From: Acidobacteriaceae bacterium
GTDB lineage: Bacteria > Acidobacteriota > Terriglobia > Terriglobales > Acidobacteriaceae
Assembly (NCBI GenBank): GCA_027449965.1
Contig: DAIDKP010000010.1
Span: forward strand, 1 to 64,000
Direction: 5' to 3'
Length of the DNA stretch: 64,000 nt
A model generated the notes under the pieces. That model was not told the origin of the DNA, made no database searches, and saw nothing but the letters and a program-made list of their open reading frames with translations. Below are positions 1-64,000 of the stretch, in pieces. Each line of letters starts with the position of its first letter. Within the stretch, counting starts at the first letter, position 1. The position numbers were made by a program, and so were the translations under genes.

Positions 1-61
1 CATCCAGATACGCCTGGAGGCGATCCGCCTGACGGCACAACTGCTCTTGTCGAAGACTCAT
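1..61 (-). CDS. possible 5' end of an unidentified gene, cut by the window edge
   Basis: On the minus strand an ATG at 61 opens a frame that stays open to the window edge: 20 residues, MSLRQEQLCRQADRLQAYLD. It is polar and helix-like. It sits just downstream of the point where the TonB receptor reading frame is lost, so it may be the first codons of a mobile-element gene. That is inference: 20 residues identify no family, and chance is possible. Confidence 0.2.
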   Translation of the reverse strand, partial: MSLRQEQLCRQADRLQAYLD

Positions 62-118
62 TCCATCAACGTACTACCGCACAATCTCTCCGGACGGGAA
101 AATCAACTCAAACGTATC

Positions 119-994
119 TCACTTATAACACAGTAGTACTACAAAATGCTCAATATAGGTGTTGTAACTTCCAATATTGACTCCGCCTGTAATATCTGGG
201 CCAGGAGTGCTTTTTGGCTGAAAGGGAAGATAGTTGACTGTTCCGCCGATACTATCAAACCAGCGATTGGATGGTCCGCCTGGACCATAGGTGACGTCAA
301 TATTCGAGATCATATCCATGATCGGAATCTGAGTTGTTTGCCACTGTCCGTTATTGGAGATCAGGTTGTTCATCGGGATTCCATCGAAGAGAAATGTTAC
401 GCCATTGCGCAACACATCCCCGTTGACGCTGGACCATCCAGCCTTGATGCCTCGGACAACAACTTCGCTTCGAGCGGTAGCAGCAACGCCGCCGTATCCG
501 TATACATAGATGCCCGGAGCAGCAGTCAGCGCTTGAGCTGCACTGCCAAATGGACCGGCGACTCCCTCAATCTCTGCATTGGAAATTTCCGCTTCAGTCA
601 CCGAAGTTTCCGGCGAAGCTTCAGCTGTGACGGTGACGGACTCTGCATTCGACGATATCTGCATGGAGAGATGGATCGTTTCACTTTGACCAGCGGTTAA
701 CTGAATTCCATTTCGAGTAAGAACATCGAATCCACGAAGACTCGATGTCACCATATAGGGTCCGGCAGCGAGATTCGATGCATGAAAGGATCCGCCGGCG
801 TCGCTGGTAACAGTCGTGATGGAATGGCTATCGAGATTGATGATCGAGACACTGGCACCTGTCAATGGCGCACCCGAAGCGGTCGTTACGATCCCGCTCA
901 AGGAGCCAGACGTTGTTGTTGATGTTTGTGCTTTGAGCAGCAGTCCATAGCCGACAAACAGAAAACAAATCGTCCATATCAAAAGACGTCGCAT
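119..994 (-). pseudogene. TonB-dependent receptor, N-terminal fragment (truncated)
   Basis: The 291 residues begin with a signal peptide (about 1-22, ending LLLKAQ), then a carboxypeptidase-regulatory-like domain (about 31-112) and the start of a TonB plug (about 135-270; SEVVVRGIKAG, VTFLFDGIPMN). Acidobacterial receptors of this type usually run 900-1200 residues with a 22-strand barrel. Here the frame stops soon after NIGSYNTYIEHF, with a short unrelated tail (VVLLCYK). The barrel is missing and 1-118 does not continue it in any frame I can follow. It is therefore a broken gene, probably by insertion or rearrangement near 133-150. An intact copy would import large ligands such as glycans across the outer membrane. 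Confidence 0.75.
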
Positions 995-1190
995 TCACAA
1001 GCCTCTGAAAGTTGAATGTGGCGCGCGAGATCGTGACCTTCATCCAGCTTTCGCATACGCCCAACTTCAAGCTATGCATGAGATGTTTCATAGATGTCAC
1101 GATGAGATGAATTTCATTACCCGGATGTGACGATCGCTTCATCTGCGAAGGAAGGAATGCTTCAAGCGCAGTGACGGATAAGGATCATTT

Positions 1191-3668
1191 TCACGAGTAG
1201 AGCGGGATCGCAGCGCTTTGGAGTTCGCTTCCCGTGATCGAAAGAACGCTGAGTCGATCAGCGCCAGTCACGGTGATCCATGCGCGGCCGTTAGCGAGTT
1301 CGACTACGCGTGAGCCACCGACAGTACCGCGATTGTCCAAGAGATGTCCGTTGCCGGCAAGGGAGAAGCGAACGCGGTTGCGCGCGTCAAGGCAGAGAAC
1401 GCCCGTGGAATCGTGTACGGTTGCCTCGACGGTGACTTTCCTTGCATCCTGCTGCAAGATGGCAAGCTTCAGAAGAGAGGGAGTGGACCATGTTTCGGTC
1501 TGATAGAGAAATTGGACAGTGTCTGCAATCGCATGGGCGGTGTGCGGATACGCAACTGCTCGCAACTCGTTGTGGCCGACATGAAATGGAATCTGCCATC
1601 GCAGTCCAGAGCAGGGGAAGTCTCCGGCTGCGCGGTGTCTGCGTCCAAGCGATTGGCCATTGAGAAAGAGTTCGACTGTGGTGCAGTTTGAGTAGATGCG
1701 CACGAGACGAAGCTCACCGGGCTTGCCCCAACGCACAGGCCACGAGTGGCCGTAGATGTGGACCATTGGCGTCTCGCTCCAGTAGGACTGGAAGACGAAG
1801 TAACTCTCTTTGAGAGTGAGGTCACGCTCAACAACGCCTTTCTGGTTGATGCGTGGAATAGGGTTATCGACTCGCAAGGGTGTGGTGAAGTCTTTGAATA
1901 TCCATTGCGCAGCACCCGCCAGCCATGGCAGCCTGTGCTGCACCATCAGATGCCAGTCGAAGAGGTCGCAGGCATAGGTCTCAGACCAGTCTCCATCGCG
2001 TGAGACACGAGCAACGCCGCCCGCAGCCTGATAAGCCAGACCACGTTCTGCGGTTTCGCCCATTGCCACGCCAGCAAGATGAGCATAGGGATCTTCGGCA
2101 TGGCGCCGGGCATGACTATCAGCTCCCCACTCGATGTGGAGCAGTTGCGGAACAGCAGTGCGCGCGGCTTCCAAAGATGCCTCGTATTCCTGATAACGTC
2201 CGCCGTACCAGCCGGCCCAGATGGAAGGCGAATAGACATCGGGAATGTCGCGAGCGAAGTCGCAGCGGCGAATGGCCGTGAGCCGACTGGGATCCAGTTG
2301 ATGCGCGAGGGTGTTGAGCTGCGTCATGTAGCTGCGAATTGCAGCGTGATCAACGGCAGGATACTCACCCGGCCAGTCGTCTTCATTGCCCAGCCCCCAG
2401 AAACAGATGGAAGGATGGTTGAAGTGCTGGTCGATCATGGTAGCGAGTTTCTGACGGCCTTGTTGCTGAAACACCGCATCGCCGACACCAGCGCGACACC
2501 ATGGCAGCTCTTCCCAAACGATGAGTCCAAGTTCGTCGCAAAGATCAAGGATGAACCGGGACTGCTGATAATGCGCGAGCCGGATGAAATTCGCGCCCAT
2601 CGCGCGGATCATCAGCATCTCTGTGCGCATCTGCTCCTCAGTCATGGCCGCAGCGCAGTCGGCGTGGTCCTGATGACGATGGGTACCATGCAACAGCAGG
2701 CGCTCTCCGTTGAGGAAGAATGGGCCGTGCGGCGTGAAGTGAAAGTCGCGAATGCCGAAGCGCTCGGTGTGCGTGACTTCGCCGTAGTCGGTGCGCATGT
2801 TGATGGTGCACATGTACAGGTGAGGAGAGGATGGCGACCAGCGCTGCGGATTGGGTATGGAGATGGAAGCAATCTCGCGCATCTCGTGCCAGAACCGAAC
2901 GATGCTTTGCGATGAGCCTACCAACTGGCCAGCTTGATCTGTGATGGAAATAGAACAATAAGCTGATCCCGAGGTTTGACTAGGATTGTAAAGACGCGCT
3001 TGAACACTGACCTGAGCCTGGCTGGCCGTAATGTGGACAGGAAGTTGGACAGCCTCCAAAGCGACGGCTGGAAGGTAAATAAGATGGACGTTGCGATAGA
3101 GTCCGCCGTAGAGTGTGAAGTCACTGAGGTCTGACGGCATGCGCTCCAGATCAGGGGAATTATCGCAAAGCACACTCAGCGGGAGTGCTTCGCTTTGCTT
3201 CTTGGCCAGCGTGCGAGCAGCATCGGTGATATCGACCGTGAACTCGTCATACCCACCCACATGACGGGTGAGCAGAAGATCACCGAGATAGACCTCGGCG
3301 CTTTGTCCCGCGCCTTCAAAGTGGAGCAGAGTTCGACCACCCGAAAAAGGATTTGCCACGCGGGTGAGACGGCGATACCAGGCTTTGCCTCGATAAGCAG
3401 GCACCTCGGGATCACAGCCATCATGGTCGTTGAAGCAGTGTGGCAAAGTTACACTCTGCCACGCGGCAAGCGGCTGGCTGCTCCAAACCTGCCAAGGGGC
3501 TGCGAGCGGCATCTGCAGGAACTGCCAGCCGCTGTGCAGCGTTTGCGCATTGGCAGCGGCGCTGCCTCGCAGAGCCGACTGTGCCAACAGCGGCGACACT
3601 TGCGAAGCTGCACAGGAAGCTGCCAGCGTCAGCGCGCCATTGCGAAGAAACTGTCGCCGCGTGTGCAT
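1191..3668 (-). CDS. glycoside hydrolase family 2 protein (beta-galactosidase-like), Tat-exported
   Basis: This 825-residue protein opens with a twin-arginine signal (HTRRQFLRNG, then a hydrophobic run to about 30), so it should be folded in the cytoplasm and exported by Tat. A jelly-roll sugar-binding domain (about 45-200), an Ig-like domain (about 205-310) and a TIM barrel (from about 311) follow. The barrel shows the GH2 signatures: RLAHYQQSRFILDLCDELGL, then GLGNED with the acid/base Glu429, then HIEWGADS with the nucleophile candidate Glu513. It likely hydrolyses beta-galactosides or related glycans in the periplasm. Exact substrate cannot be told: beta-galactosidase, beta-glucuronidase and beta-mannosidase share this fold. 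It lies behind the broken TonB gene, a setting typical of glycan-use loci. Confidence 0.88.
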   Translation of the reverse strand: MHTRRQFLRNGALTLAASCAASQVSPLLAQSALRGSAAANAQTLHSGWQFLQMPLAAPWQVWSSQPLAAWQSVTLPHCFNDHDGCDPEVPAYRGKAWYRRLTRVANPFSGGRTLLHFEGAGQSAEVYLGDLLLTRHVGGYDEFTVDITDAARTLAKKQSEALPLSVLCDNSPDLERMPSDLSDFTLYGGLYRNVHLIYLPAVALEAVQLPVHITASQAQVSVQARLYNPSQTSGSAYCSISITDQAGQLVGSSQSIVRFWHEMREIASISIPNPQRWSPSSPHLYMCTINMRTDYGEVTHTERFGIRDFHFTPHGPFFLNGERLLLHGTHRHQDHADCAAAMTEEQMRTEMLMIRAMGANFIRLAHYQQSRFILDLCDELGLIVWEELPWCRAGVGDAVFQQQGRQKLATMIDQHFNHPSICFWGLGNEDDWPGEYPAVDHAAIRSYMTQLNTLAHQLDPSRLTAIRRCDFARDIPDVYSPSIWAGWYGGRYQEYEASLEAARTAVPQLLHIEWGADSHARRHAEDPYAHLAGVAMGETAERGLAYQAAGGVARVSRDGDWSETYACDLFDWHLMVQHRLPWLAGAAQWIFKDFTTPLRVDNPIPRINQKGVVERDLTLKESYFVFQSYWSETPMVHIYGHSWPVRWGKPGELRLVRIYSNCTTVELFLNGQSLGRRHRAAGDFPCSGLRWQIPFHVGHNELRAVAYPHTAHAIADTVQFLYQTETWSTPSLLKLAILQQDARKVTVEATVHDSTGVLCLDARNRVRFSLAGNGHLLDNRGTVGGSRVVELANGRAWITVTGADRLSVLSITGSELQSAAIPLYS

Positions 3669-3697
3669 GGGGAACCCCCGCTCCGAATGCCTTGATT

Positions 3698-5563
3698 CTA
3701 TTTTGTCTCTGCCGGGGGCAGGTGTCCACCCTGTGCAATGATCCAGGCATCGACTCGACTTTCCAGTACGCCGAGCGGAAGAGCGCCGGAGTCGATGACT
3801 TCATCGTGAAAAGCGCGAAGATCAAACTTTGCGCCAAGCGCCTGTCTGGCTCGTTCGCGTAGCTGCAGAATCTTCAGTTGGCCAACTTTATAGGCCAGCG
3901 CCTGCCCGGGCCATCCGATGTAGCGATCCACTTCGGACTGAATATTAGTCTCGTCCAAAGAGGAGTGCTGGTGGAAGTAATCGACCATCTGCTGCCGCGA
4001 CCAGTGCATGGAATGGACACCCGTATCGACGACAAGCCGGATGGCGCGCCACTCATCGTTATCCAACCGACCGTAATCGGAGTAAGGATCCTGATAGAAG
4101 CCGACTTCCTTGCCCAGCCGCTCGGCATATAGCGCCCATCCCTCGACAAAGGCTGTGTAACTGACATATTTGCGGAACTCGGGGACGCCCTGCATCTCCT
4201 CGGCCATGGAAATCTGCATATGGTGACCGGGAACGCCTTCATGATAGGCAATTGCCTCAACATCGTCGAGCGAGCGCTGCGTGGCGTTATAGGTGTTGAC
4301 GGTGATCCGACCGGGGCGAGTGCCGTCCGCAGTGCCCTCTTCGTAATAGGCTGCGGCTGCATTCTTTGCGCGATAAGCGGGAATCGTGACGACTTCGAGT
4401 TTTGCTTTGGGCAGATGATAGAAGAGCGTGGGAAGCTTCGCTTCCATGCCCTGCTCAAAGCCGCTGTAGGCTTGCAGCAGCGCCGCTGCAGAAGCTGGAT
4501 GCAGCTTGGGATTGGCCGCAACAGCGGCGCGAAAACTCTTGAGATCGGAGTAGCCCATCTTCTCTGCGATAGCAAGCATCTCTATCTCGTCTCGCTTGAC
4601 CTCGTCGAGTCCAATCTGGTGAATCTGCGCCGGAGTCATCCTGGTCGTGGTCTCGCGGTGAATACAGAACTGGTAGTAACGGTCACCATCCGGCAGGGAC
4701 CAGATGCCTGGATCAGTCCGTCCTGCAGGAACATAGCTGACCTGCATATAATGCTCAAAGCGCAGATAGGCAGGCAGCACTTCCTTGCCGATGGCCGCCA
4801 GCATCTCTGTACGGATCCGTTGCTGATCCGCAGCAGAGATGCTAGCCGGGAAATGCTTGAGCGGCATGGCGAGCGGAGAATCTTCCGGCTTTTGATGCGC
4901 CAGTTCCCTCACCTGCACCAGCGTTTGCTCCAGCAGATACTTCGGCGGCATGCGCTTTTCTTCCATGCCAATCTCCATCGCTTCTGTCACCTGATCAAAG
5001 GCGCGAGGAATGGCATGAAGGCGCGCGATCCAGTCGTTGTAATCCTTGATCGAATCGAAGCTCAACTGGCGAACAAGCTCTGGATATTCCGAGTAAATGC
5101 CGCCCATCTGATTGACCGGCATCTCCCACTCCTTGAACTCAGAGGCTTCCTGATCCTGCATCAACTGCTGAAGCTGAAGATCGTAGCTGATGCGTTCCTG
5201 CGCAGAGAATCCCTGGGGGTTGATGGCGGCCAACCGCAGAATGTACTGCTGTTCGCGTGTGAGTTCGTCATTGTAGGCGCGAATGGAGTAATCAGTAATC
5301 TTGTCGTTGTAGCGCTTGTCGCCAATCGAGGAGGCAAACTCCGGTGACTGGCGAAGATTGTTCTGCCATATCTCTTCAAGCAGGTCGTTCAGCTCCTTTT
5401 CGCGGGCAGCCACAGGTTGAGAAGCATCCTCTTTCGCTAGTTGAGCCGGCGTGGCCAACGGAAGCTTCTTCTGCGAAGCCAGCATCGGAAGCGAAATGGG
5501 AAGGGAACAAAACAAGAGGCAACAAGCGAATCGTATTTTCAAATCAGTCTCCCGCAGAAGCAT
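3698..5563 (-). CDS. DUF885 family secreted metallohydrolase/peptidase-like protein
   Basis: About 620 residues with an N-terminal signal peptide (FACCLLFCSLPISLPMLA). The family hallmark HEGVPGHH lies at about 441-448, followed by FVEGWALYAERLG, and together these look like a zinc-binding HExxxHH-type site. DUF885 proteins resemble metallopeptidases; the substrate is unknown here. Start choice is open. ATG at 5563 is used. A TTG at 5542 is better spaced from GGGAG and would give a tighter signal peptide (KIRFACC...). An upstream TTG at 5581 is unlikely because it overlaps a -10-like TACACT. It is followed on the same strand by the GH2 gene after only 29 bp, so the two may be co-transcribed. 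Confidence 0.82.
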   Translation of the reverse strand: MLLRETDLKIRFACCLLFCSLPISLPMLASQKKLPLATPAQLAKEDASQPVAAREKELNDLLEEIWQNNLRQSPEFASSIGDKRYNDKITDYSIRAYNDELTREQQYILRLAAINPQGFSAQERISYDLQLQQLMQDQEASEFKEWEMPVNQMGGIYSEYPELVRQLSFDSIKDYNDWIARLHAIPRAFDQVTEAMEIGMEEKRMPPKYLLEQTLVQVRELAHQKPEDSPLAMPLKHFPASISAADQQRIRTEMLAAIGKEVLPAYLRFEHYMQVSYVPAGRTDPGIWSLPDGDRYYQFCIHRETTTRMTPAQIHQIGLDEVKRDEIEMLAIAEKMGYSDLKSFRAAVAANPKLHPASAAALLQAYSGFEQGMEAKLPTLFYHLPKAKLEVVTIPAYRAKNAAAAYYEEGTADGTRPGRITVNTYNATQRSLDDVEAIAYHEGVPGHHMQISMAEEMQGVPEFRKYVSYTAFVEGWALYAERLGKEVGFYQDPYSDYGRLDNDEWRAIRLVVDTGVHSMHWSRQQMVDYFHQHSSLDETNIQSEVDRYIGWPGQALAYKVGQLKILQLRERARQALGAKFDLRAFHDEVIDSGALPLGVLESRVDAWIIAQGGHLPPAETK

Positions 5564-5678
5564 CAGTCGTAACAGGGTCAAGTGTAAGCTATCCCGCCTC
5601 CTGGGTGGTCGCGGTAGCTGTCTTCACATGCCTTCGCCGGCTCACCCGAAAACGAGCCTCCTGATACACTTGTGTCGA

Positions 5679-6344
5679 ATGCCTGTTCATCTGGATTACT
5701 GGCTGCACTCGCTGCGTCTGATCGCAATTGCCTACCTGCTGGGTTCCATTCCAACGGGATACCTGCTTATACGTTTCTTTCGCAAGCAGGATATTCGTAC
5801 CTTGGGCAGTGGCAACATCGGCGCGACCAATGTGTTGCGTTCAGGAGCCAAGGTACTTGGCGCGGTCACTTTTCTGCTCGATGTGGCAAAAGGCGTGCTG
5901 GCGGTCTGGCTGTGCGCACGATTGTCCACCGTCGGCTTTCCCATTGCTCCGCTGCACGCAGAGGCGCTGGCGGCATTCTGCGCCGTGCTTGGCCACATGT
6001 TTCCCATCTGGCTTGATCTTCGCGGTGGCAAGGGCGTTGCGACTGCCTTTGGCGTCTTCGCAATGTTGGCTCCCAAGGCCGCACTTCTTGCGCTTGCAGT
6101 TTTCATCGTGCTCTTTCTGCTCTTCCGCTTCGTCTCGCTGGCCTCGATTGCAGGATCTGCAATTTTCCCGGTTGCCGCCTGGTTCACCACGCGCTCATCT
6201 CACTCGCTGGTTGTTGCCGCAGTGGAGATTTTGATTCCGCTCTTCGTGATTTTGAAACATCGACAAAATATTTTTCGCTTGTGCAAAGGCACGGAATATC
6301 GGTTTGGAGCCAGGAAGACGGCTTCTGTGGAATCGGAATCATGA
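5679..6344 (+). CDS. plsY: glycerol-3-phosphate acyltransferase PlsY
   Basis: PlsY is an inner-membrane enzyme that moves an acyl group from acyl-phosphate to glycerol-3-phosphate, the first step of phospholipid synthesis. The 221-residue product is polytopic and carries the three family motifs: GSGNIGATNVLRSG, GHMFPIWLDLRGGKGVATAFG (first 20 residues around the Gly-rich loop) and KHRQNIFRLCKGTE. Length fits the family (about 200). The ATG at 5679 is chosen because the membrane domain starts right after it; longer in-frame extensions are not PlsY-like. A TACACT hexamer ends 8 nt before the ATG. The stop overlaps the gpsA start by 4 nt (ATGA), so PlsY and the enzyme that makes its substrate are translationally coupled. 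Confidence 0.95.
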   Translation: MPVHLDYWLHSLRLIAIAYLLGSIPTGYLLIRFFRKQDIRTLGSGNIGATNVLRSGAKVLGAVTFLLDVAKGVLAVWLCARLSTVGFPIAPLHAEALAAFCAVLGHMFPIWLDLRGGKGVATAFGVFAMLAPKAALLALAVFIVLFLLFRFVSLASIAGSAIFPVAAWFTTRSSHSLVVAAVEILIPLFVILKHRQNIFRLCKGTEYRFGARKTASVESES

Positions 6345-7363
6345 GCAAAATAGCTGTGCTGGGAGCAGGAGCGTGGGGTACAGCGCTGGCTATCGCTTGG
6401 GCTTCGCAGCAGCGACATGAAGTTACGCTTTGGAGCCACCGCGACGAACACGCGCTCGAGATGCAAAAAAGCCGCGAAAACAGGAAGTATCTTCCTGATT
6501 TTCCCTTGCCGAACCGGTTGCGAGTGACCGCCGATGCTGCAGAAGCTGTGAAAGAGGCTGAGTGGATTGTATCTGCAATTCCCAGCCAGTATCTGCGCGC
6601 TACATCTCAGCAACTCGCACCACTGCTGAATCCAGATCAAGTGGTGATTTCCGCAACAAAAGGACTGGAGATCGGAACGCATCTGCGTATGACCGCACTG
6701 CTTCAGGAGTGCTTTGTCAATGACCGTGCACCGGACAGGATTGGAGTGCTGAGCGGACCTTCGTTTGCAGCCGAAGTGGCACATGGACAGCCAACAGCCG
6801 TAACCGTCGCGTTTCCTGACTTGAAGGATGCGATTCGCACACAACATGCGCTTACCTCAGAGACGCTTCGCATCTATAGCACGGACGATGTGGTGGGCGT
6901 CGAACTCGGCGGCGCACTGAAGAACGTGATTGCGATTGCCGCCGGTATTGTTACTGGGCTGGAACTTGGCTCGAATAGTACCGCTGCTCTGATCGTGCGC
7001 GGCAGCGCTGAGATTACCCGCCTGGCTGTAGCCGCAGGAGCACAGCGAGAGACGCTGGCAGGACTGAGCGGCACAGGCGACTTGATTCTGACCTGCACAG
7101 GTGCGCTTTCGCGAAATCGTTCCGTGGGAATCGCACTGGCACAAGGAAGAGATGTGCGGACGATCCTCGATTCGATGGATGGCAAAGTCGCAGAGGGAAT
7201 TCGTACAACAGAAGCCGCACTGGAGTTAGCCGCAACACTGGGAGTCGAGATGCCCATCACCAGGCAGATTCACGCCATCCTCAACGGAGTGATCGATCCG
7301 CAAAGGGCGATCCGCGAGTTGATGCAGAGGCCCGCGCGCAAGGAAGCCGATGAGCTGAACTAG
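6341..7363 (+). CDS. gpsA: glycerol-3-phosphate dehydrogenase [NAD(P)+]
   Basis: GpsA reduces dihydroxyacetone phosphate to sn-glycerol-3-phosphate in the cytoplasm, supplying PlsY encoded just upstream. The 340-residue protein starts with a Rossmann motif (VLGAGAWGTALA), keeps SATKGLEIG, LSGPSFAAEV, and the catalytic stretch ELGGALKNVIAIAAGI, and ends with the expected helical domain (GDLILTCTGALSRNRSVG). The start at 6341 overlaps the plsY stop by 4 nt. Its 3' end overlaps the convergent arsC by 4 nt, so no terminator separates the two transcripts. Confidence 0.96.
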   Translation: MSKIAVLGAGAWGTALAIAWASQQRHEVTLWSHRDEHALEMQKSRENRKYLPDFPLPNRLRVTADAAEAVKEAEWIVSAIPSQYLRATSQQLAPLLNPDQVVISATKGLEIGTHLRMTALLQECFVNDRAPDRIGVLSGPSFAAEVAHGQPTAVTVAFPDLKDAIRTQHALTSETLRIYSTDDVVGVELGGALKNVIAIAAGIVTGLELGSNSTAALIVRGSAEITRLAVAAGAQRETLAGLSGTGDLILTCTGALSRNRSVGIALAQGRDVRTILDSMDGKVAEGIRTTEAALELAATLGVEMPITRQIHAILNGVIDPQRAIRELMQRPARKEADELN

Positions 7364-7851
7364 CTCTGGCCAATGCGTTTCAACTCAGCCTGGATCGTCA
7401 TCGGGTCGAGCGTTGCAAGAGGAAGAGCCAGAAACAAGCCGATTCGCCGTTCCAGCCGTGCAAATGCCTGAGCAAAGGCGTACTGAATCTCTTCACGGCT
7501 TCCCTCAACTGCCGCCGGATCAGGAATTCCCCAATGCGCCGTCATAGGATGGCCCGGCCAGACAGGACACGCCTCAGAAGCCGCGCTGTCACAGACGGTA
7601 AAGACAAAATGCATTTCAGGTGCATCGGGTCCGGCAAACTCTTCCCAGCTTTTGCTGCGATATCCTTCGGTGCTGTTGCCGCTGATAGCAATTTGCGACA
7701 GCGCCTCTGGACGGACACGACCGGACGGATGACTTCCTGCACTGAAAGCTCGAAAATGCGGCGCACCACGACGATTGAGAATTGCCTCTGCCATGATGGA
7801 GCGAGCCGAATTTCCTGTGCAAAGAAACAGAACGTTATATTGCGATTGCAT
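7360..7851 (-). CDS. arsC: arsenate reductase, low-molecular-weight phosphatase (thioredoxin-coupled) type
   Basis: The enzyme reduces arsenate to arsenite so that it can be exported or methylated. The 163-residue protein has the P-loop CTGNSARS with nucleophile Cys11 and a pair Cys87/Cys95 (VCDSAASEACPVW) in the place where pI258-type ArsC enzymes keep their relay cysteines, so thioredoxin is the likely reductant. A general tyrosine phosphatase is less likely given the cysteines and the setting. It lies 35 bp downstream of arsM on the same strand and is probably read from the arsM promoter. Its 3' end overlaps gpsA. Confidence 0.93.
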   Translation of the reverse strand: MQSQYNVLFLCTGNSARSIMAEAILNRRGAPHFRAFSAGSHPSGRVRPEALSQIAISGNSTEGYRSKSWEEFAGPDAPEMHFVFTVCDSAASEACPVWPGHPMTAHWGIPDPAAVEGSREEIQYAFAQAFARLERRIGLFLALPLATLDPMTIQAELKRIGQS

Positions 7852-7886
7852 ACCCTGATCCTTCCTGCGTAAAGTGCCCCGAAATG

Positions 7887-8783
7887 CTAGTGCAAAGGTC
7901 TGACGGCAAATACCTTGACGCTGGCAGCCGCCTGATTGACGTCAAATTGCGACAACAACTCTCGCAGCTCTTCATGCACGCTCTGCTCGGTCGAAGACGA
8001 AAGCGAAACCGGACTCGAGCAGCAGTTGGCAACCGGCAGAGCGTCTGCCTGCGGTGACTGCATGGAAGGCGAACAGCATCCGGATTGATTTTCTACCTTG
8101 GCATACGCATTCAGATCGGCTCCGCTATCAACGATTTCTACATCGGAAAATCCAGCCGCCAGCAACTGACTCCGATACTCCTCGATGCGAATTGCGCCCG
8201 CGATGCAGCCAACATAGGCAGCCATGCTGCGCGCAACCTGCTGTGGCAACTCTGCCTTGAGCGCGATATCACTCACAGCCAACCGACCACCCGGCTTCAG
8301 CACGCGCGCTATCTCTCGAAAAACCGCAGGTTTGTCCGGAGCAAGATTGAGCACGCAGTTGCTCAGCACGCAATCGACTGAACCATCTGCCAAAGGTAGA
8401 CGGTCGATGGTTGCCTGATAAAAGCGAACATTGCGATACATCCCCTGCGCTGCATTGGTTTGCGCTCGCTCGATCATCTCTGGGGTCATGTCGATCCCAA
8501 TTACCTGGCCGCTTTCACCCACGATCTTTGCCGCGAGAAAAACGTCCATGCCTCCGCCACAGCCAAGATCAACAACCACTTCGCCCGGTCGGATGGAGGC
8601 CATGGCGACCGGATTGCCGCAAGATAGGCCCATGTTTGCAGCCGCAGGAATCGACCCCAGTTCTTCAGGAGAATATCCAAACGACAGGGCCACAGCGCTG
8701 ACTCCAGAATGGCTGCTGGAAAGCGAGCTGTGCGCGACAGAACCGTATTTTGAAGCGATAGCCCGATGGATTTCGTTCGACAT
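7887..8783 (-). CDS. arsM: arsenite S-adenosylmethionine methyltransferase
   Basis: ArsM uses SAM to methylate arsenite to mono- and dimethyl species. The 298 residues contain the SAM site ([17 protein letters not shown], about 69-85; GIDMTPEMI) and three cysteines in the positions expected for As(III) binding: Cys55 (LSCGN), Cys143 (LSNCVLNL) and Cys193 (VGCIAG). Two extra vicinal pairs follow the core (SGCCSP near 236 and NCCSS), which may add metalloid binding. An AAGGAGG Shine-Dalgarno lies 4 nt before the ATG. A minus-strand promoter (TTGACG, 17 bp, TAGATT) lies upstream and shares the arsR operator region. Confidence 0.94.
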
Positions 8784-8811
8784 GGCGCCTCCTTACATAT
8801 CTCTGCAAGCA

Positions 8812-8852
8812 AATCTATTCCTTCTTTACATATTCGTCAATGCGGATATAAT
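8812..8852. promoter_or_regulatory. divergent arsM/arsR promoters with a shared ArsR-type operator
   Basis: Plus strand: TTTACA (8825-8830), 16 bp, TATAAT (8847-8852) reads into arsR. Minus strand: TTGACG (8840-8835), 17 bp, TAGATT (8817-8812) reads into arsM. An imperfect dyad ATATTCG (8830-8836)/CGGATAT (8843-8849) covers the arsR promoter core and the arsM -35. One ArsR dimer there could block both promoters, which is inferred from position and from the usual ArsR/SmtB mechanism. Confidence 0.7.
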
Positions 8853-8867
8853 AGGCATGTGCCTCGA

Positions 8868-9284
8868 ATGAAACAACAAGTCGCGCCGGAGCTGCTATTT
8901 CAGGCCCTTGGAGATCGAACGCGCTTACGCTTGCTCAATCTGATGGGAGATCAGGAGCTTTGTGTCTGCTATTTTGTAGAAGTTCTGAGGCAGCCGCAAC
9001 CCAAGATCTCTCGCCATCTGGCCTATCTGCGACGCGCAGGGATTGTCACAAGCAGGCGTGAGGGGAAGTGGATTCACTATCGCATAGAGCAGCCAGCGAA
9101 CCCACAGGCGCAGGAGTTGCTTCGCAACGTGCTTGCATGGCTGGCCGACGACAAAGCGATGCAGGCAGATCGCGCTCGGCTGATTCGCGCCTGTTGTACA
9201 CCGTCAAAATGTTCGCTTCTTCGCGAAGCTCCGCAGCCTGCATTGGTAAGCGGCGGACCTGAAGCTCGCAAGAGGCCACGATGA
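8868..9284 (+). CDS. arsR: ArsR/SmtB-family arsenic-responsive repressor
   Basis: A 138-residue winged-helix repressor. It shows the metalloid-sensing motif ELCVC (Cys32, Cys34) at the start of helix alpha3 and the recognition region [19 protein letters not shown]-terminal CC and C (109, 110, 115; ACCTPSKC) could give a third ligand or an extra site, as known for some ArsR variants. As(III) binding should release it from the dyad at 8830-8849. The start is the ATG at 8868; the longer in-frame extension has no family similarity. The predicted leader is only about 9 nt, with no clear Shine-Dalgarno. Its stop overlaps acr3 by 4 nt. Confidence 0.94.
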
Positions 9285-10366
9285 ACACCCCCACAAAGAT
9301 TCCTGCCGCGTCCTGCGCGCCGACCATGCGAAGGCACCTCTCCTTTCTGGATCGCTATCTCACGCTTTGGATTTTCCTGGCAATGGCGCTCGGCGTTTCG
9401 CTGGGGTATTGGTTTCACGGCATCGCGGCATATCTGAAGTCGATGCAGTCAGGAACGACAAATCTTCCCATTGCTATCGGACTGATCCTGATGATGTATC
9501 CGCCGCTGGCCAAGGTTCGCTATGAAAAGCTGCATGAGGTTTTTCGCAACAAGCGCGTGTTGGGGCTTTCGTTATTGCAAAACTGGCTGATCGGTCCCGC
9601 ACTAATGTTCGCGCTGGCCGTACTCTTTCTACGTGATCATCCCGCGTACATGCGTGGGCTGATTCTGATTGGCATTGCGCGTTGCATTGCGATGGTGCTG
9701 GTTTGGAATGAGCTGGCGGAGGGAGACTCGGATTATGTGGCGGGCCTGGTCGCGCTGAATAGCACGTTTCAGATCGTTTTCTACAGCTTGTATGCGTGGT
9801 TGTTCTTGACGTGCCTGCCGCAGTGGCTTGGTCTGCGCGGCACGGCTGTTTCGCTGGGGATTGGCACGATTGCAGCCAGCGTTGGAATCTATCTCGGCAT
9901 TCCGTTTGCGGCAGGCATGATGACTCGATTCACCCTGATTCGGTGGAAGGGCGAGATCTGGTATCGCACACAATTCACGCCGCGCATCAGTCCCTTGACG
10001 TTGGTGGCACTTCTGTTCACGATTGTGGTGATGTTTTCTCTGAAGGGAAGTGTGCTCGTTCAACTTCCGCTGGATGTTCTGCGAATTGCGTTACCGTTGG
10101 TGCTGTACTTTGCGATCATGTTTTTCATCAGCTTCTGGATGGGCAAGCGCGTTGGCGCGGATTACGCTCAATCCGCGACATTGTCCTTTACGGCTGCGGG
10201 CAACAATTTTGAGCTGGCAATTGCAGTGGCCGTAGCCGTCTTTGGAATCAATTCAGGGGAAGCCTTTGTGGGAATCGTCGGACCTTTGATCGAAGTGCCC
10301 GCACTGATCCTGCTGGTCAACGCAGCCTTTTGGTTGCGCAGACGCTGGTACTCCGCTGATCGATAG
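9281..10366 (+). CDS. acr3: arsenite efflux permease ACR3
   Basis: A 361-residue, roughly ten-helix inner-membrane antiporter that exports arsenite. The family motif [13 protein letters not shown] contains the essential Cys135, and [19 protein letters not shown] matches the second conserved region. Length fits ACR3 (about 350). The ATGA overlap with arsR puts sensor and pump in one transcript, so exposure to arsenite should induce both. A hairpin followed by five T residues lies right after the stop. Confidence 0.95.
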
Positions 10367-10418
10367 TTCCTGGCTTTTGCAGCAAGCATTACCACTACGG
10401 GCTTGCCAAGAACTTTTT
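10366..10418 (+). terminator. probable terminator of arsR-acr3
   Basis: The left arm GTTCCTGG plus CAAGC (interrupted by an 8-9 nt bulge) pairs with GCTTGCCAAGAAC at about 10401-10413, followed by TTTTT. It begins at the acr3 stop. The bulge makes it imperfect, hence moderate confidence. Confidence 0.5.
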
Positions 10419-10586
10419 CGTATCGAAGGTAAATTTTCACCACAAATCAAATGACAAAACAGTCACAATTGCTTCGATCACTTTCATCAAGAGCTGGCGT
10501 CTACAATGGTAGCTAGCATCAGCACTTCACTGCTCCAATGCGTGTAGAAACCCTCAACGCTGAACATTCGAATCGGGGAATTTTGT

Positions 10587-11792
10587 TTGTTTGATTTTTG
10601 TCACATGGGTCATGCTCGCTCCTGCAAGTCCTCCGAACATTCGCTGGCAAGATCCAGCTTAAGAACCGTTCCAGGGTTTTGGATGTTCTTGTGTTGGATG
10701 ATTGCCTGCGGTTCAGGAATCGCTCAGATCGCTCCGACAGAGTATTCCGCAAGCAGCACACTACCTGATGCTCCGACCGCGCAATTTCAGATACAAAATG
10801 GAACGCAAAATGAGGTACAAAGTACCGCCGGTGCCGCTACAACAGTTGCGGCACCAAGTGCACCCGGAGAGACTGCGGCCATTAGCGGAACAGTGGAAGA
10901 CACAAATAACGATGTGATTCAGGGGGCAAAAGTTGAGCTTACCTCGACCGATGGAAAAACCTACATCCAGATATCCGGTAGCGATGGGCAGTTCGCTTTC
11001 CCAGCACTTCCGGCAGGTGCATATCGAATCGTCGTTACAGGAAAAGGATGGGGCACATATTCACTGCCCGGAATCTCGCTTGCTGCAGGCGAAAGTCAAA
11101 TTTTATCCCACGTCGTACTCCCTGCCTCCAGCGGCATCACGGAGGTTCACGTGGATGGGAGCGCGGTTGCATTGTCGGAGCAGCAGGTTCAGATTGCTAT
11201 CCAGCAACGGGCGCTAGGTGTATTTCCAAACTTCTATAGTGCTTTTGATTGGAACGCTCCTCCGATGCTGCCGCGGCAGAAGTATGCGCTGGCGTTTCGT
11301 TCGATGATTGACCCGATGACATTTGTTGGAGCTGGGATGATTGCCGGGGCCGAACAGGCGCGTGACACGTTTCCGGGGTATGGCCTGGGCAGCGTCGGTT
11401 ATGCCAGACGATACGGTGCAGCATATGCCAACAGCTTCGCTGGAAGAATGCTTGGCGGCGCAGTATTCCCATCGCTCTTTCATCAGGATCCACGCTATTT
11501 TTACAAGGGATCCGGATCCATTTTTTCTCGTGCGCTTTACGCAATCTCCACAGCTCTCATTACCAAAGGCGACAATGGACGATGGCAGCCCAACTACTCG
11601 CATGTCTTGGGGAACTTTACGGCTGGCGCAATCTCAAACCTCTACTATCCGGCCTCCAGCCGCGGACTTTCTTTGACACTCATCAACGGCGCGCTGGAGA
11701 CTGCCGGGGATGCAGCGACGGATTTTGCGCGGGAATTTTTCCTGCGCGGAATTACTTCACACGTGCCCAGCTACAACAACGGGAAGCCCTAG
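10587..11792 (+). CDS. CarboxypepD_reg-like domain protein, secreted or outer-membrane associated
   Basis: About 400 residues: a signal sequence near 25-47 (FWMFLCWMIACGSGIAQ), a low-complexity stretch, then a carboxypeptidase-regulatory-like beta domain (about 97-175; ISGTVEDTNNDVIQGAKVELTSTDG, shown here in part) like those at the front of acidobacterial TonB receptors. There is no plug or barrel. Instead a roughly 200-residue C-terminal region has Gly/Tyr-rich repeats (GYGLGSVGYARRYGAAYANS; LFHQDPRYFYKGSG). Function is unknown; surface or periplasmic binding is a guess. The start may be the ATG at 10605 rather than 10587. Confidence 0.75.
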   Translation: MFDFCHMGHARSCKSSEHSLARSSLRTVPGFWMFLCWMIACGSGIAQIAPTEYSASSTLPDAPTAQFQIQNGTQNEVQSTAGAATTVAAPSAPGETAAISGTVEDTNNDVIQGAKVELTSTDGKTYIQISGSDGQFAFPALPAGAYRIVVTGKGWGTYSLPGISLAAGESQILSHVVLPASSGITEVHVDGSAVALSEQQVQIAIQQRALGVFPNFYSAFDWNAPPMLPRQKYALAFRSMIDPMTFVGAGMIAGAEQARDTFPGYGLGSVGYARRYGAAYANSFAGRMLGGAVFPSLFHQDPRYFYKGSGSIFSRALYAISTALITKGDNGRWQPNYSHVLGNFTAGAISNLYYPASSRGLSLTLINGALETAGDAATDFAREFFLRGITSHVPSYNNGKP

Positions 11793-11803
11793 TCAATCTG
11801 GGC

Positions 11804-11809
11804 TAAAAT
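11804..11809 (+). promoter_or_regulatory. -10-like TAAAAT 6 nt before the start codon
   Basis: TAAAAT ends exactly 6 nt before the ATG at 11816, so transcription would start at or next to the A of the ATG. No Shine-Dalgarno is present. This is one of six genes in the window with identical geometry. Confidence 0.45.
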
Positions 11810-11815
11810 AACTTA

Positions 11816-12031
11816 ATGCCGTTTCCTGTCCGCACCTGCGCTATCTGCTCCGAGGAGTTTGAGTTGAGGCCAGACAAACCGGGCTTTGCCAACCGCTGCC
11901 CAGCGTGCAGCGAGCCGGAAGAGGGTGATGCCGGTGGCGATCCGATGCTGGCCGCAGCAGAGAGCGCAAGCGAAGTGAACGCTGCACGGCGCCGAGCGAT
12001 GTATGACCTGCTGTATCGCAAGGAAAGCTAA
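11816..12031 (+). CDS. zinc-ribbon microprotein (71 aa)
   Basis: A compact protein with CxxC pairs at Cys8/Cys11 and Cys28/Cys31 (TCAICSEEF, RCPACSE), a classic zinc ribbon, followed by an acidic linker and a basic helix (NAARRRAMYDLLYRKES). It lies 37 bp before ftsY in the same direction. No function is known to me; a nucleic-acid or protein adaptor role is conceivable. Probably leaderless (TAAAAT 6 nt upstream). Confidence 0.8.
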   Translation: MPFPVRTCAICSEEFELRPDKPGFANRCPACSEPEEGDAGGDPMLAAAESASEVNAARRRAMYDLLYRKES

Positions 12032-12068
12032 GCTGGATCGATAGCGCATTTTCACCGGATAACTCATA

Positions 12069-13061
12069 ATGATCTCTCGCTTCTTTGGTAACAAAAAAAA
12101 CGAGTCTGCCCCGGAATCCGCCGAGCCGTCGGCAGCACAGGTGGAGTCAATGAGCCTGTTGTCGCGGATGAAGCAGGCCGTAACTCGCACGCGAGAATCG
12201 CTGGCGTCAAAGCTCGAAGACGTGCTGGCCATGACGCGCAGCGTCGATGAAGACGCATTGCAACGGCTGGAGGCCGCATTACTCACAAGCGATCTTGGAC
12301 TGGCGACGACAACTGCCATTCTGGATGAATTGCGTGATCGCGCACGCCGGCAAGGAATTGAAAGCGGTGAGCAGTTGCGTCAACTTCTGCGAGAGCAACT
12401 GCATAGGATTTTGCTTTCTCCGCCGCTTCATGAAGGAATCTCCAATCCGCCGCTGACTGTGGTCTTTCTGGTGGGTGTGAACGGGACAGGAAAAACGACG
12501 ACCAGTGGAAAGCTGGCCGCACTCTATCGTAACCAGGGAAAGTCCGTTCTGCTTTGTGCTGCAGATACTTTTCGCGCTGCGGCGATTGAGCAACTTGAAG
12601 TGTGGTCAGTTCGTTCCGGAGTGGAGCTGATACGCACAAAACAAGGGGGCGATCCCTCGGCGGTGTTATTCGATTCCATGACTGCGGCCAAGGCGCGCAG
12701 CCTGGACATGCTGATCGTAGATACAGCGGGAAGGCTGCACACCAAGAGCGGATTGATGGACGAGCTAGGGAAGATGCGTCGCACAGCAGCACGCTTGATT
12801 CCCGGCGCACCTCACGAGGTGCTGCTGGTGATGGATGCGACGACGGGGCAGAACGGATTGCAGCAAGCGCGTCTGTTTGCCGAGGTTGCCGGAGTTACCG
12901 GTATCGTGCTGACCAAGCTGGACGGAACGGCCAAAGGCGGCATCGCTGTGGCGATTGCGCGCGAGATGAATCTGCCGGTGCGATTTGTGGGCGTAGGCGA
13001 GAAACTGGAAGATATTTTGCCGTTTGATGCCGGCAGTTTTGTCGATTCGCTGCTCGGCTAG
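12069..13061 (+). CDS. ftsY: signal recognition particle receptor FtsY
   Basis: FtsY is the membrane-associated GTPase that docks SRP-ribosome complexes at the Sec translocon. The 330-residue protein has an N domain (about 30-120) and a GTPase G domain with G1 VGVNGTGKTTT (136-145), TFRAAAIEQL, DTAGRLH (G3) and TKLDGTAKGG (G4). The acidic A domain seen in E. coli is nearly absent (only about 25 residues before the N domain), which is normal outside Gammaproteobacteria. Confidence 0.96.
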   Translation: MISRFFGNKKNESAPESAEPSAAQVESMSLLSRMKQAVTRTRESLASKLEDVLAMTRSVDEDALQRLEAALLTSDLGLATTTAILDELRDRARRQGIESGEQLRQLLREQLHRILLSPPLHEGISNPPLTVVFLVGVNGTGKTTTSGKLAALYRNQGKSVLLCAADTFRAAAIEQLEVWSVRSGVELIRTKQGGDPSAVLFDSMTAAKARSLDMLIVDTAGRLHTKSGLMDELGKMRRTAARLIPGAPHEVLLVMDATTGQNGLQQARLFAEVAGVTGIVLTKLDGTAKGGIAVAIAREMNLPVRFVGVGEKLEDILPFDAGSFVDSLLG

Positions 13062-13128
13062 GCCGCTGCATTGTTGTTTTCAGGTTGAGCGTCACGGGCA
13101 TCACAGGCATGCCGAAGGATTTTTCCCC

Positions 13129-14283
13129 ATGCAGGATTTGGCTCAATCACAGGACAACCAGACACACCGCTGGATGCAGCGTGCGCTGGTGCTGGCGCAG
13201 CGGGGCATAGGTCTGGCATCGCCCAATCCTGTGGTTGGTGCCGTGCTGGTGGATGAGCATGGGGTACTGATCGGCGAAGGATGGCACGAGTATGCGCGGC
13301 GAGAACATGCGGAGATCGTTGCCCTGCGGCAGGCTGGCACACGAGTACGCGGCGCAACCGCCTACGTCACGCTGGAGCCGTGCAGCCACACTGGACGCAC
13401 AGGCCCCTGCGCGCAAGCACTGATCGATGCTGGAGTAGCTCGCGTAGTGGTTGCGACCGAAGATCCTAATCCTCTGGTGGCAGGAAGCGGCATCGGGATG
13501 CTCTGCGCGGCTGGCATTGAGGTTGAGTGTGGGCTGATGCAAACGGAGGCGCAGCATATCAACGAAGCATTTGCACGCTGGATCCAGCATGGGCGGCCAT
13601 TCCTGACACTGAAGGTGGCGATGACGCTGGATGGACGCATCGCCCCAGCCATGAAGCAGCAGAAATCTTCATCGACAGCTCCGCATTGGATTACCTCTGA
13701 GGTTGCGCGCGCCGAAGTCCAGCAGATGCGCCATGCGGCGGATGCCATCCTGACTGGAATTGGAACCGTGCTGGCGGATGATCCACTGTTGACGGATCGG
13801 AGCGGATTGCCACGTCGGCGCAGACTGCTTCGCGTAATTCTGGATTCTGCGCTGCGCCTGCCGCTTACGTCAAAGTTGGTGAAGACGGCTGAAGAAGATG
13901 TGCTGGTGTGCACGCTGAGCAGAAACGAGAGCCGCATGAGGCAGTTGCGTGAGTGCGGCGTGCGCGTGGAGCAGTTTGTGCCCGCGCCGCATGGAAAACT
14001 GCTTCTGGAAGACGTGCTGCAAAAGCTTGGAGCGGAAGCGATTTTGAGCGTGATGGTCGAGGCTGGAACCGGGCTGAATACGGCACTGCTGAAAAGCGGC
14101 CTGGTAGATCGACTGGAGTGTTTTGTGGCGCCAACGATTCTGGGTGATGACGCGCGTCCTGCATGGGACGCAATGGCAGCTGCCCTCTCGCTGCCAAACG
14201 CAATCTGGACCACCTGCGGACCAGACCTGCGACTGGGCAGTTTGCTGCGAAACCCCTGGCCGGTCATGGTTCAGGGACGATAG
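13129..14283 (+). CDS. ribD: bifunctional riboflavin deaminase/reductase RibD
   Basis: RibD performs the deamination and the NADPH-dependent reduction in riboflavin synthesis. In this 384-residue protein the zinc deaminase domain shows HAE (60-62) and the PCSHTGRTGPC motif with Cys85 and Cys94; the reductase domain covers about 150-384 (MTLDGRIA, GIGTVLADDP). The ATG at 13129 is chosen since earlier in-frame codons overlap ftsY and are not RibD-like. ribE follows 9 bp downstream. No FMN riboswitch features were recognised in the 67-bp gap upstream. Confidence 0.95.
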   Translation: MQDLAQSQDNQTHRWMQRALVLAQRGIGLASPNPVVGAVLVDEHGVLIGEGWHEYARREHAEIVALRQAGTRVRGATAYVTLEPCSHTGRTGPCAQALIDAGVARVVVATEDPNPLVAGSGIGMLCAAGIEVECGLMQTEAQHINEAFARWIQHGRPFLTLKVAMTLDGRIAPAMKQQKSSSTAPHWITSEVARAEVQQMRHAADAILTGIGTVLADDPLLTDRSGLPRRRRLLRVILDSALRLPLTSKLVKTAEEDVLVCTLSRNESRMRQLRECGVRVEQFVPAPHGKLLLEDVLQKLGAEAILSVMVEAGTGLNTALLKSGLVDRLECFVAPTILGDDARPAWDAMAAALSLPNAIWTTCGPDLRLGSLLRNPWPVMVQGR

Positions 14284-14286
14284 ACT
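14281..14286 (+). promoter_or_regulatory. -10-like TAGACT 6 nt before ribE
   Basis: TAGACT spans the ribD stop codon and ends 6 nt before the ribE ATG; no Shine-Dalgarno lies between. It could drive a leaderless internal transcript of ribE. A -35 is not convincing. Confidence 0.3.
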
Positions 14287-14292
14287 TAGTAC

Positions 14293-15006
14293 ATGTTCAC
14301 AGGAATCATTGAGCAGACCGGGCGCATCGTCAGCATGGAGCCACACGGCGCAGTGCAAAGGCTGACAGTGGAGTGCCCGGGCATTGCTGGACAGTTGCGT
14401 GAAGGCGATTCGCTGGCTGTTTCCGGGGTTTGCCTGACCGCTCTGGATGTGAACGAGCGCTACTTTCATGCGGATCTGGCGGCAGAGACGATCGCTCGGA
14501 CGACACTGACACAGCTGGTCCCCGGAGCACTGGTAAATCTGGAGCTGCCAACGGCGGCAGGCGCTCCGCTGGGGGGGCATGTCGTGCAGGGCCACGTGGA
14601 CGGTACCGGAACCCTGGTTTCGCTGGTGCCTACACGGTCGCAGGAGAGTGAGCATTTCGACGCTGCCACAACGGACTGGCGCATGGCGATTCGCGTGCCC
14701 GAGGCACTCCGCGCCTACATGATTCCCAAAGGCTCGGTCGCCGTGGAAGGGATCAGCCTGACGATTGCTGCAACGGATATTCCCAACGGTGGCGAAACAA
14801 TTGAGATTGCCATCCTGCCCCTGACCTGGTCGCGAACCAATCTGCACAGTCTGGTCGCCGGATCAGCCGTCAATCTGGAGGCCGATATTCTCATCAAGTC
14901 CGCTGCGCTACGCAATGCCGGAGGAGGAGCCTCCTCGGATTCCGGGCTGAAATCCGCGAACGGTTTTGACCTGACCGAATCGTGGCTGGTGGCAAACGGA
15001 TATTGA
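14293..15006 (+). CDS. ribE: riboflavin synthase alpha subunit
   Basis: It dismutates two molecules of 6,7-dimethyl-8-ribityllumazine to riboflavin. The 237 residues start with MFTGIIEQTG, the family N-terminus, and contain two lumazine-binding repeats (about 1-100 and 101-205; GGHVVQGHVDGTG and VEGISLTIA). About 30 C-terminal residues (GGGASSDSGLKSANGFDL...) exceed the usual length and look disordered. Directly downstream of ribD. Sometimes called ribC in other genera. Confidence 0.95.
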   Translation: MFTGIIEQTGRIVSMEPHGAVQRLTVECPGIAGQLREGDSLAVSGVCLTALDVNERYFHADLAAETIARTTLTQLVPGALVNLELPTAAGAPLGGHVVQGHVDGTGTLVSLVPTRSQESEHFDAATTDWRMAIRVPEALRAYMIPKGSVAVEGISLTIAATDIPNGGETIEIAILPLTWSRTNLHSLVAGSAVNLEADILIKSAALRNAGGGASSDSGLKSANGFDLTESWLVANGY

Positions 15007-15104
15007 GCCAAAGCAGTTGGGGTAGCACTGAGCGTTCCGACCCGAATCTGCGTCCATCCATCAGGTTGGAATGGAAGCTGATACCCTTGCGATAGACGGA
15101 ATCT

Positions 15105-16304
15105 ATGGCTGAATTTGTGATCAAACTGGCGGATGAACGCGGTCGCGTTCAAGAGCAGACGCATGTTGCTGCCTCTGCCGAGGAGCTGCGTCAACGCTTC
15201 ACTCATGCCGGATATCATGTTTTTCATGTACACCCCAAGGGTGGATTTGGAAACCGCAAGAAAAAGACCAAACTTGAGCCTTTTCTCATCTTCAATCAGC
15301 AGTTCCTCACCTTGATTCGAGCTGGACTGCCCATTCACGGATCCCTGGAGATGCTGGCGAAGAATCAGCGCAATCCACACTTTGCCGGACAACTGCTCAA
15401 TGTGACAGATCGCGTAAAGACCGGCGAAGCTCTATCCACGGCATTTGAAGCGCAGGGTGGATTCCCCGTCATGTACACAACAACATTGCTGGCCGGAGAA
15501 CGCTCCGGCAACTTGCAGGAGGTGCTGGAGCGATTTGTCAGTTTTCAGCGTATCTCGCTCACCTTCCGCAAGAAGCTGACGGCGTCGCTGATCTACCCTA
15601 CCGTGCTCATCTGCATCGTGATTGCGCTCTTTATCTTCCTCATCACGTTTGTCGTTCCCAGCTTTGCCACGCTTTACGACCAGATGGGATCACACCTTCC
15701 CTGGCTCACTGTCGAGCTGCTCGCCTTTGGCAAGCAGGCGCAGCACAAAGGTCCGTGGGTTGGGCTGGTGCTGATTGCGTTGGGTTTTGTGGCACGCCGC
15801 TATGCACGAACCGACACGGGACGCGACCTGGTGGATGGTGTGCGTATTCACTTGCCTATCTTTGGCAAAATCTGGATCAAGTACCAGGTGGCGCTCTTTG
15901 GCCGGACGCTCTCCACGCTGCTGACCGGCGGGCTGCCGCTGGTGCCATCGCTCGAGACCGCGGCTCGCTCCATTGCTTCCAATCGGATTGCCAAAGCTGT
16001 TTTCTCCGCAGTCGTTCGTGTGCGCGAGGGCAAGAATCTTGCCGACTCATTGCAGGCTACCGGGGTTTTTCCCGGCGTTGCCATCGAGATGATCTCTGTC
16101 GGCGAACAGACCGGCGCATTGCCCCAGATGCTGAACTCTGTCTCGGAGTTTTTTGAGGAAGATGTGGAGACCAATCTGACCGCTGCCATGGCGCTGATTG
16201 AACCAGTCATCCTGTTGGTGATGGGCGTCTTTGTCGTCATCATTTTGATTGCTTTGTACCTGCCGATCTTCTCACTCGGACAGATTCAGCAGTTCTCACA
16301 CTAG
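15105..16304 (+). CDS. pilC: type IV pilus / type II secretion inner-membrane platform protein (PilC/GspF)
   Basis: The platform protein of the pilus assembly machine, contacting the ATPase encoded next. The 399 residues hold two T2SF repeats (about 70-190 and 270-390), each with the hallmark Q(Q)FLTLIRAGLP / FGRTLSTLLTGGLPLV and AGERSGNL / VGEQTGALP, plus three long membrane helices. An N-terminal extension (about 1-45) is a small domain seen in PilC. First gene of a seven-gene run through 22075. Confidence 0.92.
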   Translation: MAEFVIKLADERGRVQEQTHVAASAEELRQRFTHAGYHVFHVHPKGGFGNRKKKTKLEPFLIFNQQFLTLIRAGLPIHGSLEMLAKNQRNPHFAGQLLNVTDRVKTGEALSTAFEAQGGFPVMYTTTLLAGERSGNLQEVLERFVSFQRISLTFRKKLTASLIYPTVLICIVIALFIFLITFVVPSFATLYDQMGSHLPWLTVELLAFGKQAQHKGPWVGLVLIALGFVARRYARTDTGRDLVDGVRIHLPIFGKIWIKYQVALFGRTLSTLLTGGLPLVPSLETAARSIASNRIAKAVFSAVVRVREGKNLADSLQATGVFPGVAIEMISVGEQTGALPQMLNSVSEFFEEDVETNLTAAMALIEPVILLVMGVFVVIILIALYLPIFSLGQIQQFSH

Positions 16305-16314
16305 CGAGATACCC

Positions 16315-18021
16315 ATGCCCGAAATCATCGCCAATCCCGAAGCCGCACCGAGCAGCCCAACTGCCGCAGCACCGCTTCCGTCGCCGACGACCGTTCCAGT
16401 TCCCTTGCCCCATTCTTCGCTGGACGCTCCGGATGAGCGCGCATGGGCCGAGAAGCTGGCGCGGCGCTATCGCGCGGAGTTTGCCGATCTCAAGCACTTC
16501 AAGATTCAGCATGATTTGCTGCGAACCGTTCCGGTGGAACTGATGTTTCGCTATAACTTTGTGCCGCTGGAGCAGCGCGACGATACGCTGGTGATCGCCG
16601 TCAGCGACCCCTCTCGTCTGATGGTGCTGGACGAGATTGCAGGACTGCTGGGCTGCCGCATTGAGCCGCGCGTGGCCACACTCTCGCAGATCAATGACCT
16701 GCTCAAGAAGACCGAACAGTCGCAGCGCGTGCTGGACGAGGCCAGTGAGGGGCTGACTTTCGACGTCATCTCCAGCGAAGAGAATCCCGACGAAAGCATT
16801 TCGATCGAGAAGCTTGCCTCCGACGAAGATCTCAGCCCCATCATCCGTCTGGTGGACACTACGATCTTCACCGCGCTTGAACGACGCGCCTCCGACGTTC
16901 ACATTGAAACCTACGACGATTCATTGCTGGTCAAGTACCGCATCGACGGCGTCTTGCAGCCAGCCATGGCGCCGATCGCGCGCGAACACCACTCAACCAT
17001 TCTTTCGCGTATCAAGATCATGAGCGAGTTGGACATTGCCGAGCGCCGCGTGCCGCAGGACGGTCGATTTCGCGTGCGCTACAAGGGTCGTCTGATCGAT
17101 TTCCGTGTTTCGATCATGCCCACCGTTCATGGAGAAAATGCCGTTCTACGCGTGCTCGACAAAGAATCGATGAGCGAGAAGTTTCGCAACCTCACACTGG
17201 AAGTGGTGGGCTTTGCCGAAGAAGACCTGCGCCGATTCCGCCGCTACATTCGCGAACCATACGGCATGGTGCTGGTCACCGGACCTACTGGATCCGGCAA
17301 AACGACCACGCTCTATGCCGCGCTGAACGAGATCAAAAGCGATGAAGAAAAGATCATCACGATCGAAGACCCGGTCGAGTATCAAATCCGCGGTATCACG
17401 CAGATTCCGGTGAACGAGAAAAAAGGATTGACCTTTGCGCGCGGACTGCGCTCGATTCTGCGCCACGATCCGGACAAGATTCTGGTGGGCGAGATTCGCG
17501 ATGCGGAGACAGCGCAGATCGCCATCAACTCCGCACTCACCGGGCACCTGGTCTTCACCACCGTACATGCCAACAACGTCGTCGATGTACTGGGACGATT
17601 CCTGAACATGGGCGTCGAGGCATACAACTTCGTCTCCGCATTGAACTGCATTCTGGCGCAGCGACTGGTGCGTACCATCTGTTCGCATTGCACGGTAACG
17701 GTGCGCCACACTGACGAAGAGCTGATCCAAAGCGGACTCGATCCGGAAGAGTGGCGCAACTTTGAATTTCACGAGGGAGCCGGTTGCATTGAATGCGGCG
17801 GAACGGGATATCGAGGCCGCACCGCCATCCATGAGCTGCTGGATTTGACGGATACGATTCGGGAGCTGATTCTGGACAAGAAGCCAACATCGGAAGTACG
17901 GAGACAGGCACAACGCGAGGGCATGAGCTTTCTGCGCGAATCCGCACTGGACCGCGTCCGGCGCGGCTTCACTACGCTCAAGGAAATCAACAAGGTCACA
18001 TTCATTGAGGCATCGCGCTAG
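16315..18021 (+). CDS. pilB: type IV pilus / type II secretion assembly ATPase (PilB/GspE)
   Basis: The hexameric ATPase that powers pilin polymerisation. The 568 residues include a Pro-rich head (10-40), a GspE-N domain (about 45-135), and the ATPase with Walker A GPTGSGKTT (323-331), an Asp box (ITIEDPVEYQI), Walker B (KILVGEIRDAETAQIA) and His box (GHLVFTTVHANN). A C-terminal zinc-ribbon (CSHC...CIECGG) completes it. The ATG at 16315 follows the pilC stop by 10 bp. It overlaps the next gene by one base (TAGTG). Confidence 0.93.
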   Translation: MPEIIANPEAAPSSPTAAAPLPSPTTVPVPLPHSSLDAPDERAWAEKLARRYRAEFADLKHFKIQHDLLRTVPVELMFRYNFVPLEQRDDTLVIAVSDPSRLMVLDEIAGLLGCRIEPRVATLSQINDLLKKTEQSQRVLDEASEGLTFDVISSEENPDESISIEKLASDEDLSPIIRLVDTTIFTALERRASDVHIETYDDSLLVKYRIDGVLQPAMAPIAREHHSTILSRIKIMSELDIAERRVPQDGRFRVRYKGRLIDFRVSIMPTVHGENAVLRVLDKESMSEKFRNLTLEVVGFAEEDLRRFRRYIREPYGMVLVTGPTGSGKTTTLYAALNEIKSDEEKIITIEDPVEYQIRGITQIPVNEKKGLTFARGLRSILRHDPDKILVGEIRDAETAQIAINSALTGHLVFTTVHANNVVDVLGRFLNMGVEAYNFVSALNCILAQRLVRTICSHCTVTVRHTDEELIQSGLDPEEWRNFEFHEGAGCIECGGTGYRGRTAIHELLDLTDTIRELILDKKPTSEVRRQAQREGMSFLRESALDRVRRGFTTLKEINKVTFIEASR

Positions 18022-18980
18022 TGAGTCCGATTTCGATTCCTTTTTCACTCTCAGCCTTGCGTGCCGCCTCGGCGGGATTGCGTCCGCCTGTGGCCATTGC
18101 ACTGGGACCAGAGGGCATCGTCGTCGGAACCGCAGGACCAGAGATCGGCACCACGAAGCTCGCCGGAGCCACACTGCCGGAGGGAGCAATCCAACCAGGA
18201 ATTACTGAGATTAACCTGGCTCAGCCGGCAGAGATCGTCGCGGCCATTCGCGCCGTGCTGGCTCGCGTGGAAACTCGTGGTCGTGCAGCGACCATGGTTG
18301 TTCCGGATGCCGCAGTGCGCGTCTTTCTGCTGGACTTCGACACCTTTCCTGCTCGACGTGAAGAGGCCATTCCCATCCTCCGCTTTCGTCTGCGGAAATC
18401 CGTATCCTTTGACGTGGAACACGCCGCACTCAGCTTTCAGGTACTCAGCGAAGGCTCATCGCGCACCGAATCGCCATGGAAGATTCTGGCGATTCTGATG
18501 CCGGGCGCGGTGCGCGATGAATATGAAGCAGCAGCGCGCGGCGCCGGGCTGGAGCCTGGCGTCATGTTGCCCGCGTCGCTGGCAACTCTTTGCGCGCTGC
18601 AAAGCCAGCAGGCCGAGCTTGTTGCTTTTCACAGCATCCACACTCTGACCATCGCCATCGTCGCTGGCAGCGATTTTCTGCTCTATCGTTCGAGCGACCT
18701 GCCTGCGGAAGCAGCCGCGCATCGCGCAGAGATTCAGCGCGCGATCGCCGTAGCCTGTGCGTTTTTTGAAGACACTCTGCGCGCTGCGCCCAGTCGCCTG
18801 CTCTATGCCGGAGCGTTGCCCGCGCCGGAGTTTGCCGCGATCTTGGCAGAATCCTTCACGGCGGAATCTTCTTTCACGGTGGACCCGATCATCGATCTCG
18901 ACGCCACACCCGGCCTGATCGGAGTTAACCTTTCCGGCCTTGCCAGCGCAGTGGGCGCAACCCTGACGGGAGCGCGCTGA
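18021..18980 (+). CDS. PilM-like actin-fold assembly protein (divergent)
   Basis: The 319 residues occupy the pilM slot between the ATPase and PilN. The actin-like nucleotide motifs are weak (VAIALGPEGIVVGTAG at about 24-39), and the middle (RREEAIPILRFRLRKSVSF) matches the region where PilM and GspL recognise client proteins. It likely links the ATPase to PilN on the cytoplasmic side. The start is a GTG overlapping the pilB stop. Assigned from order and weak similarity, so PilM versus GspL cytoplasmic domain is not settled. Confidence 0.7.
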   Translation: MSPISIPFSLSALRAASAGLRPPVAIALGPEGIVVGTAGPEIGTTKLAGATLPEGAIQPGITEINLAQPAEIVAAIRAVLARVETRGRAATMVVPDAAVRVFLLDFDTFPARREEAIPILRFRLRKSVSFDVEHAALSFQVLSEGSSRTESPWKILAILMPGAVRDEYEAAARGAGLEPGVMLPASLATLCALQSQQAELVAFHSIHTLTIAIVAGSDFLLYRSSDLPAEAAAHRAEIQRAIAVACAFFEDTLRAAPSRLLYAGALPAPEFAAILAESFTAESSFTVDPIIDLDATPGLIGVNLSGLASAVGATLTGAR

Positions 18981-18983
18981 ACC

Positions 18984-19760
18984 ATGCAGATCACGCTCAA
19001 TCTCGCCTCGCGCCCCTACACGGATCATCGTCCGATGATCCGTCAGTTGCGGATGGGCATGGCCGTCATGGCTTTGCTGCTGGCTTTGCTCGCACTGGGA
19101 ATGCTCCACTTTCACCAGTCCGCATTACGCATGGAAGCCAGGCGCGCTCGCCTGCAAAGTTCGCTGACACGACTCCAGCAGCAGGAGCTGGCGGATCGCA
19201 CCAGTATGCAGCTTCCCGCCAATGCGCGCGTGCTCACCCAGGCCGACTACCTGAACCACCTCTTCGATGAGAAGTCTTTCTCCTGGACCGAGACCATGGA
19301 AGACATGGAAACGACGCTGCCTGCCGGCGTGCAGGTAACCGCCATTGAACCGGTGCGCGACAAGCAGGGTCGGCTGACGCTTCGTCTTCGCGTGACCGGA
19401 CAACGAGGTCCGGTGGTGGATCTGCTGCGCGCCATGGAGCATTCTCCGCGCTTTGTTCATCCGCGCATTGTGGGAGAAAACGCCACCAGCGAAAATGGAC
19501 CGAACGGTGTGCAGCCGGTGAATGCTCCGCAGTTGGTCAACTTTGATCTGCTGGCTGAGTACAGCCAGGCCACACCTGCTGAACGCAAAGCGGAGATTGC
19601 CGCTCGATTGCATCCCAACGCTCAGCCGACGGTGACCGCAAAGATAACATCCGCGACACAGGCCAGACACTCTGTCGCGACAAAATCTCCGGCAGCAGGA
19701 GCGGTGCGGCTGCATGGCAGACCGATGCAGCCACGGCCGGGAACGGCGGTGCCACGATGA
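18984..19760 (+). CDS. PilN-like inner-membrane alignment protein
   Basis: Begins MQITLNLASRPYTDHR, the short N-terminal PilN motif that binds PilM, then one membrane helix (about 25-47) and a periplasmic coiled coil (ARRARLQSSLTRLQQQEL) leading to a ferredoxin-like domain (about 100-170). Long for PilN (258 residues, usually about 200), with a disordered, basic, Ala/Pro-rich tail from about 190. It overlaps the next gene by 4 nt (ATGA). Confidence 0.8.
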   Translation: MQITLNLASRPYTDHRPMIRQLRMGMAVMALLLALLALGMLHFHQSALRMEARRARLQSSLTRLQQQELADRTSMQLPANARVLTQADYLNHLFDEKSFSWTETMEDMETTLPAGVQVTAIEPVRDKQGRLTLRLRVTGQRGPVVDLLRAMEHSPRFVHPRIVGENATSENGPNGVQPVNAPQLVNFDLLAEYSQATPAERKAEIAARLHPNAQPTVTAKITSATQARHSVATKSPAAGAVRLHGRPMQPRPGTAVPR

Positions 19761-20425
19761 GCACGGCGAACTCCACGAACCCACGCATCCAGGCGGCCCG
19801 CAAGTTTCTTTTCTCCATGCTGGGGCTGCATGTTGTGCTTTTTGCTGCCATGGCGATACTCACCCTCCTGCTCAGTGTGCGCGTGCTGCTGGATTGGAGA
19901 ACCACCAGCGCCAGCAGCCAGGATGAGTTGGCCAGCATTCAGGCACAGATGCGAACGCTGCAAATTCAGCTCAAGCCGCTTCAAGGGCTGGATACGCGCG
20001 TAGTCGCTTCGCGGAAGCAGATCGATCAGTTCTATCTCGATCGCATTCCGCCCAGCTACTCTTCGATTGCCAATGAGCTGGGCACACTTGCCTCGCAGGC
20101 GCCGGTCCGGCTGACTCGCGTGGAGTATTCGCAGGCGCCGGGATCGGTGGACCTGACCGAGATTCGCATGGACGCAGGACTGAGCGGTGATTATCCCTCG
20201 ATCATGCGCTTCATCAACGGTGTGGAGCGCAGCAAGACATTTTTCATCATTCGCGCGATGGCGCTCACCGGTCAGCAGAACGGTCAGGTCGCGCTCCGCT
20301 TGCAGATGTCCACCTGGCTGCGACCGGCGGATGCTGCCGCCAGCGGTCTGCCGCTCGCCCACGACCACCCCACGGATGCGACGACCGGAGCCGCCGACGC
20401 TCCCGCGCAGCAGGAGGGCAACTGA
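19757..20425 (+). CDS. PilO-like inner-membrane alignment protein
   Basis: A 222-residue bitopic protein: membrane helix about 18-42, coiled coil (SIQAQMRTLQIQLKPLQGL), and a periplasmic ferredoxin-like domain (LTRVEYSQAPGSVDLTEIRM, IMRFINGVERSKTFFIIRAM). That plan and its position after PilN make PilO likely, or GspM in secretion systems. PilN and PilO form heterodimers that bridge the motor to the outer ring. Confidence 0.8.
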   Translation: MSTANSTNPRIQAARKFLFSMLGLHVVLFAAMAILTLLLSVRVLLDWRTTSASSQDELASIQAQMRTLQIQLKPLQGLDTRVVASRKQIDQFYLDRIPPSYSSIANELGTLASQAPVRLTRVEYSQAPGSVDLTEIRMDAGLSGDYPSIMRFINGVERSKTFFIIRAMALTGQQNGQVALRLQMSTWLRPADAAASGLPLAHDHPTDATTGAADAPAQQEGN

Positions 20426-20426
20426 G

Positions 20427-21047
20427 ATGGCCGTCAAGCTGGGCACGGAAAACAAGCGCAATGTGGTGATTGCAGCCATCCTGCTCGCGGTGGTCGTTTA
20501 CCTTGGCCTCACTCAGTTGCTGAGCGGTCCACCGCATCCGCAGACGGCTGCGCCTGCACCTGCGGCACCCTCACCCAGCGCTCGAAGAACTCCAAAAACC
20601 GACGCAGCCTCCGGTGAAGACACGGGTGAGGCGCGCAAAGTGCCCACCATGAATCTGGACCCGACGCTGCACCTGGAGCAGCTGGCAGCCAGCGAGTCCA
20701 TCGAATATGCCGGCACCGGGCGCAATATTTTTTCCATGGATTCTGCGCCACCGGTGCGCATCGAGAAGACGCTTGCCTCGGCGCGTCCTGACCCGAGCAG
20801 AGCACCTGTTTACACACCTCCACCCGCGCCGCGTCCACCGGCCATCGACCTGAAGTTCTTTGGCTATTCAGTGGCTAAGAACGGAACGCGGCGAGCGTTT
20901 CTGCTGCATGGAGAAGATATTTTCGATGCCGGGGTGGGTGAGATCGTCGATCATCGTTTCAAGGTAGTCAGCATTACGCCCACTGGAGTGCAGGTGACCG
21001 ATCTGGGCTACAACAACACCGAGACGTTGCCGCTGGAGTCTAACTAG
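20427..21047 (+). CDS. PilP/GspC-like periplasmic linker protein
   Basis: 206 residues: an N-terminal membrane anchor (VVIAAILLAVVVYLGLTQLL), a Pro/Ala-rich linker, and a beta-domain at the end (IDLKFFGYSVAKNGTRRAFL ... GVQVTDLGYNNTETLPL) like the homology region of PilP or GspC that contacts the secretin. The RNIFSM motif is also typical of these proteins. Starts at ATG 20427, one base after the PilO stop. No secretin (PilQ/GspD) gene is in the window. Confidence 0.75.
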   Translation: MAVKLGTENKRNVVIAAILLAVVVYLGLTQLLSGPPHPQTAAPAPAAPSPSARRTPKTDAASGEDTGEARKVPTMNLDPTLHLEQLAASESIEYAGTGRNIFSMDSAPPVRIEKTLASARPDPSRAPVYTPPPAPRPPAIDLKFFGYSVAKNGTRRAFLLHGEDIFDAGVGEIVDHRFKVVSITPTGVQVTDLGYNNTETLPLESN

Positions 21048-21049
21048 GA

Positions 21050-22075
21050 ATGAGGTCTCTTTTTCAGCCCGCGGATGCATCTCACCGCAGGAAGACTGGC
21101 GTGGTTGCGCGCCGACCGCGAGAGGCCGGTTACGTTCTGCTGGCAGTCCTGTTCATGTCTTTCCTGCTGGCGATATCGCTCTCCGTCGCGGCTTCGCGCA
21201 TGGCCTCCGACATCGAGCGCGACCATGAGCGAGAGCTGATCCAGCGTGGATTGCAGTACCAGCGCGCAGTTCAGCTGTATTACCGCAAATTCGGGGCGTA
21301 TCCGCCCACCATCGACGCGCTGGTCAAAACCAACGATGTTCGCTTTCTGCGCAAGCGCTACAAGGATCCCATCACCGGCAAGGATGATTGGGTTCCCATC
21401 CACTTTGGCGAGGCCAAAACACCCATCCTCGGCTTCTTTGGCCAGCCTTTGGCCGGTGCAGGTGCAGGCGGGGCATCCAGCATCGGTGGCGTGGGACCGA
21501 GCGGCGGGAATAGTAATGCTGGTGCTTCCATGGCGAGCGCGGGTAATTCAACATCATCCGGCTTTTCGCTTGGCTCCGGCATGGGCGGCGCAACCAGCGG
21601 ACCGGGCGGTGCAGCAGGCAATGGACCCGGCGGAGCAGCAGGCAGTTCCCCTACCGGCGGCAGTTCCTTCGGCAGCAACTCTCCATCGGACTTTGGCAGC
21701 AGCGGCAGCTCCCAGACCTTTGGCGGAGCGGGCATCATCGGCTTCAAAATCCCGAGCAACAAGCTGGCCATTCTGGAGTTCAAGAAGCAGAAGCACTTCA
21801 ACGAGTGGGAGTTCTACTACGATCCAATGGCGGAGCAGTTTCTTTCCGGCAATGCCGCGCTGGGCCAGCCCATCCCAGCCGCCGGAAGCACCAGTGCAAC
21901 GACCTTCGGTGGCAGTTCCACGTCGGGCGCTGTGCCGGGCGCTGCGGGGTCAAGCGGTTTCGGCTCCAGCCCGTCGTCAGGATTCAGCAGTGGTCCCTCA
22001 TCCACCTTTGGAGGTAGTTCATCGAGCGGATTCGGCGGTAGTTCCTCGCCAACGACACCCTCCCAGCCGCAGTAG
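21050..22075 (+). CDS. GspG-like pseudopilin with Gly/Ser-rich insertions
   Basis: The 341 residues start with a basic leader and a prepilin-like helix (REAGYVLLAVLFMSFLLAIS, 25-44), then the pilin alpha-helix and pilin-like region (YQRAVQLYYRKFGAYPPTID). After about residue 137 comes an 85-residue Gly/Ser-rich stretch. A second short folded segment (IIGFKIPSNKLAILEFKKQK and NEWEFYYDP) matches the C-terminal part of secretion pseudopilins, and a further Gly/Ser tail with GGSS and SSGF repeats ends the protein. Two bp after the previous stop, last gene of the pilus operon. Confidence 0.75.
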   Translation: MRSLFQPADASHRRKTGVVARRPREAGYVLLAVLFMSFLLAISLSVAASRMASDIERDHERELIQRGLQYQRAVQLYYRKFGAYPPTIDALVKTNDVRFLRKRYKDPITGKDDWVPIHFGEAKTPILGFFGQPLAGAGAGGASSIGGVGPSGGNSNAGASMASAGNSTSSGFSLGSGMGGATSGPGGAAGNGPGGAAGSSPTGGSSFGSNSPSDFGSSGSSQTFGGAGIIGFKIPSNKLAILEFKKQKHFNEWEFYYDPMAEQFLSGNAALGQPIPAAGSTSATTFGGSSTSGAVPGAAGSSGFGSSPSSGFSSGPSSTFGGSSSSGFGGSSSPTTPSQPQ

Positions 22076-22095
22076 TTCGCGCTTTCGGCCAAAGC

Positions 22096-22125
22096 AAAAG
22101 CGCCACCGGCTTGGGTGGCGCTTTT
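22096..22125. terminator. strong bidirectional Rho-independent terminator
   Basis: A perfect 12-bp stem AAAAGCGCCACC (22096-22107) / GGTGGCGCTTTT (22114-22125) with a 6-nt loop, followed by GTTT on the plus strand and by a T-rich run on the minus strand. It sits between the convergent pseudopilin and iron-sulfur genes and should end both transcripts. Confidence 0.92.
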
Positions 22126-22178
22126 GTTTCAGAACTGCTGGGGTTTCCCATGGCTCGTTTCCAGCTTAGACGCTGAAC

Positions 22179-22547
22179 TTAGACGCTGAACGAGGAACCG
22201 CAGCCGCATGTGCTCTTCACGTTCGGATTTTCAAACTTGAAACCGGCTGCTTCCAGCGTCTCGACATAATCGACAACGCAGTTGTTCAGGTACATGAGCG
22301 AAGTCGAGTCGATAAAGACCTTCAGTCCGTCATAGGTAAAGACCTTGTCCATCATTCCAGACTGATTTTCAAAGGCCATGGAGTACTGAAAGCCCGAACA
22401 GCCACCCCCTACCACGCCAACGCGAAGACCCGCCGGAATTGGATCCTGAGTCGCCATAATCTCGCGAACTTTAGCGATCGCCGCCGGGGTCATGTTCAGA
22501 GGTTGCGATTTCGTCTCTGGCATCATTGGTTCGATTGCAGTGGCCAT
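22179..22547 (-). CDS. erpA: A-type iron-sulfur cluster carrier (IscA/ErpA)
   Basis: A 122-residue A-type carrier that receives Fe-S clusters and passes them to apo-enzymes. The three ligand cysteines are present: Cys50 (GGGCSGF) and Cys114/Cys116 (STCGCGSSF). ATG 22547 follows GGGAGAACACT; an upstream in-frame ATG at 22610 is less likely. ErpA versus IscA cannot be split by sequence alone, and no other isc genes adjoin. Confidence 0.9.
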   Translation of the reverse strand: MATAIEPMMPETKSQPLNMTPAAIAKVREIMATQDPIPAGLRVGVVGGGCSGFQYSMAFENQSGMMDKVFTYDGLKVFIDSTSLMYLNNCVVDYVETLEAAGFKFENPNVKSTCGCGSSFSV

Positions 22548-22947
22548 AGTGTTCTCCCTTGGATCGGACTTGCCTGCGGCGTCTCGCTTGGAGTTCACGC
22601 CTGTCTTCACTTTATCGCTGTTTTCGGCGCAAAATCAAGAGCATTTTGGTCCGCATTCACTTTATGGGATGCGTCTCCGACACGGGAAGTTTCAATTTCG
22701 CACTTTTCTTCGCCCGCCAGATGCGTGAAACAATCCCGAGATGTCGCCTTCGCGAGTCCTCTGTGACAGCAATCACGGAAAAATCCGTGCAACCCGTGCA
22801 AAGTAAGGCTATAGTGGTAAGCCGGGCGGCACCGGCTGCCTTTGCCGTGCTGGAATTGTGCTGTAAGCTTGCAGATTTTCCAGTGAGCGAAACACGGCAG
22901 TGCAACCGGTTCCGTACCGATCCCCGCGTGGGGCATGGAGGAAGCGT
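22548..22947. other. 400-bp intergenic region with clustered hairpins
   Basis: No gene is supported here. Near its right side lie three consecutive potential hairpins: CACGGA/TCCGTG with an AAAA loop (22774-22789), a weak GGCT/AGCC (22807-22823) and GGCGGC/GCTGCC with an ACCG loop (22825-22840). A TATAGT hexamer is at 22810-22815. This could be a structured leader or regulatory element for the small membrane protein downstream; its identity is unknown. Confidence 0.4.
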
Positions 22948-23223
22948 ATGCACATCATTCCTGTACTGTGGATTGCATGGGGTGTGGTGGCGGTTATAAC
23001 CCTGGCGCTGTATGGCTATCGCACGTCGCTGACGCGCGACGAAGAGGGACAGATCTTTCTGGACGAGGCCTTTGATCACGAAAAGGCGGTTCAGAGCGCA
23101 ATTGTCTCGCGGGTCAATCGCATTGAACCGGTCGTTCGGGTGAGCGTGGCTTTGACCGCGCTGATGACGGCGGCCGTGATTGCCTACTACGCCTGGGATG
23201 CGGCTAAATCACTCTTTGGGTGA
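22948..23223 (+). CDS. small two-helix membrane protein of unknown function
   Basis: 91 residues with two predicted membrane helices (about 5-24 and 68-85) flanking a charged region (SLTRDEEGQIFLDEAFDHEKA). A good Shine-Dalgarno (GGAGGAAGCGT) precedes the ATG at 22948, which rules against the longer in-frame ORF from 22900. I do not recognise the family. It stands alone between convergent neighbours. Confidence 0.75.
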   Translation: MHIIPVLWIAWGVVAVITLALYGYRTSLTRDEEGQIFLDEAFDHEKAVQSAIVSRVNRIEPVVRVSVALTALMTAAVIAYYAWDAAKSLFG

Positions 23224-23294
23224 GCCTGCATCACGAAGTGCAGCAGCGTGAACTACAGATATAGGTCCGCTAAGTGTGGAGGGGCCTTGTGTTG

Positions 23295-23327
23295 GAGCGT
23301 GCTTCCCCCGGAAGAGGATGCACGCTC
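23295..23327. terminator. nested hairpin between convergent genes
   Basis: GAGCGTGC (23295-23302) pairs perfectly with GCACGCTC (23320-23327), enclosing TTCC-ccc-GGAA. It lies directly at the stop of the minus-strand VWFA gene. No T-tract follows on either strand, so it may stabilise 3' ends rather than terminate. Confidence 0.4.
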
Positions 23328-24727
23328 TACTCCACCTGCTGCTGCGCGCGATAGCCGCTGCGATAGATCAGGTCGTACTTGAGCGGATGGTGTTTCTGGT
23401 CCTGAAACTGCATCGGGCGGCCCTCGTCATCCACCAGTTCGACCTGAATCTTCCGATAGGTGCCATCCTGTTTGCTGTTGGTGGGGTGATAGACAATCTC
23501 ATACTTTGAGCGAATGGCCTCGTTGATCGCTCGCACATCGTCCGGCAGTTCGCCCTCGAAGCGCGGCGCGAAAAACATGCCGCCCGTCATACGCGCAAAG
23601 GTCTGCATCTGGTTGTCGGCCTGAAGATAGTTGATATCCGACCGGGCAAAACGCAGACTGCCCTCGACCATTGCGCGCAGAAAGCCGCCAGTCGAGATGG
23701 AAAAAATCGTCACGTTGGGAGTCTCGCGAATCTTCTGCAAAATCTTGTCCAGCGTGACCCGAGAAAACGTATCGCGACCCGAGCTGATGAGCAGAATATA
23801 TTTCTGTCCTTCGATGCGCGTCATGCGATCCAACGCCTCATAGAGAGCGTCAAAGAGGTCGCGCTCCGTAAAGCCCGGAATGGTCAGGTCGCTGATGCCT
23901 TCCAGAAGCTGATTTTTATCCTGCGTAAAGTCGGTCACAATCTGTGTCCGCATGTCATAGGTCATCAGCGCAACATAATCCTGGGGTCGCAACTGCTGCG
24001 CAAAGGCCCAGGCGGCATTCCGCATGTCATAGATGAACTGATAGTTGGTGGAGGCAAATTCAGCCAGGATCAGCGCCGTAATCGGAGCCTCCACGCGCTT
24101 GAAGCGAATGATCTTCTGCGGCTCACCGTCCTCATAGACAACAAAATTGGACGCCTTCAAACTGGGGATGAACTGATGCGTCTTTTGCAGCAGAACGCCG
24201 ATATCAACCGTGACCTCGGGCACCTCGACCTGAAGCGTCAGGTTGCCGAGTCCGGGCGGATTCCTGACAACCGGCGCAGGAGGCGGCGGTGGTGGCTCAT
24301 CTTCCGCTTTGCGCTTGAGCCGGGGCACCACGATACCATTGGCTTCGCTGTCCGGGCCGGAGTCATCGTCCGGTGCCGACGGCTGCGCTGCGGGATGCGT
24401 CAGCGTGGGCGTGGCGTGGGATGCGGAGCTTTGCCCCGCCGGAGATGGCTGCGCGGCAGTATCCGTCTGCGAGGCGGGCGATGGCTGGCTATCTGGAGTT
24501 GGCTCGGAATCTTCCGGATGCTGCTTGCGCTTCAACACCGGCCCACCGTTGTCCGGCTGCTGCCCTGCATCAGAAGCGCTGGAGCCGGACGCTGCGTTTT
24601 GAGGCGCGCCGTCAGGCTCCAGCGCAAAGGTCGCCGTTTGACAAGCAGCCCAGGGAACACCGTTGCTGCCAACAGCACCGGCCAGCAGCACCGCAATCAT
24701 CAAGCCTTTTCCTGTCGAGCGAATCAC
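23327..24727 (-). CDS. VWFA-related acidobacterial secreted protein
   Basis: About 466 residues. The GTG at 24727 (GGAG about 9 nt upstream) gives a normal signal peptide (VIRSTGKGLMIAVLLAGAVG); an ATG at 24700 is the alternative. A roughly 110-residue Pro/Ser/Gln-rich linker leads to the VWFA-related domain (about 160-460), with LKASNFVVYEDGEPQKIIRF, YVALMTYDMRTQIVTDFT, and YILLISSGRDTFS. This family is expanded in Acidobacteriota and its role is unknown. The longer ORF reaching 25222 overlaps the divergent peptidase and is not used. Confidence 0.82.
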   Translation of the reverse strand: MIRSTGKGLMIAVLLAGAVGSNGVPWAACQTATFALEPDGAPQNAASGSSASDAGQQPDNGGPVLKRKQHPEDSEPTPDSQPSPASQTDTAAQPSPAGQSSASHATPTLTHPAAQPSAPDDDSGPDSEANGIVVPRLKRKAEDEPPPPPPAPVVRNPPGLGNLTLQVEVPEVTVDIGVLLQKTHQFIPSLKASNFVVYEDGEPQKIIRFKRVEAPITALILAEFASTNYQFIYDMRNAAWAFAQQLRPQDYVALMTYDMRTQIVTDFTQDKNQLLEGISDLTIPGFTERDLFDALYEALDRMTRIEGQKYILLISSGRDTFSRVTLDKILQKIRETPNVTIFSISTGGFLRAMVEGSLRFARSDINYLQADNQMQTFARMTGGMFFAPRFEGELPDDVRAINEAIRSKYEIVYHPTNSKQDGTYRKIQVELVDDEGRPMQFQDQKHHPLKYDLIYRSGYRAQQQVE

Positions 24728-24833
24728 TGAGAATGCTCCGTCCGCAGAGTTCGAGCAGGCCTTTCCAGCCACCAAGATCACAAAAGCGCGCTTCGGTCGG
24801 CGAAAAGCCGTCCTGCCGTCTACAGTAGTAGAC

Positions 24834-26723
24834 GTGAGTACTTTTGTGAAGGCAAATTTTGGCGTGGTTTCAACCGGACGCAAACGCAAGCGCATCTTTG
24901 CCAGCCTTGCAATCGGCTTGAGTGCGCTCGTAGCCACGACCAGTGCACCGGCTCGATCCATGCCGAAATCCGACGCAGCATCCACGCCTGTCTCGAACTT
25001 GACGCAAACTCCACCGCCATCCACCGTGGGTGTTTTTCCGCTCGACGATGTGCATCGCGGACTGATGGGCACAGCCTGGACGGTCTTTGAAGGCACACAG
25101 CCGGAGCCAATGCAGGTGGAGATTCTGGGTGTTCTGCGAGGCGCGCGCGGACCGGGGCGCGACCTCATTCTGGGCCGTCTGGTGGGCAAGAAACCGGAGT
25201 ACACGGGCGTTGTGGCCGGCATGAGCGGCAGTCCCGTCTATATTGACGGCAAGCTGCTCGGCGCGTTGTCCTACCGCATTGGCCAGTTCAGCAAGGAACC
25301 CATTGCCGGCATCACTCCAATCGAGCAGATGCTGGAGGTGCGCAACCTGACGCCGCTTCCCATCCAGGCGGAAAATTCGTCGGCGATGGCAGAAGACTCA
25401 CTCGACAACGCTCCCATGCAGGCCATGGAAACGCCCCTGCTGATGAGTGGCTTCTCTGCCGAAGCAGTTCAACTGTGGCGGAAACGCATGGCGGGTACGG
25501 GCCTGGAACAGATTGCCGCTGGAGGTCCGCTTGGATCAGGAGGCGCTGCGGCTGAGAAATCCTCTCCAGTTCTGCCTGGCTCCGCCGTCAGTCTCCTGCT
25601 GGTCCGCGGAGACATGGAGATTGCCGCCACCTGCACCGTCACCTATGTCGATCCGCATCGGCTGCTGGCCTGCGGTCACCCGATCTTCCAGTCGGGAGAA
25701 ATCTCGGTCCCGATGACGCGCGCTGAGGTGGTCGCCACCCTGCCGTCGCCGTTGAACGCCTTCAAGATCATCAACACAGGCGCAACCATCGGAGCTTTCA
25801 CCGAGGATCGCGATGCGGCCATCTCCGGCGTGCTCGGCGCAAGTGCCCGAATGATTCCGCTGGCCATGACTGTCTCCTCGGGAGCACACACGGTCACCCA
25901 TCATGTGGAGATTCTGAATCTGCCCACCATGACGGCTTCAGCGCTGCTGGTCTCGGTCTATCAGATGCTGCTTCAGACCAACCTGAGCACGGCGCAGACC
26001 ACCTATCACGTAACCGGATTGATTCATCTGGCTGGATTGCCCCCCGTACCTGTGGACGCATGGGGCGCGCCTGCCATCACCATGGCTCCGCAACTTGCCG
26101 CGGCCATTGGCGTCGGCAGCGTCTTTGACCAGCTCTATGCCAGCCCGCTCCGCAACGCAGCCAGCAACGCGATTCAAAGCATCGACCTGCATGTGGACGC
26201 ATTGGCGGGGAACCGCACCACTACGCTGGACAGCGTTCGGCTGCTCTCCTCCGGCATCGTCCATGCCGGAGACACGGTGACGCTGGAAGCGACGATCCAC
26301 CGTTGGCAACAGCCAGCGCATACCATGCAACTTTCTGCCAGGATCCCAGCCAATCTGCCTCCTGGAACGCTTCGCCTGCTGGTGAGCAATGGTGCTACGC
26401 TCGACCGCACGCTCGACGCCACCGCTCCCGGCAAGGAACAGGGCGGCTTTGCGGCAACCGTGGCTCGTCTGCGTGTGCGCCACCCCGCCGACAGACTCTA
26501 TCTAAGCCTGCTGCTGCCTGAAGCAGAGGCCTCGATGGAAGGTCAGATTCTGGATTCTATTCCACTTTCTCTGGCCAACGCGTTGGAGCCAATGCACCAA
26601 AGATCCGCTGCCGGGCTGCAGGGAGAATCCCTGGACCTGGCCACCAGCAAACCCGTCGATGGGGTGCTCACTGGATATCAGACTATTCCCGTGCACGTGG
26701 AAGCCGGCGGCGGGTTACACTAG
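24834..26723 (+). CDS. SpoIVB-type (S55) peptidase domain protein, secreted
   Basis: About 629 residues with a signal peptide (KRKRIFASLAIGLSALVATTS). Two S55-like motifs are visible: GMSGSPVY with candidate nucleophile Ser131, followed by GKLLGALSY and GITPIEQML, then CGHPIFQSGEIS with His282. In Bacillus SpoIVB the His precedes the Ser; here the order is the reverse. The rest (about 350-629) is beta-rich and unassigned. The start is uncertain: GTG 24834 is used; GTG 24846 is equally possible, and TTG 24663 would overlap the divergent gene. Sporulation is not implied. Confidence 0.78.
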   Translation: MSTFVKANFGVVSTGRKRKRIFASLAIGLSALVATTSAPARSMPKSDAASTPVSNLTQTPPPSTVGVFPLDDVHRGLMGTAWTVFEGTQPEPMQVEILGVLRGARGPGRDLILGRLVGKKPEYTGVVAGMSGSPVYIDGKLLGALSYRIGQFSKEPIAGITPIEQMLEVRNLTPLPIQAENSSAMAEDSLDNAPMQAMETPLLMSGFSAEAVQLWRKRMAGTGLEQIAAGGPLGSGGAAAEKSSPVLPGSAVSLLLVRGDMEIAATCTVTYVDPHRLLACGHPIFQSGEISVPMTRAEVVATLPSPLNAFKIINTGATIGAFTEDRDAAISGVLGASARMIPLAMTVSSGAHTVTHHVEILNLPTMTASALLVSVYQMLLQTNLSTAQTTYHVTGLIHLAGLPPVPVDAWGAPAITMAPQLAAAIGVGSVFDQLYASPLRNAASNAIQSIDLHVDALAGNRTTTLDSVRLLSSGIVHAGDTVTLEATIHRWQQPAHTMQLSARIPANLPPGTLRLLVSNGATLDRTLDATAPGKEQGGFAATVARLRVRHPADRLYLSLLLPEAEASMEGQILDSIPLSLANALEPMHQRSAAGLQGESLDLATSKPVDGVLTGYQTIPVHVEAGGGLH

Positions 26724-26826
26724 GACGAGTTGAGTTACGGCTGCAACCCACCGGGCAATCCCTCCACCCCGTTCCAGCAGCCGCTTCTTTTTGGGTATTT
26801 TTTTCGAGGCTTATCGGGGAATTGCG

Positions 26827-27834
26827 ATGAAACAAATTCAAGGACTTGCAGCCCACGCCGCTGGCGCGGAGCTGTTAACGTTTCGCTACAATCCGGGCGA
26901 ACTGAGGGCGCAGGAAGTGGAGATACAAATCTCACACTGCGGTGTCTGTCACAGCGATCTGCACCTGATCGCCAACGACTGGGGCATCAGCCAGTTCCCG
27001 TTCATTCCTGGCCACGAGATCATTGGGAAGGTGACCGCCGTCGGCTCTGAGGTCAAGTCCATTTCCGTGGGCCAGCGCGTCGGCGTCGGCTGGCAGTCCA
27101 ACTCCTGCGGACTGTGCGAGTGGTGCACCCAGGGGATGGAGAATCTGTGCCCTTCCGCCGAGGCAACCTGCGTCCATCGTCACGGTGGTTATGCCGATGC
27201 GGTCCGCGTGAATGCTCGCTTTGCCGTGCCGGTTCCAGACGCGCTGGCCAGCGAAAACGCCGCCCCGCTGCTCTGTGGCGGCATCACCGTCTACAATCCG
27301 CTGCGCATCCACGGCATCAATCCCTCTTCCCGCGTCGGCATCGTCGGCATCGGTGGTCTGGGACACATCGCGTTGCAGTTCGCACGGGTTTTTGGGGCCG
27401 AAGTCACGGCCTTTTCCACCTCCGCAGCCAAGGAAGACGAGGCGCGCGCGCTGGGTGCTCACCACTTCGTAAACACCCGCGAAACCAAGGCCATGCGTGA
27501 AGTTGCCGGACGCTTCGACTTCATCCTGAGCACCATCAACGCCGATCAGGACTGGATGAGCTACGTCCACGCCCTGCGACCGACCGGAACGCTTTGTTTT
27601 GTCGGTGTGCCCCCCTCGCCGGTCACCGTTCATGCCTTTCCGCTGATCTCCGGCGTGCGCACCATCACGGGCAGCCCCATCGGCAGTCCGCATCGGCTGC
27701 GAGAGATGCTGGATGTAGCTGCGCGACACGGCGTCAAGGCCCAGACCGAGTCGTTTCCCATGCATAAGGCCAACGAGGCTCTTGAAAAGGTGAAGAAAAA
27801 CAAGGTGCGATATCGCGCCGTGCTGACAAACTGA
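26827..27834 (+). CDS. zinc-dependent alcohol dehydrogenase (CAD/YahK-like)
   Basis: A 335-residue medium-chain dehydrogenase/reductase. Catalytic zinc ligands are in HCGVCHSDLHLI and GHEIIGKV; the structural zinc site is CGLCEWCTQGMENLC; the nucleotide fold shows VGIVGIGGLGHIALQ. This pattern fits NADP-dependent aldehyde reductases of the cinnamyl-alcohol/YahK type acting on broad aldehydes. The start at 26827 (GGGGAA upstream) is preferred to 26791. Substrate not deducible. Confidence 0.9.
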   Translation: MKQIQGLAAHAAGAELLTFRYNPGELRAQEVEIQISHCGVCHSDLHLIANDWGISQFPFIPGHEIIGKVTAVGSEVKSISVGQRVGVGWQSNSCGLCEWCTQGMENLCPSAEATCVHRHGGYADAVRVNARFAVPVPDALASENAAPLLCGGITVYNPLRIHGINPSSRVGIVGIGGLGHIALQFARVFGAEVTAFSTSAAKEDEARALGAHHFVNTRETKAMREVAGRFDFILSTINADQDWMSYVHALRPTGTLCFVGVPPSPVTVHAFPLISGVRTITGSPIGSPHRLREMLDVAARHGVKAQTESFPMHKANEALEKVKKNKVRYRAVLTN

Positions 27835-27887
27835 TTCCAGGGCTGTTTGGCACAGAGGAAACGCGCTCTAGTACACTCAGCCTCAGC

Positions 27888-30296
27888 ATGAATTCTTTTC
27901 GCAGTGTGTTTTTCGCAGCCCTGGGTTCTGTAGTCGCTTCGACCTGTCGAGTGGTTCCCTCCCTGACGCTTCTGTCCGCGTTGCTCGTTTTGACAGGTCA
28001 CGCGCAAGGCACCCAGCTTTGGACACAGTCACAGGCCGCGGAGCTGGAAAAAGGAACGCCGCTCGGCGTCTCTGTCGCCTCAGACGGTGTGCTGCGCCGC
28101 GGCCCACTCGCCACGCTGCTGCGCACAACCTCCTCGACATTTGTCTGGGCCGCTGTCCCCGGCAAAAATGGAGACATCTTCGTCGCCACCGGCTCACCCG
28201 CCACCGTGCAGCGGCTGAGCGCAGACGGAAAGACCGCAACCACCCTGCTGATGACCAAAGCCCTGGCCGTGCAGTCGCTGGCGCTGGGTCCGGATGGCGC
28301 TCTCTATGCCGCGACCATGCCGGATGGTCGAGTCTACCGGCTCAATCCCGATGCCAAGCTGCCGGTGGACGCAGCCACAACCAGGCCAATCTTTGACCTC
28401 AGTGATTTTGACCATGGCACTCTGGACGACACCAGCGCGGCCAGGAAAACTGACGCCGACAACGCAAAATCTGCCACACACGCACACTACATCTGGGCGA
28501 TGACCTTTGACGCTGCCGGACGCCTCTACATGGCAACCGGAGGACCGGGCGTAATCTATCGCCTGGACCTGACACGCCCTGATTCTGCACATCCTGATTC
28601 TGCACATCCTGATTCCGCCCATGCCGAGCCAGCAGCGCAAGCTTTTTTTGTAACCGATGAGCAGCATATCCGTGCTTTGGCATGGGACAAGGACGGCAAC
28701 CTGATCGCGGGCAGCGATGGCTCCGGACTGGTCTATCGCATCAGCCCGAGCGGCAAGGGTTTTGTACTTTTTGCCGCACCTCACCGCGAGATCACCGCAC
28801 TTGCCGTCGATACCAGCGGCACCCTTTGGGCCGCCGACGCGGGCGACAAATCGCGCAGCCCATTGCCTGCCCTGCCCATCTCCAGCGGCAGCCCCAGCAT
28901 CACGATCTCGTTCAACCAGCCAGGCTCTGTGCAGGCGGCCAATGCCAGCACCACCCTGCCCGATGGCACCGAAATCTATGCGCTGACGGCCCACGCCGCG
29001 CCGCGCAAGGTGTGGCAAGGCCACGATGAAATCGTCTACAGCCTGACGGCTACACCCGACGGACTGCTGGCCGCAACCGGCAATCAGGGCAGGATTCTGC
29101 TGCTCCAGCCGGATGGCGGTGAGCGCGATCTTGCCCACGTCAACGCGCAGCAGGCGCTGGCAATTTCCACCGCTCGCGATGGATGGCTGATCGCCACCGC
29201 CAATCCGGGCCAGGTCTATCATCTTGCCGATGGCGGCGCCACCACCGAACACGCCTATGCCAGCGACCTGCTCGATGCCGGAGCGCTCGCTCGCTGGGGC
29301 CGCATCGAGGTGGATCCGGAGTCAAAGGGATATCACCTTTTCACGCGCTCCGGAAACGTGGATCAGCCCATACGCAAGGAGAGCAACTGGGGATGGTCCG
29401 ACTGGAAGCCGCTCAACGGGAGCCAGATCGATTCGCCGCCGGGGCGTTATCTTCAGTGGAAGGCTATCCTCGATCCGGGCGGACAACTGGCCGGCGTCGG
29501 CGTAAACTACCTGCCAGTGAACTCCGCCCCCACGGTCGATGCGATTGTCGTGGTGCCCGGTGCGCGCTATACGCCTCAGCCGCAATCCTCCGCATCGCAG
29601 ACCGTGAACATCAGTTTCCCGTCCAGCGACGGCAGTGCAAACAACGATGGCGGATCGACCAGCAGCTCTCCGCTGCAGGCGCAGAAGGATGCGAGGGCTG
29701 TGACCGTCCGCTGGGCAGCGCATGACGACAACGACGACACGCTGGCTTACGATCTCTATCTGCGCGGTGACCATGAGCAGGTCTGGCGGCGTCTCCAGAG
29801 CAACCTCAGCGAAAAAGCGTGGAGCTTCGATACGGACAGCATTCCGGATGGCGGCTACCGCGTGCGCGTGGTCGCAACCGACCTGCCTTCGCACACTCCA
29901 GCCGAGGCTCTGACGGGCGAAAAAATCAGCGACCGCTTCGTGATCGACACTACGCCGCCGGTCATCTCTGCGCTCCATGCCGGTCCTGTCACAACCGCCT
30001 GCTCTGCTGTCCATGCAACGCACTGCATCGCCGCCACCTGGGATGCGCAGGATGCCACTTCACCCATTGCCGAGGCGCAGTACTCGATTGACGCCGGTCC
30101 CTGGCAATATGTCGAGCCGGTCGGCGAACTCTCCGACGCGCGCACCGAACACTACTCGTTGACCCTGCCACTGCCGGATTTGGCAGACCCGGCTGCCGAG
30201 CACCTGATAGCCGTCCGCGTCAGTGACCGCTTCGATAATCTTTCCGTCGCAAAGACCGTCGTGCCCGCCGTTGCAACCCCGGAGCCGAAACCTTGA
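27888..30296 (+). CDS. secreted beta-propeller protein with C-terminal Fn3-like domain
   Basis: 802 residues: signal peptide (VVPSLTLLSALLVLTGHAQG), then NHL/SMP-30-like propeller repeats across about 60-460 (LALGPDGALYAATMPDGRVYRL, in part; ALAWDKDGNLIAGSDGSGLV; VYSLTATPDGLLAATGNQGR). A second part has jelly-roll and Fn3-like features (SYRVRV-type strands, FVIDTTPPVISALHAGP). A triple PDSAH repeat lies at about 231-245. Its function is unknown. The stop overlaps the next gene by 4 nt, suggesting coupling with the LolC/E-like permease. Confidence 0.8.
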   Translation: MNSFRSVFFAALGSVVASTCRVVPSLTLLSALLVLTGHAQGTQLWTQSQAAELEKGTPLGVSVASDGVLRRGPLATLLRTTSSTFVWAAVPGKNGDIFVATGSPATVQRLSADGKTATTLLMTKALAVQSLALGPDGALYAATMPDGRVYRLNPDAKLPVDAATTRPIFDLSDFDHGTLDDTSAARKTDADNAKSATHAHYIWAMTFDAAGRLYMATGGPGVIYRLDLTRPDSAHPDSAHPDSAHAEPAAQAFFVTDEQHIRALAWDKDGNLIAGSDGSGLVYRISPSGKGFVLFAAPHREITALAVDTSGTLWAADAGDKSRSPLPALPISSGSPSITISFNQPGSVQAANASTTLPDGTEIYALTAHAAPRKVWQGHDEIVYSLTATPDGLLAATGNQGRILLLQPDGGERDLAHVNAQQALAISTARDGWLIATANPGQVYHLADGGATTEHAYASDLLDAGALARWGRIEVDPESKGYHLFTRSGNVDQPIRKESNWGWSDWKPLNGSQIDSPPGRYLQWKAILDPGGQLAGVGVNYLPVNSAPTVDAIVVVPGARYTPQPQSSASQTVNISFPSSDGSANNDGGSTSSSPLQAQKDARAVTVRWAAHDDNDDTLAYDLYLRGDHEQVWRRLQSNLSEKAWSFDTDSIPDGGYRVRVVATDLPSHTPAEALTGEKISDRFVIDTTPPVISALHAGPVTTACSAVHATHCIAATWDAQDATSPIAEAQYSIDAGPWQYVEPVGELSDARTEHYSLTLPLPDLADPAAEHLIAVRVSDRFDNLSVAKTVVPAVATPEPKP
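28578..28622 (+). repeat. three tandem 15-bp units in the propeller gene
   Basis: CCTGATTCTGCACAT occurs at 28578-28592 and 28593-28607, and a diverged copy (CCTGATTCCGCCCAT) at 28608-28622. It encodes PDSAH three times, lies in a loop between propeller blades and keeps the frame, so copy-number change would not disrupt the gene. Confidence 0.9.
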
Positions 30297-31573
30297 AGTT
30301 CGGCTTCGAGCTGTTCTTTGCCGCGCGATATCTCCGCGCGCGCAGACGTCAGGCAGTCATCGGACTGGTGACGGGGATCTCGATCCTGGGCATCGCCGCG
30401 GGGGTCGCTGCGTTGATCATTGCGCTGGCCGTCACCAACGGAATGCGGCGCGATGTGCAGGATCGACTGCTCGGCAGCTCAGCCCACATCGACCTGTTGC
30501 GCGCCGACGCCAAAGGCATCCGTGACTGGCAGCCGCTGGTGGAGCGGCTTGGCCACCTGCCTCACGTGGTCGCTGACGCGCCCGGCCTCTACGAGCAGGT
30601 TCTCGTCGCGCGTGGCCCCCGCGATGGTGGCGCGCTGCTGAAAGGCATCCTGCCCTCTGCGGAGAATCGCATCAGCCATCTGGAATCGACAGTGACGCCG
30701 GCTGGAGCCTTTGCGCAGCTTGCTCCGCAGGCCGGTGATGCGCAAAACTCGACCGGCAACGCTGCCAGCAATCTGGCTGCGCCCGCACCCATCCTACTGG
30801 GCAGCGACCTGGCGGAAAATATCGGCGCCTCCGTGGGAGATTCCGTGATGATTATCAGCCCACAAGGCGAACTGACGCCGCTTGGCATCGTTCCCAAATA
30901 CGTGCGGTTTCGCGTGGCAGGCATCTTTCACTCCGGCTTTTACCAGTACGACTCCGGCATGGGCTATATCCGGCTCGCCGACGCGCAGCGCCTCTTTGCC
31001 GAGCCGGATCTGATCACCGTCATCGACTTTCGCGTGGATGATCTCTACGCCGCCAACCGCATCGCTCGCTCGGTCGAGCAGGCGGCCGGACCCGGATTTC
31101 AGGCTACAAGCTGGATGGAAGAAAATCGCGAGTTGTTTCGCGCGCTGGCGCTGCAACGCGTGGTCACCTTCCTGATCCTGGGGCTGATCGTGCTTGTGGC
31201 CGCGCTCAATATCCTCATCGCGCTCACCATGATGGTGATGGAAAAGACGCGCGATATTGCGATCCTCATGAGCTTTGGCGTGGAGCCGGCACAGATTCGC
31301 CGGATTTTTCTGTTGCAGGGCCTGCTCATCAGCCTGATCGGAACCGCGCTGGGCCTTGCACTTGGCTACCTGGGCGCATGGGCGGGCGGACACTATCACT
31401 TCGTCCACCTGTCGGCCTCACTGTACAACCTGGATACGCTGCCGTTTGCGCCCCGGCTTGTGGACGGCGTGCTGGTCAGCGTCGTCTCCATCGGCGTCGC
31501 GCTGCTGGCCACGCTGTATCCTTCGTCGGCCGCGGCCAGTATTCTGCCCGCTGAAGCGCTTCGTTACGAGTAG
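30293..31573 (+). CDS. LolC/LolE-like ABC transporter permease
   Basis: A 426-residue permease with the lipoprotein-releasing architecture: helix at about 20-45 (IGLVTGISILGIAAGVAALI), a large periplasmic domain (about 50-270), then three helices (about 280-410) including the FtsX-like segment MVMEKTRDIAILMSFG. LolC/E with LolD extract lipoproteins for transfer to the outer membrane. No LolD ATPase is adjacent. The start is TTG at 30293, overlapping the upstream stop (TTGA); no other start suits the first helix. Confidence 0.88.
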   Translation: MKFGFELFFAARYLRARRRQAVIGLVTGISILGIAAGVAALIIALAVTNGMRRDVQDRLLGSSAHIDLLRADAKGIRDWQPLVERLGHLPHVVADAPGLYEQVLVARGPRDGGALLKGILPSAENRISHLESTVTPAGAFAQLAPQAGDAQNSTGNAASNLAAPAPILLGSDLAENIGASVGDSVMIISPQGELTPLGIVPKYVRFRVAGIFHSGFYQYDSGMGYIRLADAQRLFAEPDLITVIDFRVDDLYAANRIARSVEQAAGPGFQATSWMEENRELFRALALQRVVTFLILGLIVLVAALNILIALTMMVMEKTRDIAILMSFGVEPAQIRRIFLLQGLLISLIGTALGLALGYLGAWAGGHYHFVHLSASLYNLDTLPFAPRLVDGVLVSVVSIGVALLATLYPSSAAASILPAEALRYE

Positions 31574-31647
31574 ATGGCGGTCGCCCATCGAGAGAGTTGC
31601 CGGATTCGGTCGCCAACGCCGACAGCCGGACCAAGGTCTGTTCACAC

Positions 31648-31848
31648 TTACCAGGGCGTGATGATGCCGCCCACGGCATGACGGGCGGGCAGCACAATGC
31701 CGCGATGATCCACCGTCTGCGCGTCCGCATCACGCATCGAAGGGACAGGCGCGGCAACCAGTCTGCCGCCACAGGCTGGGCAGGCTGTGACTTTCCGGCT
31801 CGCTTCCTCGCTCAGCTTGGCATGGCAGCGCTCGCACATCGTTTGCAT
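31648..31848 (-). CDS. zinc-ribbon microprotein (66 aa)
   Basis: Two CxxC pairs, Cys5/Cys8 (MCERCHAKL) and Cys23/Cys26 (ACPACGGRL), form a zinc ribbon; the rest is short and ends GGIITPW. The ATG at 31848 is supported by a TATGCT hexamer exactly 6 nt upstream (31860-31855) and by the absence of a Shine-Dalgarno. The longer ORF from 32016 would run into the divergent HAD gene. No function is recognised; a rubredoxin-like or adaptor role is possible. Confidence 0.7.
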   Translation of the reverse strand: MQTMCERCHAKLSEEASRKVTACPACGGRLVAAPVPSMRDADAQTVDHRGIVLPARHAVGGIITPW

Positions 31849-31854
31849 GAATCC

Positions 31855-31907
31855 AGCATACCGCGCAAAGCCACTTCGCCACGCAAAAACGGATCGCCCG
31901 GTACACT
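31855..31907. promoter_or_regulatory. divergent leaderless-type -10 elements
   Basis: Minus: TATGCT (31860-31855), 6 nt before the microprotein ATG. Plus: TACACT (31902-31907), 6 nt before the HAD ATG at 31914. Only 65 bp separate the two start codons. Clear -35 boxes are not seen. Confidence 0.45.
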
Positions 31908-31913
31908 GGAGAT

Positions 31914-32858
31914 ATGCCTGAATTCTCTGCTCCCAGTGCAGAAAGCATCTCGACAGACTTTGCCGCGGCATTGCCGCACCCCGTTCGTCTGGTCGCCATC
32001 GACATGGACGGCACACTGCTGCCCGACTTCAGCACCGTCGTCAGCCGTCGCAACCGTGAAGCGCTGCGCGCGGCGCAACAAGCCGGAATTCAGATCGTGA
32101 TTGCCACCGGACGGCGACAGGCCTTCACCGCGCCGTTGCTGGAGGGCGTCGGGCTCGATCCGGAGACGCTGCTGGTCACCTCAAACGGAGCCGTCACGCG
32201 CACCTTTCGCGGCGACCGGCTCGATTTCTGTCATCTTCCCGCCAGGCTTGCTCGCGCGCTGGCCGGGCTGCTGCGCGGGGCGGGCATGACTGTCTTCACG
32301 CTGGATCGACCCTTGCCACCCGATCTCATCGTCGAAGATATGGCCATTGCGCGTGGTCGACTGGCCAAGTGGGTCGAAGCGAATCGAGGGTCCATCCGCG
32401 CCGTGCAGCCCATTGAATCGGCTCTTGGCGATGAGGTCGAGATTATTCAGGGCATGGCTGCCGGCACGCTGCGCGAGATGGCCGAGGCCGCCGCACGCAT
32501 CGCCGATTCGCCGCTGGCCGGCCAAATCGAAGTTATCCGCACGGCATATCCCGGACACGATCTTTCGATTCTGGACCTGCTGCCACCCGGCATCTCCAAG
32601 CGCTCCGGCCTGGAACGTGTCGCCAGACGGCTGGGCATTGCACGGGAAGAGACGATGGCCATCGGAGATAACTGGAACGATGAATCCATGCTGGACTGGG
32701 CTGGTGTCGGCGTGCTGATGGGCAACGCGACCGACGACCTGCGCGCACTGGCCCCGAAACGCGGCTGGCGCATTGCGCCGCGCAACACGGAGGACGGTGT
32801 GGCCACGATGCTGGAGCTGGCCATCGCTCGCATACAACCGGCTGCAAATGCCTTCTGA
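31914..32858 (+). CDS. HAD-superfamily hydrolase, Cof type
   Basis: A 314-residue cytoplasmic phosphatase with all HAD motifs: AIDMDGTLL (Asp30, Asp32), IVIATGRR, the Lys in ISKRSGLERV, and AIGDNWNDESML. A C2-type cap spans about 110-215. Cof-like enzymes dephosphorylate sugar phosphates, FMN/PLP-type cofactors or similar small molecules; the actual substrate is unknown. The downstream transglycosylase start lies close by, so they may share a transcript. Confidence 0.9.
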   Translation: MPEFSAPSAESISTDFAAALPHPVRLVAIDMDGTLLPDFSTVVSRRNREALRAAQQAGIQIVIATGRRQAFTAPLLEGVGLDPETLLVTSNGAVTRTFRGDRLDFCHLPARLARALAGLLRGAGMTVFTLDRPLPPDLIVEDMAIARGRLAKWVEANRGSIRAVQPIESALGDEVEIIQGMAAGTLREMAEAAARIADSPLAGQIEVIRTAYPGHDLSILDLLPPGISKRSGLERVARRLGIAREETMAIGDNWNDESMLDWAGVGVLMGNATDDLRALAPKRGWRIAPRNTEDGVATMLELAIARIQPAANAF

Positions 32859-32883
32859 TACAGTTTTCCAAGGATTCATCCCG

Positions 32884-33645
32884 GTGAACCACGAACCTCC
32901 AATTCGGCCCATCATCCTCGCACTGGCAGCGATCATGCTCCTCTCTGCTGCGGCGCGCGCGGCAGAGAGCGTTCAGCTTGCCAACGGCTTTACCATGCGC
33001 TGCGACCATCACGCGATGGTCGATGGCCATCTGCGCCTTTATCCTCACGCCGACGGCTCGGAGTTTCTCGATCTTGCTCCATCGATGGTCGTTGGCTTTC
33101 ACGAGCTGGCTGCGCCAGTCGCCGCCAACCCGGCACCTGCGGTCGCCGCGCCCAGCCACCCTGCTCATCCGTCCGGATCAATCAAGCCAGCGCCGTTGCC
33201 TGCCGCCGAACTGCGCCCAATCCTGGACGCAGCCGGTCGCGAACACGACCTGGACGTAGACCTGCTGGCCAGCATCGTGCAGGCGGAGAGCGCCAACAAT
33301 CCCGCAGCCGTGAGCCACGCCGGAGCCAGAGGGCTGATGCAGCTGATGCCCGGCACGGCGCACGAAGTCGGCGTGCAGAATGCTTTTGCCCCCAGCGACA
33401 ACGTGCATGGCGGCGCAGCCTATCTGGACTCGCTGCTGGCTCGTTATCACGACAATCTGGCCCTCGCGCTGGCCGCCTACAACGCAGGTCCGGCGGCTGT
33501 CGATCGCTATCACGGCATTCCGCCTTATCGCGAAACCAGGCTGTACGTCGCTCGCGTCATTCATCTCTTCAACCAGCGCGTCGCCGAACGGAATCGCAGG
33601 CAGCGCGAGGCCACCAATCAGGCATCCATGGTTCATCCACAGTAA
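32884..33645 (+). CDS. lytic transglycosylase (SLT domain)
   Basis: 253 residues with a signal peptide (IILALAAIMLLSAAARA), a roughly 70-residue beta-rich front, and an SLT domain (about 110-235): IVQAESANNPAAVSHAGARG with catalytic Glu135, GLMQLMPGTA, ALAAYNAGP. It cleaves peptidoglycan glycan strands non-hydrolytically in the periplasm. GTG 32884 (AAGGA upstream) gives a standard signal peptide; ATG 32848, overlapping the HAD gene, is the alternative. Confidence 0.88.
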   Translation: MNHEPPIRPIILALAAIMLLSAAARAAESVQLANGFTMRCDHHAMVDGHLRLYPHADGSEFLDLAPSMVVGFHELAAPVAANPAPAVAAPSHPAHPSGSIKPAPLPAAELRPILDAAGREHDLDVDLLASIVQAESANNPAAVSHAGARGLMQLMPGTAHEVGVQNAFAPSDNVHGGAAYLDSLLARYHDNLALALAAYNAGPAAVDRYHGIPPYRETRLYVARVIHLFNQRVAERNRRQREATNQASMVHPQ

Positions 33646-33657
33646 GCCGGAGTCAGC

Positions 33658-34779
33658 GTGAAACGGAATCAGGTCGTCTTCGCAGTGCTCGTGCTCGCCG
33701 TGCTGGTGGCGCTCGGCGTTTACGCCCAGCACCAGCACCCGTTCAACTTCGCTTTATTCGCGCAGGACTTCCGTCGCGCGGACTGGCGGCTGGTGGCGCT
33801 TGGCGTCGCCTGCATCTATCTTGGTTTTGTCCTGCGCGGGCTGCGATGGGCCATGCTTCTGCGAGCCAACAAACCGGTTGCCCCGCTTTCTCTGATCAGC
33901 ACACAGGTCATCGGATTCACCGGCGTCGCGCTCATTGGCCGCATCGCCGACCTCACGCGTCCGTGGCTGGCCGCACGAAAGACCGGTTTGTCGTTCAGCT
34001 CGCAACTTGCCGTCTACATCGTCGAGCGCCTTTTTGACCTGGGCGCGATGGCGCTGCTTTTTTCCGTAGCCATTCTCGTTGGAGGGGACACGTTACCCCA
34101 TCCAGAGATCTTCCGGAAGGTCGGCGCGTGGGGCCTGGCCGCGACCGTGGCCGGAGCCATCTTTCTGCTGCTGGTGCGTCTCTCCGGCGAAGTTGTGGCC
34201 AGCTTCTTTGAGTCAACACTGGGCATGCTCTCCACCCACCTCGCCGCCGCCGTCGCCAGCAAGATTCGCAGCTTCCGCAGCGGGCTGAATACGCTGCGAT
34301 CGTTTGCCGGTTTTCTCGGCGTGCTTGCCCTCTCACTCGGCATGTGGGTGCTCATCGCCGCCGCTTACATCCTGACGACGCGTGCCTTTGGCGACCCGCC
34401 GCTGCATCAGCTCACCTTTGCGCAGGGCATGGTGCTCATGGCTTCAAGCGGAGTGGCCAGCGTGGTGCAGCTTCCGGTTGTCGGCTGGTTCACGCAGATT
34501 GGTCTGGTGGCTGGCGTGCTCGTCCGGCTCTTTGCCGCCGATCCGGAATCGGCGACCGCCTGCGCCGCCACACTCCTCGGCGTCACTTTTCTCAGCATTC
34601 TGCCGGTGGGGCTGGTCTGGGCGCAGATGGAGCATGTAAGTCTGCGCCAGATCGCAGAGCAAAGCGCGCACATGGATCCGGTTGAAGAGGCCGCGCAAGT
34701 CGGGCAAACGGGACAAGCCAAGGAAGCCGAACAGGCCAGCGCCCCCGTGACCACTGTGGAACCTCGTCCGCAGCTCTGA
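33658..34779 (+). CDS. lysylphosphatidylglycerol synthase TM/UPF0104-like membrane protein
   Basis: A 373-residue polytopic protein of about seven to eight helices with the family motifs LGVACIYLGFVLRGLRWAML and IGRIADLTRPWLAARKTG, and VERLFDLGAMAL. It resembles the membrane half of MprF without the aminoacyl-transferase half, so a flippase-like or lipid-linked role is plausible, not shown. The start is GTG 33658. The C-terminal 35 residues are acidic and disordered. Confidence 0.82.
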   Translation: MKRNQVVFAVLVLAVLVALGVYAQHQHPFNFALFAQDFRRADWRLVALGVACIYLGFVLRGLRWAMLLRANKPVAPLSLISTQVIGFTGVALIGRIADLTRPWLAARKTGLSFSSQLAVYIVERLFDLGAMALLFSVAILVGGDTLPHPEIFRKVGAWGLAATVAGAIFLLLVRLSGEVVASFFESTLGMLSTHLAAAVASKIRSFRSGLNTLRSFAGFLGVLALSLGMWVLIAAAYILTTRAFGDPPLHQLTFAQGMVLMASSGVASVVQLPVVGWFTQIGLVAGVLVRLFAADPESATACAATLLGVTFLSILPVGLVWAQMEHVSLRQIAEQSAHMDPVEEAAQVGQTGQAKEAEQASAPVTTVEPRPQL

Positions 34780-34827
34780 TCGTCTCCTTTGTGGGAATGC
34801 TCTTCTCGACCGCTACAATGAGAGTCG

Positions 34828-35310
34828 ATGAAATGCCCCTTTTGTGGATTCGCTCAGGATCGCGTGGTGGACAGCCGCGAAAGCAAGGAAGCCGACTCGA
34901 TCCGGCGGCGGCGCGAGTGCGAGCAGTGTCTGCGCCGCTTCACCACCTATGAGCGCATCGACGAAATCCCTCACATGGTCGTCAAGAAAGACGGTCGCCG
35001 CGAGAAATTTGACCGACACAAAGTGCTCAGCGGTCTGTTGCGCGCCTGCGAAAAGCGGCCTGTCTCGTCCACGCAACTGGAAGCCATTGTCGATGCCACG
35101 GAAAGTTTTCTGATCGAAGCGCCGGAGCGCGAACGGACCACACGCGAGATCGGCGAACTCATCATGAACGAGTTGCGCACGCTCGACACCGTGGCCTACA
35201 TCCGCTTCGCCAGCGTCTATCGCGACTTCAAGGATGTGCGCGAGTTCAAAGAAGAGCTGGAACAGCTTCTGCACACACGCGAGCGGCCGGAGCGCGGTTC
35301 CAAGGCCTGA
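34828..35310 (+). CDS. nrdR: transcriptional repressor NrdR
   Basis: NrdR senses (d)ATP and represses ribonucleotide reductase genes. The 160-residue protein has the N-terminal zinc ribbon (Cys3, Cys6, Cys31, Cys34; [15 protein letters not shown]) and an ATP-cone domain (about 49-139; [20 protein letters not shown]). Length is typical. TACAAT ends 8 nt before the ATG with no Shine-Dalgarno. No nrd structural gene is nearby. Confidence 0.96.
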
Positions 35311-35350
35311 TTCAGCCTGATTCCTGCAACGAGCCTGATTCCTGTAGCAA
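35305..35350. repeat. 18-bp tandem repeat after nrdR
   Basis: GCCTGATTCCTG plus six variable bases occurs at 35315-35332 and 35333-35350; a partial 10-nt unit overlaps the nrdR stop (35305-35314). The first 12 bases are identical between the two full units. Confidence 0.85.
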
Positions 35351-35388
35351 GCAGCCGTTTCTGCGGCAATCAGCAGCGTTCTATCCTG

Positions 35389-35422
35389 TTTATCCGGGCA
35401 TCCGCTTTATCTGGGCATCCGC
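35389..35422. repeat. 17-bp tandem repeat upstream of asd
   Basis: TTTATCCGGGCATCCGC (35389-35405) is followed directly by TTTATCTGGGCATCCGC (35406-35422), one mismatch. It is unrelated to the 18-bp repeat 40 bp upstream. Confidence 0.9.
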
Positions 35423-35461
35423 AGCAGCTCCACTGCGCAAAAAGTCGTTTTCGTATCATCC

Positions 35462-35483
35462 ACACTCCTGTACACTGGAGTGT
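35462..35483 (+). promoter_or_regulatory. candidate operator/promoter of asd
   Basis: A perfect dyad ACACTCC (35462-35468) / GGAGTGT (35477-35483) encloses TACACT (35471-35476), a possible -10. The right arm contains the GGAG Shine-Dalgarno of asd, so the same dyad could act as an operator or as an mRNA hairpin hiding the ribosome site. Confidence 0.45.
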
Positions 35484-35487
35484 TCAC

Positions 35488-36600
35488 ATGGAAAATCAAA
35501 CCTCATCCCCCCTTTCATCGGACGGAAATCAGCCTGTTTCCGTTGGAATTCTGGGCGCAACCGGCATGGTTGGCCAGCGCTTCATCCAGCTTCTGGAGAA
35601 CCATCCGTGGTTCCGCATCACCTGGATCGCGGCCAGCGACCGCTCCAGCGGCAAACCCTATGCGGAAGCCGCCAAGTGGCGGCTGGACACGCCGTGTCCG
35701 GAGCGCATCGCTTCCATGGTGCTCTCCCCGGCTGAGCCGGACCACGCGCCACGCGTGATCTTTGCCGCGCTGGACACTGAGATTGCGCGCGAGATGGAGC
35801 CGAAGTTTGCCGCTGCGGGCTGCGCTGTTGTCTCGAATTCCAGCGCTTTTCGCATGGCTCCCGGCGTGCCGCTGGTCATTCCGGAGGTCAACGCCGATCA
35901 CCTGCACCTGATCGAAGGGCAAAGCTGGCGTCGCTCATCGGGCGGCTACATCGTCACCAATCCCAACTGCTCGGCGATTGGCCTGGTGCTTGCGCTCAAG
36001 CCGATCGAAGAGCGCTTCGGTATCGAGCAGATCTTTGTTTCCACCATGCAGGCGGTCTCCGGCGCGGGCTATCCCGGCGTGGCTTCGATGGACATTCTGG
36101 GCAACGTCGTCCCCTATATCAAGAACGAAGAGCAGAAGATGGAAGAGGAGACGCTGAAGCTGCTGGGTCGGCTCCGTGGAGACTCCATCCAGCCGCTGGA
36201 TGCGCGTATGAGCGCTCACTGCAATCGTGTTGCCGTCGAAGACGGACACACCGAAAGCGTTTCAATCCAACTTCGCCGCAAGGCTACGCGTGAAGAGTTG
36301 CTGGCCGCATGGGCAGAATTTCAGCCGCTTGCCGGGCAGCACCTGCCTATGGCGCCGGCACAGCCGGTCGAGTGGCTGGAGGCTGAAGACCGTCCGCAGC
36401 CCCGGCTGGATCGCAATCGCGGTGGCGGGATGGCTGCTTCCGTGGGTCGGCTGCGCCCCTGCGGCATTCTGGACTGGAAGTTCACCGTGCTCTCGCACAA
36501 TACGATTCGCGGCGCGGCGGGTGCGGCTATCCTGAACGGAGAGTTGCTGCATCGGCTGGGCAAGCTGGAGATGAAACCCTCCGCAGTCGCTGCCCGTTAG
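35488..36600 (+). CDS. asd: aspartate-semialdehyde dehydrogenase
   Basis: Reduces beta-aspartyl phosphate to aspartate semialdehyde, the branch point to lysine/DAP, threonine and methionine. The 370-residue protein shows the Rossmann motif GILGATGMVGQRF, the catalytic Cys161 in NPNCSAIG, and SAHCNRVAVEDGHTE. Together with EEQKMEEET this pattern fits the archaeal/fungal-type ASADH rather than the E. coli type. About 15 extra N-terminal residues precede the fold. lysC follows 79 bp downstream, so the pathway's first two enzymes are adjacent. Confidence 0.93.
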   Translation: MENQTSSPLSSDGNQPVSVGILGATGMVGQRFIQLLENHPWFRITWIAASDRSSGKPYAEAAKWRLDTPCPERIASMVLSPAEPDHAPRVIFAALDTEIAREMEPKFAAAGCAVVSNSSAFRMAPGVPLVIPEVNADHLHLIEGQSWRRSSGGYIVTNPNCSAIGLVLALKPIEERFGIEQIFVSTMQAVSGAGYPGVASMDILGNVVPYIKNEEQKMEEETLKLLGRLRGDSIQPLDARMSAHCNRVAVEDGHTESVSIQLRRKATREELLAAWAEFQPLAGQHLPMAPAQPVEWLEAEDRPQPRLDRNRGGGMAASVGRLRPCGILDWKFTVLSHNTIRGAAGAAILNGELLHRLGKLEMKPSAVAAR

Positions 36601-36679
36601 TTGCCCGTTCCTCGGCGACCGCGATGGCTGCCGTCAATTACCCGGCGTAAAGTCCGGCTTCCAACAGGATGATGCCCGT

Positions 36680-38095
36680 ATGAGTCTTGTCGTCATGAAA
36701 TTCGGTGGCACCTCGGTCGAGGATGCGACCGCGATCACACGCACTGCCGGGATTGTGGCTGGTCGCGTGGCTGCGGGCAAGCGTCCCGTGGTTGTGGTGA
36801 GCGCGATGTCCAAGGTCACGGACCAGTTGCTGGCGGCAGCCGCGGCGGCCAGCCGTGGAGATCGCGTGGGTGCGCTGGCCATCAGTTCGCGGCTGCGCAG
36901 CCGCCATCGTGATACGGCTGCGGCACTGATTGAAGACGCAAAGACGCTGGCGGAGCTGCAAACCTGGATTGAGAAGGAATTCGATGCTCTGGATGAGGTG
37001 CTGCGCGGTCTGGCGGCGATTCTGGAGTTGACGCCGCGCATCTCCGACCTGATCGTCAGCTACGGCGAACGGCTCTCGAGCGCCATGATTGCGCGCGCCT
37101 TTGCCGAGCGCGGCCTGCATGGCGCGCACGTCGACGCGCGAGAGGTGATCGTGACGGACTCGCAGTACCAGAAGGCGATTCCGCAGGACGCCTGGATCGA
37201 GGCTCGCTGCGCGGAAAAGATTCAGCCGCTGGTGGATGCGGGCAAGGTGCCCGTGCTGGGCGGCTTTATCGGCAGCAACGAAGCCGGCATCACCACAACG
37301 CTGGGTCGCGGCGGCTCTGACTTCACCGGAGCGCTGATCGGCGGCGCGATGAACGCGGAAGCCATCGAAATCTGGACCGACGTGAACGGCATCATGACCA
37401 CCGACCCGCGCATCTGCCCGGATGCGCTGCGCGTGAAGGTCATCAGCTTTGAGGAGGCCGCAGAGTTGGCCTACTTTGGAGCCAAGGTGCTGCACCCGGC
37501 CACCATCCTGCCGGCCGTGCGCAAGAATATCCCCGTGCTGGTGCTGAACTCCCGCAACGCAGAGAACGAAGGTACACGCATTATCGCCATCGCGCCGCAC
37601 TGCACCAGCCCGTTCAAGTGCATCGCGGTCAAAAAGAAACTGACCATCATCGACGTGGTGGCCAGCCGCATGTTGATGACGCACGGCTATCTGAAGTCCA
37701 TCTTTGACATCTTTGACAAACATCAGTGCCCTGTGGACATGGTTTCCACCAGCGAAGTCAGCGTTTCGCTGACCGTGGACGCGACCGACAAACTGCCGGC
37801 CATCGCCGATGACCTGAGCCGCATTGCCGACGTCAAATACGAGGGGCAAAAGGCGCTGATCTGCATGGTGGGCGAAGACATTCGCGGGCAAAACGGCATT
37901 GCGGCGCAGGTTTTTGCGGCCATGCGCCACGTCAATGTTCGGATGATCTCGCAGGGAGCCAGTGAGATTAACATGAGTTTTATGATCGAAGAGGCCGACG
38001 TGGAAGAAGCCGTGCGCTCGCTGCACTCTTGCTTTTTCCGCGAACCGGACCCGACGGTCTTTGACGTGGAAGCTCGACCGGCAATCGTTGCGTAA
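36680..38095 (+). CDS. lysC: aspartate kinase
   Basis: Phosphorylates aspartate, the committed step of lysine/threonine/methionine synthesis. The 471-residue protein opens with VVMKFGGTSVEDA, continues with the kinase core (GFIGSNEAGITTTLGRGGSD; EIWTDVNGIMTTDPRI) and ends with two ACT regulatory domains (about 315-390 and 400-455; VDMVSTSEVSVSLTVD, VRMISQGASEINMSF), so feedback control by lysine and/or threonine is expected. It is monofunctional, with no homoserine dehydrogenase fused. Confidence 0.95.
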   Translation: MSLVVMKFGGTSVEDATAITRTAGIVAGRVAAGKRPVVVVSAMSKVTDQLLAAAAAASRGDRVGALAISSRLRSRHRDTAAALIEDAKTLAELQTWIEKEFDALDEVLRGLAAILELTPRISDLIVSYGERLSSAMIARAFAERGLHGAHVDAREVIVTDSQYQKAIPQDAWIEARCAEKIQPLVDAGKVPVLGGFIGSNEAGITTTLGRGGSDFTGALIGGAMNAEAIEIWTDVNGIMTTDPRICPDALRVKVISFEEAAELAYFGAKVLHPATILPAVRKNIPVLVLNSRNAENEGTRIIAIAPHCTSPFKCIAVKKKLTIIDVVASRMLMTHGYLKSIFDIFDKHQCPVDMVSTSEVSVSLTVDATDKLPAIADDLSRIADVKYEGQKALICMVGEDIRGQNGIAAQVFAAMRHVNVRMISQGASEINMSFMIEEADVEEAVRSLHSCFFREPDPTVFDVEARPAIVA

Positions 38096-38172
38096 TCCAA
38101 AGCGACCCGCTCCGCGGAGCGCTGCATGGAGCGCAATCCGGCGACGAGCCGCAACTTCCCTGGAGGTTCTGC

Positions 38173-38865
38173 ATGTTGATGCTGGTGCTGGGCAAAGGAA
38201 AGACGGGCAGTATGGTGGCGCAGTTGGCGCGCGAACGCGGTCACTCCGTGCGCGTGCTGGACTGGAAGGAAAACTCCGGCGCTGGAGCGTTGACCGCCCC
38301 AACGCTGGCCCTTGTCGATGTGGTGCTGGACTTTACCAACGCTGAATCGGCGCTGGAGAATATGCGCTCCTGCCTGGCGCTGGGCGCGCGTGTGGTGGTG
38401 GGCACGACAGGCTGGTATGACAGGCTGCCAGAGATGAAGGCGCTGGCCATTCGCAAAGGCGGCGCGCTGCTCTATGGCACCAACTTCTCAGTCGGTGTGC
38501 AGAAGTTCTTTCAGCTTGTTGCGCAGGTGGCCATGTTGCGAGAGTACAGCTTTTCCATCTCGGAGACGCATCACGCGACCAAGCTCGACGCACCTTCCGG
38601 AACAGCTTTGACGCTGCGCGAGATTCTGCAGGCCCGCCATCCCGGAGCGGAGATTCCCATCGAGTCACATCGCGAGGGCGACCACAGCGGACTGCATGTG
38701 GTGGTGGCGCGCAGTGACTCCGACCGTATCGAGCTGCGCCATGAGGCCGACGACCGGCGTGGATTTGCGCTGGGTGCGGTGCTGGCCGCCGAGTGGCTGG
38801 CGGGAAAGTCCGGAGCCTGGGAGTTTCGCGAAGTAGTGGACCAGGTGCTCGCTGGCCACATCTGA
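38173..38865 (+). CDS. dapB: 4-hydroxy-tetrahydrodipicolinate reductase
   Basis: NAD(P)H-dependent step after DapA in DAP/lysine synthesis. The 230-residue enzyme is on the short side but keeps the nucleotide loop (LGKGKTGSMVAQL), VVVGTTGWY, and the catalytic ETHHATKLDAPSGTA with His133/His134 and Lys137. TGGAGGTT precedes the ATG. Same direction as asd and lysC (78 bp after lysC), likely one operon. Confidence 0.94.
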   Translation: MLMLVLGKGKTGSMVAQLARERGHSVRVLDWKENSGAGALTAPTLALVDVVLDFTNAESALENMRSCLALGARVVVGTTGWYDRLPEMKALAIRKGGALLYGTNFSVGVQKFFQLVAQVAMLREYSFSISETHHATKLDAPSGTALTLREILQARHPGAEIPIESHREGDHSGLHVVVARSDSDRIELRHEADDRRGFALGAVLAAEWLAGKSGAWEFREVVDQVLAGHI

Positions 38866-39050
38866 GCCATCCTCCTGCCGAACTTTGACAATATCCACTT
38901 TTCTTTGCTAGCCGGGCATATCCCTGACGCAATCTGGCATCTATCCTTGCATCGCTGGCGTTCCAGCGGCGGGTGAAGCGCTGTGCTTCACGCCCGCAAG
39001 CGACACACACCGATCGGTGTCACGCAAACTCGCCACGCTCAAGGAGCTTT

Positions 39051-40121
39051 ATGCGTACTGCAATCCGAATTCTCGCCTGCGGCCTGTTGCCGTTCACCTC
39101 GTTTGCTCTGGCTCAAACCATGCACTCGCCCACGCTTCCACAAGCAACCACTACGCCCGCAGCCCAGTCTGGGCACGTGATGCATCTGGACGTGGATGTG
39201 GACGACAAGACAGGCACGCCCATCGAGGGGCTCACACAATCCGATTTCACCGTACTGGACAACAACGCTGCACCTGCCGGGCTTCAGTTCAAAGCGGTTG
39301 GACCGGGACAGGGACAGATGGAAGTCATCCTGGTGATGGATGCGGTCAACTCCAGCTTCCAGACTGTCTCCTATGAGCAGCAGCAACTGGAGAAATATCT
39401 GAAAAATCTGAATACCAAGCTGCCCAACCCGACCTCTCTGGCATACATCACCGACAAGGGTGCGGAGATCCAGAAGGGCTTCACGAAGGATCCGCAACTG
39501 CTCAACCAGGGGCTGCAAAAGATCTCCACCGGGCTGCGCTTCATCACGCGCAACACTGGCTACTGGGGCAACGATGAGCGCTACTCCACTTCATTCAAGG
39601 CGCTGGACCAGCTCATCACGTATTGCACGCAGTTGCCTGGCCGCAAGGTGCTGATCTGGGTTTCGCCGGGCTGGCCGCTGATGTCCGGCGTGCGCACGGA
39701 ACTGGATGGCACACAGGAAAAAGAGGTCTTCAAGCAGATTGTGGCGGAGTCCACCTATATGCGCTACGCGCGCGTGACCATCGACGACGTGAATCCACGC
39801 GGGCTGAACTCCTCCCTGCTGCGCGACTACTACTACCAGGAGTTCACCAAGGGAGTGAGCAAGCTGAGCGATGTCTACCTTGGCGATCTGGGCCTGCAGG
39901 TGCTGGCCGAGCAAAGCGGCGGAAAGGTGATCGAGGCGGACAACGATATCTCGCGCTCGGTGGGCAAGCTGATGAACACGACCTCCTCCTGGTATGAGTT
40001 CAACTTTCCCATGCCGCCGGCAGAGCAACCCGATATGTTTCACAGCACGGTGGTCAAGGTGAACAAGCCAGGCGCGAAAACCTATACGCGCGTGGGTTAC
40101 TACGATCAACCTGCGAAGTAA
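39051..40121 (+). CDS. VWFA-related acidobacterial secreted protein
   Basis: A 356-residue protein with a signal peptide (RILACGLLPFTSFALAQ) and the VWFA-related domain: VDVDDKTGTPIEGLTQSDFTVL in part, MEVILVMDAVN (MIDAS-like), LPGRKVLIWVSPGWPLMSG. It starts at ATG 39051 after AAGGAGCTTT. It differs from the paralogue at 23327-24727 by lacking the Pro-rich linker. Its place between dapB and dapA has no evident metabolic logic. Confidence 0.87.
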   Translation: MRTAIRILACGLLPFTSFALAQTMHSPTLPQATTTPAAQSGHVMHLDVDVDDKTGTPIEGLTQSDFTVLDNNAAPAGLQFKAVGPGQGQMEVILVMDAVNSSFQTVSYEQQQLEKYLKNLNTKLPNPTSLAYITDKGAEIQKGFTKDPQLLNQGLQKISTGLRFITRNTGYWGNDERYSTSFKALDQLITYCTQLPGRKVLIWVSPGWPLMSGVRTELDGTQEKEVFKQIVAESTYMRYARVTIDDVNPRGLNSSLLRDYYYQEFTKGVSKLSDVYLGDLGLQVLAEQSGGKVIEADNDISRSVGKLMNTTSSWYEFNFPMPPAEQPDMFHSTVVKVNKPGAKTYTRVGYYDQPAK

Positions 40122-40138
40122 AAAATCACAGCCTGAAG

Positions 40139-40185
40139 CAACGGCGCACGCACCGGCAAGTATCGGTAAGGGGCGTGCGCCGTTG
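40139..40185 (+). promoter_or_regulatory. long perfect hairpin between the VWFA gene and dapA
   Basis: CAACGGCGCACGC (40139-40151) pairs with GCGTGCGCCGTTG (40173-40185), 13 bp without mismatch; the 21-nt loop can form an inner ACCG/CGGT stem. It ends 14 nt before the dapA ATG and lacks a T-tract. It may mark the end of the upstream transcript or lie in the dapA leader. Confidence 0.6.
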
Positions 40186-40199
40186 TACACTGCTTGGTG

Positions 40200-41126
40200 A
40201 TGGAAACCACAGGTTGCGGCACGGCGATTGTGACGCCATTCAAGGCGGATGGACGTGTCGATCAAAACGCACTGTACGCGCTGGTCAACGGCCAGATTGA
40301 CTCTGGTATCGACTTTCTCATGGTCTGCGGCTCGACCGGCGAAGCGGCGACGCTCGACGAAGAAGAGTGGCTGGACGTAATTCGCATGACGGTTGAGGTG
40401 GCTGCCGGACGCGTTCCGGTCTGGGCCGGATGCACACACAATGCCACGCGGACGCTGCTGCGACGAGCCGAAAAGCTGGCCCGGATACGAGGGCTGGACG
40501 CAATTCTCTCAGCGACTCCCTACTATAATCGCCCCACGCAGGAAGGTCTGTTCCGCCACTTTGAAGCGCTGGCGAAGCAGGTGGAGCCGATGCCGATCGT
40601 GCTCTATAACGTGCCGGGGCGAACGGCGGTGAATCTGGAGCCGGAGACGGTGCTGCGACTGGCGGAGGCAGCGGCGAATATCGAAGCGATCAAGGAGGCC
40701 AGCGGCCGCCTGACGCAGATCTCCACGCTGGTGCACTGCCTGCCGCAGAACTTTCGCATCTTTGTGGGCGACGACAATCTGGCGCTGGCGGCGATTGGGG
40801 CCGGCGCACATGGGCTGGCAAGTGTGGCCTCCAATCTGATTCCGGCGGAGATGGTGCGGATGGTGCGCGCGGCTCTGCGTGGCGACTGGCACACGGCGCG
40901 GGAGATTGACCGGAAGTATTCCCGCCTGTTTGAAGCGAACTTCTGGGAGTCCAATCCTGGCCCCGTGAAGACGATTCTGAGCCTGATGGGCCGCTGTGGA
41001 CCGACCGTGCGGCTGCCGCTGGTAGAGCCAAGTCGCGGGACGCAGGTGAAGCTGGAACGGCTGGCTGGTGAACTGGGCCTGCTGCGCGATGCGCCGCTGC
41101 CGGACGGCGATATGAGGATGTTCTAA
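40200..41126 (+). CDS. dapA: 4-hydroxy-tetrahydrodipicolinate synthase
   Basis: Condenses pyruvate and aspartate semialdehyde, the first step unique to lysine/DAP. The 308-residue TIM-barrel protein carries GSTGEAATL (Thr47), LYNVPGRT (Tyr136) and the Schiff-base Lys165 in IEAIKEASG. The ATG at 40200 is used; TTG/GTG codons 3-6 nt upstream are in frame. TACACT ends 8 nt before the ATG and no Shine-Dalgarno is seen. Confidence 0.95.
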   Translation: METTGCGTAIVTPFKADGRVDQNALYALVNGQIDSGIDFLMVCGSTGEAATLDEEEWLDVIRMTVEVAAGRVPVWAGCTHNATRTLLRRAEKLARIRGLDAILSATPYYNRPTQEGLFRHFEALAKQVEPMPIVLYNVPGRTAVNLEPETVLRLAEAAANIEAIKEASGRLTQISTLVHCLPQNFRIFVGDDNLALAAIGAGAHGLASVASNLIPAEMVRMVRAALRGDWHTAREIDRKYSRLFEANFWESNPGPVKTILSLMGRCGPTVRLPLVEPSRGTQVKLERLAGELGLLRDAPLPDGDMRMF

Positions 41127-41433
41127 AGCAGGATCACAGCCGACGCACCTGGAGAAACAATTGCCCAGGCGGCTGTTCTATTCAGGAACGGCCCTACGCA
41201 TGGTCTCCGCTGGACACAGCATCGGTGATTCAGCTCCAGGCGCGTCCTCTGACGATTTCGGTTGTGAACGAATTTTCATACATCCCTTTGCCGACTTTGT
41301 GCGTCCATACAGACAGGGCACCTTCGGTTCGGCACAGACTAAGCCCGAAGCTGCCGGGCGGATTTCCGGAGAAATCCCGCTATCCCGGCTCACGAATCGT
41401 TCTGCGCCGCCGATCAACCGATGAGAGGCAATC
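41127..41433. other. 307-bp intergenic region
   Basis: No convincing gene. A perfect 7-bp hairpin GGATTTC/GAAATCC with a CGGA tetraloop lies at 41360-41377. No terminator with a T-tract was found after dapA. Confidence 0.5.
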
Positions 41434-41892
41434 ATGCAGGCAGAGATTCTTCGCAAATCGAATGGTCACTTTACGCTGCTTTTCTCGCCGGCTTCCGGCA
41501 ATGCGGCGGCTTTGCCCGACAACTGGACACACATTGAGCTGGAGTTAGGCAATCTGCGGATCCTCTGTCCTCTGCCCGAGCATCCTCGGCCCGAAGTGTA
41601 TGAGCTGCGCGATCCGCGCCTGAGTAGCTGGCTGCGCGCGCACATCCACAGCGGAAAGCTGAAGTCTACCGACGCGCTGAATCTGGTGGATGTCTTTGAA
41701 GGCGTCTATCGGATTGAACGATGCCCGGCGAGTGGAACCTCTGTCGAAAAGGTCCAGGAAGCGCCGACACACGTGATTCCTCTTGCCGTAGCTCCACCGA
41801 AGATGGCTGCCGCGCGGACCTCGCTGACGACGGTTCCGCGGAGTGTGCGACGCGTAGCGCGGCAGGCGTCCATTGCCGCCTGCGCCAGCTAA
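41434..41892 (+). CDS. hypothetical protein (152 aa)
   Basis: AGAGGCAATC precedes the ATG. The first 90 residues look folded (GHFTLLFSPASGNAAALPDN; LRDPRLSSWLRAHIHSGKLK); the last 50 are basic and Ala/Pro-rich (TVPRSVRRVARQASIAACAS). No signal peptide and no known motif. I do not recognise the family. Confidence 0.6.
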   Translation: MQAEILRKSNGHFTLLFSPASGNAAALPDNWTHIELELGNLRILCPLPEHPRPEVYELRDPRLSSWLRAHIHSGKLKSTDALNLVDVFEGVYRIERCPASGTSVEKVQEAPTHVIPLAVAPPKMAAARTSLTTVPRSVRRVARQASIAACAS

Positions 41893-42345
41893 CAGCGCTT
41901 CACTTCTGGCTTGCACAAAGACGCAGCTTTGTGGGTTGATATCGCTAAGTCTTTTTATTTCATTTGCTTATAACTCATGTAGGGTTTCCGGGAAATATTT
42001 TTTATTACCCCCCCCATGGGGGGTATATTATTTTTCTCGCCAACGAAAATATGGCGAAATGTGTACTGAGTTGCAACTACTCCTGACATTGTTTTATCGC
42101 CCTGGCGTGGGCACAGGAATCCAACCAGAGCCAGTATGGCACAAACCCAAAAAATAGGATGCAGGCATTGCACACAGCCACCGCGCGTGTGCGCGGTGGC
42201 GCTCTCGTTGGGTCGCCGGGCTGGGGTGGTGGAGCCTGACGGGTGGTGGGGAGTGGGAAAATTCCGGGCGCCATTTCACGCCATTGTTCAAACGTCTCAA
42301 CTTCCTGTTCATGGCAGGCTTTAAGCTGGAGTTGAGGGTGCGAGA
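41893..42345. other. 453-bp AT-rich intergenic region with palindromes
   Basis: No gene is supported. Base composition is visibly lower in GC at 41940-42100 than elsewhere in the window. It holds a 14-bp perfect palindrome CCCCCCATGGGGGG (42010-42023) followed by TATATTATTTTT, and a perfect GC stem GCCACCGCGC/GCGCGGTGGC with a GTGT loop (42177-42200). Confidence 0.6.
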
Positions 42346-43356
42346 TTGGCGACTGTGGACGAGGTGGTGCGGGACGTGAAGCTGGACGTTCTGGTGATGG
42401 GCGCGGGGCCGACCGGGCTGGCTTGTGCGATTGATGCGCAGCGTGCGGGGTTTCGCGTGGCGCTGGCGGACAAGGGTTGCCTGTGCAACTCGCTGTTTCA
42501 CTATCCTTCGCACATGACGTTTTTTACGACGCCGGAGCTGCTGGAGATTGGGGATATTCCGTTTCCGAGTCCGCACCAGAAGCCGACGCGCGACGAGGCG
42601 TTGCAGTACTATCGGCAGGTGGCGGCGCACTATCGGCTGGATGTGCGGCAGTATCAGCGCGTGGAGCGGGTGACGGGCGGCGATGGCGACTTTGGCGTGG
42701 CGCTGCGGGATCGGTTTGAGCGGGAGACGGTGCTGCGCGCGCGGAAGCTGATTGTGGCGACGGGCTACTATGACCTGCCGAACAGGCTGGGGATTCCGGG
42801 CGAGGAGTTGTCGAAGGTGCATCACTACTACGATGACCCGCATCCGTACTCCGGTCTGGACGTGGTGGTGATTGGCGGAAAGAACTCGGCGGCGATTGCA
42901 GCGCTGGAGCTGTGGCGGCATGGCGCACGGGTGACGCTGGTGCATCGTGGGCCGGGGATTCACAACCACGTGAAGTACTGGATCAAGCCGGATATCGAAA
43001 ACCGGATCAGGAATGGCGAGGTGCGCGCGTATTTTGCATCGCGGGTGGTGGAGATTGGCCTGGACGAGGTGCGGCTGGAGACGCCGGAGGGCGAGTTGCG
43101 GCTGAAGAACGACTTTGTCTTTGCGCTGACGGGATATCATCCGGACTTTGATTTTCTGGCCAGTCTGGGGATTCGTTCGGAGGGAGCAGACAGGCTGCCG
43201 GTGTGCAATCCGGATACGCTGGAGAGCAATGTGCGGGGGATTTATCTGGCGGGAGTGATTGTGGCCGGGGCGCGGACGAACGAGATTTTCATCGAAAACG
43301 GACGCTTTCACGGGGGCGTGATTGCGCGGGATCTGGCGGCGCGGCTGGCGCGCTGA
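42346..43356 (+). CDS. ypdA: YpdA-family putative bacillithiol-disulfide reductase
   Basis: A 336-residue flavoprotein: FAD site VLVMGAGPTGLACAID (about 15-30), NADPH site VVVIGGKNSAAIAALEL, and YLAGVIVAGARTNEIFIENG at the end. It lacks the CxxC redox pair of thioredoxin reductases, which matches YpdA enzymes thought to recycle oxidised bacillithiol. The start is uncertain: TTG 42346 or GTG 42355. It lies 16 bp before the histidine kinase gene, so co-transcription is likely. Confidence 0.85.
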   Translation: MATVDEVVRDVKLDVLVMGAGPTGLACAIDAQRAGFRVALADKGCLCNSLFHYPSHMTFFTTPELLEIGDIPFPSPHQKPTRDEALQYYRQVAAHYRLDVRQYQRVERVTGGDGDFGVALRDRFERETVLRARKLIVATGYYDLPNRLGIPGEELSKVHHYYDDPHPYSGLDVVVIGGKNSAAIAALELWRHGARVTLVHRGPGIHNHVKYWIKPDIENRIRNGEVRAYFASRVVEIGLDEVRLETPEGELRLKNDFVFALTGYHPDFDFLASLGIRSEGADRLPVCNPDTLESNVRGIYLAGVIVAGARTNEIFIENGRFHGGVIARDLAARLAR

Positions 43357-43372
43357 GCTGAAGTGAGCAGGA

Positions 43373-45268
43373 GTGATTGGCGTGAAGCTGAGCGTACGGC
43401 TGCGATCCATTTCGTTTCAACTGCTGGTCGGCGTGGTTTCGCTGGAGTTGCTGAGCCTGGTGCTGTTTGCCTGGGTGATGGTGCGGCAGCAGCACGAGGA
43501 GATCATCAACCGCGTGGAGCAGCGGCTGGTGCATCAGGCAAACATTGCGGCGTTTGAGGCGGAAGAGGCGCTGGAGGATCGGCGACCGGATCTGGTGGGG
43601 CTGTCGGTGGACATTATGGCGAAGTCGCCGAGCGTGGCTTCGTCGATTGTGACCGATGGCGAGGGCCGGATTTTGTTTGCGGCCAACAATACAGCGGACC
43701 GGCCGGTGGAGGAGCAACTGCGAACGCAGGAGCTGGTGCAGATGGGGCGGGTGACGGGCGATGCGCCGGTAGTTTTTTCCACGGGGCCGAACGAGTGGGA
43801 GGGTGTGGCGGCGATCCACTACAAGGGCCGGCTGTATGGGTATGCGTGGGTGCACAGCGACCGGGTGTGGGACAACCAGCAACTGGAGCTGATGCTGCAC
43901 TCGGCAGTGGTGTTTGGGATGATCTGGATCGGAGCGTCGATTGTGCTGGTGTTGGCGATGGCGCGATCGATTACGCGTCCGCTGAGCGTGTTGCACGACG
44001 GGACGCAGGCGCTGATGCTGGCTCCGGAGACGCCGGACAGCTTTCCGCTGCCGGTGCTGGTGCACAACGAAATTGGAGACCTGATCGAGGCATTTAACCG
44101 GATGGTGGCGTCGATTGAGGAGCAGCGAGCGGGGCTGAGCGATACGCTGTCGCTGCTGGACTCGATGCTGGCGAATGCGCCGATCGGATTTGCGTTTTTT
44201 GATCGGCAGGCGCGGTTTGTACGGGTGAATCGGATCTTTGCGGAGATGACCGAAGGAACGATGAGCGGTCATCTGGGCAGGACGCTGGCCGAGGTGTTGC
44301 CGGAAGAAGCAGCAGGGCAGTTGACAGCGACGATTCAACGCGTGTTCAAGGAGGATCGTCCGATCCGGGATATTGAGCTGAGCGGCGCCGGGCCGGCGTG
44401 GAACTGGACGTGGATTGCGAATGCGTATCCGATTCGGACGCTGCAACAGCAGGTGAGGTGGGTGGGCGTGATTGTGCTGGACGCAACGGACCGGAAACGC
44501 AGCGAAGAGGCGCTGCGGAAGACGGAAAAACTGGCGGCGACGGGTCGGCTGGCAGCTTCGATTGCGCATGAGATCAACAATCCGCTGGAGGCGATTACCA
44601 ACCTGCTGTATCTGGTGAGCAACCATGCGGGGCTGGAAGAGCCTGCGCTGGGCTGGGTGCGGATGGCCGAGCACGAGGTGAAGCGCGTGGCGGAGATTAC
44701 GCAGCAGACGCTGCGGTTCTATCGGCAATCGACGCAGGCGGCGCGGACCAAGCTGAGCGAACTGGTAGGCTCTGTGCTGAGCCTGCACCAGGTGCGGTTG
44801 CAGCATCGGAGTATCGGAGTGGAGAAGCAGTACGATCCGGAGATGGATCTGCACTGCTTTGCCGGCGAGATTCGGCAGGTGTTTGCCAATCTGATCGGCA
44901 ATGCGATTGATTCAATGCCGGAGGGCGGACGGCTGCTGGTGCGGGCACGGCGGACGATGGATCGACGGAATCCGGGGCAGATGGGGGTACGCTTTACGGT
45001 GGCCGACACCGGATGCGGAATTGCGCCGGAGGCACGGAAACACATCTTTGAGGCGTTTTTTACGACCAAGGAAGTGACGGGGACGGGGCTTGGATTGTGG
45101 GTCAGCTCCGAGATTATCGCCAAGCATGACGGCTGGATCCGAGTGCGGAGCCGACAGCGGCAGACGAACGGCGAGGCGGCGGGGACGGTATTTGCGCTCT
45201 TCCTGCCGGACGTGGAGCCGACGCAGAAAAGCACAGCGGAGACGCCCGTGGTGGAAGCGGCAGGCTGA
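43373..45268 (+). CDS. membrane sensor histidine kinase with HAMP and PAS domains
   Basis: 631 residues: helix about 15-37, a periplasmic sensor domain (about 40-175), second helix (about 180-202), HAMP (about 203-255; RSITRPLSVLHDG), PAS (about 262-385; LDSMLANAPIGFAFFDRQAR), HisKA with phospho-His399 (SIAHEINNPLEAITNL) and HATPase (FANLIGNAIDSMPEGG; DTGCGIAPEARKHIFEAFFT; GTGLGLWVSSEI). No response regulator adjoins; two orphan regulators lie at 51662-53112. The start is GTG 43373 or GTG 43382. Confidence 0.92.
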   Translation: MIGVKLSVRLRSISFQLLVGVVSLELLSLVLFAWVMVRQQHEEIINRVEQRLVHQANIAAFEAEEALEDRRPDLVGLSVDIMAKSPSVASSIVTDGEGRILFAANNTADRPVEEQLRTQELVQMGRVTGDAPVVFSTGPNEWEGVAAIHYKGRLYGYAWVHSDRVWDNQQLELMLHSAVVFGMIWIGASIVLVLAMARSITRPLSVLHDGTQALMLAPETPDSFPLPVLVHNEIGDLIEAFNRMVASIEEQRAGLSDTLSLLDSMLANAPIGFAFFDRQARFVRVNRIFAEMTEGTMSGHLGRTLAEVLPEEAAGQLTATIQRVFKEDRPIRDIELSGAGPAWNWTWIANAYPIRTLQQQVRWVGVIVLDATDRKRSEEALRKTEKLAATGRLAASIAHEINNPLEAITNLLYLVSNHAGLEEPALGWVRMAEHEVKRVAEITQQTLRFYRQSTQAARTKLSELVGSVLSLHQVRLQHRSIGVEKQYDPEMDLHCFAGEIRQVFANLIGNAIDSMPEGGRLLVRARRTMDRRNPGQMGVRFTVADTGCGIAPEARKHIFEAFFTTKEVTGTGLGLWVSSEIIAKHDGWIRVRSRQRQTNGEAAGTVFALFLPDVEPTQKSTAETPVVEAAG

Positions 45269-45321
45269 GAGTCGTGCGAGTCGAGGCACGGGCAGGAAGC
45301 CGTCGTTGTGGCTCGGAAGCT

Positions 45322-47580
45322 TCAGGGCCGGGGCAGCGGACGGACGGCCAAGGTGGGTGCGGTTGAAGCGCCGGAAAACTGAGCAGGAAGCACGGGACGG
45401 CAGCCGTGAACGGCGGCTTGACCACGGCCTCGTGTGACGTGCGGACGCTCCATGCGGATGATGCGGAGCCGCTCGCCGTCGATAGAGGCGGGCAGGGTGG
45501 GAGTGGGCTGGTTTCGATCGACGAAGAGGATCAGAGCGGGATCGGCGGGATTATCCGCGCTGAGGCCGACTCCCAGGCCGAAGATGGCGGGACTGAGAGC
45601 AAACAGCGAGGCGGAGCGACGATCTCGGACGCGCAGGACACGGGCCAAAACAGCGGGGTCAGGTGCGCCGGAAGCCGTGTCATGGACCTGCGTGGGGATG
45701 CCGGCAAAGAAGCGCGGCGCCGAAGGCGGAAGCGAGCGGCCAAAGAGGATGGCCGGCAGCGCGGTGCCGTCGGGAGCAAGCTGGTCAGCACTGGGAGCAA
45801 GCATGGGTTCGGGAACTGGCCCGTTGCGGGTAGCCCACTGTCGAGCCAGCTCGAGAGCATGAGCGGCGGCAGCCCGGGCAGCCGAAGTGAGCGGGAGTGG
45901 CGCAGGCTGCAAGGATGGGTAATGGAGGCAGGCAACGGGGTGGTCCTGGGTGCCGACGAAGTGGAGCGGCGTGGGCGTGGCGCCGGAGGCGAGCGAGCGG
46001 CCGAGATCGGCGAGCAGATCGGATGTGGGGTTGGCGATGGCGTGGTCGATGCCGCGCTCATCCACTCCCCCGGCAAAGAAGAGGCCCAGCGGCTCGGCGT
46101 TGCTGGAGTCGACGATGAGCGCGCCGGAATCCCCGGCATCGCTGAAGCTGGGACCGGAGACGACGATCTGATCGGTGAATCGCTTGCGAAAGGCGTGCTG
46201 GGTTTCAGCGCAGTCGCGATAGTAATCGACCAGAACTTCCGTGTGAAGAGCGGTGATGGAGCCGCAGGTGAGTCCAGTGGTGCGTCCGCTTTTGGCGACG
46301 GCCATGCCGAGATGGGCTGCTTCTCCGCGACCGGAGGTGGACGAGACACCGGGCGGTGCGGGGGCGAGTGTGCCGTCGGGCTGACGAGGGCCGAGTTCGA
46401 GGATGGCTCCTGTGGGATCGACAGTGGCGGGAGAGACGCGAGCCAGAGCGGCATCGACGCGTGTAGCGGGAGAACTGAGCAGCGGATAGGGGGCCAGCGA
46501 AGCGATCGGAGCGGTGCCGGTGCCCTCGCCGTAAGGGATGCAGGCGTTGTCGATGAGGCCAGGCTGAATGATGGTTTCACCGGGGATGGCCTGATCGCTG
46601 CGGGCAAGAATATGGTTGGCGCTGAGGGCGTAGAGATTGCCGGAAGCGTCGGCGAGGAGTGCGCCCAACGTGCCGCCGCAACAGTCCGTGAGCTGGCCGT
46701 GAGCTGAATCATAGTCGGAGTTGCTGCCCGCCGAAGAGCCAAGCTGAACCGGCAGCGTGAGCGCCTGCTGATGAGTGGCCGGATTGCTGGTGACGCCCTG
46801 GGAGTTGAGCAGAAGCTGAGCGGAACTGAAGACGGGAGCGATGGCGGACGAGTTGAGCGCAGAGGACGCAGGTGAAATGACGGTAGCGCGGAGGATGACG
46901 CTTTGCGTGGCCGGGATGGCGGCTGGCGCGGTGTAAGTGACGGAACAGACGGTGTAGGCCGGGTTGTCGCTGGTGAGGGAGGATCGCGTGCAATCAGACA
47001 CGGAAAGCGACCCGGAGCCAGCGGCAGGCAGGGCAAAATGGACGGAAGCCGAGCCACCAACCTCTGCAATGGAAGCAGAAAACGAGGCCGAGGCACCGGC
47101 ACCGAGAGCCAGATTCTCTGGTGCGACCGGACGAATGAACCCAGGTGTGATGCGGAGCAAAGCGGTTGCCGCGTCGGTGGAGCTGTCGGCGATGCGCGCG
47201 TGGACGGTGACCGTGGCTTCATCCTGAGTGAGCCATGCGGGCGGCGTGTACAGGCCGGCGGAGGTGATGGAACCTGCGCCGGAGTGCGGATCTCCGCCGG
47301 TGACTGACCAGCGCACATCGCCGGTGACGGCATCCGGGACAGACCATTGCAGGGCGGAGGTGGTTTGCAGCGCGATGGGCTGCGATGCGGAGATGGCCTG
47401 GTGACTGGTCGAGCCGACGACCTGAGCAGTGAGCACGATGGCGTCGGCGGACGCTGATGCGGAGGAATGTCCTGAAACGGATCTGGGAGCCAGCGTGAAG
47501 CTGCCACCGCAGCCAGCCGCCAGCAACGTGGCGGGCAGCAAAGCGAGCAGATACGGGTTGAAACAGGCGACTCGCACGGT
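45322..47580 (-). CDS. lipoprotein with Ig-like repeats and a trypsin-like serine protease domain
   Basis: From GTG 47580 the product has 752 residues and a textbook lipoprotein signal (LLALLPATLLAAGC, lipid Cys24). About 60-290 holds beta-rich Ig-like segments (GLYTPPAWLTQDEATVTVHA; SVTYTAPAAIPATQSVILRA). The protease domain shows a trypsin-order triad: His323 (LSANHIL), Asp376 (RVDAALARV), Ser485 (DAGDSGALIVD). A longer start at ATG 47640 is possible. Two overlapping ORFs (plus strand 45406-46707 and minus 45531-47507) are judged shadows because only this frame has signal, triad and folds. Confidence 0.8.
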   Translation of the reverse strand, partial: TVRVACFNPYLLALLPATLLAAGCGGSFTLAPRSVSGHSSASASADAIVLTAQVVGSTSHQAISASQPIALQTTSALQWSVPDAVTGDVRWSVTGGDPHSGAGSITSAGLYTPPAWLTQDEATVTVHARIADSSTDAATALLRITPGFIRPVAPENLALGAGASASFSASIAEVGGSASVHFALPAAGSGSLSVSDCTRSSLTSDNPAYTVCSVTYTAPAAIPATQSVILRATVISPASSALNSSAIAPVFSSAQLLLNSQGVTSNPATHQQALTLPVQLGSSAGSNSDYDSAHGQLTDCCGGTLGALLADASGNLYALSANHILARSDQAIPGETIIQPGLIDNACIPYGEGTGTAPIASLAPYPLLSSPATRVDAALARVSPATVDPTGAILELGPRQPDGTLAPAPPGVSSTSGRGEAAHLGMAVAKSGRTTGLTCGSITALHTEVLVDYYRDCAETQHAFRKRFTDQIVVSGPSFSDAGDSGALIVDSSNAEPLGLFFAGGVDERGIDHAIANPTSDLLADLGRSLASGATPTPLHFVGTQDHPVACLHYPSLQPAPLPLTSAARAAAAHALELARQWATRNGPVPEPMLAPSADQLAPDGTALPAILFGRSLPPSAPRFFAGIPTQVHDTASGAPDPAVLARVLRVRDRRSASLFALSPAIFGLGVGLSADNPADPALILFVDRNQPTPTLPASIDGERLRIIRMERPHVTRGRGQAAVHGCRPVLPAQFSGASTAPTLAVRPLPRP

Positions 47581-47757
47581 CAGTCGATCCAGTGGCGATC
47601 TGTGACTGCGCCGGGCAACGATTTGGCTCGGCAAGTCCATATTCGCAAGCGCATATCCGTAACTCCTGATCCGTAAGCCTGATCCGTAAGCCAGGATCTG
47701 CGGCAAGCCCGGGCAGTCAGCGCTGCATCTGTGGCCAACCGCCAGTTCGGCCTGGAA

Positions 47758-48579
47758 TCAGGAGATGACACGGCGCAGAAACCCTCGCAGGCCAAAGCGG
47801 CCCAGAACATAAAGGAAGACCAGCAGCGCCGGCAGGACCACCCAGGCCGGCATGGCATGAACCTGAGGAGTGACCGCCGAACGCAACCCCTCACTGATAT
47901 ATACGATTGGATTGAGGAGAACGGCAATCTGGAGCCAGCGAATTTTGTCGAGGTAGGCCCACGGATAGTAGACGCATCCCAGAAAGGTAATGGGCACCAC
48001 AATGATGGAAAAAACCAGACCGATGTTTTTGGGACTGACGCTGGAGCCGATGGCCAGACCGAGCGCCCCGGCGAGCAGGCTGGAGAGAACCAGAATGAGG
48101 ATCAGCAGCCACCAGCGATGAAGGTCCGGGTAGACCGGTGTGGCGGGGATGTAAATGGCCATGGGGATGACCAGCAAAGCCGCGATCATGCTCTGCAGTG
48201 CGCTGAAGACAACCTTTTCGATGGCCACAACGGCGACGGGCGCAGGACACATGACGCGATCGTCGATTTCGCGAGTGACGCCGAATTCCGTGGAAAGCGG
48301 AAGAGCGACGCCGGCGATGCCGCTGAACATGATGGCGACGGCCATGAGTCCGGGCAGAAGAATGGAACCGAAGCCGGGGCCTGCGGACGAGAGCGGTGAG
48401 CCACCAGCCATGCGGGGCATGACGAATGTGAAGACAAAGAGAAAAAGCAGGGGCTGCATGCCGACACGAAGCAGGAATGGGCCAAGCTCCCGGGTGAGGA
48501 CGCGGAGATCGCGGAGCAGCAGGCCGAAGAAGGTCTTGAGCAGGAGGGTGCTGTCGGACGAGGGCTGAGGCTTATTCAC
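47758..48579 (-). CDS. ABC-2 type transporter permease
   Basis: A 273-residue integral membrane protein with six helices and the ABC-2 signature near the end (VVPITFLGCVYYPWAYLDKIRWLQ, in part; LNPIVYISEGLR). Starts at GTG 48579, overlapping the ATPase stop by 8 nt; the longer ORF to 48669 lies inside the ATPase gene. Forms a DrrAB-like exporter with the next entry; cargo unknown. Confidence 0.9.
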   Translation of the reverse strand: MNKPQPSSDSTLLLKTFFGLLLRDLRVLTRELGPFLLRVGMQPLLFLFVFTFVMPRMAGGSPLSSAGPGFGSILLPGLMAVAIMFSGIAGVALPLSTEFGVTREIDDRVMCPAPVAVVAIEKVVFSALQSMIAALLVIPMAIYIPATPVYPDLHRWWLLILILVLSSLLAGALGLAIGSSVSPKNIGLVFSIIVVPITFLGCVYYPWAYLDKIRWLQIAVLLNPIVYISEGLRSAVTPQVHAMPAWVVLPALLVFLYVLGRFGLRGFLRRVIS

Positions 48580-49513
48580 GGAGATCCCTCCCGGTGAGTT
48601 GGATGAAGACGGTTTCGAGGCTCGGCTCGCTGATGGCGATGTCGCGCAGGCCCAGCGGAGAGGCGGCATGGATCAGATCCGTGAGCAGACCCTCGGCACC
48701 GTTGGTGAAGACGCGGAGGCTGTCCTGAGCCAGTTCTACATTTTGAACGCCGGGGCGAAGGCGGAGTTCCGCAGCGACGGACTCGGCGGCATCGAGGTGA
48801 CGGAGCGTGAGGTGGATGATGGTCTGTGCGCCGAAGGTTTCCTTGAGCTTTTGCGGAGAGCCGATGGCCAGCATCCTTCCGTGATCGACGATGGCGACGC
48901 GGTCGCTGAGGGCGTCGGCTTCCTCCATATAGTGGGTGGTGAGGACGACGGTGATGCCGTCTTTGCGGAGTACCTGAACGGCATTCCACATGGCCAGGCG
49001 GCTTTGTGGATCCAGGCCTGCGCTTGGCTCGTCGAGGAAGAGCACGGTGGGCCGATGAGCGATGGCGCGGGCGATCTGGACGCGCTGAGCGAGTCCGCCG
49101 GAGAGCTGGGAGGGATAGGCTTTTTTGCGCTCGCTGAGAAGAAACTGCTCCAGCAGTTCGTCGCTGCGCTGGCGAGCCTGGCTGTGCGTGAATCCGAAAT
49201 AGCGGCAGTGAAAATAAAGGTTCTCGTAGATGGAGAGAGATCGATCCAGGGTGTTGTACTGGGGAACGACACCGATGAAGCGACGAGCCTCGGCAGGACG
49301 GGCAACGACATCGACACCGGCGATGCGGACGGAGCCGCTGGTGGGCAGGGTGCGAGTGGTGGCAATGCTGATGGTGGTGGTTTTGCCGGCGCCGTTGGGA
49401 CCAAGCAGGCCGAAGATCTCACCCGGGTTGACGCTGAGGTCAATGCCGTCGACTGCGATGACGCTCTGCTTGCCCTCGTAGATTTTGGTAAGTGCTTCAA
49501 TTTCAACGATCAC
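48572..49513 (-). CDS. ABC-2 type transporter ATP-binding protein
   Basis: The 313-residue ATPase has Walker A GPNGAGKTT (38-46), Q-loop VPQYNTLDR, signature LSGGLAQR, Walker B VLFLDEPSAGLDP and the H-loop TTHYMEEAD, plus the C-terminal DrrA-type extension (about 220-313). With the permease it forms a drug/lipid-type exporter. Confidence 0.93.
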   Translation of the reverse strand: MIVEIEALTKIYEGKQSVIAVDGIDLSVNPGEIFGLLGPNGAGKTTTISIATTRTLPTSGSVRIAGVDVVARPAEARRFIGVVPQYNTLDRSLSIYENLYFHCRYFGFTHSQARQRSDELLEQFLLSERKKAYPSQLSGGLAQRVQIARAIAHRPTVLFLDEPSAGLDPQSRLAMWNAVQVLRKDGITVVLTTHYMEEADALSDRVAIVDHGRMLAIGSPQKLKETFGAQTIIHLTLRHLDAAESVAAELRLRPGVQNVELAQDSLRVFTNGAEGLLTDLIHAASPLGLRDIAISEPSLETVFIQLTGRDLRE

Positions 49514-49592
49514 GATGCCAGAGACCCCGAAGCGCGGCAGGCCCGCTTCTCCAGAGTATCCCAGGTCGAGGGGGCACGGAAGAAGCGCAGGC

Positions 49593-49598
49593 TACAAT
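49593..49598 (+). promoter_or_regulatory. -10-like TACAAT 6 nt before a start codon
   Basis: TACAAT ends exactly 6 nt before the ATG at 49605. There is no Shine-Dalgarno in between, in line with a leaderless transcript. Confidence 0.45.
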
Positions 49599-49604
49599 AT
49601 TGCT

Positions 49605-49862
49605 ATGGCAAGAGGCTGGGAAAGTAAATCCGTGGAGGAACAGATGTCTGAGGCGTCCGTAGCCCCCGAGATGAGTCACCAAGTCACCGAGCAGAAAAAG
49701 AAGGTCGCAGCGGCGGAACATGCCGTGCAAGCCAGACAAAAACAGACTCTGGAGCTGCAACGGGAGCATATTCTGTCCCAGCGGACCTCGAATGAGCATC
49801 GCCGAGCCGCACTGAAGGCAGCGCTGGAGCAGGTGGAAGCGCAACTTGCCGCGCTGAACTAG
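49605..49862 (+). CDS. coiled-coil microprotein (85 aa)
   Basis: An 85-residue charged helix: EQKKKVAAAEHAVQARQKQT to the end reads as one long coiled coil, no cysteines, no membrane segment. The ATG at 49605 is supported by the TACAAT 6 nt upstream; the longer ORF start at 49485 overlaps the divergent ABC ATPase. Unknown family; likely cytoplasmic and oligomeric. Confidence 0.65.
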   Translation: MARGWESKSVEEQMSEASVAPEMSHQVTEQKKKVAAAEHAVQARQKQTLELQREHILSQRTSNEHRRAALKAALEQVEAQLAALN

Positions 49863-49883
49863 ACACTGCCTGGATGGTGGCGG

Positions 49884-50696
49884 TCAGCGGGTGTTGCCCG
49901 GAGTGGCTGCGGGCGGTTCGCGATGAAAAAGCAGCGAATTGGCCTGGGCGACCGGGGTGAGCAGCACGTGGGCGATGTTAACATGCCCCGGACGTGTGGC
50001 AGCCCAGAGGATGGCGTCCGCTACATCAGCCGCTGTGAGCGGCTGTAGCCCCTGATAGACCTTGGCGGCGCGTTCGTGATCGCCGCGAAAGCGCACCTGG
50101 CTGAACTCGGTTTCAACCATGCCGGGGTTGACGCTGGTGACGCGCACAGGAGTGCCGAGCAGATCTTGCCGGAGGCCATCGTTGATGGATTTTTCGGCAG
50201 CTTTGGTGGCGCAGTAGACGGCTCCATTGGGATAGGTCAGCTCGCCGGCGGTGGAGCCGAGATTGATGATGTGACCTCGCCCGCGCTCGACCATGCCGGG
50301 GACGACGGCGCGGGTGACGTAGAGCAATCCCTTGACGTTGGTGTCGATCATCTCTTCCCAGTCCTGGACGCTGCCGGTGTAAAGCTTGTCGAGACCGCGG
50401 CTGAGGCCGGCGTTGTTGACAAGCACGTCGATGGCAGCCCACTCACTCGGCAGGGCGTCGATGGCGGCGGCGACAGCGGCGTGGTGGCGCACATCGAGCG
50501 CGAGCGTGTGGACGGCCTCTGCGCCTGCGGCGAGGCACTCGGCAGCGACGGTATCCAGCTTGCTGGAGCGACGGGCGGCCAGCAGCAGGCGCGCTCCTTC
50601 GCTGGCAAAAGCCAGAGCGGTGGCTGCGCCGATACCGGCGCTGGCTCCGGTGATGAAGACGATCTTTCCCTGTAGTTTCATGCTCGTCGATTTCAT
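49884..50696 (-). CDS. short-chain dehydrogenase/reductase (YdfG-like)
   Basis: 270 residues of classical SDR: TGASAGIGAAT cofactor loop, NNAGLSRG, catalytic Ser and Tyr-x3-Lys (LGSTAGELTYPNGAVYCATK). The downstream motif SVNPGMVETEFS and overall length match NADP-dependent 3-hydroxy-acid/serine dehydrogenases. It overlaps the upstream oxidoreductase by 4 nt (ATGA), implying coupled translation. Confidence 0.88.
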   Translation of the reverse strand: MKSTSMKLQGKIVFITGASAGIGAATALAFASEGARLLLAARRSSKLDTVAAECLAAGAEAVHTLALDVRHHAAVAAAIDALPSEWAAIDVLVNNAGLSRGLDKLYTGSVQDWEEMIDTNVKGLLYVTRAVVPGMVERGRGHIINLGSTAGELTYPNGAVYCATKAAEKSINDGLRQDLLGTPVRVTSVNPGMVETEFSQVRFRGDHERAAKVYQGLQPLTAADVADAILWAATRPGHVNIAHVLLTPVAQANSLLFHREPPAATPGNTR

Positions 50697-51598
50697 GCTT
50701 TCAGTGTAGCGGAGGCGGCTTGCGCGGCCTGCAACATGCCCGCGGCCCAGTCCGACGAGCCGAGGCCGGACTCGATGGCGAGACGCAGCCGCTGAGCGAT
50801 GAGTGTGGCGACCTCGGGATGGATGTGAGCGTCGTTTGCGGCTGCGAGGAAGAGCGAGACGTCTTTGAGGCCGAGGTTGAGCGTGGCTCCCGGAGTTGGA
50901 GGCGGGTTGAGCAGCAGTTTGCCGTAAGTGGCATAAAACGGGGACTGGAAGAGTGCGGAGTTGATCGTCTCCAGCATCAGGTCCGCGTCGATTCCCTGCC
51001 CCTGAGCGAAGATGACGGCTTCGCTCAGGGCCTGGATCATCATGGTGATCATAAAATTGCCCGCCAGCTTGACGGCGTGGGCCTGGGCCGGGCGATCCCC
51101 GACGACAGAGATGCCGCGGCTGAGCAAGGCGAGTAATGGACGCACATGCTCGACAGCCGACGGCTCACCGGCGACAACAATCCACAGGCGGCCATCGGCA
51201 GCGACGTTGGGGCGGCCAAAGACCGGCGCGGCGACGTAAGCGTGGCCCCGAAGCTGATGTTCTTCATCCAGACGCTGGGAGAGAGCGACGCTGATGGTGC
51301 CGCAGGCGATGTGGACGGCGTGCGCGGGTAATGCGGCCAGCGCACCGTTTTCGCCGAGCAGTGTCTGCTCGTAGGCGGCGTCATCGAAGAGCATGGTGAG
51401 GAGGACATCGCAGTGTTTGGCTGCTTCCGAGGGGGTGGTCGCCGGAGTTGCGCCTTCGGCGACCAGAGGCGCTGTGGCAGCAGCCGTGCGGTTCCACAGG
51501 GTCACCGAATAACCGGCATCGAGCAGACGGCGGGCCATGGCTGCACCCATCTGCCCGATGCCCAGAATTGCGATTTTTTGCGTCGCGGACTGGCTCAT
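50693..51598 (-). CDS. 3-hydroxyisobutyrate dehydrogenase-family NAD(P) oxidoreductase
   Basis: About 301 residues: Rossmann loop ILGIGQMGAAMARRL, the substrate-site region (YVAAPVFGRPNVAADGRLWI) and the catalytic Lys in AVKLAGNFMI. This group acts on beta-hydroxyacids (3-hydroxyisobutyrate, tartronate semialdehyde, succinic semialdehyde); which one is not clear. Start at ATG 51598; 51604 and 51634 are in frame. Operon with the SDR. Confidence 0.87.
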   Translation of the reverse strand: MSQSATQKIAILGIGQMGAAMARRLLDAGYSVTLWNRTAAATAPLVAEGATPATTPSEAAKHCDVLLTMLFDDAAYEQTLLGENGALAALPAHAVHIACGTISVALSQRLDEEHQLRGHAYVAAPVFGRPNVAADGRLWIVVAGEPSAVEHVRPLLALLSRGISVVGDRPAQAHAVKLAGNFMITMMIQALSEAVIFAQGQGIDADLMLETINSALFQSPFYATYGKLLLNPPPTPGATLNLGLKDVSLFLAAANDAHIHPEVATLIAQRLRLAIESGLGSSDWAAGMLQAAQAASATLKA

Positions 51599-51661
51599 GC
51601 CCATTGGATGCGGCGGGCGCAGCGCAGGACGCATCCGGAAGGAAAAACCATCGCAAGCTGG

Positions 51662-52315
51662 TTACTGGGGTGTGACAAGCTGGTGGGCGATGGCGAAGAG
51701 CGCCAGTTCCAGGCGCGTGGAGACTCCTGTTTTGTCAAAGATGTTCGAGAGGTGGCGCTTGACGGTCTCTTCGCTGAGGCTGAACTGGCGGGCGATGTCG
51801 CGGTTGCTACAGCCCTCGACAATGCTGCCGACGACCTCCAGCTCGCGCGGGGTGAGGCCGAAGGTTTTGCGCTGCTGAGGCTGGGTCTGCTGCATGAGTC
51901 CGTGCAGCGCGCTGAGCAGGTTGACGACACGCTTGCCGCCGATCCAGTAATCGCCCGCGATGACGGTGCGTATGGAGGTCTGGAGGTGGTCCGTGACGGC
52001 ATCCTTGAGAACGATGCCGCGCGCCCCGATCTGGAGTGCTTCGATAATCTGCTGGGTGGTGATGGTGGAGGTGAGCAGGATGATCTTGACGGTGGGGCTG
52101 CCGTTCATGATGGCGCGAAGAGCTTCCAGGCCGGGCAGGCGGGGCATCATCAGATCGAGCAGCAGAATATCCGGCTCCAGTTCGAGAGTCTGCGTGATGG
52201 CTTCATCGCCATCGGAGGCTTCGCCGACAACTTCAAAACCCTCTTCTGCTGCAAGCATGTTGCGCACGCCGATGCGGACCACAGGATGATCGTCAGCCAG
52301 AACAATTCGAATCAT
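51662..52315 (-). CDS. NarL/LuxR-type response regulator
   Basis: 217 residues: receiver domain with Asp8/Asp9, phospho-acceptor Asp54 (LLLDLMMPRLPG) and Lys103 (VLKDAV), then a LuxR HTH (about 150-210; LTPRELEVVGSIVEGCSNRD). A GGGAG site precedes the start. No kinase adjacent. Confidence 0.92.
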   Translation of the reverse strand: MIRIVLADDHPVVRIGVRNMLAAEEGFEVVGEASDGDEAITQTLELEPDILLLDLMMPRLPGLEALRAIMNGSPTVKIILLTSTITTQQIIEALQIGARGIVLKDAVTDHLQTSIRTVIAGDYWIGGKRVVNLLSALHGLMQQTQPQQRKTFGLTPRELEVVGSIVEGCSNRDIARQFSLSEETVKRHLSNIFDKTGVSTRLELALFAIAHQLVTPQ

Positions 52316-52389
52316 GGTTCTCCCGGTCAGAAGGAATGAATAGGGTTCAGATCACTTACCCGCAATTCTAAACCGATTGCCTGGCAGGA

Positions 52390-53112
52390 TCAGAGAAGAT
52401 TGCTGTCGATCCTGGCTCGCAGGGCATCCAAAACCGCATGGAGTGCGGCGCGATCACGCTGCGCATCTTCGCCGGATGGAGAGATTTCAAGCGACGAGGC
52501 GGCATCGCGAGCCGCGGAGACACCCAGCATGGCGCAGCCGCCTTTGATGGTGTGCGCGATGGCGGAGACCTGCGCGTGATCGGCGGCGCGGAGTGCGCGA
52601 TCGAGAGCCGGGAGCCGCTGGGCAAGATCGTCGGCAAGAGCCTGATAGGTGGCGCGCAAGGCAGCAGGCTTCATGCGGCTGCGGAGTTTTTCCAGCGTGG
52701 CGGGGTCGATGAGGTTGGCTGCGGGTTGCGTTGCATGGGGTTGCGGAGGATGTGTCGTGCGGAGGATCGGGAGCGAATCGAGCGCGGCGAGAATCTGCTC
52801 CGGTTCGACAGGCTTGAGCAGAAAGGCGTCGGCGGCGGCGCGCAGTTCGGCGGCAACTTCACTGGCGCTGATGAGCAGGATGGGCGCATGGGTGTGGGAT
52901 CGAAGCGCGGCGATGAGACGGAGACCGCGAATGCCGGGCAGTTGGGCATCGAGCAGGATGCCGGACGGTGTCGCAGCGCCTTCGCGAAGGCGCTCCAGCG
53001 CGGCTTCGCCGCTTTCAGCCAGAATGGATTCCACGCCGAGCGGAGCCAGCAGCGCGGCGATCAGCTCACGGCTGATTTCGTCGTCGTCGATGAGCAGGAG
53101 GGTGTGGGGCAT
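52390..53112 (-). CDS. response regulator receiver fused to an Hpt phosphotransfer domain
   Basis: 240 residues: receiver (1-115) with Asp10/Asp11, Asp55 (GILLDAQLPG) and Lys100; Pro-rich linker; Hpt domain (about 135-238) with phospho-His187 in AIAHTIKGGCAMLG. Such proteins relay phosphate between a kinase and a final regulator. The start is ATG 53112; 53160 would overlap the upstream gene region. Neighbour of the NarL-type regulator, its possible partner. Confidence 0.87.
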   Translation of the reverse strand: MPHTLLLIDDDEISRELIAALLAPLGVESILAESGEAALERLREGAATPSGILLDAQLPGIRGLRLIAALRSHTHAPILLISASEVAAELRAAADAFLLKPVEPEQILAALDSLPILRTTHPPQPHATQPAANLIDPATLEKLRSRMKPAALRATYQALADDLAQRLPALDRALRAADHAQVSAIAHTIKGGCAMLGVSAARDAASSLEISPSGEDAQRDRAALHAVLDALRARIDSNLL

Positions 53113-53160
53113 GAAGAATGAGAGGTGCAACGGATGGAAGGAGCAGGCGCTCGAAAGCAC

Positions 53161-54483
53161 TCAAGGAGCGCCGACCGGGCCCACCACCACTACTTCAAAA
53201 CTGCCCGGCATGGGACTCGTCTTGAGTGTACCAATTCCGCCCTGGCCGCCATATTGCCCGGAGAGATCGAAGCCGTAGATGTCGGTGACCAGATAGATGC
53301 GTCCGGTGGAGGGATTCTCGGCCATAGTGCGGGCGCGGGGCCGCGTGATGAGCTGCTGCGCGACGGCATAGTCATCGTTCACATCCTGATGGATGATGGT
53401 CATGCTGCCGTCGCCGCCGCCGTTGGCGGTGAAGATCAACTGACGTCCCGGATCGTAGAGTACGGTGCCGGGATCCAGTCCGATGGGCAATGAGGCCACC
53501 AGCGAGCCGCGCTCGGAGTCGAGCACATTGAGGTGGCCGTTTTCGCAGCCGACAAAGAGGCGCATGTGCTGGTTGTCGATGGCCAGCGCAGCCGGATCGG
53601 TGCACTCATCGGGCAGCAGAAATCGCCGCATCAGCGGATCCCATGCTGTGCCGTGCGCAGACGGCTGCTCGGGCTGGTTTCCCGCAGCCTGACTTCCCGC
53701 AGAGCTGGCTGCGCTCTCCGCCGCGGTGGGCGCGCCGATGCGCAACTGCCGCGCTACCACTGCGGCGTCAAAACGGATGACGGTTCTCCGATCTTCGACC
53801 GTCATGAAGACGTTGCCGCGAGTGTCGGCCTGTCCAAAACCAAGACGTCCGGAGACTTGAAAATCGCCCAGCAGCTTCCAGCTTCGCCCGTCGATGACAG
53901 TCACGGTGGAACGGACGGGAGGCCGCGCGGTGTGCTTCTGTGTGCTCGCGTTGCGGGACGAATTGTTATGCGGCGCAGTCTCTGGCGTGGCGACGACGGG
54001 CGCGGCGCAGATAGCGAAGAGAAGCTGCGTCTGCGGTTCGTAGACCAGCGCACGCGGCGTGGGGCCAGTGGCGACACTGGCAACCAGTTCGAGTGTGCGG
54101 CGGTCGAGCACGCGCACCAGCCCGGCTTTGGCGTCGCTGATGAAGGCATAGGCGCCGGCTGGATCGAGCACAACATCTCGCGCCTCGCCCAGGCCGGTGA
54201 TGGAGGCGACGCGCTCGCCGGAGTGGAGATCGACAATCTGCACCTGAGGGCCGTGGGCGATCAAAAGCTGCGCGGCCGCAGGATCGACAGCAAGATAATC
54301 CCACGTACCCTCGCCGCCAATGCGCCACTCTGCGCGAATGCCCCAGGGATTGCCGAAGAGCGTGGTCGGCTGTGGCTGGTTGGGAATGATGACCTGTGCG
54401 GGAAGCGTGAGAGAGACAAAGGCGAGTGCGCATCCGAAAAAAACACCAAACCATGCAGGGACGAAAAGACGGGCGACGCGCAT
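53161..54483 (-). CDS. secreted YncE-like beta-propeller protein
   Basis: 440 residues: signal peptide (FGVFFGCALAFVSLTLPAQ) and seven-bladed propeller repeats of YVTN type (DYLAVDPAAAQLLIAHGPQV; RDVVLDPAGAYAFISDAKAG; LAIDNQHMRLFVGCENGHLN). Periplasmic or surface binding role; ligand unknown. Confidence 0.83.
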   Translation of the reverse strand: MRVARLFVPAWFGVFFGCALAFVSLTLPAQVIIPNQPQPTTLFGNPWGIRAEWRIGGEGTWDYLAVDPAAAQLLIAHGPQVQIVDLHSGERVASITGLGEARDVVLDPAGAYAFISDAKAGLVRVLDRRTLELVASVATGPTPRALVYEPQTQLLFAICAAPVVATPETAPHNNSSRNASTQKHTARPPVRSTVTVIDGRSWKLLGDFQVSGRLGFGQADTRGNVFMTVEDRRTVIRFDAAVVARQLRIGAPTAAESAASSAGSQAAGNQPEQPSAHGTAWDPLMRRFLLPDECTDPAALAIDNQHMRLFVGCENGHLNVLDSERGSLVASLPIGLDPGTVLYDPGRQLIFTANGGGDGSMTIIHQDVNDDYAVAQQLITRPRARTMAENPSTGRIYLVTDIYGFDLSGQYGGQGGIGTLKTSPMPGSFEVVVVGPVGAP

Positions 54484-54573
54484 CTCGGTTCTCCGGCAGA
54501 AGCGGATTCCGTGGAAACCGGACTCCGTGATTCATGCTAACCGATGCGGCATGGGTTGGCATGAATCACCCGC

Positions 54574-57246
<2,673 letters not shown>

Positions 57247-57464
57247 CGCTGGGGTGTGCCCGTCTGCGCGATGGGACAGAACAGCCGCCATAACGGATGC
57301 TCAACGGCTAACCCAATCGCTAACTCATTATCGCGCTGCAAATATCAGGTAAAACCGGGAAAGCGAGGTGGGGAACCTGAATGGAAACCCCTTGCGGAAG
57401 ATGAAAGACCGACGCAGGAACGCGACACTTTCCCGAAGAATATCCGCTTGAAGGTCCACCGGAA

Positions 57465-58340
57465 TCAGCTTGCGTGAAGCAGACCGCGGCCCAGGGTGAA
57501 GAGCGCAATGGCCAGCAGAATCCGGTAAACGGCGAAGAGGACGAAGCCGTGCCGACGTACCCATTGCAGGAACCACTCCACGACGCCGAGAGCGACGATG
57601 AAAGAGACAACGAAGCCGATGGCGAGTACGACCCAATCCTGGCCAGACATGACGAGCGGCGCGATGGTGGCTGCAGCGTGGTGGCCGGGGTGCAGCGTTT
57701 TGACAAGATCGTAGCCGGTGGCGGCGATCATCGTGGGAATGGAGACGAGGAAGCTGAACTCCAGCGCAGCGGAGCGGCTGAGGCCCGCGATCTGACCCGC
57801 GGCGATGGTGGTCATGGAGCGTGAGGCACCGGGAAAAACCGCCGAAAGTGTCTGGCAAAGGCCGATCCAGATGGACTGCAGGAGGCTCATCTGCTCCACA
57901 TCGGTGACGCTGCTTTCCGTGCGCTCGCTCCACACATCGACGACCCACATGATGACGCCGCCGACGAAGAGCGAGATGGCCATGACGGTGAGGTTTTCCA
58001 GATGCTTGCTGATGAGTTTGGTGAGCAGCAGCGAGGGCGCTGCCGTGCAGACAAAGGCAATCGTTGTCAACGAGACGGGATGCGTCCAGATATTTTTGTC
58101 GTGGTTTTCACCCTGCGGAAAGGTGCGCAGAAACTCGACGATGCGACCGAGAAACAGCAGGCAGAGCGCAAGAATTGCTCCAAGCTGAATGACGATCGAA
58201 TACATCTTCCAGTAAGGGCTGGCGAGGTCGAGATGCAGGAGCGCTTCAGTGATGCGCAGGTGCGCGGTCGAACTGACGGGCAGAAATTCCGTGAGGCCTT
58301 CGACGATGCCCAGCAGCACAGAGATGAGATAGATATTCAA
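57465..58340 (-). CDS. uppP: undecaprenyl-diphosphate phosphatase (UppP/BacA)
   Basis: Recycles the undecaprenyl carrier for peptidoglycan synthesis; its activity also gives bacitracin resistance. The 291-residue, eight-helix protein has GIVEGLTEFLPVSSTAHLRI and FPGASRSMTTIAAG, the two active-site motifs. The start codon is TTG at 58340 after an excellent AGGAGG. Confidence 0.96.
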   Translation of the reverse strand: MNIYLISVLLGIVEGLTEFLPVSSTAHLRITEALLHLDLASPYWKMYSIVIQLGAILALCLLFLGRIVEFLRTFPQGENHDKNIWTHPVSLTTIAFVCTAAPSLLLTKLISKHLENLTVMAISLFVGGVIMWVVDVWSERTESSVTDVEQMSLLQSIWIGLCQTLSAVFPGASRSMTTIAAGQIAGLSRSAALEFSFLVSIPTMIAATGYDLVKTLHPGHHAAATIAPLVMSGQDWVVLAIGFVVSFIVALGVVEWFLQWVRRHGFVLFAVYRILLAIALFTLGRGLLHAS

Positions 58341-58541
58341 GCTTCCTCCTGGCGCAAGGAATGAGCGCCTTCAACGCAATCCGACGAGGAAATCGCCAAT
58401 CAAGCCAGCCAAGCCAACCAGGGGCAGCGCGGAATACAAGTGACGGTTGTGTGCTTTCAGGAGCACTCCGAATGAACCTACAGGAAGACGTTAGCACAAC
58501 GGATGGGGCGGCTGCGGCATGGAACGCACCTGGCGTGGATT

Positions 58542-59576
58542 TCAATTGGCTTCCGTACCGTAAATGACAATACCGTGTTGCAGTTTGTAAACCAGAGCGG
58601 CGGTGCGCGAGGTGTAGTCGGAGTGAGGAAAATTCCTGATCAGGAAGTCTTCAATGCCTTGCACTTCCTTGATGGCGTCGGAGGCCTGTTTGTCGGCGCC
58701 GGCGGCGGCCTCCATGTCGTGAACAGCGGCCATGCGGTATGCAGCCTGATAGAGCGCTTCGGTGACACGCGGACTTTTGGGATGCTGACTGGCGTAGTCC
58801 TCGTAGACTCCCGCCTCTTTTGCGGGGCAGTGTGGATCACCCTGCCAGGTGCCGCAGACCTTGTTGTCGAGCATGTCCCAGGCGGCGAGATCGGCCTGTC
58901 GGGAGCCGGGCCAGGTGTGGATGATCTTCTTCATTTCGCTGTCGTCCATGGATTCGCGCAGATAGGCTTCTTTCTCTTTGGCCGAGGGCAGTTGTGCAAG
59001 ATCGGCCTTGTCAAACTGCCATCGAATGTCGGCTGCGCGCCAGGCTGCCTCGGGCGCCAGTGGCGATTCCGGATAAAACTCCAGCAGACGCTGATAGAGC
59101 AAGCGGGCGGCTTGTCCGGCATCGTGCGGGCCGCGCGCATCGGAGGCCAGCGACTCCATGATCGCCGCCTGGCCCATGAGCACCTGGTCGCCGTTGGCGG
59201 TGGTCGAAACGAGCACATTTTTTGCCAGCAGCCAGCCGGTCACCGGGACGGGACGATTGTTGTCGCCGAGCATGGGCGCGTCGCGGCGATCCTCCGTTGG
59301 CGCGTCGGTATTGGCGAAGACGCGCATCCAGGGGCCGTTCGTCTCCGCCACAACCATCTCGCGGCCTGCCTGAATGCGGGTGAGCATCTGCGCATGTGCG
59401 TCGGCGTAGACATAAATCGGTGTGCGCACCAGCACGGTGGCCAATGGACCGGCAGAGGGCAAGGGCGGACCATCGTCGGAGTTTTTGGGCTTTTGCGCGG
59501 CACAGACGAGGACGGAGAGCGAAACAAGCAGCAGGGCATGAAACGATCTGCGACCCGGCATCACAACGGGCATCAT
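58542..59576 (-). CDS. secreted protein with SH3-like and TPR-like regions
   Basis: 344 residues: signal peptide (SFHALLLVSLSVLVCAAQ), an SH3b-like stretch (about 45-125; TPIYVYADAHAQMLTRIQAG, GPWMRVFAN) and a helical repeat region like BamD/YbgF-type outer-membrane lipoproteins (LLYQRLLEFYPESPLAPEAA). Two ATGs at 59576/59573 follow GGAGAGCGTGCG; a GTG at 59621 overlapping the upstream stop (GTGA) is the alternative. Likely an envelope scaffold; function not known. Confidence 0.75.
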   Translation of the reverse strand: MMPVVMPGRRSFHALLLVSLSVLVCAAQKPKNSDDGPPLPSAGPLATVLVRTPIYVYADAHAQMLTRIQAGREMVVAETNGPWMRVFANTDAPTEDRRDAPMLGDNNRPVPVTGWLLAKNVLVSTTANGDQVLMGQAAIMESLASDARGPHDAGQAARLLYQRLLEFYPESPLAPEAAWRAADIRWQFDKADLAQLPSAKEKEAYLRESMDDSEMKKIIHTWPGSRQADLAAWDMLDNKVCGTWQGDPHCPAKEAGVYEDYASQHPKSPRVTEALYQAAYRMAAVHDMEAAAGADKQASDAIKEVQGIEDFLIRNFPHSDYTSRTAALVYKLQHGIVIYGTEAN

Positions 59577-59617
59577 CGCACGCTCTCCAGCCGATGGACG
59601 CAGCGACGGCACATGCG

Positions 59618-60649
59618 TCACCCCTGGCCTTTCGCTATCGGGTCGGCGAGAGTTTCCGCCAGCAGCTTCGGAGCGACGTTGCCCCCGCTGAGCACGGCCA
59701 CAGCGCGCTGAAAAGGCGGCAGTTCGTGCGCGTGGAAGAGCAGCGCGGCGGTGGTGACGGCTCCGCTTGGCTCCGGGACGAGGCGCGTGGCGGAGACGAT
59801 GGCGCGCATGGCGGCGCGAATCTCGGCCTCTGTAACGGTGACGATGCGATCAACAAAGGCCCGAATGTGCGCGAAGTTGCGCACGCCGACGCTTTGCGTG
59901 CGCAGGCCGTCAGCGATTGTACGACTGGTAAGCTCAGCGGGCCAGGTGACGATTTCGCCGCGACGAAAGCTTTCTGCCGCGTCGCCGGCCAGCTCCGGCT
60001 CGACGCCAACGACCACAGCGCGCGGCAACAACTGTCGGATGGACGCAGAGACACCGCTGAGCAAGCCGCCGCCGCTGACCGGAGCCAGAACCAGATCGAC
60101 CTCCGGCAGCTGCCGGGCAATCTCCAGCCCGCAGGTGGCCTGCCCGGCGATGACGTCAGCGTCGTCGTAGGGCGGAATGGTGATGTAGCCGTGGCGGCGC
60201 ACCAGCTCATCGCTCTTCGCCAGCCGCTCGCTGGAGGCAACGCCGACATCGACAACTTCAGCGCCCAGCGCCAGCGTGGCCGCACGTTTGATGGCGGGCG
60301 CGTTCGAGGGCATGACGATGACCGCCTTTGCGCCGACGGTACGCGCGGCATAGGCCACTCCCTGCGCATGGTTGCCGCTGGAGTAGGTGATGACGCCGCG
60401 GGCAATCTGCTCCGGCGTGAGTTGAAGAATACGATTGGCAGCGCCGCGCAGCTTGAAGCTGCCGATGGGTTGTAGGCTCTCGGCCTTGAGCCAGCAGTGT
60501 CGTCCAACCAGCGCGGCAGAAAAAGCGGAAAAATCCGCAGCGACGAGCGGCGTCTCCACGATGACCGGAGCGATGCGCTCGGCTGCGGCGCGGATGTCGG
60601 CTACGCTGACCAGAACTGCTTCGTTCGAGTTCACGCTGGGATCGGCCAT
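59618..60649 (-). CDS. threonine/serine dehydratase (PLP-dependent)
   Basis: 343 residues of fold-type II PLP enzyme: Lys66 in GSFKLRGA, the Asn loop SSGNHAQG and the phosphate loop SGGGLLSG. It lacks the C-terminal ACT-like regulatory domains of biosynthetic IlvA, so a catabolic threonine dehydratase, serine racemase or hydroxyaspartate dehydratase role is likely. AGGAAG precedes ATG 60649. Confidence 0.9.
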   Translation of the reverse strand: MADPSVNSNEAVLVSVADIRAAAERIAPVIVETPLVAADFSAFSAALVGRHCWLKAESLQPIGSFKLRGAANRILQLTPEQIARGVITYSSGNHAQGVAYAARTVGAKAVIVMPSNAPAIKRAATLALGAEVVDVGVASSERLAKSDELVRRHGYITIPPYDDADVIAGQATCGLEIARQLPEVDLVLAPVSGGGLLSGVSASIRQLLPRAVVVGVEPELAGDAAESFRRGEIVTWPAELTSRTIADGLRTQSVGVRNFAHIRAFVDRIVTVTEAEIRAAMRAIVSATRLVPEPSGAVTTAALLFHAHELPPFQRAVAVLSGGNVAPKLLAETLADPIAKGQG

Positions 60650-60667
60650 CGGCACCACTCTTCCTGC

Positions 60668-62323
60668 TTAGATTTCCATGACCACCGGCAGAATCATAGG
60701 TCGACGGCCCGTGGCTTTCTGAATAAAGCGCTTGAGATCGACGCGAAGTTTTTCCTTGACCACTCCGTAGTCGGATTTCTCCTCGGCGTTGAGCGACTCC
60801 AGCGTCTTCAGCATCACCTGACGCGCAGCGTCGGCGATATCCGCGCCGCCAAAGCCCCGCATGATGACCTCCGGCTGGCGCTCGACCGAGCCGGTGCGCA
60901 GGTTGATGGCGACGACGGCCAGCACAATGCCGTCCTCTGAAAGTGTGCGGCGATCCTTGATGACCAGATCTTCGACGACATCGATGGTTGAGCCGGAATC
61001 AATGAGCACGCGCCCGGCGGTGACTTTGCCGTTCTTCCGCGCCTGGGTCTTGTCCAGCTCCAGCACGTCGCCATCCTCGATGACGATAGCCGAGCCGATA
61101 GCTCCCGTCTCCTGCGCCACGCGCGCGTGTTTGCGCAGGTAGCGATAGTCGCCGTGCACGGGGATGAAATACTCCGGGCGGACGAGGTTGATGAGCAGGC
61201 GCAACTCTTCCTGACTACCGTGTCCACTGACATGGATCAGCCCCGCCGAGCCGTCATCATAGATGACCTGAGCATCGCGCCGCGCAAGATGATCGATGAC
61301 GCGAAAGATCGCTTTTTCGTTTCCGGGAATGATGCGCGAGCTGAGTACAACGGTGTCACCGGCGTCGATGCGGGCGTGCTTGTGGCTGTCGACGGCGGCG
61401 CGGCTGAGCGCGCTCATCGGCTCACCCTGCGTGCCGCTGATGAGCACCATCAGTTCATCTGCGGGAACGTCGCGCATGTGGCCCGGCTGGACGACAAGAC
61501 CTGGAGGGATGTCGATGTAACCGAAGTCCTGCGCTACCTCCGTGCTCTCGTTCATGGAGCGGCCGACGATGGCCACCTTCCTGCCGTGTGCGCGCGCCAG
61601 TTCAAAGGCGATGCGGATGCGATAGATGGACGAGGAGAAACAACTGAAGAAGATGCGTTTCTGCGCCCGCGCGACAATCTCATCGAGGCGCGGCTTCACG
61701 GACCACTCGCTGGGGGTGTAGCCGGGGCGTTCGACGTTGGTCGAATCCTGCAGCAGGGCCAGTACGCCGCGCTTGCCGTATTCGGCAAAAGTATGCAGGT
61801 CAAAGGGCTTGCCGTCCGGCGGCGAGAGATCGATTTTGAAGTCGCCAGTGTGGATGATGACGCCGACGGGTGTCTCAATGGCCAGCGCAACGCAATCGAC
61901 CAGCGAGTGTGTGACGCGGATCGGCTCAATGATGAACGGGCCGATGGTGAACTTGCGCTTCGGCTCGATATCGATCAGCTCGGTCTCATCGAGCAGATGA
62001 TGCTCTTCCAGCTTGCCCTCGACATAGGCAAGCGTGAACTCGGTGCCGTAGACGGGCACCTTGATCTCCTGCAACATCCAGGGCAGGCCGCCGATGTGAT
62101 CTTCATGGCCATGCGTGAGCACGATGCCGCGCACATGTGCTTTGTTTTCTATGAGATAGCTAAGGTCGGGGACGACCACATCCACGCCCAGCAGCTCCGA
62201 CTCCGGGAACATCAGCCCGGCGTCGATGACGAGAATATCGTCTTTCCAGCGGATGGCCATGCAGTTCATGCCAAATTCGCCAAGACCGCCAAGAGGAATA
62301 ATTTTCAGTTTTTCGCTTTGCAT
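60668..62323 (-). CDS. rnj: ribonuclease J
   Basis: RNase J is a metallo-beta-lactamase-fold 5'-exo/endoribonuclease for mRNA decay and rRNA maturation. The 551-residue protein starts LKIIPLGGLGEFGMN, carries HGHEDH (His71, His73, Asp75, His76), a beta-CASP region (VAIVGRSMNESTEVA, SGTQGEPMSAL) and the C-terminal oligomerisation domain. The start at 62323 is the family N-terminus; the longer ORF to 62644 is unsupported and overlaps dapD. It lies just upstream of the threonine dehydratase gene on the same strand. Confidence 0.95.
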   Translation of the reverse strand: MQSEKLKIIPLGGLGEFGMNCMAIRWKDDILVIDAGLMFPESELLGVDVVVPDLSYLIENKAHVRGIVLTHGHEDHIGGLPWMLQEIKVPVYGTEFTLAYVEGKLEEHHLLDETELIDIEPKRKFTIGPFIIEPIRVTHSLVDCVALAIETPVGVIIHTGDFKIDLSPPDGKPFDLHTFAEYGKRGVLALLQDSTNVERPGYTPSEWSVKPRLDEIVARAQKRIFFSCFSSSIYRIRIAFELARAHGRKVAIVGRSMNESTEVAQDFGYIDIPPGLVVQPGHMRDVPADELMVLISGTQGEPMSALSRAAVDSHKHARIDAGDTVVLSSRIIPGNEKAIFRVIDHLARRDAQVIYDDGSAGLIHVSGHGSQEELRLLINLVRPEYFIPVHGDYRYLRKHARVAQETGAIGSAIVIEDGDVLELDKTQARKNGKVTAGRVLIDSGSTIDVVEDLVIKDRRTLSEDGIVLAVVAINLRTGSVERQPEVIMRGFGGADIADAARQVMLKTLESLNAEEKSDYGVVKEKLRVDLKRFIQKATGRRPMILPVVMEI

Positions 62324-62429
62324 CGTATCTTCACTGATGCTACCACCCATCCCTGTCGCGCTGTGGCTGCTTCGGTTGCAGCAACCCATGAAGCAGCCAT
62401 CAGGAAGCGATTGGGTGCCCGAGTCTGGC

Positions 62430-63326
62430 TCAGCGCAGCCACTCTTCGAGGGCTGTGGCGAGGTCGGTCTTGTCGTCGCGGTATTTGACGATGACGGGCG
62501 TGTAGAGGCTGAGGCTCCACTGTTCGGGGTGGGCGTGACGACCGGGCGGGACGGCGCGCGAGCCGGGCACGACGACGGCGTTGGCAGGAATGCGCAGCGG
62601 CTGCTCGGCTGTTGCGCGGAGGATGGTTCCTTGCACAAGATCATAAACGGGCGTGCCGCGGGTGAGGATGGTGCCGGGCGCGAGCACCGCTCCGTGGCCG
62701 ACGATGGTGCCCTCGTAGACGCCGGTGTTGCCGCCGATGAGCGCGTCGTCTTCGATGATGACGGGCGAGGCGTTGACCGGCTCCAGCACGCCGCCGATCT
62801 GCGCGGCGGCGCTCAGGTGGACGCGTTTCCCGATCTGCGCGCAGGAGCCGACGAGCGCGTGCGAATCGACCATGGTGCCTTCATCGACGTACGCGCCAAC
62901 GTTGACGTACATTGGCGGCATGCAGACGACGCCGCGGGCGAGAAACGCTCCGGCGCGAACGCTGGAGCCGCCGGGAACGATGCGGATGCCCTCGGCGGCC
63001 GTGAAGCGGCGTGCGGGATAGGTGGCTTTGTCCACAAACGAAAGGCTGTCGCCGGGCATTTCCGCCAGTGCGCCGAGGCGAAAACCGAGAAGGATGCCGC
63101 GCTTGACCCAGGCGTTCACGCGCCAGCCGGTGGGCGAGGTGGCATCGGGTTCGGCGGCGCGGACAGTTCCCTGCTCCAGCGCCGTGCGCAAGGCGGCAAA
63201 AGCAGCCAGCGCTTCCTCGCGCTGGGCTTCGCTGAAGGCGGAGAGCGCGAAGAGCCTGTCGATGGTGGCGGATTGCGAATCCAAAGGGATAGCGTTGGAG
63301 CGGGGTGGAATGGAACTGGATGGCAT
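62430..63326 (-). CDS. dapD: tetrahydrodipicolinate N-succinyltransferase
   Basis: Succinylates tetrahydrodipicolinate, committing to the succinylase branch of DAP synthesis. 298 residues: N-terminal helical domain (about 1-105) and a left-handed beta-helix (about 110-250) with PMYVNVGAYVDEGTMVDSHA and IIEDDALIGGNTGVYEGTIV hexapeptide repeats. With dapA and dapB at 38-41 kb it points to the succinyl route. TAAACT lies exactly 6 nt before the ATG, with no Shine-Dalgarno. Confidence 0.95.
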   Translation of the reverse strand: MPSSSIPPRSNAIPLDSQSATIDRLFALSAFSEAQREEALAAFAALRTALEQGTVRAAEPDATSPTGWRVNAWVKRGILLGFRLGALAEMPGDSLSFVDKATYPARRFTAAEGIRIVPGGSSVRAGAFLARGVVCMPPMYVNVGAYVDEGTMVDSHALVGSCAQIGKRVHLSAAAQIGGVLEPVNASPVIIEDDALIGGNTGVYEGTIVGHGAVLAPGTILTRGTPVYDLVQGTILRATAEQPLRIPANAVVVPGSRAVPPGRHAHPEQWSLSLYTPVIVKYRDDKTDLATALEEWLR

Positions 63327-63332
63327 GGATTC

Positions 63333-63338
63333 AGTTTA
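63333..63338 (-). promoter_or_regulatory. -10-like TAAACT 6 nt before dapD
   Basis: On the minus strand TAAACT is followed by GAATCC and then the dapD ATG, so initiation at the start codon itself is predicted. Confidence 0.45.
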
Positions 63339-63460
63339 GTGGATTGTGCCGTATTCGTCGGCGTTTGATGTTTGTGCCGATACAAACCGGGGAACAAAGC
63401 TGTCGCCCATTGCGTAATGCTGGTGGAAGGATTGTTTGCAGGCGGCGGTAGTGGAGATCG

Positions 63461-64000
63461 ATGGAAAGTTTTGGAGACATCTTCGGGCAGGTGATGCAGG
63501 CGATGCTGGCCAACAAGCTGCGCACGTTCCTGACCATGTTTGGGATTGCGTGGGGCGTGGGATCGCTGCTGGTGCTGGTGGGGCTGGGTGAGGGCTTTCG
63601 CAGTGGCCAGCGCAGGAATCTGGCTGATGTGGGCAACGACGTCATCATGATGTGGGGTGGACTGATCCCCGCCGTGCCCAACCAGCACACGGCGCAACGC
63701 CCGTACAAGCTGACGCCCGCCGATGAAGCGGAGATTGGCAAGTTGCCTGAGGTGCGCGCGGTGACGGCGACGCTTGAGCGCACGGATATGTACGAGGTGA
63801 GTCAGTGGTCGAATACTTCGTCGCGGGTGATGGGCGTGGAGCCGAATTACCCGGTGGTGCGGTTTTTGCCAGTGATTGCGGGGCGGTTTCTGGATGAAGG
63901 CGACCTGGTGAATCGTCGTCGTGTGGCCGTTCTGGGGCAGAAGACGGTGCAGCTACTGTTCTCCGGAAGGCCGTTTCTGGGCCACTCCATCACCCTGAAC
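63461..64000 (+). CDS. MacB-like ABC transporter permease, N-terminal part
   Basis: Starts at ATG 63461 after GGAGATCG and runs open to the window end (180 codons). First helix about 20-42 (LRTFLTMFGIAWGVGSLLVL), then a MacB-type periplasmic core domain (YKLTPADEAEIGKLPEVRAV; VMGVEPNYPVVRFLPVIAGR). Expected full length is about 400. Divergent from dapD across 134 bp. A MacB-type ATPase, if present, lies outside the window. Confidence 0.88.
   Translation, partial: MESFGDIFGQVMQAMLANKLRTFLTMFGIAWGVGSLLVLVGLGEGFRSGQRRNLADVGNDVIMMWGGLIPAVPNQHTAQRPYKLTPADEAEIGKLPEVRAVTATLERTDMYEVSQWSNTSSRVMGVEPNYPVVRFLPVIAGRFLDEGDLVNRRRVAVLGQKTVQLLFSGRPFLGHSITLN

Follow-up and report, generated by a model that had tools for sequence, protein, structure and literature searches.

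Few enzymes have been studied as thoroughly as the trypsin-like proteases of the PA clan, in which the order of the catalytic residues along the chain is treated as a signature. The closest described relatives of the protein considered here are the SpoIVB peptidases of Bacillota (MEROPS S55, PF05580). In B. subtilis SpoIVB the catalytic histidine, His236 (in ALGH), precedes Ser378 (in GMSGSP), as the initial annotation of this locus had stated, and the same His-first order is found in three further Bacillota SpoIVB sequences taken from plasmid records. The B. subtilis sequence is identical to PDB chain 9LNF from residue 102 onwards, except for the S378A/S380A substitutions of the crystallized construct. 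In the crystal structure Asp363 lies ∼24 Å from His236, and Thr393 has been suggested as its substitute (PMC12502668). S55 peptidases have already been counted in acidobacterial genomes; the accessible part of that report makes no comment on the order of their domains (PMC8841776).

Motif order and profile evidence

The stretch of DNA analyzed here (the window) comprises 64,000 nucleotides from the genome of an Acidobacteriaceae bacterium, which carries a single copy of the protease gene (Table 1). Translation of the frame bears out the reversed motif order noticed initially: GMSGSPVY, whose first serine is residue 131, comes ahead of CGHPIFQSGEIS, in which the histidine of CGHP is residue 282. 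The frame is open upstream as far as 24663, and the GTG near 24864 would, by eye, also provide a good signal peptide. A scan for sigma-70 promoters returned nothing above chance.

Table 1. Features of the protease locus, with positions numbered from the first letter of the window
Feature	Position	Strand	Basis or remark
Permuted S55-type peptidase gene, 629 aa	24834..26723	+	Open frame of 629 codons; start codon uncertain (GTG at 24834 or ∼24864)
Probable Sec signal peptide, residues 1–42	24834..24959	+	Translation, by eye: KRKR, hydrophobic IFASLAIGLSALVATT, then APA
Ser-bearing beta barrel and following helix, residues 58–171	25005..25346	+	Equivalent to the C-terminal barrel of SpoIVB/chymotrypsin; Pfam S55, AlphaFold2
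Ser131, presumed nucleophile (GMSGSP)	25224..25226	+	Invariant in 81/81 and 46/46
New linker, residues 172–245	25347..25568	+	Consensus with conserved P-I-x-TPLxxSGF; connects the barrels in swapped order
His/Asp-bearing six-stranded barrel, residues 243–352	25560..25889	+	Equivalent to the N-terminal barrel of SpoIVB/chymotrypsin; AlphaFold2, rejoining test
His282, presumed general base (GHP after third strand)	25677..25679	+	Invariant in 81/81 and 46/46
Asp325, presumed third catalytic residue, end of fifth strand	25806..25808	+	Invariant in 81/81 and 46/46
C-terminal half, residues 353–629	25890..26720	+	Beta/alpha segments and a beta-rich, Ig-like-looking part (AlphaFold2 secondary structure); no family match in Pfam
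Zinc alcohol dehydrogenase-like gene	26791..27834	+	Lies between protease and propeller, in some members of the window's own family only
Exported beta-propeller protein, 802 aa, partner	27888..30296	+	Pfam Reg_prop and WD40 matches

In its native order the protein matches the Pfam S55 profile over residues 82–148, which correspond to profile positions 126–193 of 210, with a score of 26.6 bits against a gathering cut-off of 25. The whole-domain order of S55, a His barrel followed by a Ser barrel, is not that of the protein, where Ser precedes His. Against the SpoIVB equivalog TIGR02860 it scores 21.3 bits, the cut-off being 305, and no PDZ domain was found in it by Pfam.

To restore the SpoIVB order residues 243–346 were joined in front of residues 64–178. 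The rejoined protein gives a single continuous S55 match (positions 14–193, 35.0 bits). The same operation on one homologue (L035) yields 61.7 bits over positions 13–194, compared with 43.2 bits for its Ser half alone; its His half alone scores 17.2 bits (E 0.0054, positions 13–84). With a profile built from the four SpoIVB sequences only, the rejoined form outscores the Ser half in 79 of the 81 homologues, by a mean of 5.5 bits. A shuffled His half does so in just 3–6/81 and a different region of the same protein in 5/81, with mean changes of ∼−1.2 and ∼−1.1 bits, respectively; a reversed His half, judged solely by its median score, brings no gain.

Taken alone, the His half is weak by sequence. 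The window's own half has no match in Pfam, six of the 81 homologues match at E ≤0.5 (best 0.035), and a scan of NCBIfam returned only scattered chance matches. Direct profile–profile comparison with the four SpoIVB sequences finds the correct register but is not significant (probability 2.9), which is why chimeras with controls were used. The argument for permutation is therefore built on the rejoining controls and on the fold. Two further candidates were rejected: a PDZ origin for the linker (hhalign of the linker against the SpoIVB PDZ, probability 3, no signal), and a remnant of a second Ser barrel following the His barrel, such as tandem duplication and subsequent loss would leave (hhalign probability 0.5–1.5, no signal).

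Predicted fold and catalytic residues

An AlphaFold2 model of residues 58–629, built from 81 sequences, contains two barrels and is of high overall confidence (pLDDT 88.1, pTM 0.88). Residues 58–171 match the Ser barrel of PA-clan proteases, among them that of SpoIVB 9LNF, on whose residues 305–416 they superpose with Z 9.9 and an rmsd of 2.3 Å over 109 residues. The His half (residues 243–352), when modelled alone, forms six strands (pLDDT 90.5), and among 350,542 PDB chains its top Foldseek match is 9LNF, with a probability of 1.00 and a weak E of 0.1. With VIA this half (best Z 8.1) mainly finds the second barrels of trypsin-like proteases, a result that the pseudo-symmetry of the fold could explain; 9LNF lies outside the 50 VIA-align matches listed, and such absence is no evidence either way. 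Both halves are thus homologous to SpoIVB irrespective of their order, as judged from the rejoining test and the fold matches. The models and fold matches also display the defining arrangement of the PA clan: a pair of six-stranded barrels, one bearing His and Asp, the other Ser. The additional beta-rich C-terminal half of the initial annotation is recovered in the predicted secondary structure, where beta/alpha segments accompany the beta-rich part.

Conservation was assessed in two sets, the 81 homologues from several phyla and 46 Acidobacteriota sequences from another search. Since Ser131 and His282 are invariant in both (81/81 and 46/46), the two motifs are not due to chance. A third invariant residue, Asp325, is an addition to the initial annotation, which named only the other two. 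It sits 43 residues after His282; in the model of the His half, His282 comes after strand three and Asp325 lies at the end of strand five, as in chymotrypsin, where the residues at these positions are His57 and Asp102.

Two family motifs can be placed on SpoIVB. AxGTVTxxDGxxxYAFGH aligns with the segment at its GH motif, and an ungapped alignment pairs the Asp motif, VGxIxQDRxxGIxG, with IGDINRNSPFGIFG, from which it follows that Asp325 corresponds to Asn290 of B. subtilis SpoIVB. In the three other SpoIVB sequences this position is Asn, Ser and Asn. A missing triad Asp at the place of Asn290 fits the ∼24 Å that separate Asp363 from His236 in the crystal (PMC12502668). On this alignment the permuted family seems to retain a classical triad that SpoIVB lacks. 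Asn290 may also account for the lack of an Asp near His236 in the crystal structure of the B. subtilis enzyme.

Distribution of the family and its probable propeller partner

Swapped-order homologues are present in 144 of 149 Acidobacteriota genomes. Pfam S55 finds matches in 95/99 genomes of this phylum, always at about positions 104–202 of 210 (a few are shorter) and N-terminal in ORFs of ∼600 aa. When 84,980 species genomes were scanned, at least 587 confirmed relatives emerged, the best 80 of which come from Acidobacteriota, Aminicenantes, Zixibacteria, Gemmatimonadales, Brocadia and Kuenenia (Planctomycetota), KSB1, Latescibacterota and Cloacimonadota. Across 119 Planctomycetota genomes, too, the S55 matches without exception fall within the profile's last half. 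From the partial matches and the survey together, the swapped order is the norm beyond Bacillota among the phyla examined. The initial annotation had proposed a survey of motif order across acidobacterial S55 proteins, and all matches surveyed proved to be of the Ser-first form, covering the last half of the profile. What had looked like the peculiarity of a single protein is normal in Acidobacteriota and in several other phyla. The same annotation saw no sign of sporulation in the host; this stands for Spo0A (PF08769), the sole marker examined, to which the genome has no match and the B. subtilis control does. Within the window's family two nearly complete genomes (G047 and G123) are without the protease, and G047 is also without the propeller; they are useful natural deletions.

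The one strongly conserved neighbour of the protease is a gene for a beta-propeller protein, a finding that goes beyond the initial annotation. In 61 of 80 loci the protease is followed immediately, on the same strand, by a propeller homologue; eight of the 19 others have less than 1 kb of sequence left, so that the evaluable loci number 72 (61/72). Among 99 Acidobacteriota genomes 95 contain both genes, and the same four (G030, G047, G050 and G096) contain neither (Fisher p 2.7e-7). Of 119 Planctomycetota genomes 33 have the propeller and all 33 have the protease, 31 by a Pfam S55 match and two (G230 and G248) by a sensitive protease profile; none was found with one gene only. The sole Planctomycetota genome with S55 but no propeller (G161) lacks any match to the sensitive profile, its S55 hit being probably false, and the remaining 85 were checked for the protease by Pfam S55 only. 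The co-occurrence in this phylum has a Fisher p of 4.5e-25, calculated before G230, G248 and G161 were corrected. Protease and propeller are thus present or absent together in all 218 genomes compared. Three genomes (G087, G068 and G238) have two proteases and two propellers each, every pair being adjacent. Long open frames in some genomes hinted at a fusion of the two genes, but the long frame of G117 is in another reading frame and its protease frame terminates at a stop; the candidate was rejected.

Other neighbours are less constant or of separate interest. The alcohol dehydrogenase-like gene accompanies the protease in the window and in nine relatives of the same family. The C-terminal region of the propeller protein shows a weak likeness to OmpL47-type domains, and the end of its gene overlaps by 4 bases a gene for a LolC/LolE-like lipoprotein-release permease (30293–31573, forward strand). 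Divergently oriented on the other side of the protease is a gene (23327 to ∼24340, reverse strand) with an apparent von Willebrand A-like domain, recognized by eye, which adjoins the protease in each of the 14 genomes belonging to the window's family. Conservation is limited to its last ∼340 codons and, accordingly, the 631-codon ORF that overlaps the start of the protease is probably too long.

Interpretation and comparison with known systems

It is well supported that the S55/PA-clan catalytic unit has here undergone circular permutation, and the permuted form is conserved across phyla. Permutation was one of two origins envisaged initially, and three independent lines of evidence speak for it: the profile rejoining, the fold of each half and the conservation of Ser131, His282 and Asp325. 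The other origin, independent assembly, is disfavoured, since each half shows a specific resemblance to SpoIVB. The swapped halves, the three residues kept and the co-occurrence with the propeller together suggest that the protein is probably a protease in rearranged form that remains active and belongs to a two-protein system. We consider it highly probable that the encoded protein is exported and acts as a serine peptidase within the SpoIVB (S55) branch of the PA clan, has swapped barrels and a predicted Ser131–His282–Asp325 triad, and works with a secreted propeller. Along the chain the Ser barrel would be followed by the new linker, the His/Asp barrel and an additional region at the C-terminus. 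Packing of the two barrels is predicted to resemble that in other PA-clan enzymes, and we infer that this brings the three residues within triad distance, with Ser131 as nucleophile, His282 as base and Asp325 completing a classical triad. The enzyme would act outside the cytoplasm with its obligate secreted propeller, which is most likely a putative subunit for substrate binding and recognition or for regulation. More tentatively, at a little under an even chance, the family may be a natural permuted version of the chymotrypsin fold, near-universal in one phylum and present in several others, whose Ser–His–Asp triad operates in an obligate envelope pair with the propeller as a trans-acting substrate gate or regulator.

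Four rival explanations bear on different parts of this reading. The apparent permutation might be half of an S55 domain, the Ser half, followed by an unrelated barrel with a chance GHP motif. The Ser half alone exceeds the Pfam cut-off and the isolated His half is marginal against S55, as this would predict; yet rejoining raises the score in 79/81 homologues as against 3–6/81 in controls (the reversed half being judged by its median only), the GH motif of the family and its Asp motif align with SpoIVB, the latter with IGDINRNSPFGIFG, and 9LNF is the best fold match of the His half taken by itself. We regard such a chance pairing as very improbable, and it is the only rival that the data exclude, and that largely. 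The swapped order and the ∼70-residue linker would also permit a domain-swapped dimer, in which the Ser barrel pairs with the His barrel of a second chain and no chain holds a complete active site. This we think improbable, given a single-chain pTM of 0.88, which suggests confident relative placement within one chain.

A permuted PA-clan fold could, moreover, have given up proteolysis and now serve as a binding or structural partner of the propeller. The activity of every family member is a prediction, the C-terminal half and the obligate propeller suggest a scaffold, and repurposing of a trypsin-like protease does occur, as a report on MamO describes (PMC4794232). Against this, the triad residues are invariant in the 81 and 46 sequences, from many phyla, and pseudo-enzymes rarely keep them; loss of activity is in our judgement unlikely. 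Where the propeller is concerned, co-occurrence and gene order fit an enzyme and its dedicated substrate equally well, and there is a modest but appreciable chance that the propeller is cleaved by the protease rather than being its partner subunit.

If the permuted, active protease is accepted, the existence in nature of a large family whose barrels are swapped implies that the PA-clan fold tolerates permutation. Databases have concealed the family, since their profiles recognize just one half of the protein, and no earlier description of permuted S55 or permuted chymotrypsin folds was found in the literature searched outside subscription journals. A near-universal protein of Acidobacteriota gains a testable mechanism and a partner, and the co-occurrence of protease and propeller defines an unstudied two-gene system, predicted to be exported, in dominant soil bacteria.

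Of known systems SpoIVB of Bacillota is the closest. Both barrel halves are recognizable in the permuted family by profile and by fold, and the two share the GMSGSP nucleophile motif, a GH motif after a GxxTxT strand and the character of an exported serine peptidase, export being predicted for the permuted family. In contrast to SpoIVB, the permuted proteins have swapped barrels, no detected PDZ domain, an extra C-terminal half and a propeller partner. They carry Asp325 where SpoIVB has Asn290 (Asn or Ser in the three others), have A-x-Y in place of an equivalent of Thr393–His394, and occur outside a sporulation context as judged from Spo0A. HtrA/Deg proteases and MarP (Rv3671c) resemble the family in the fold of the Ser barrel (VIA Z ∼9–11 over ∼100 residues) and, as exported serine proteases, in the His–Asp–Ser triad, which for the permuted family is predicted. 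Their barrels, however, follow the canonical order His, Asp, Ser, and HtrA has C-terminal PDZ domains, none of which is seen here. Cooperation between a beta-propeller and a serine peptidase is familiar from Tricorn and from prolyl oligopeptidase/DPP-IV, in which a single chain carries both and the peptidases have folds unrelated to the PA clan. Here the propeller is encoded by a separate gene and the peptidase is PA-clan-like, so that the likeness is one of analogy only.
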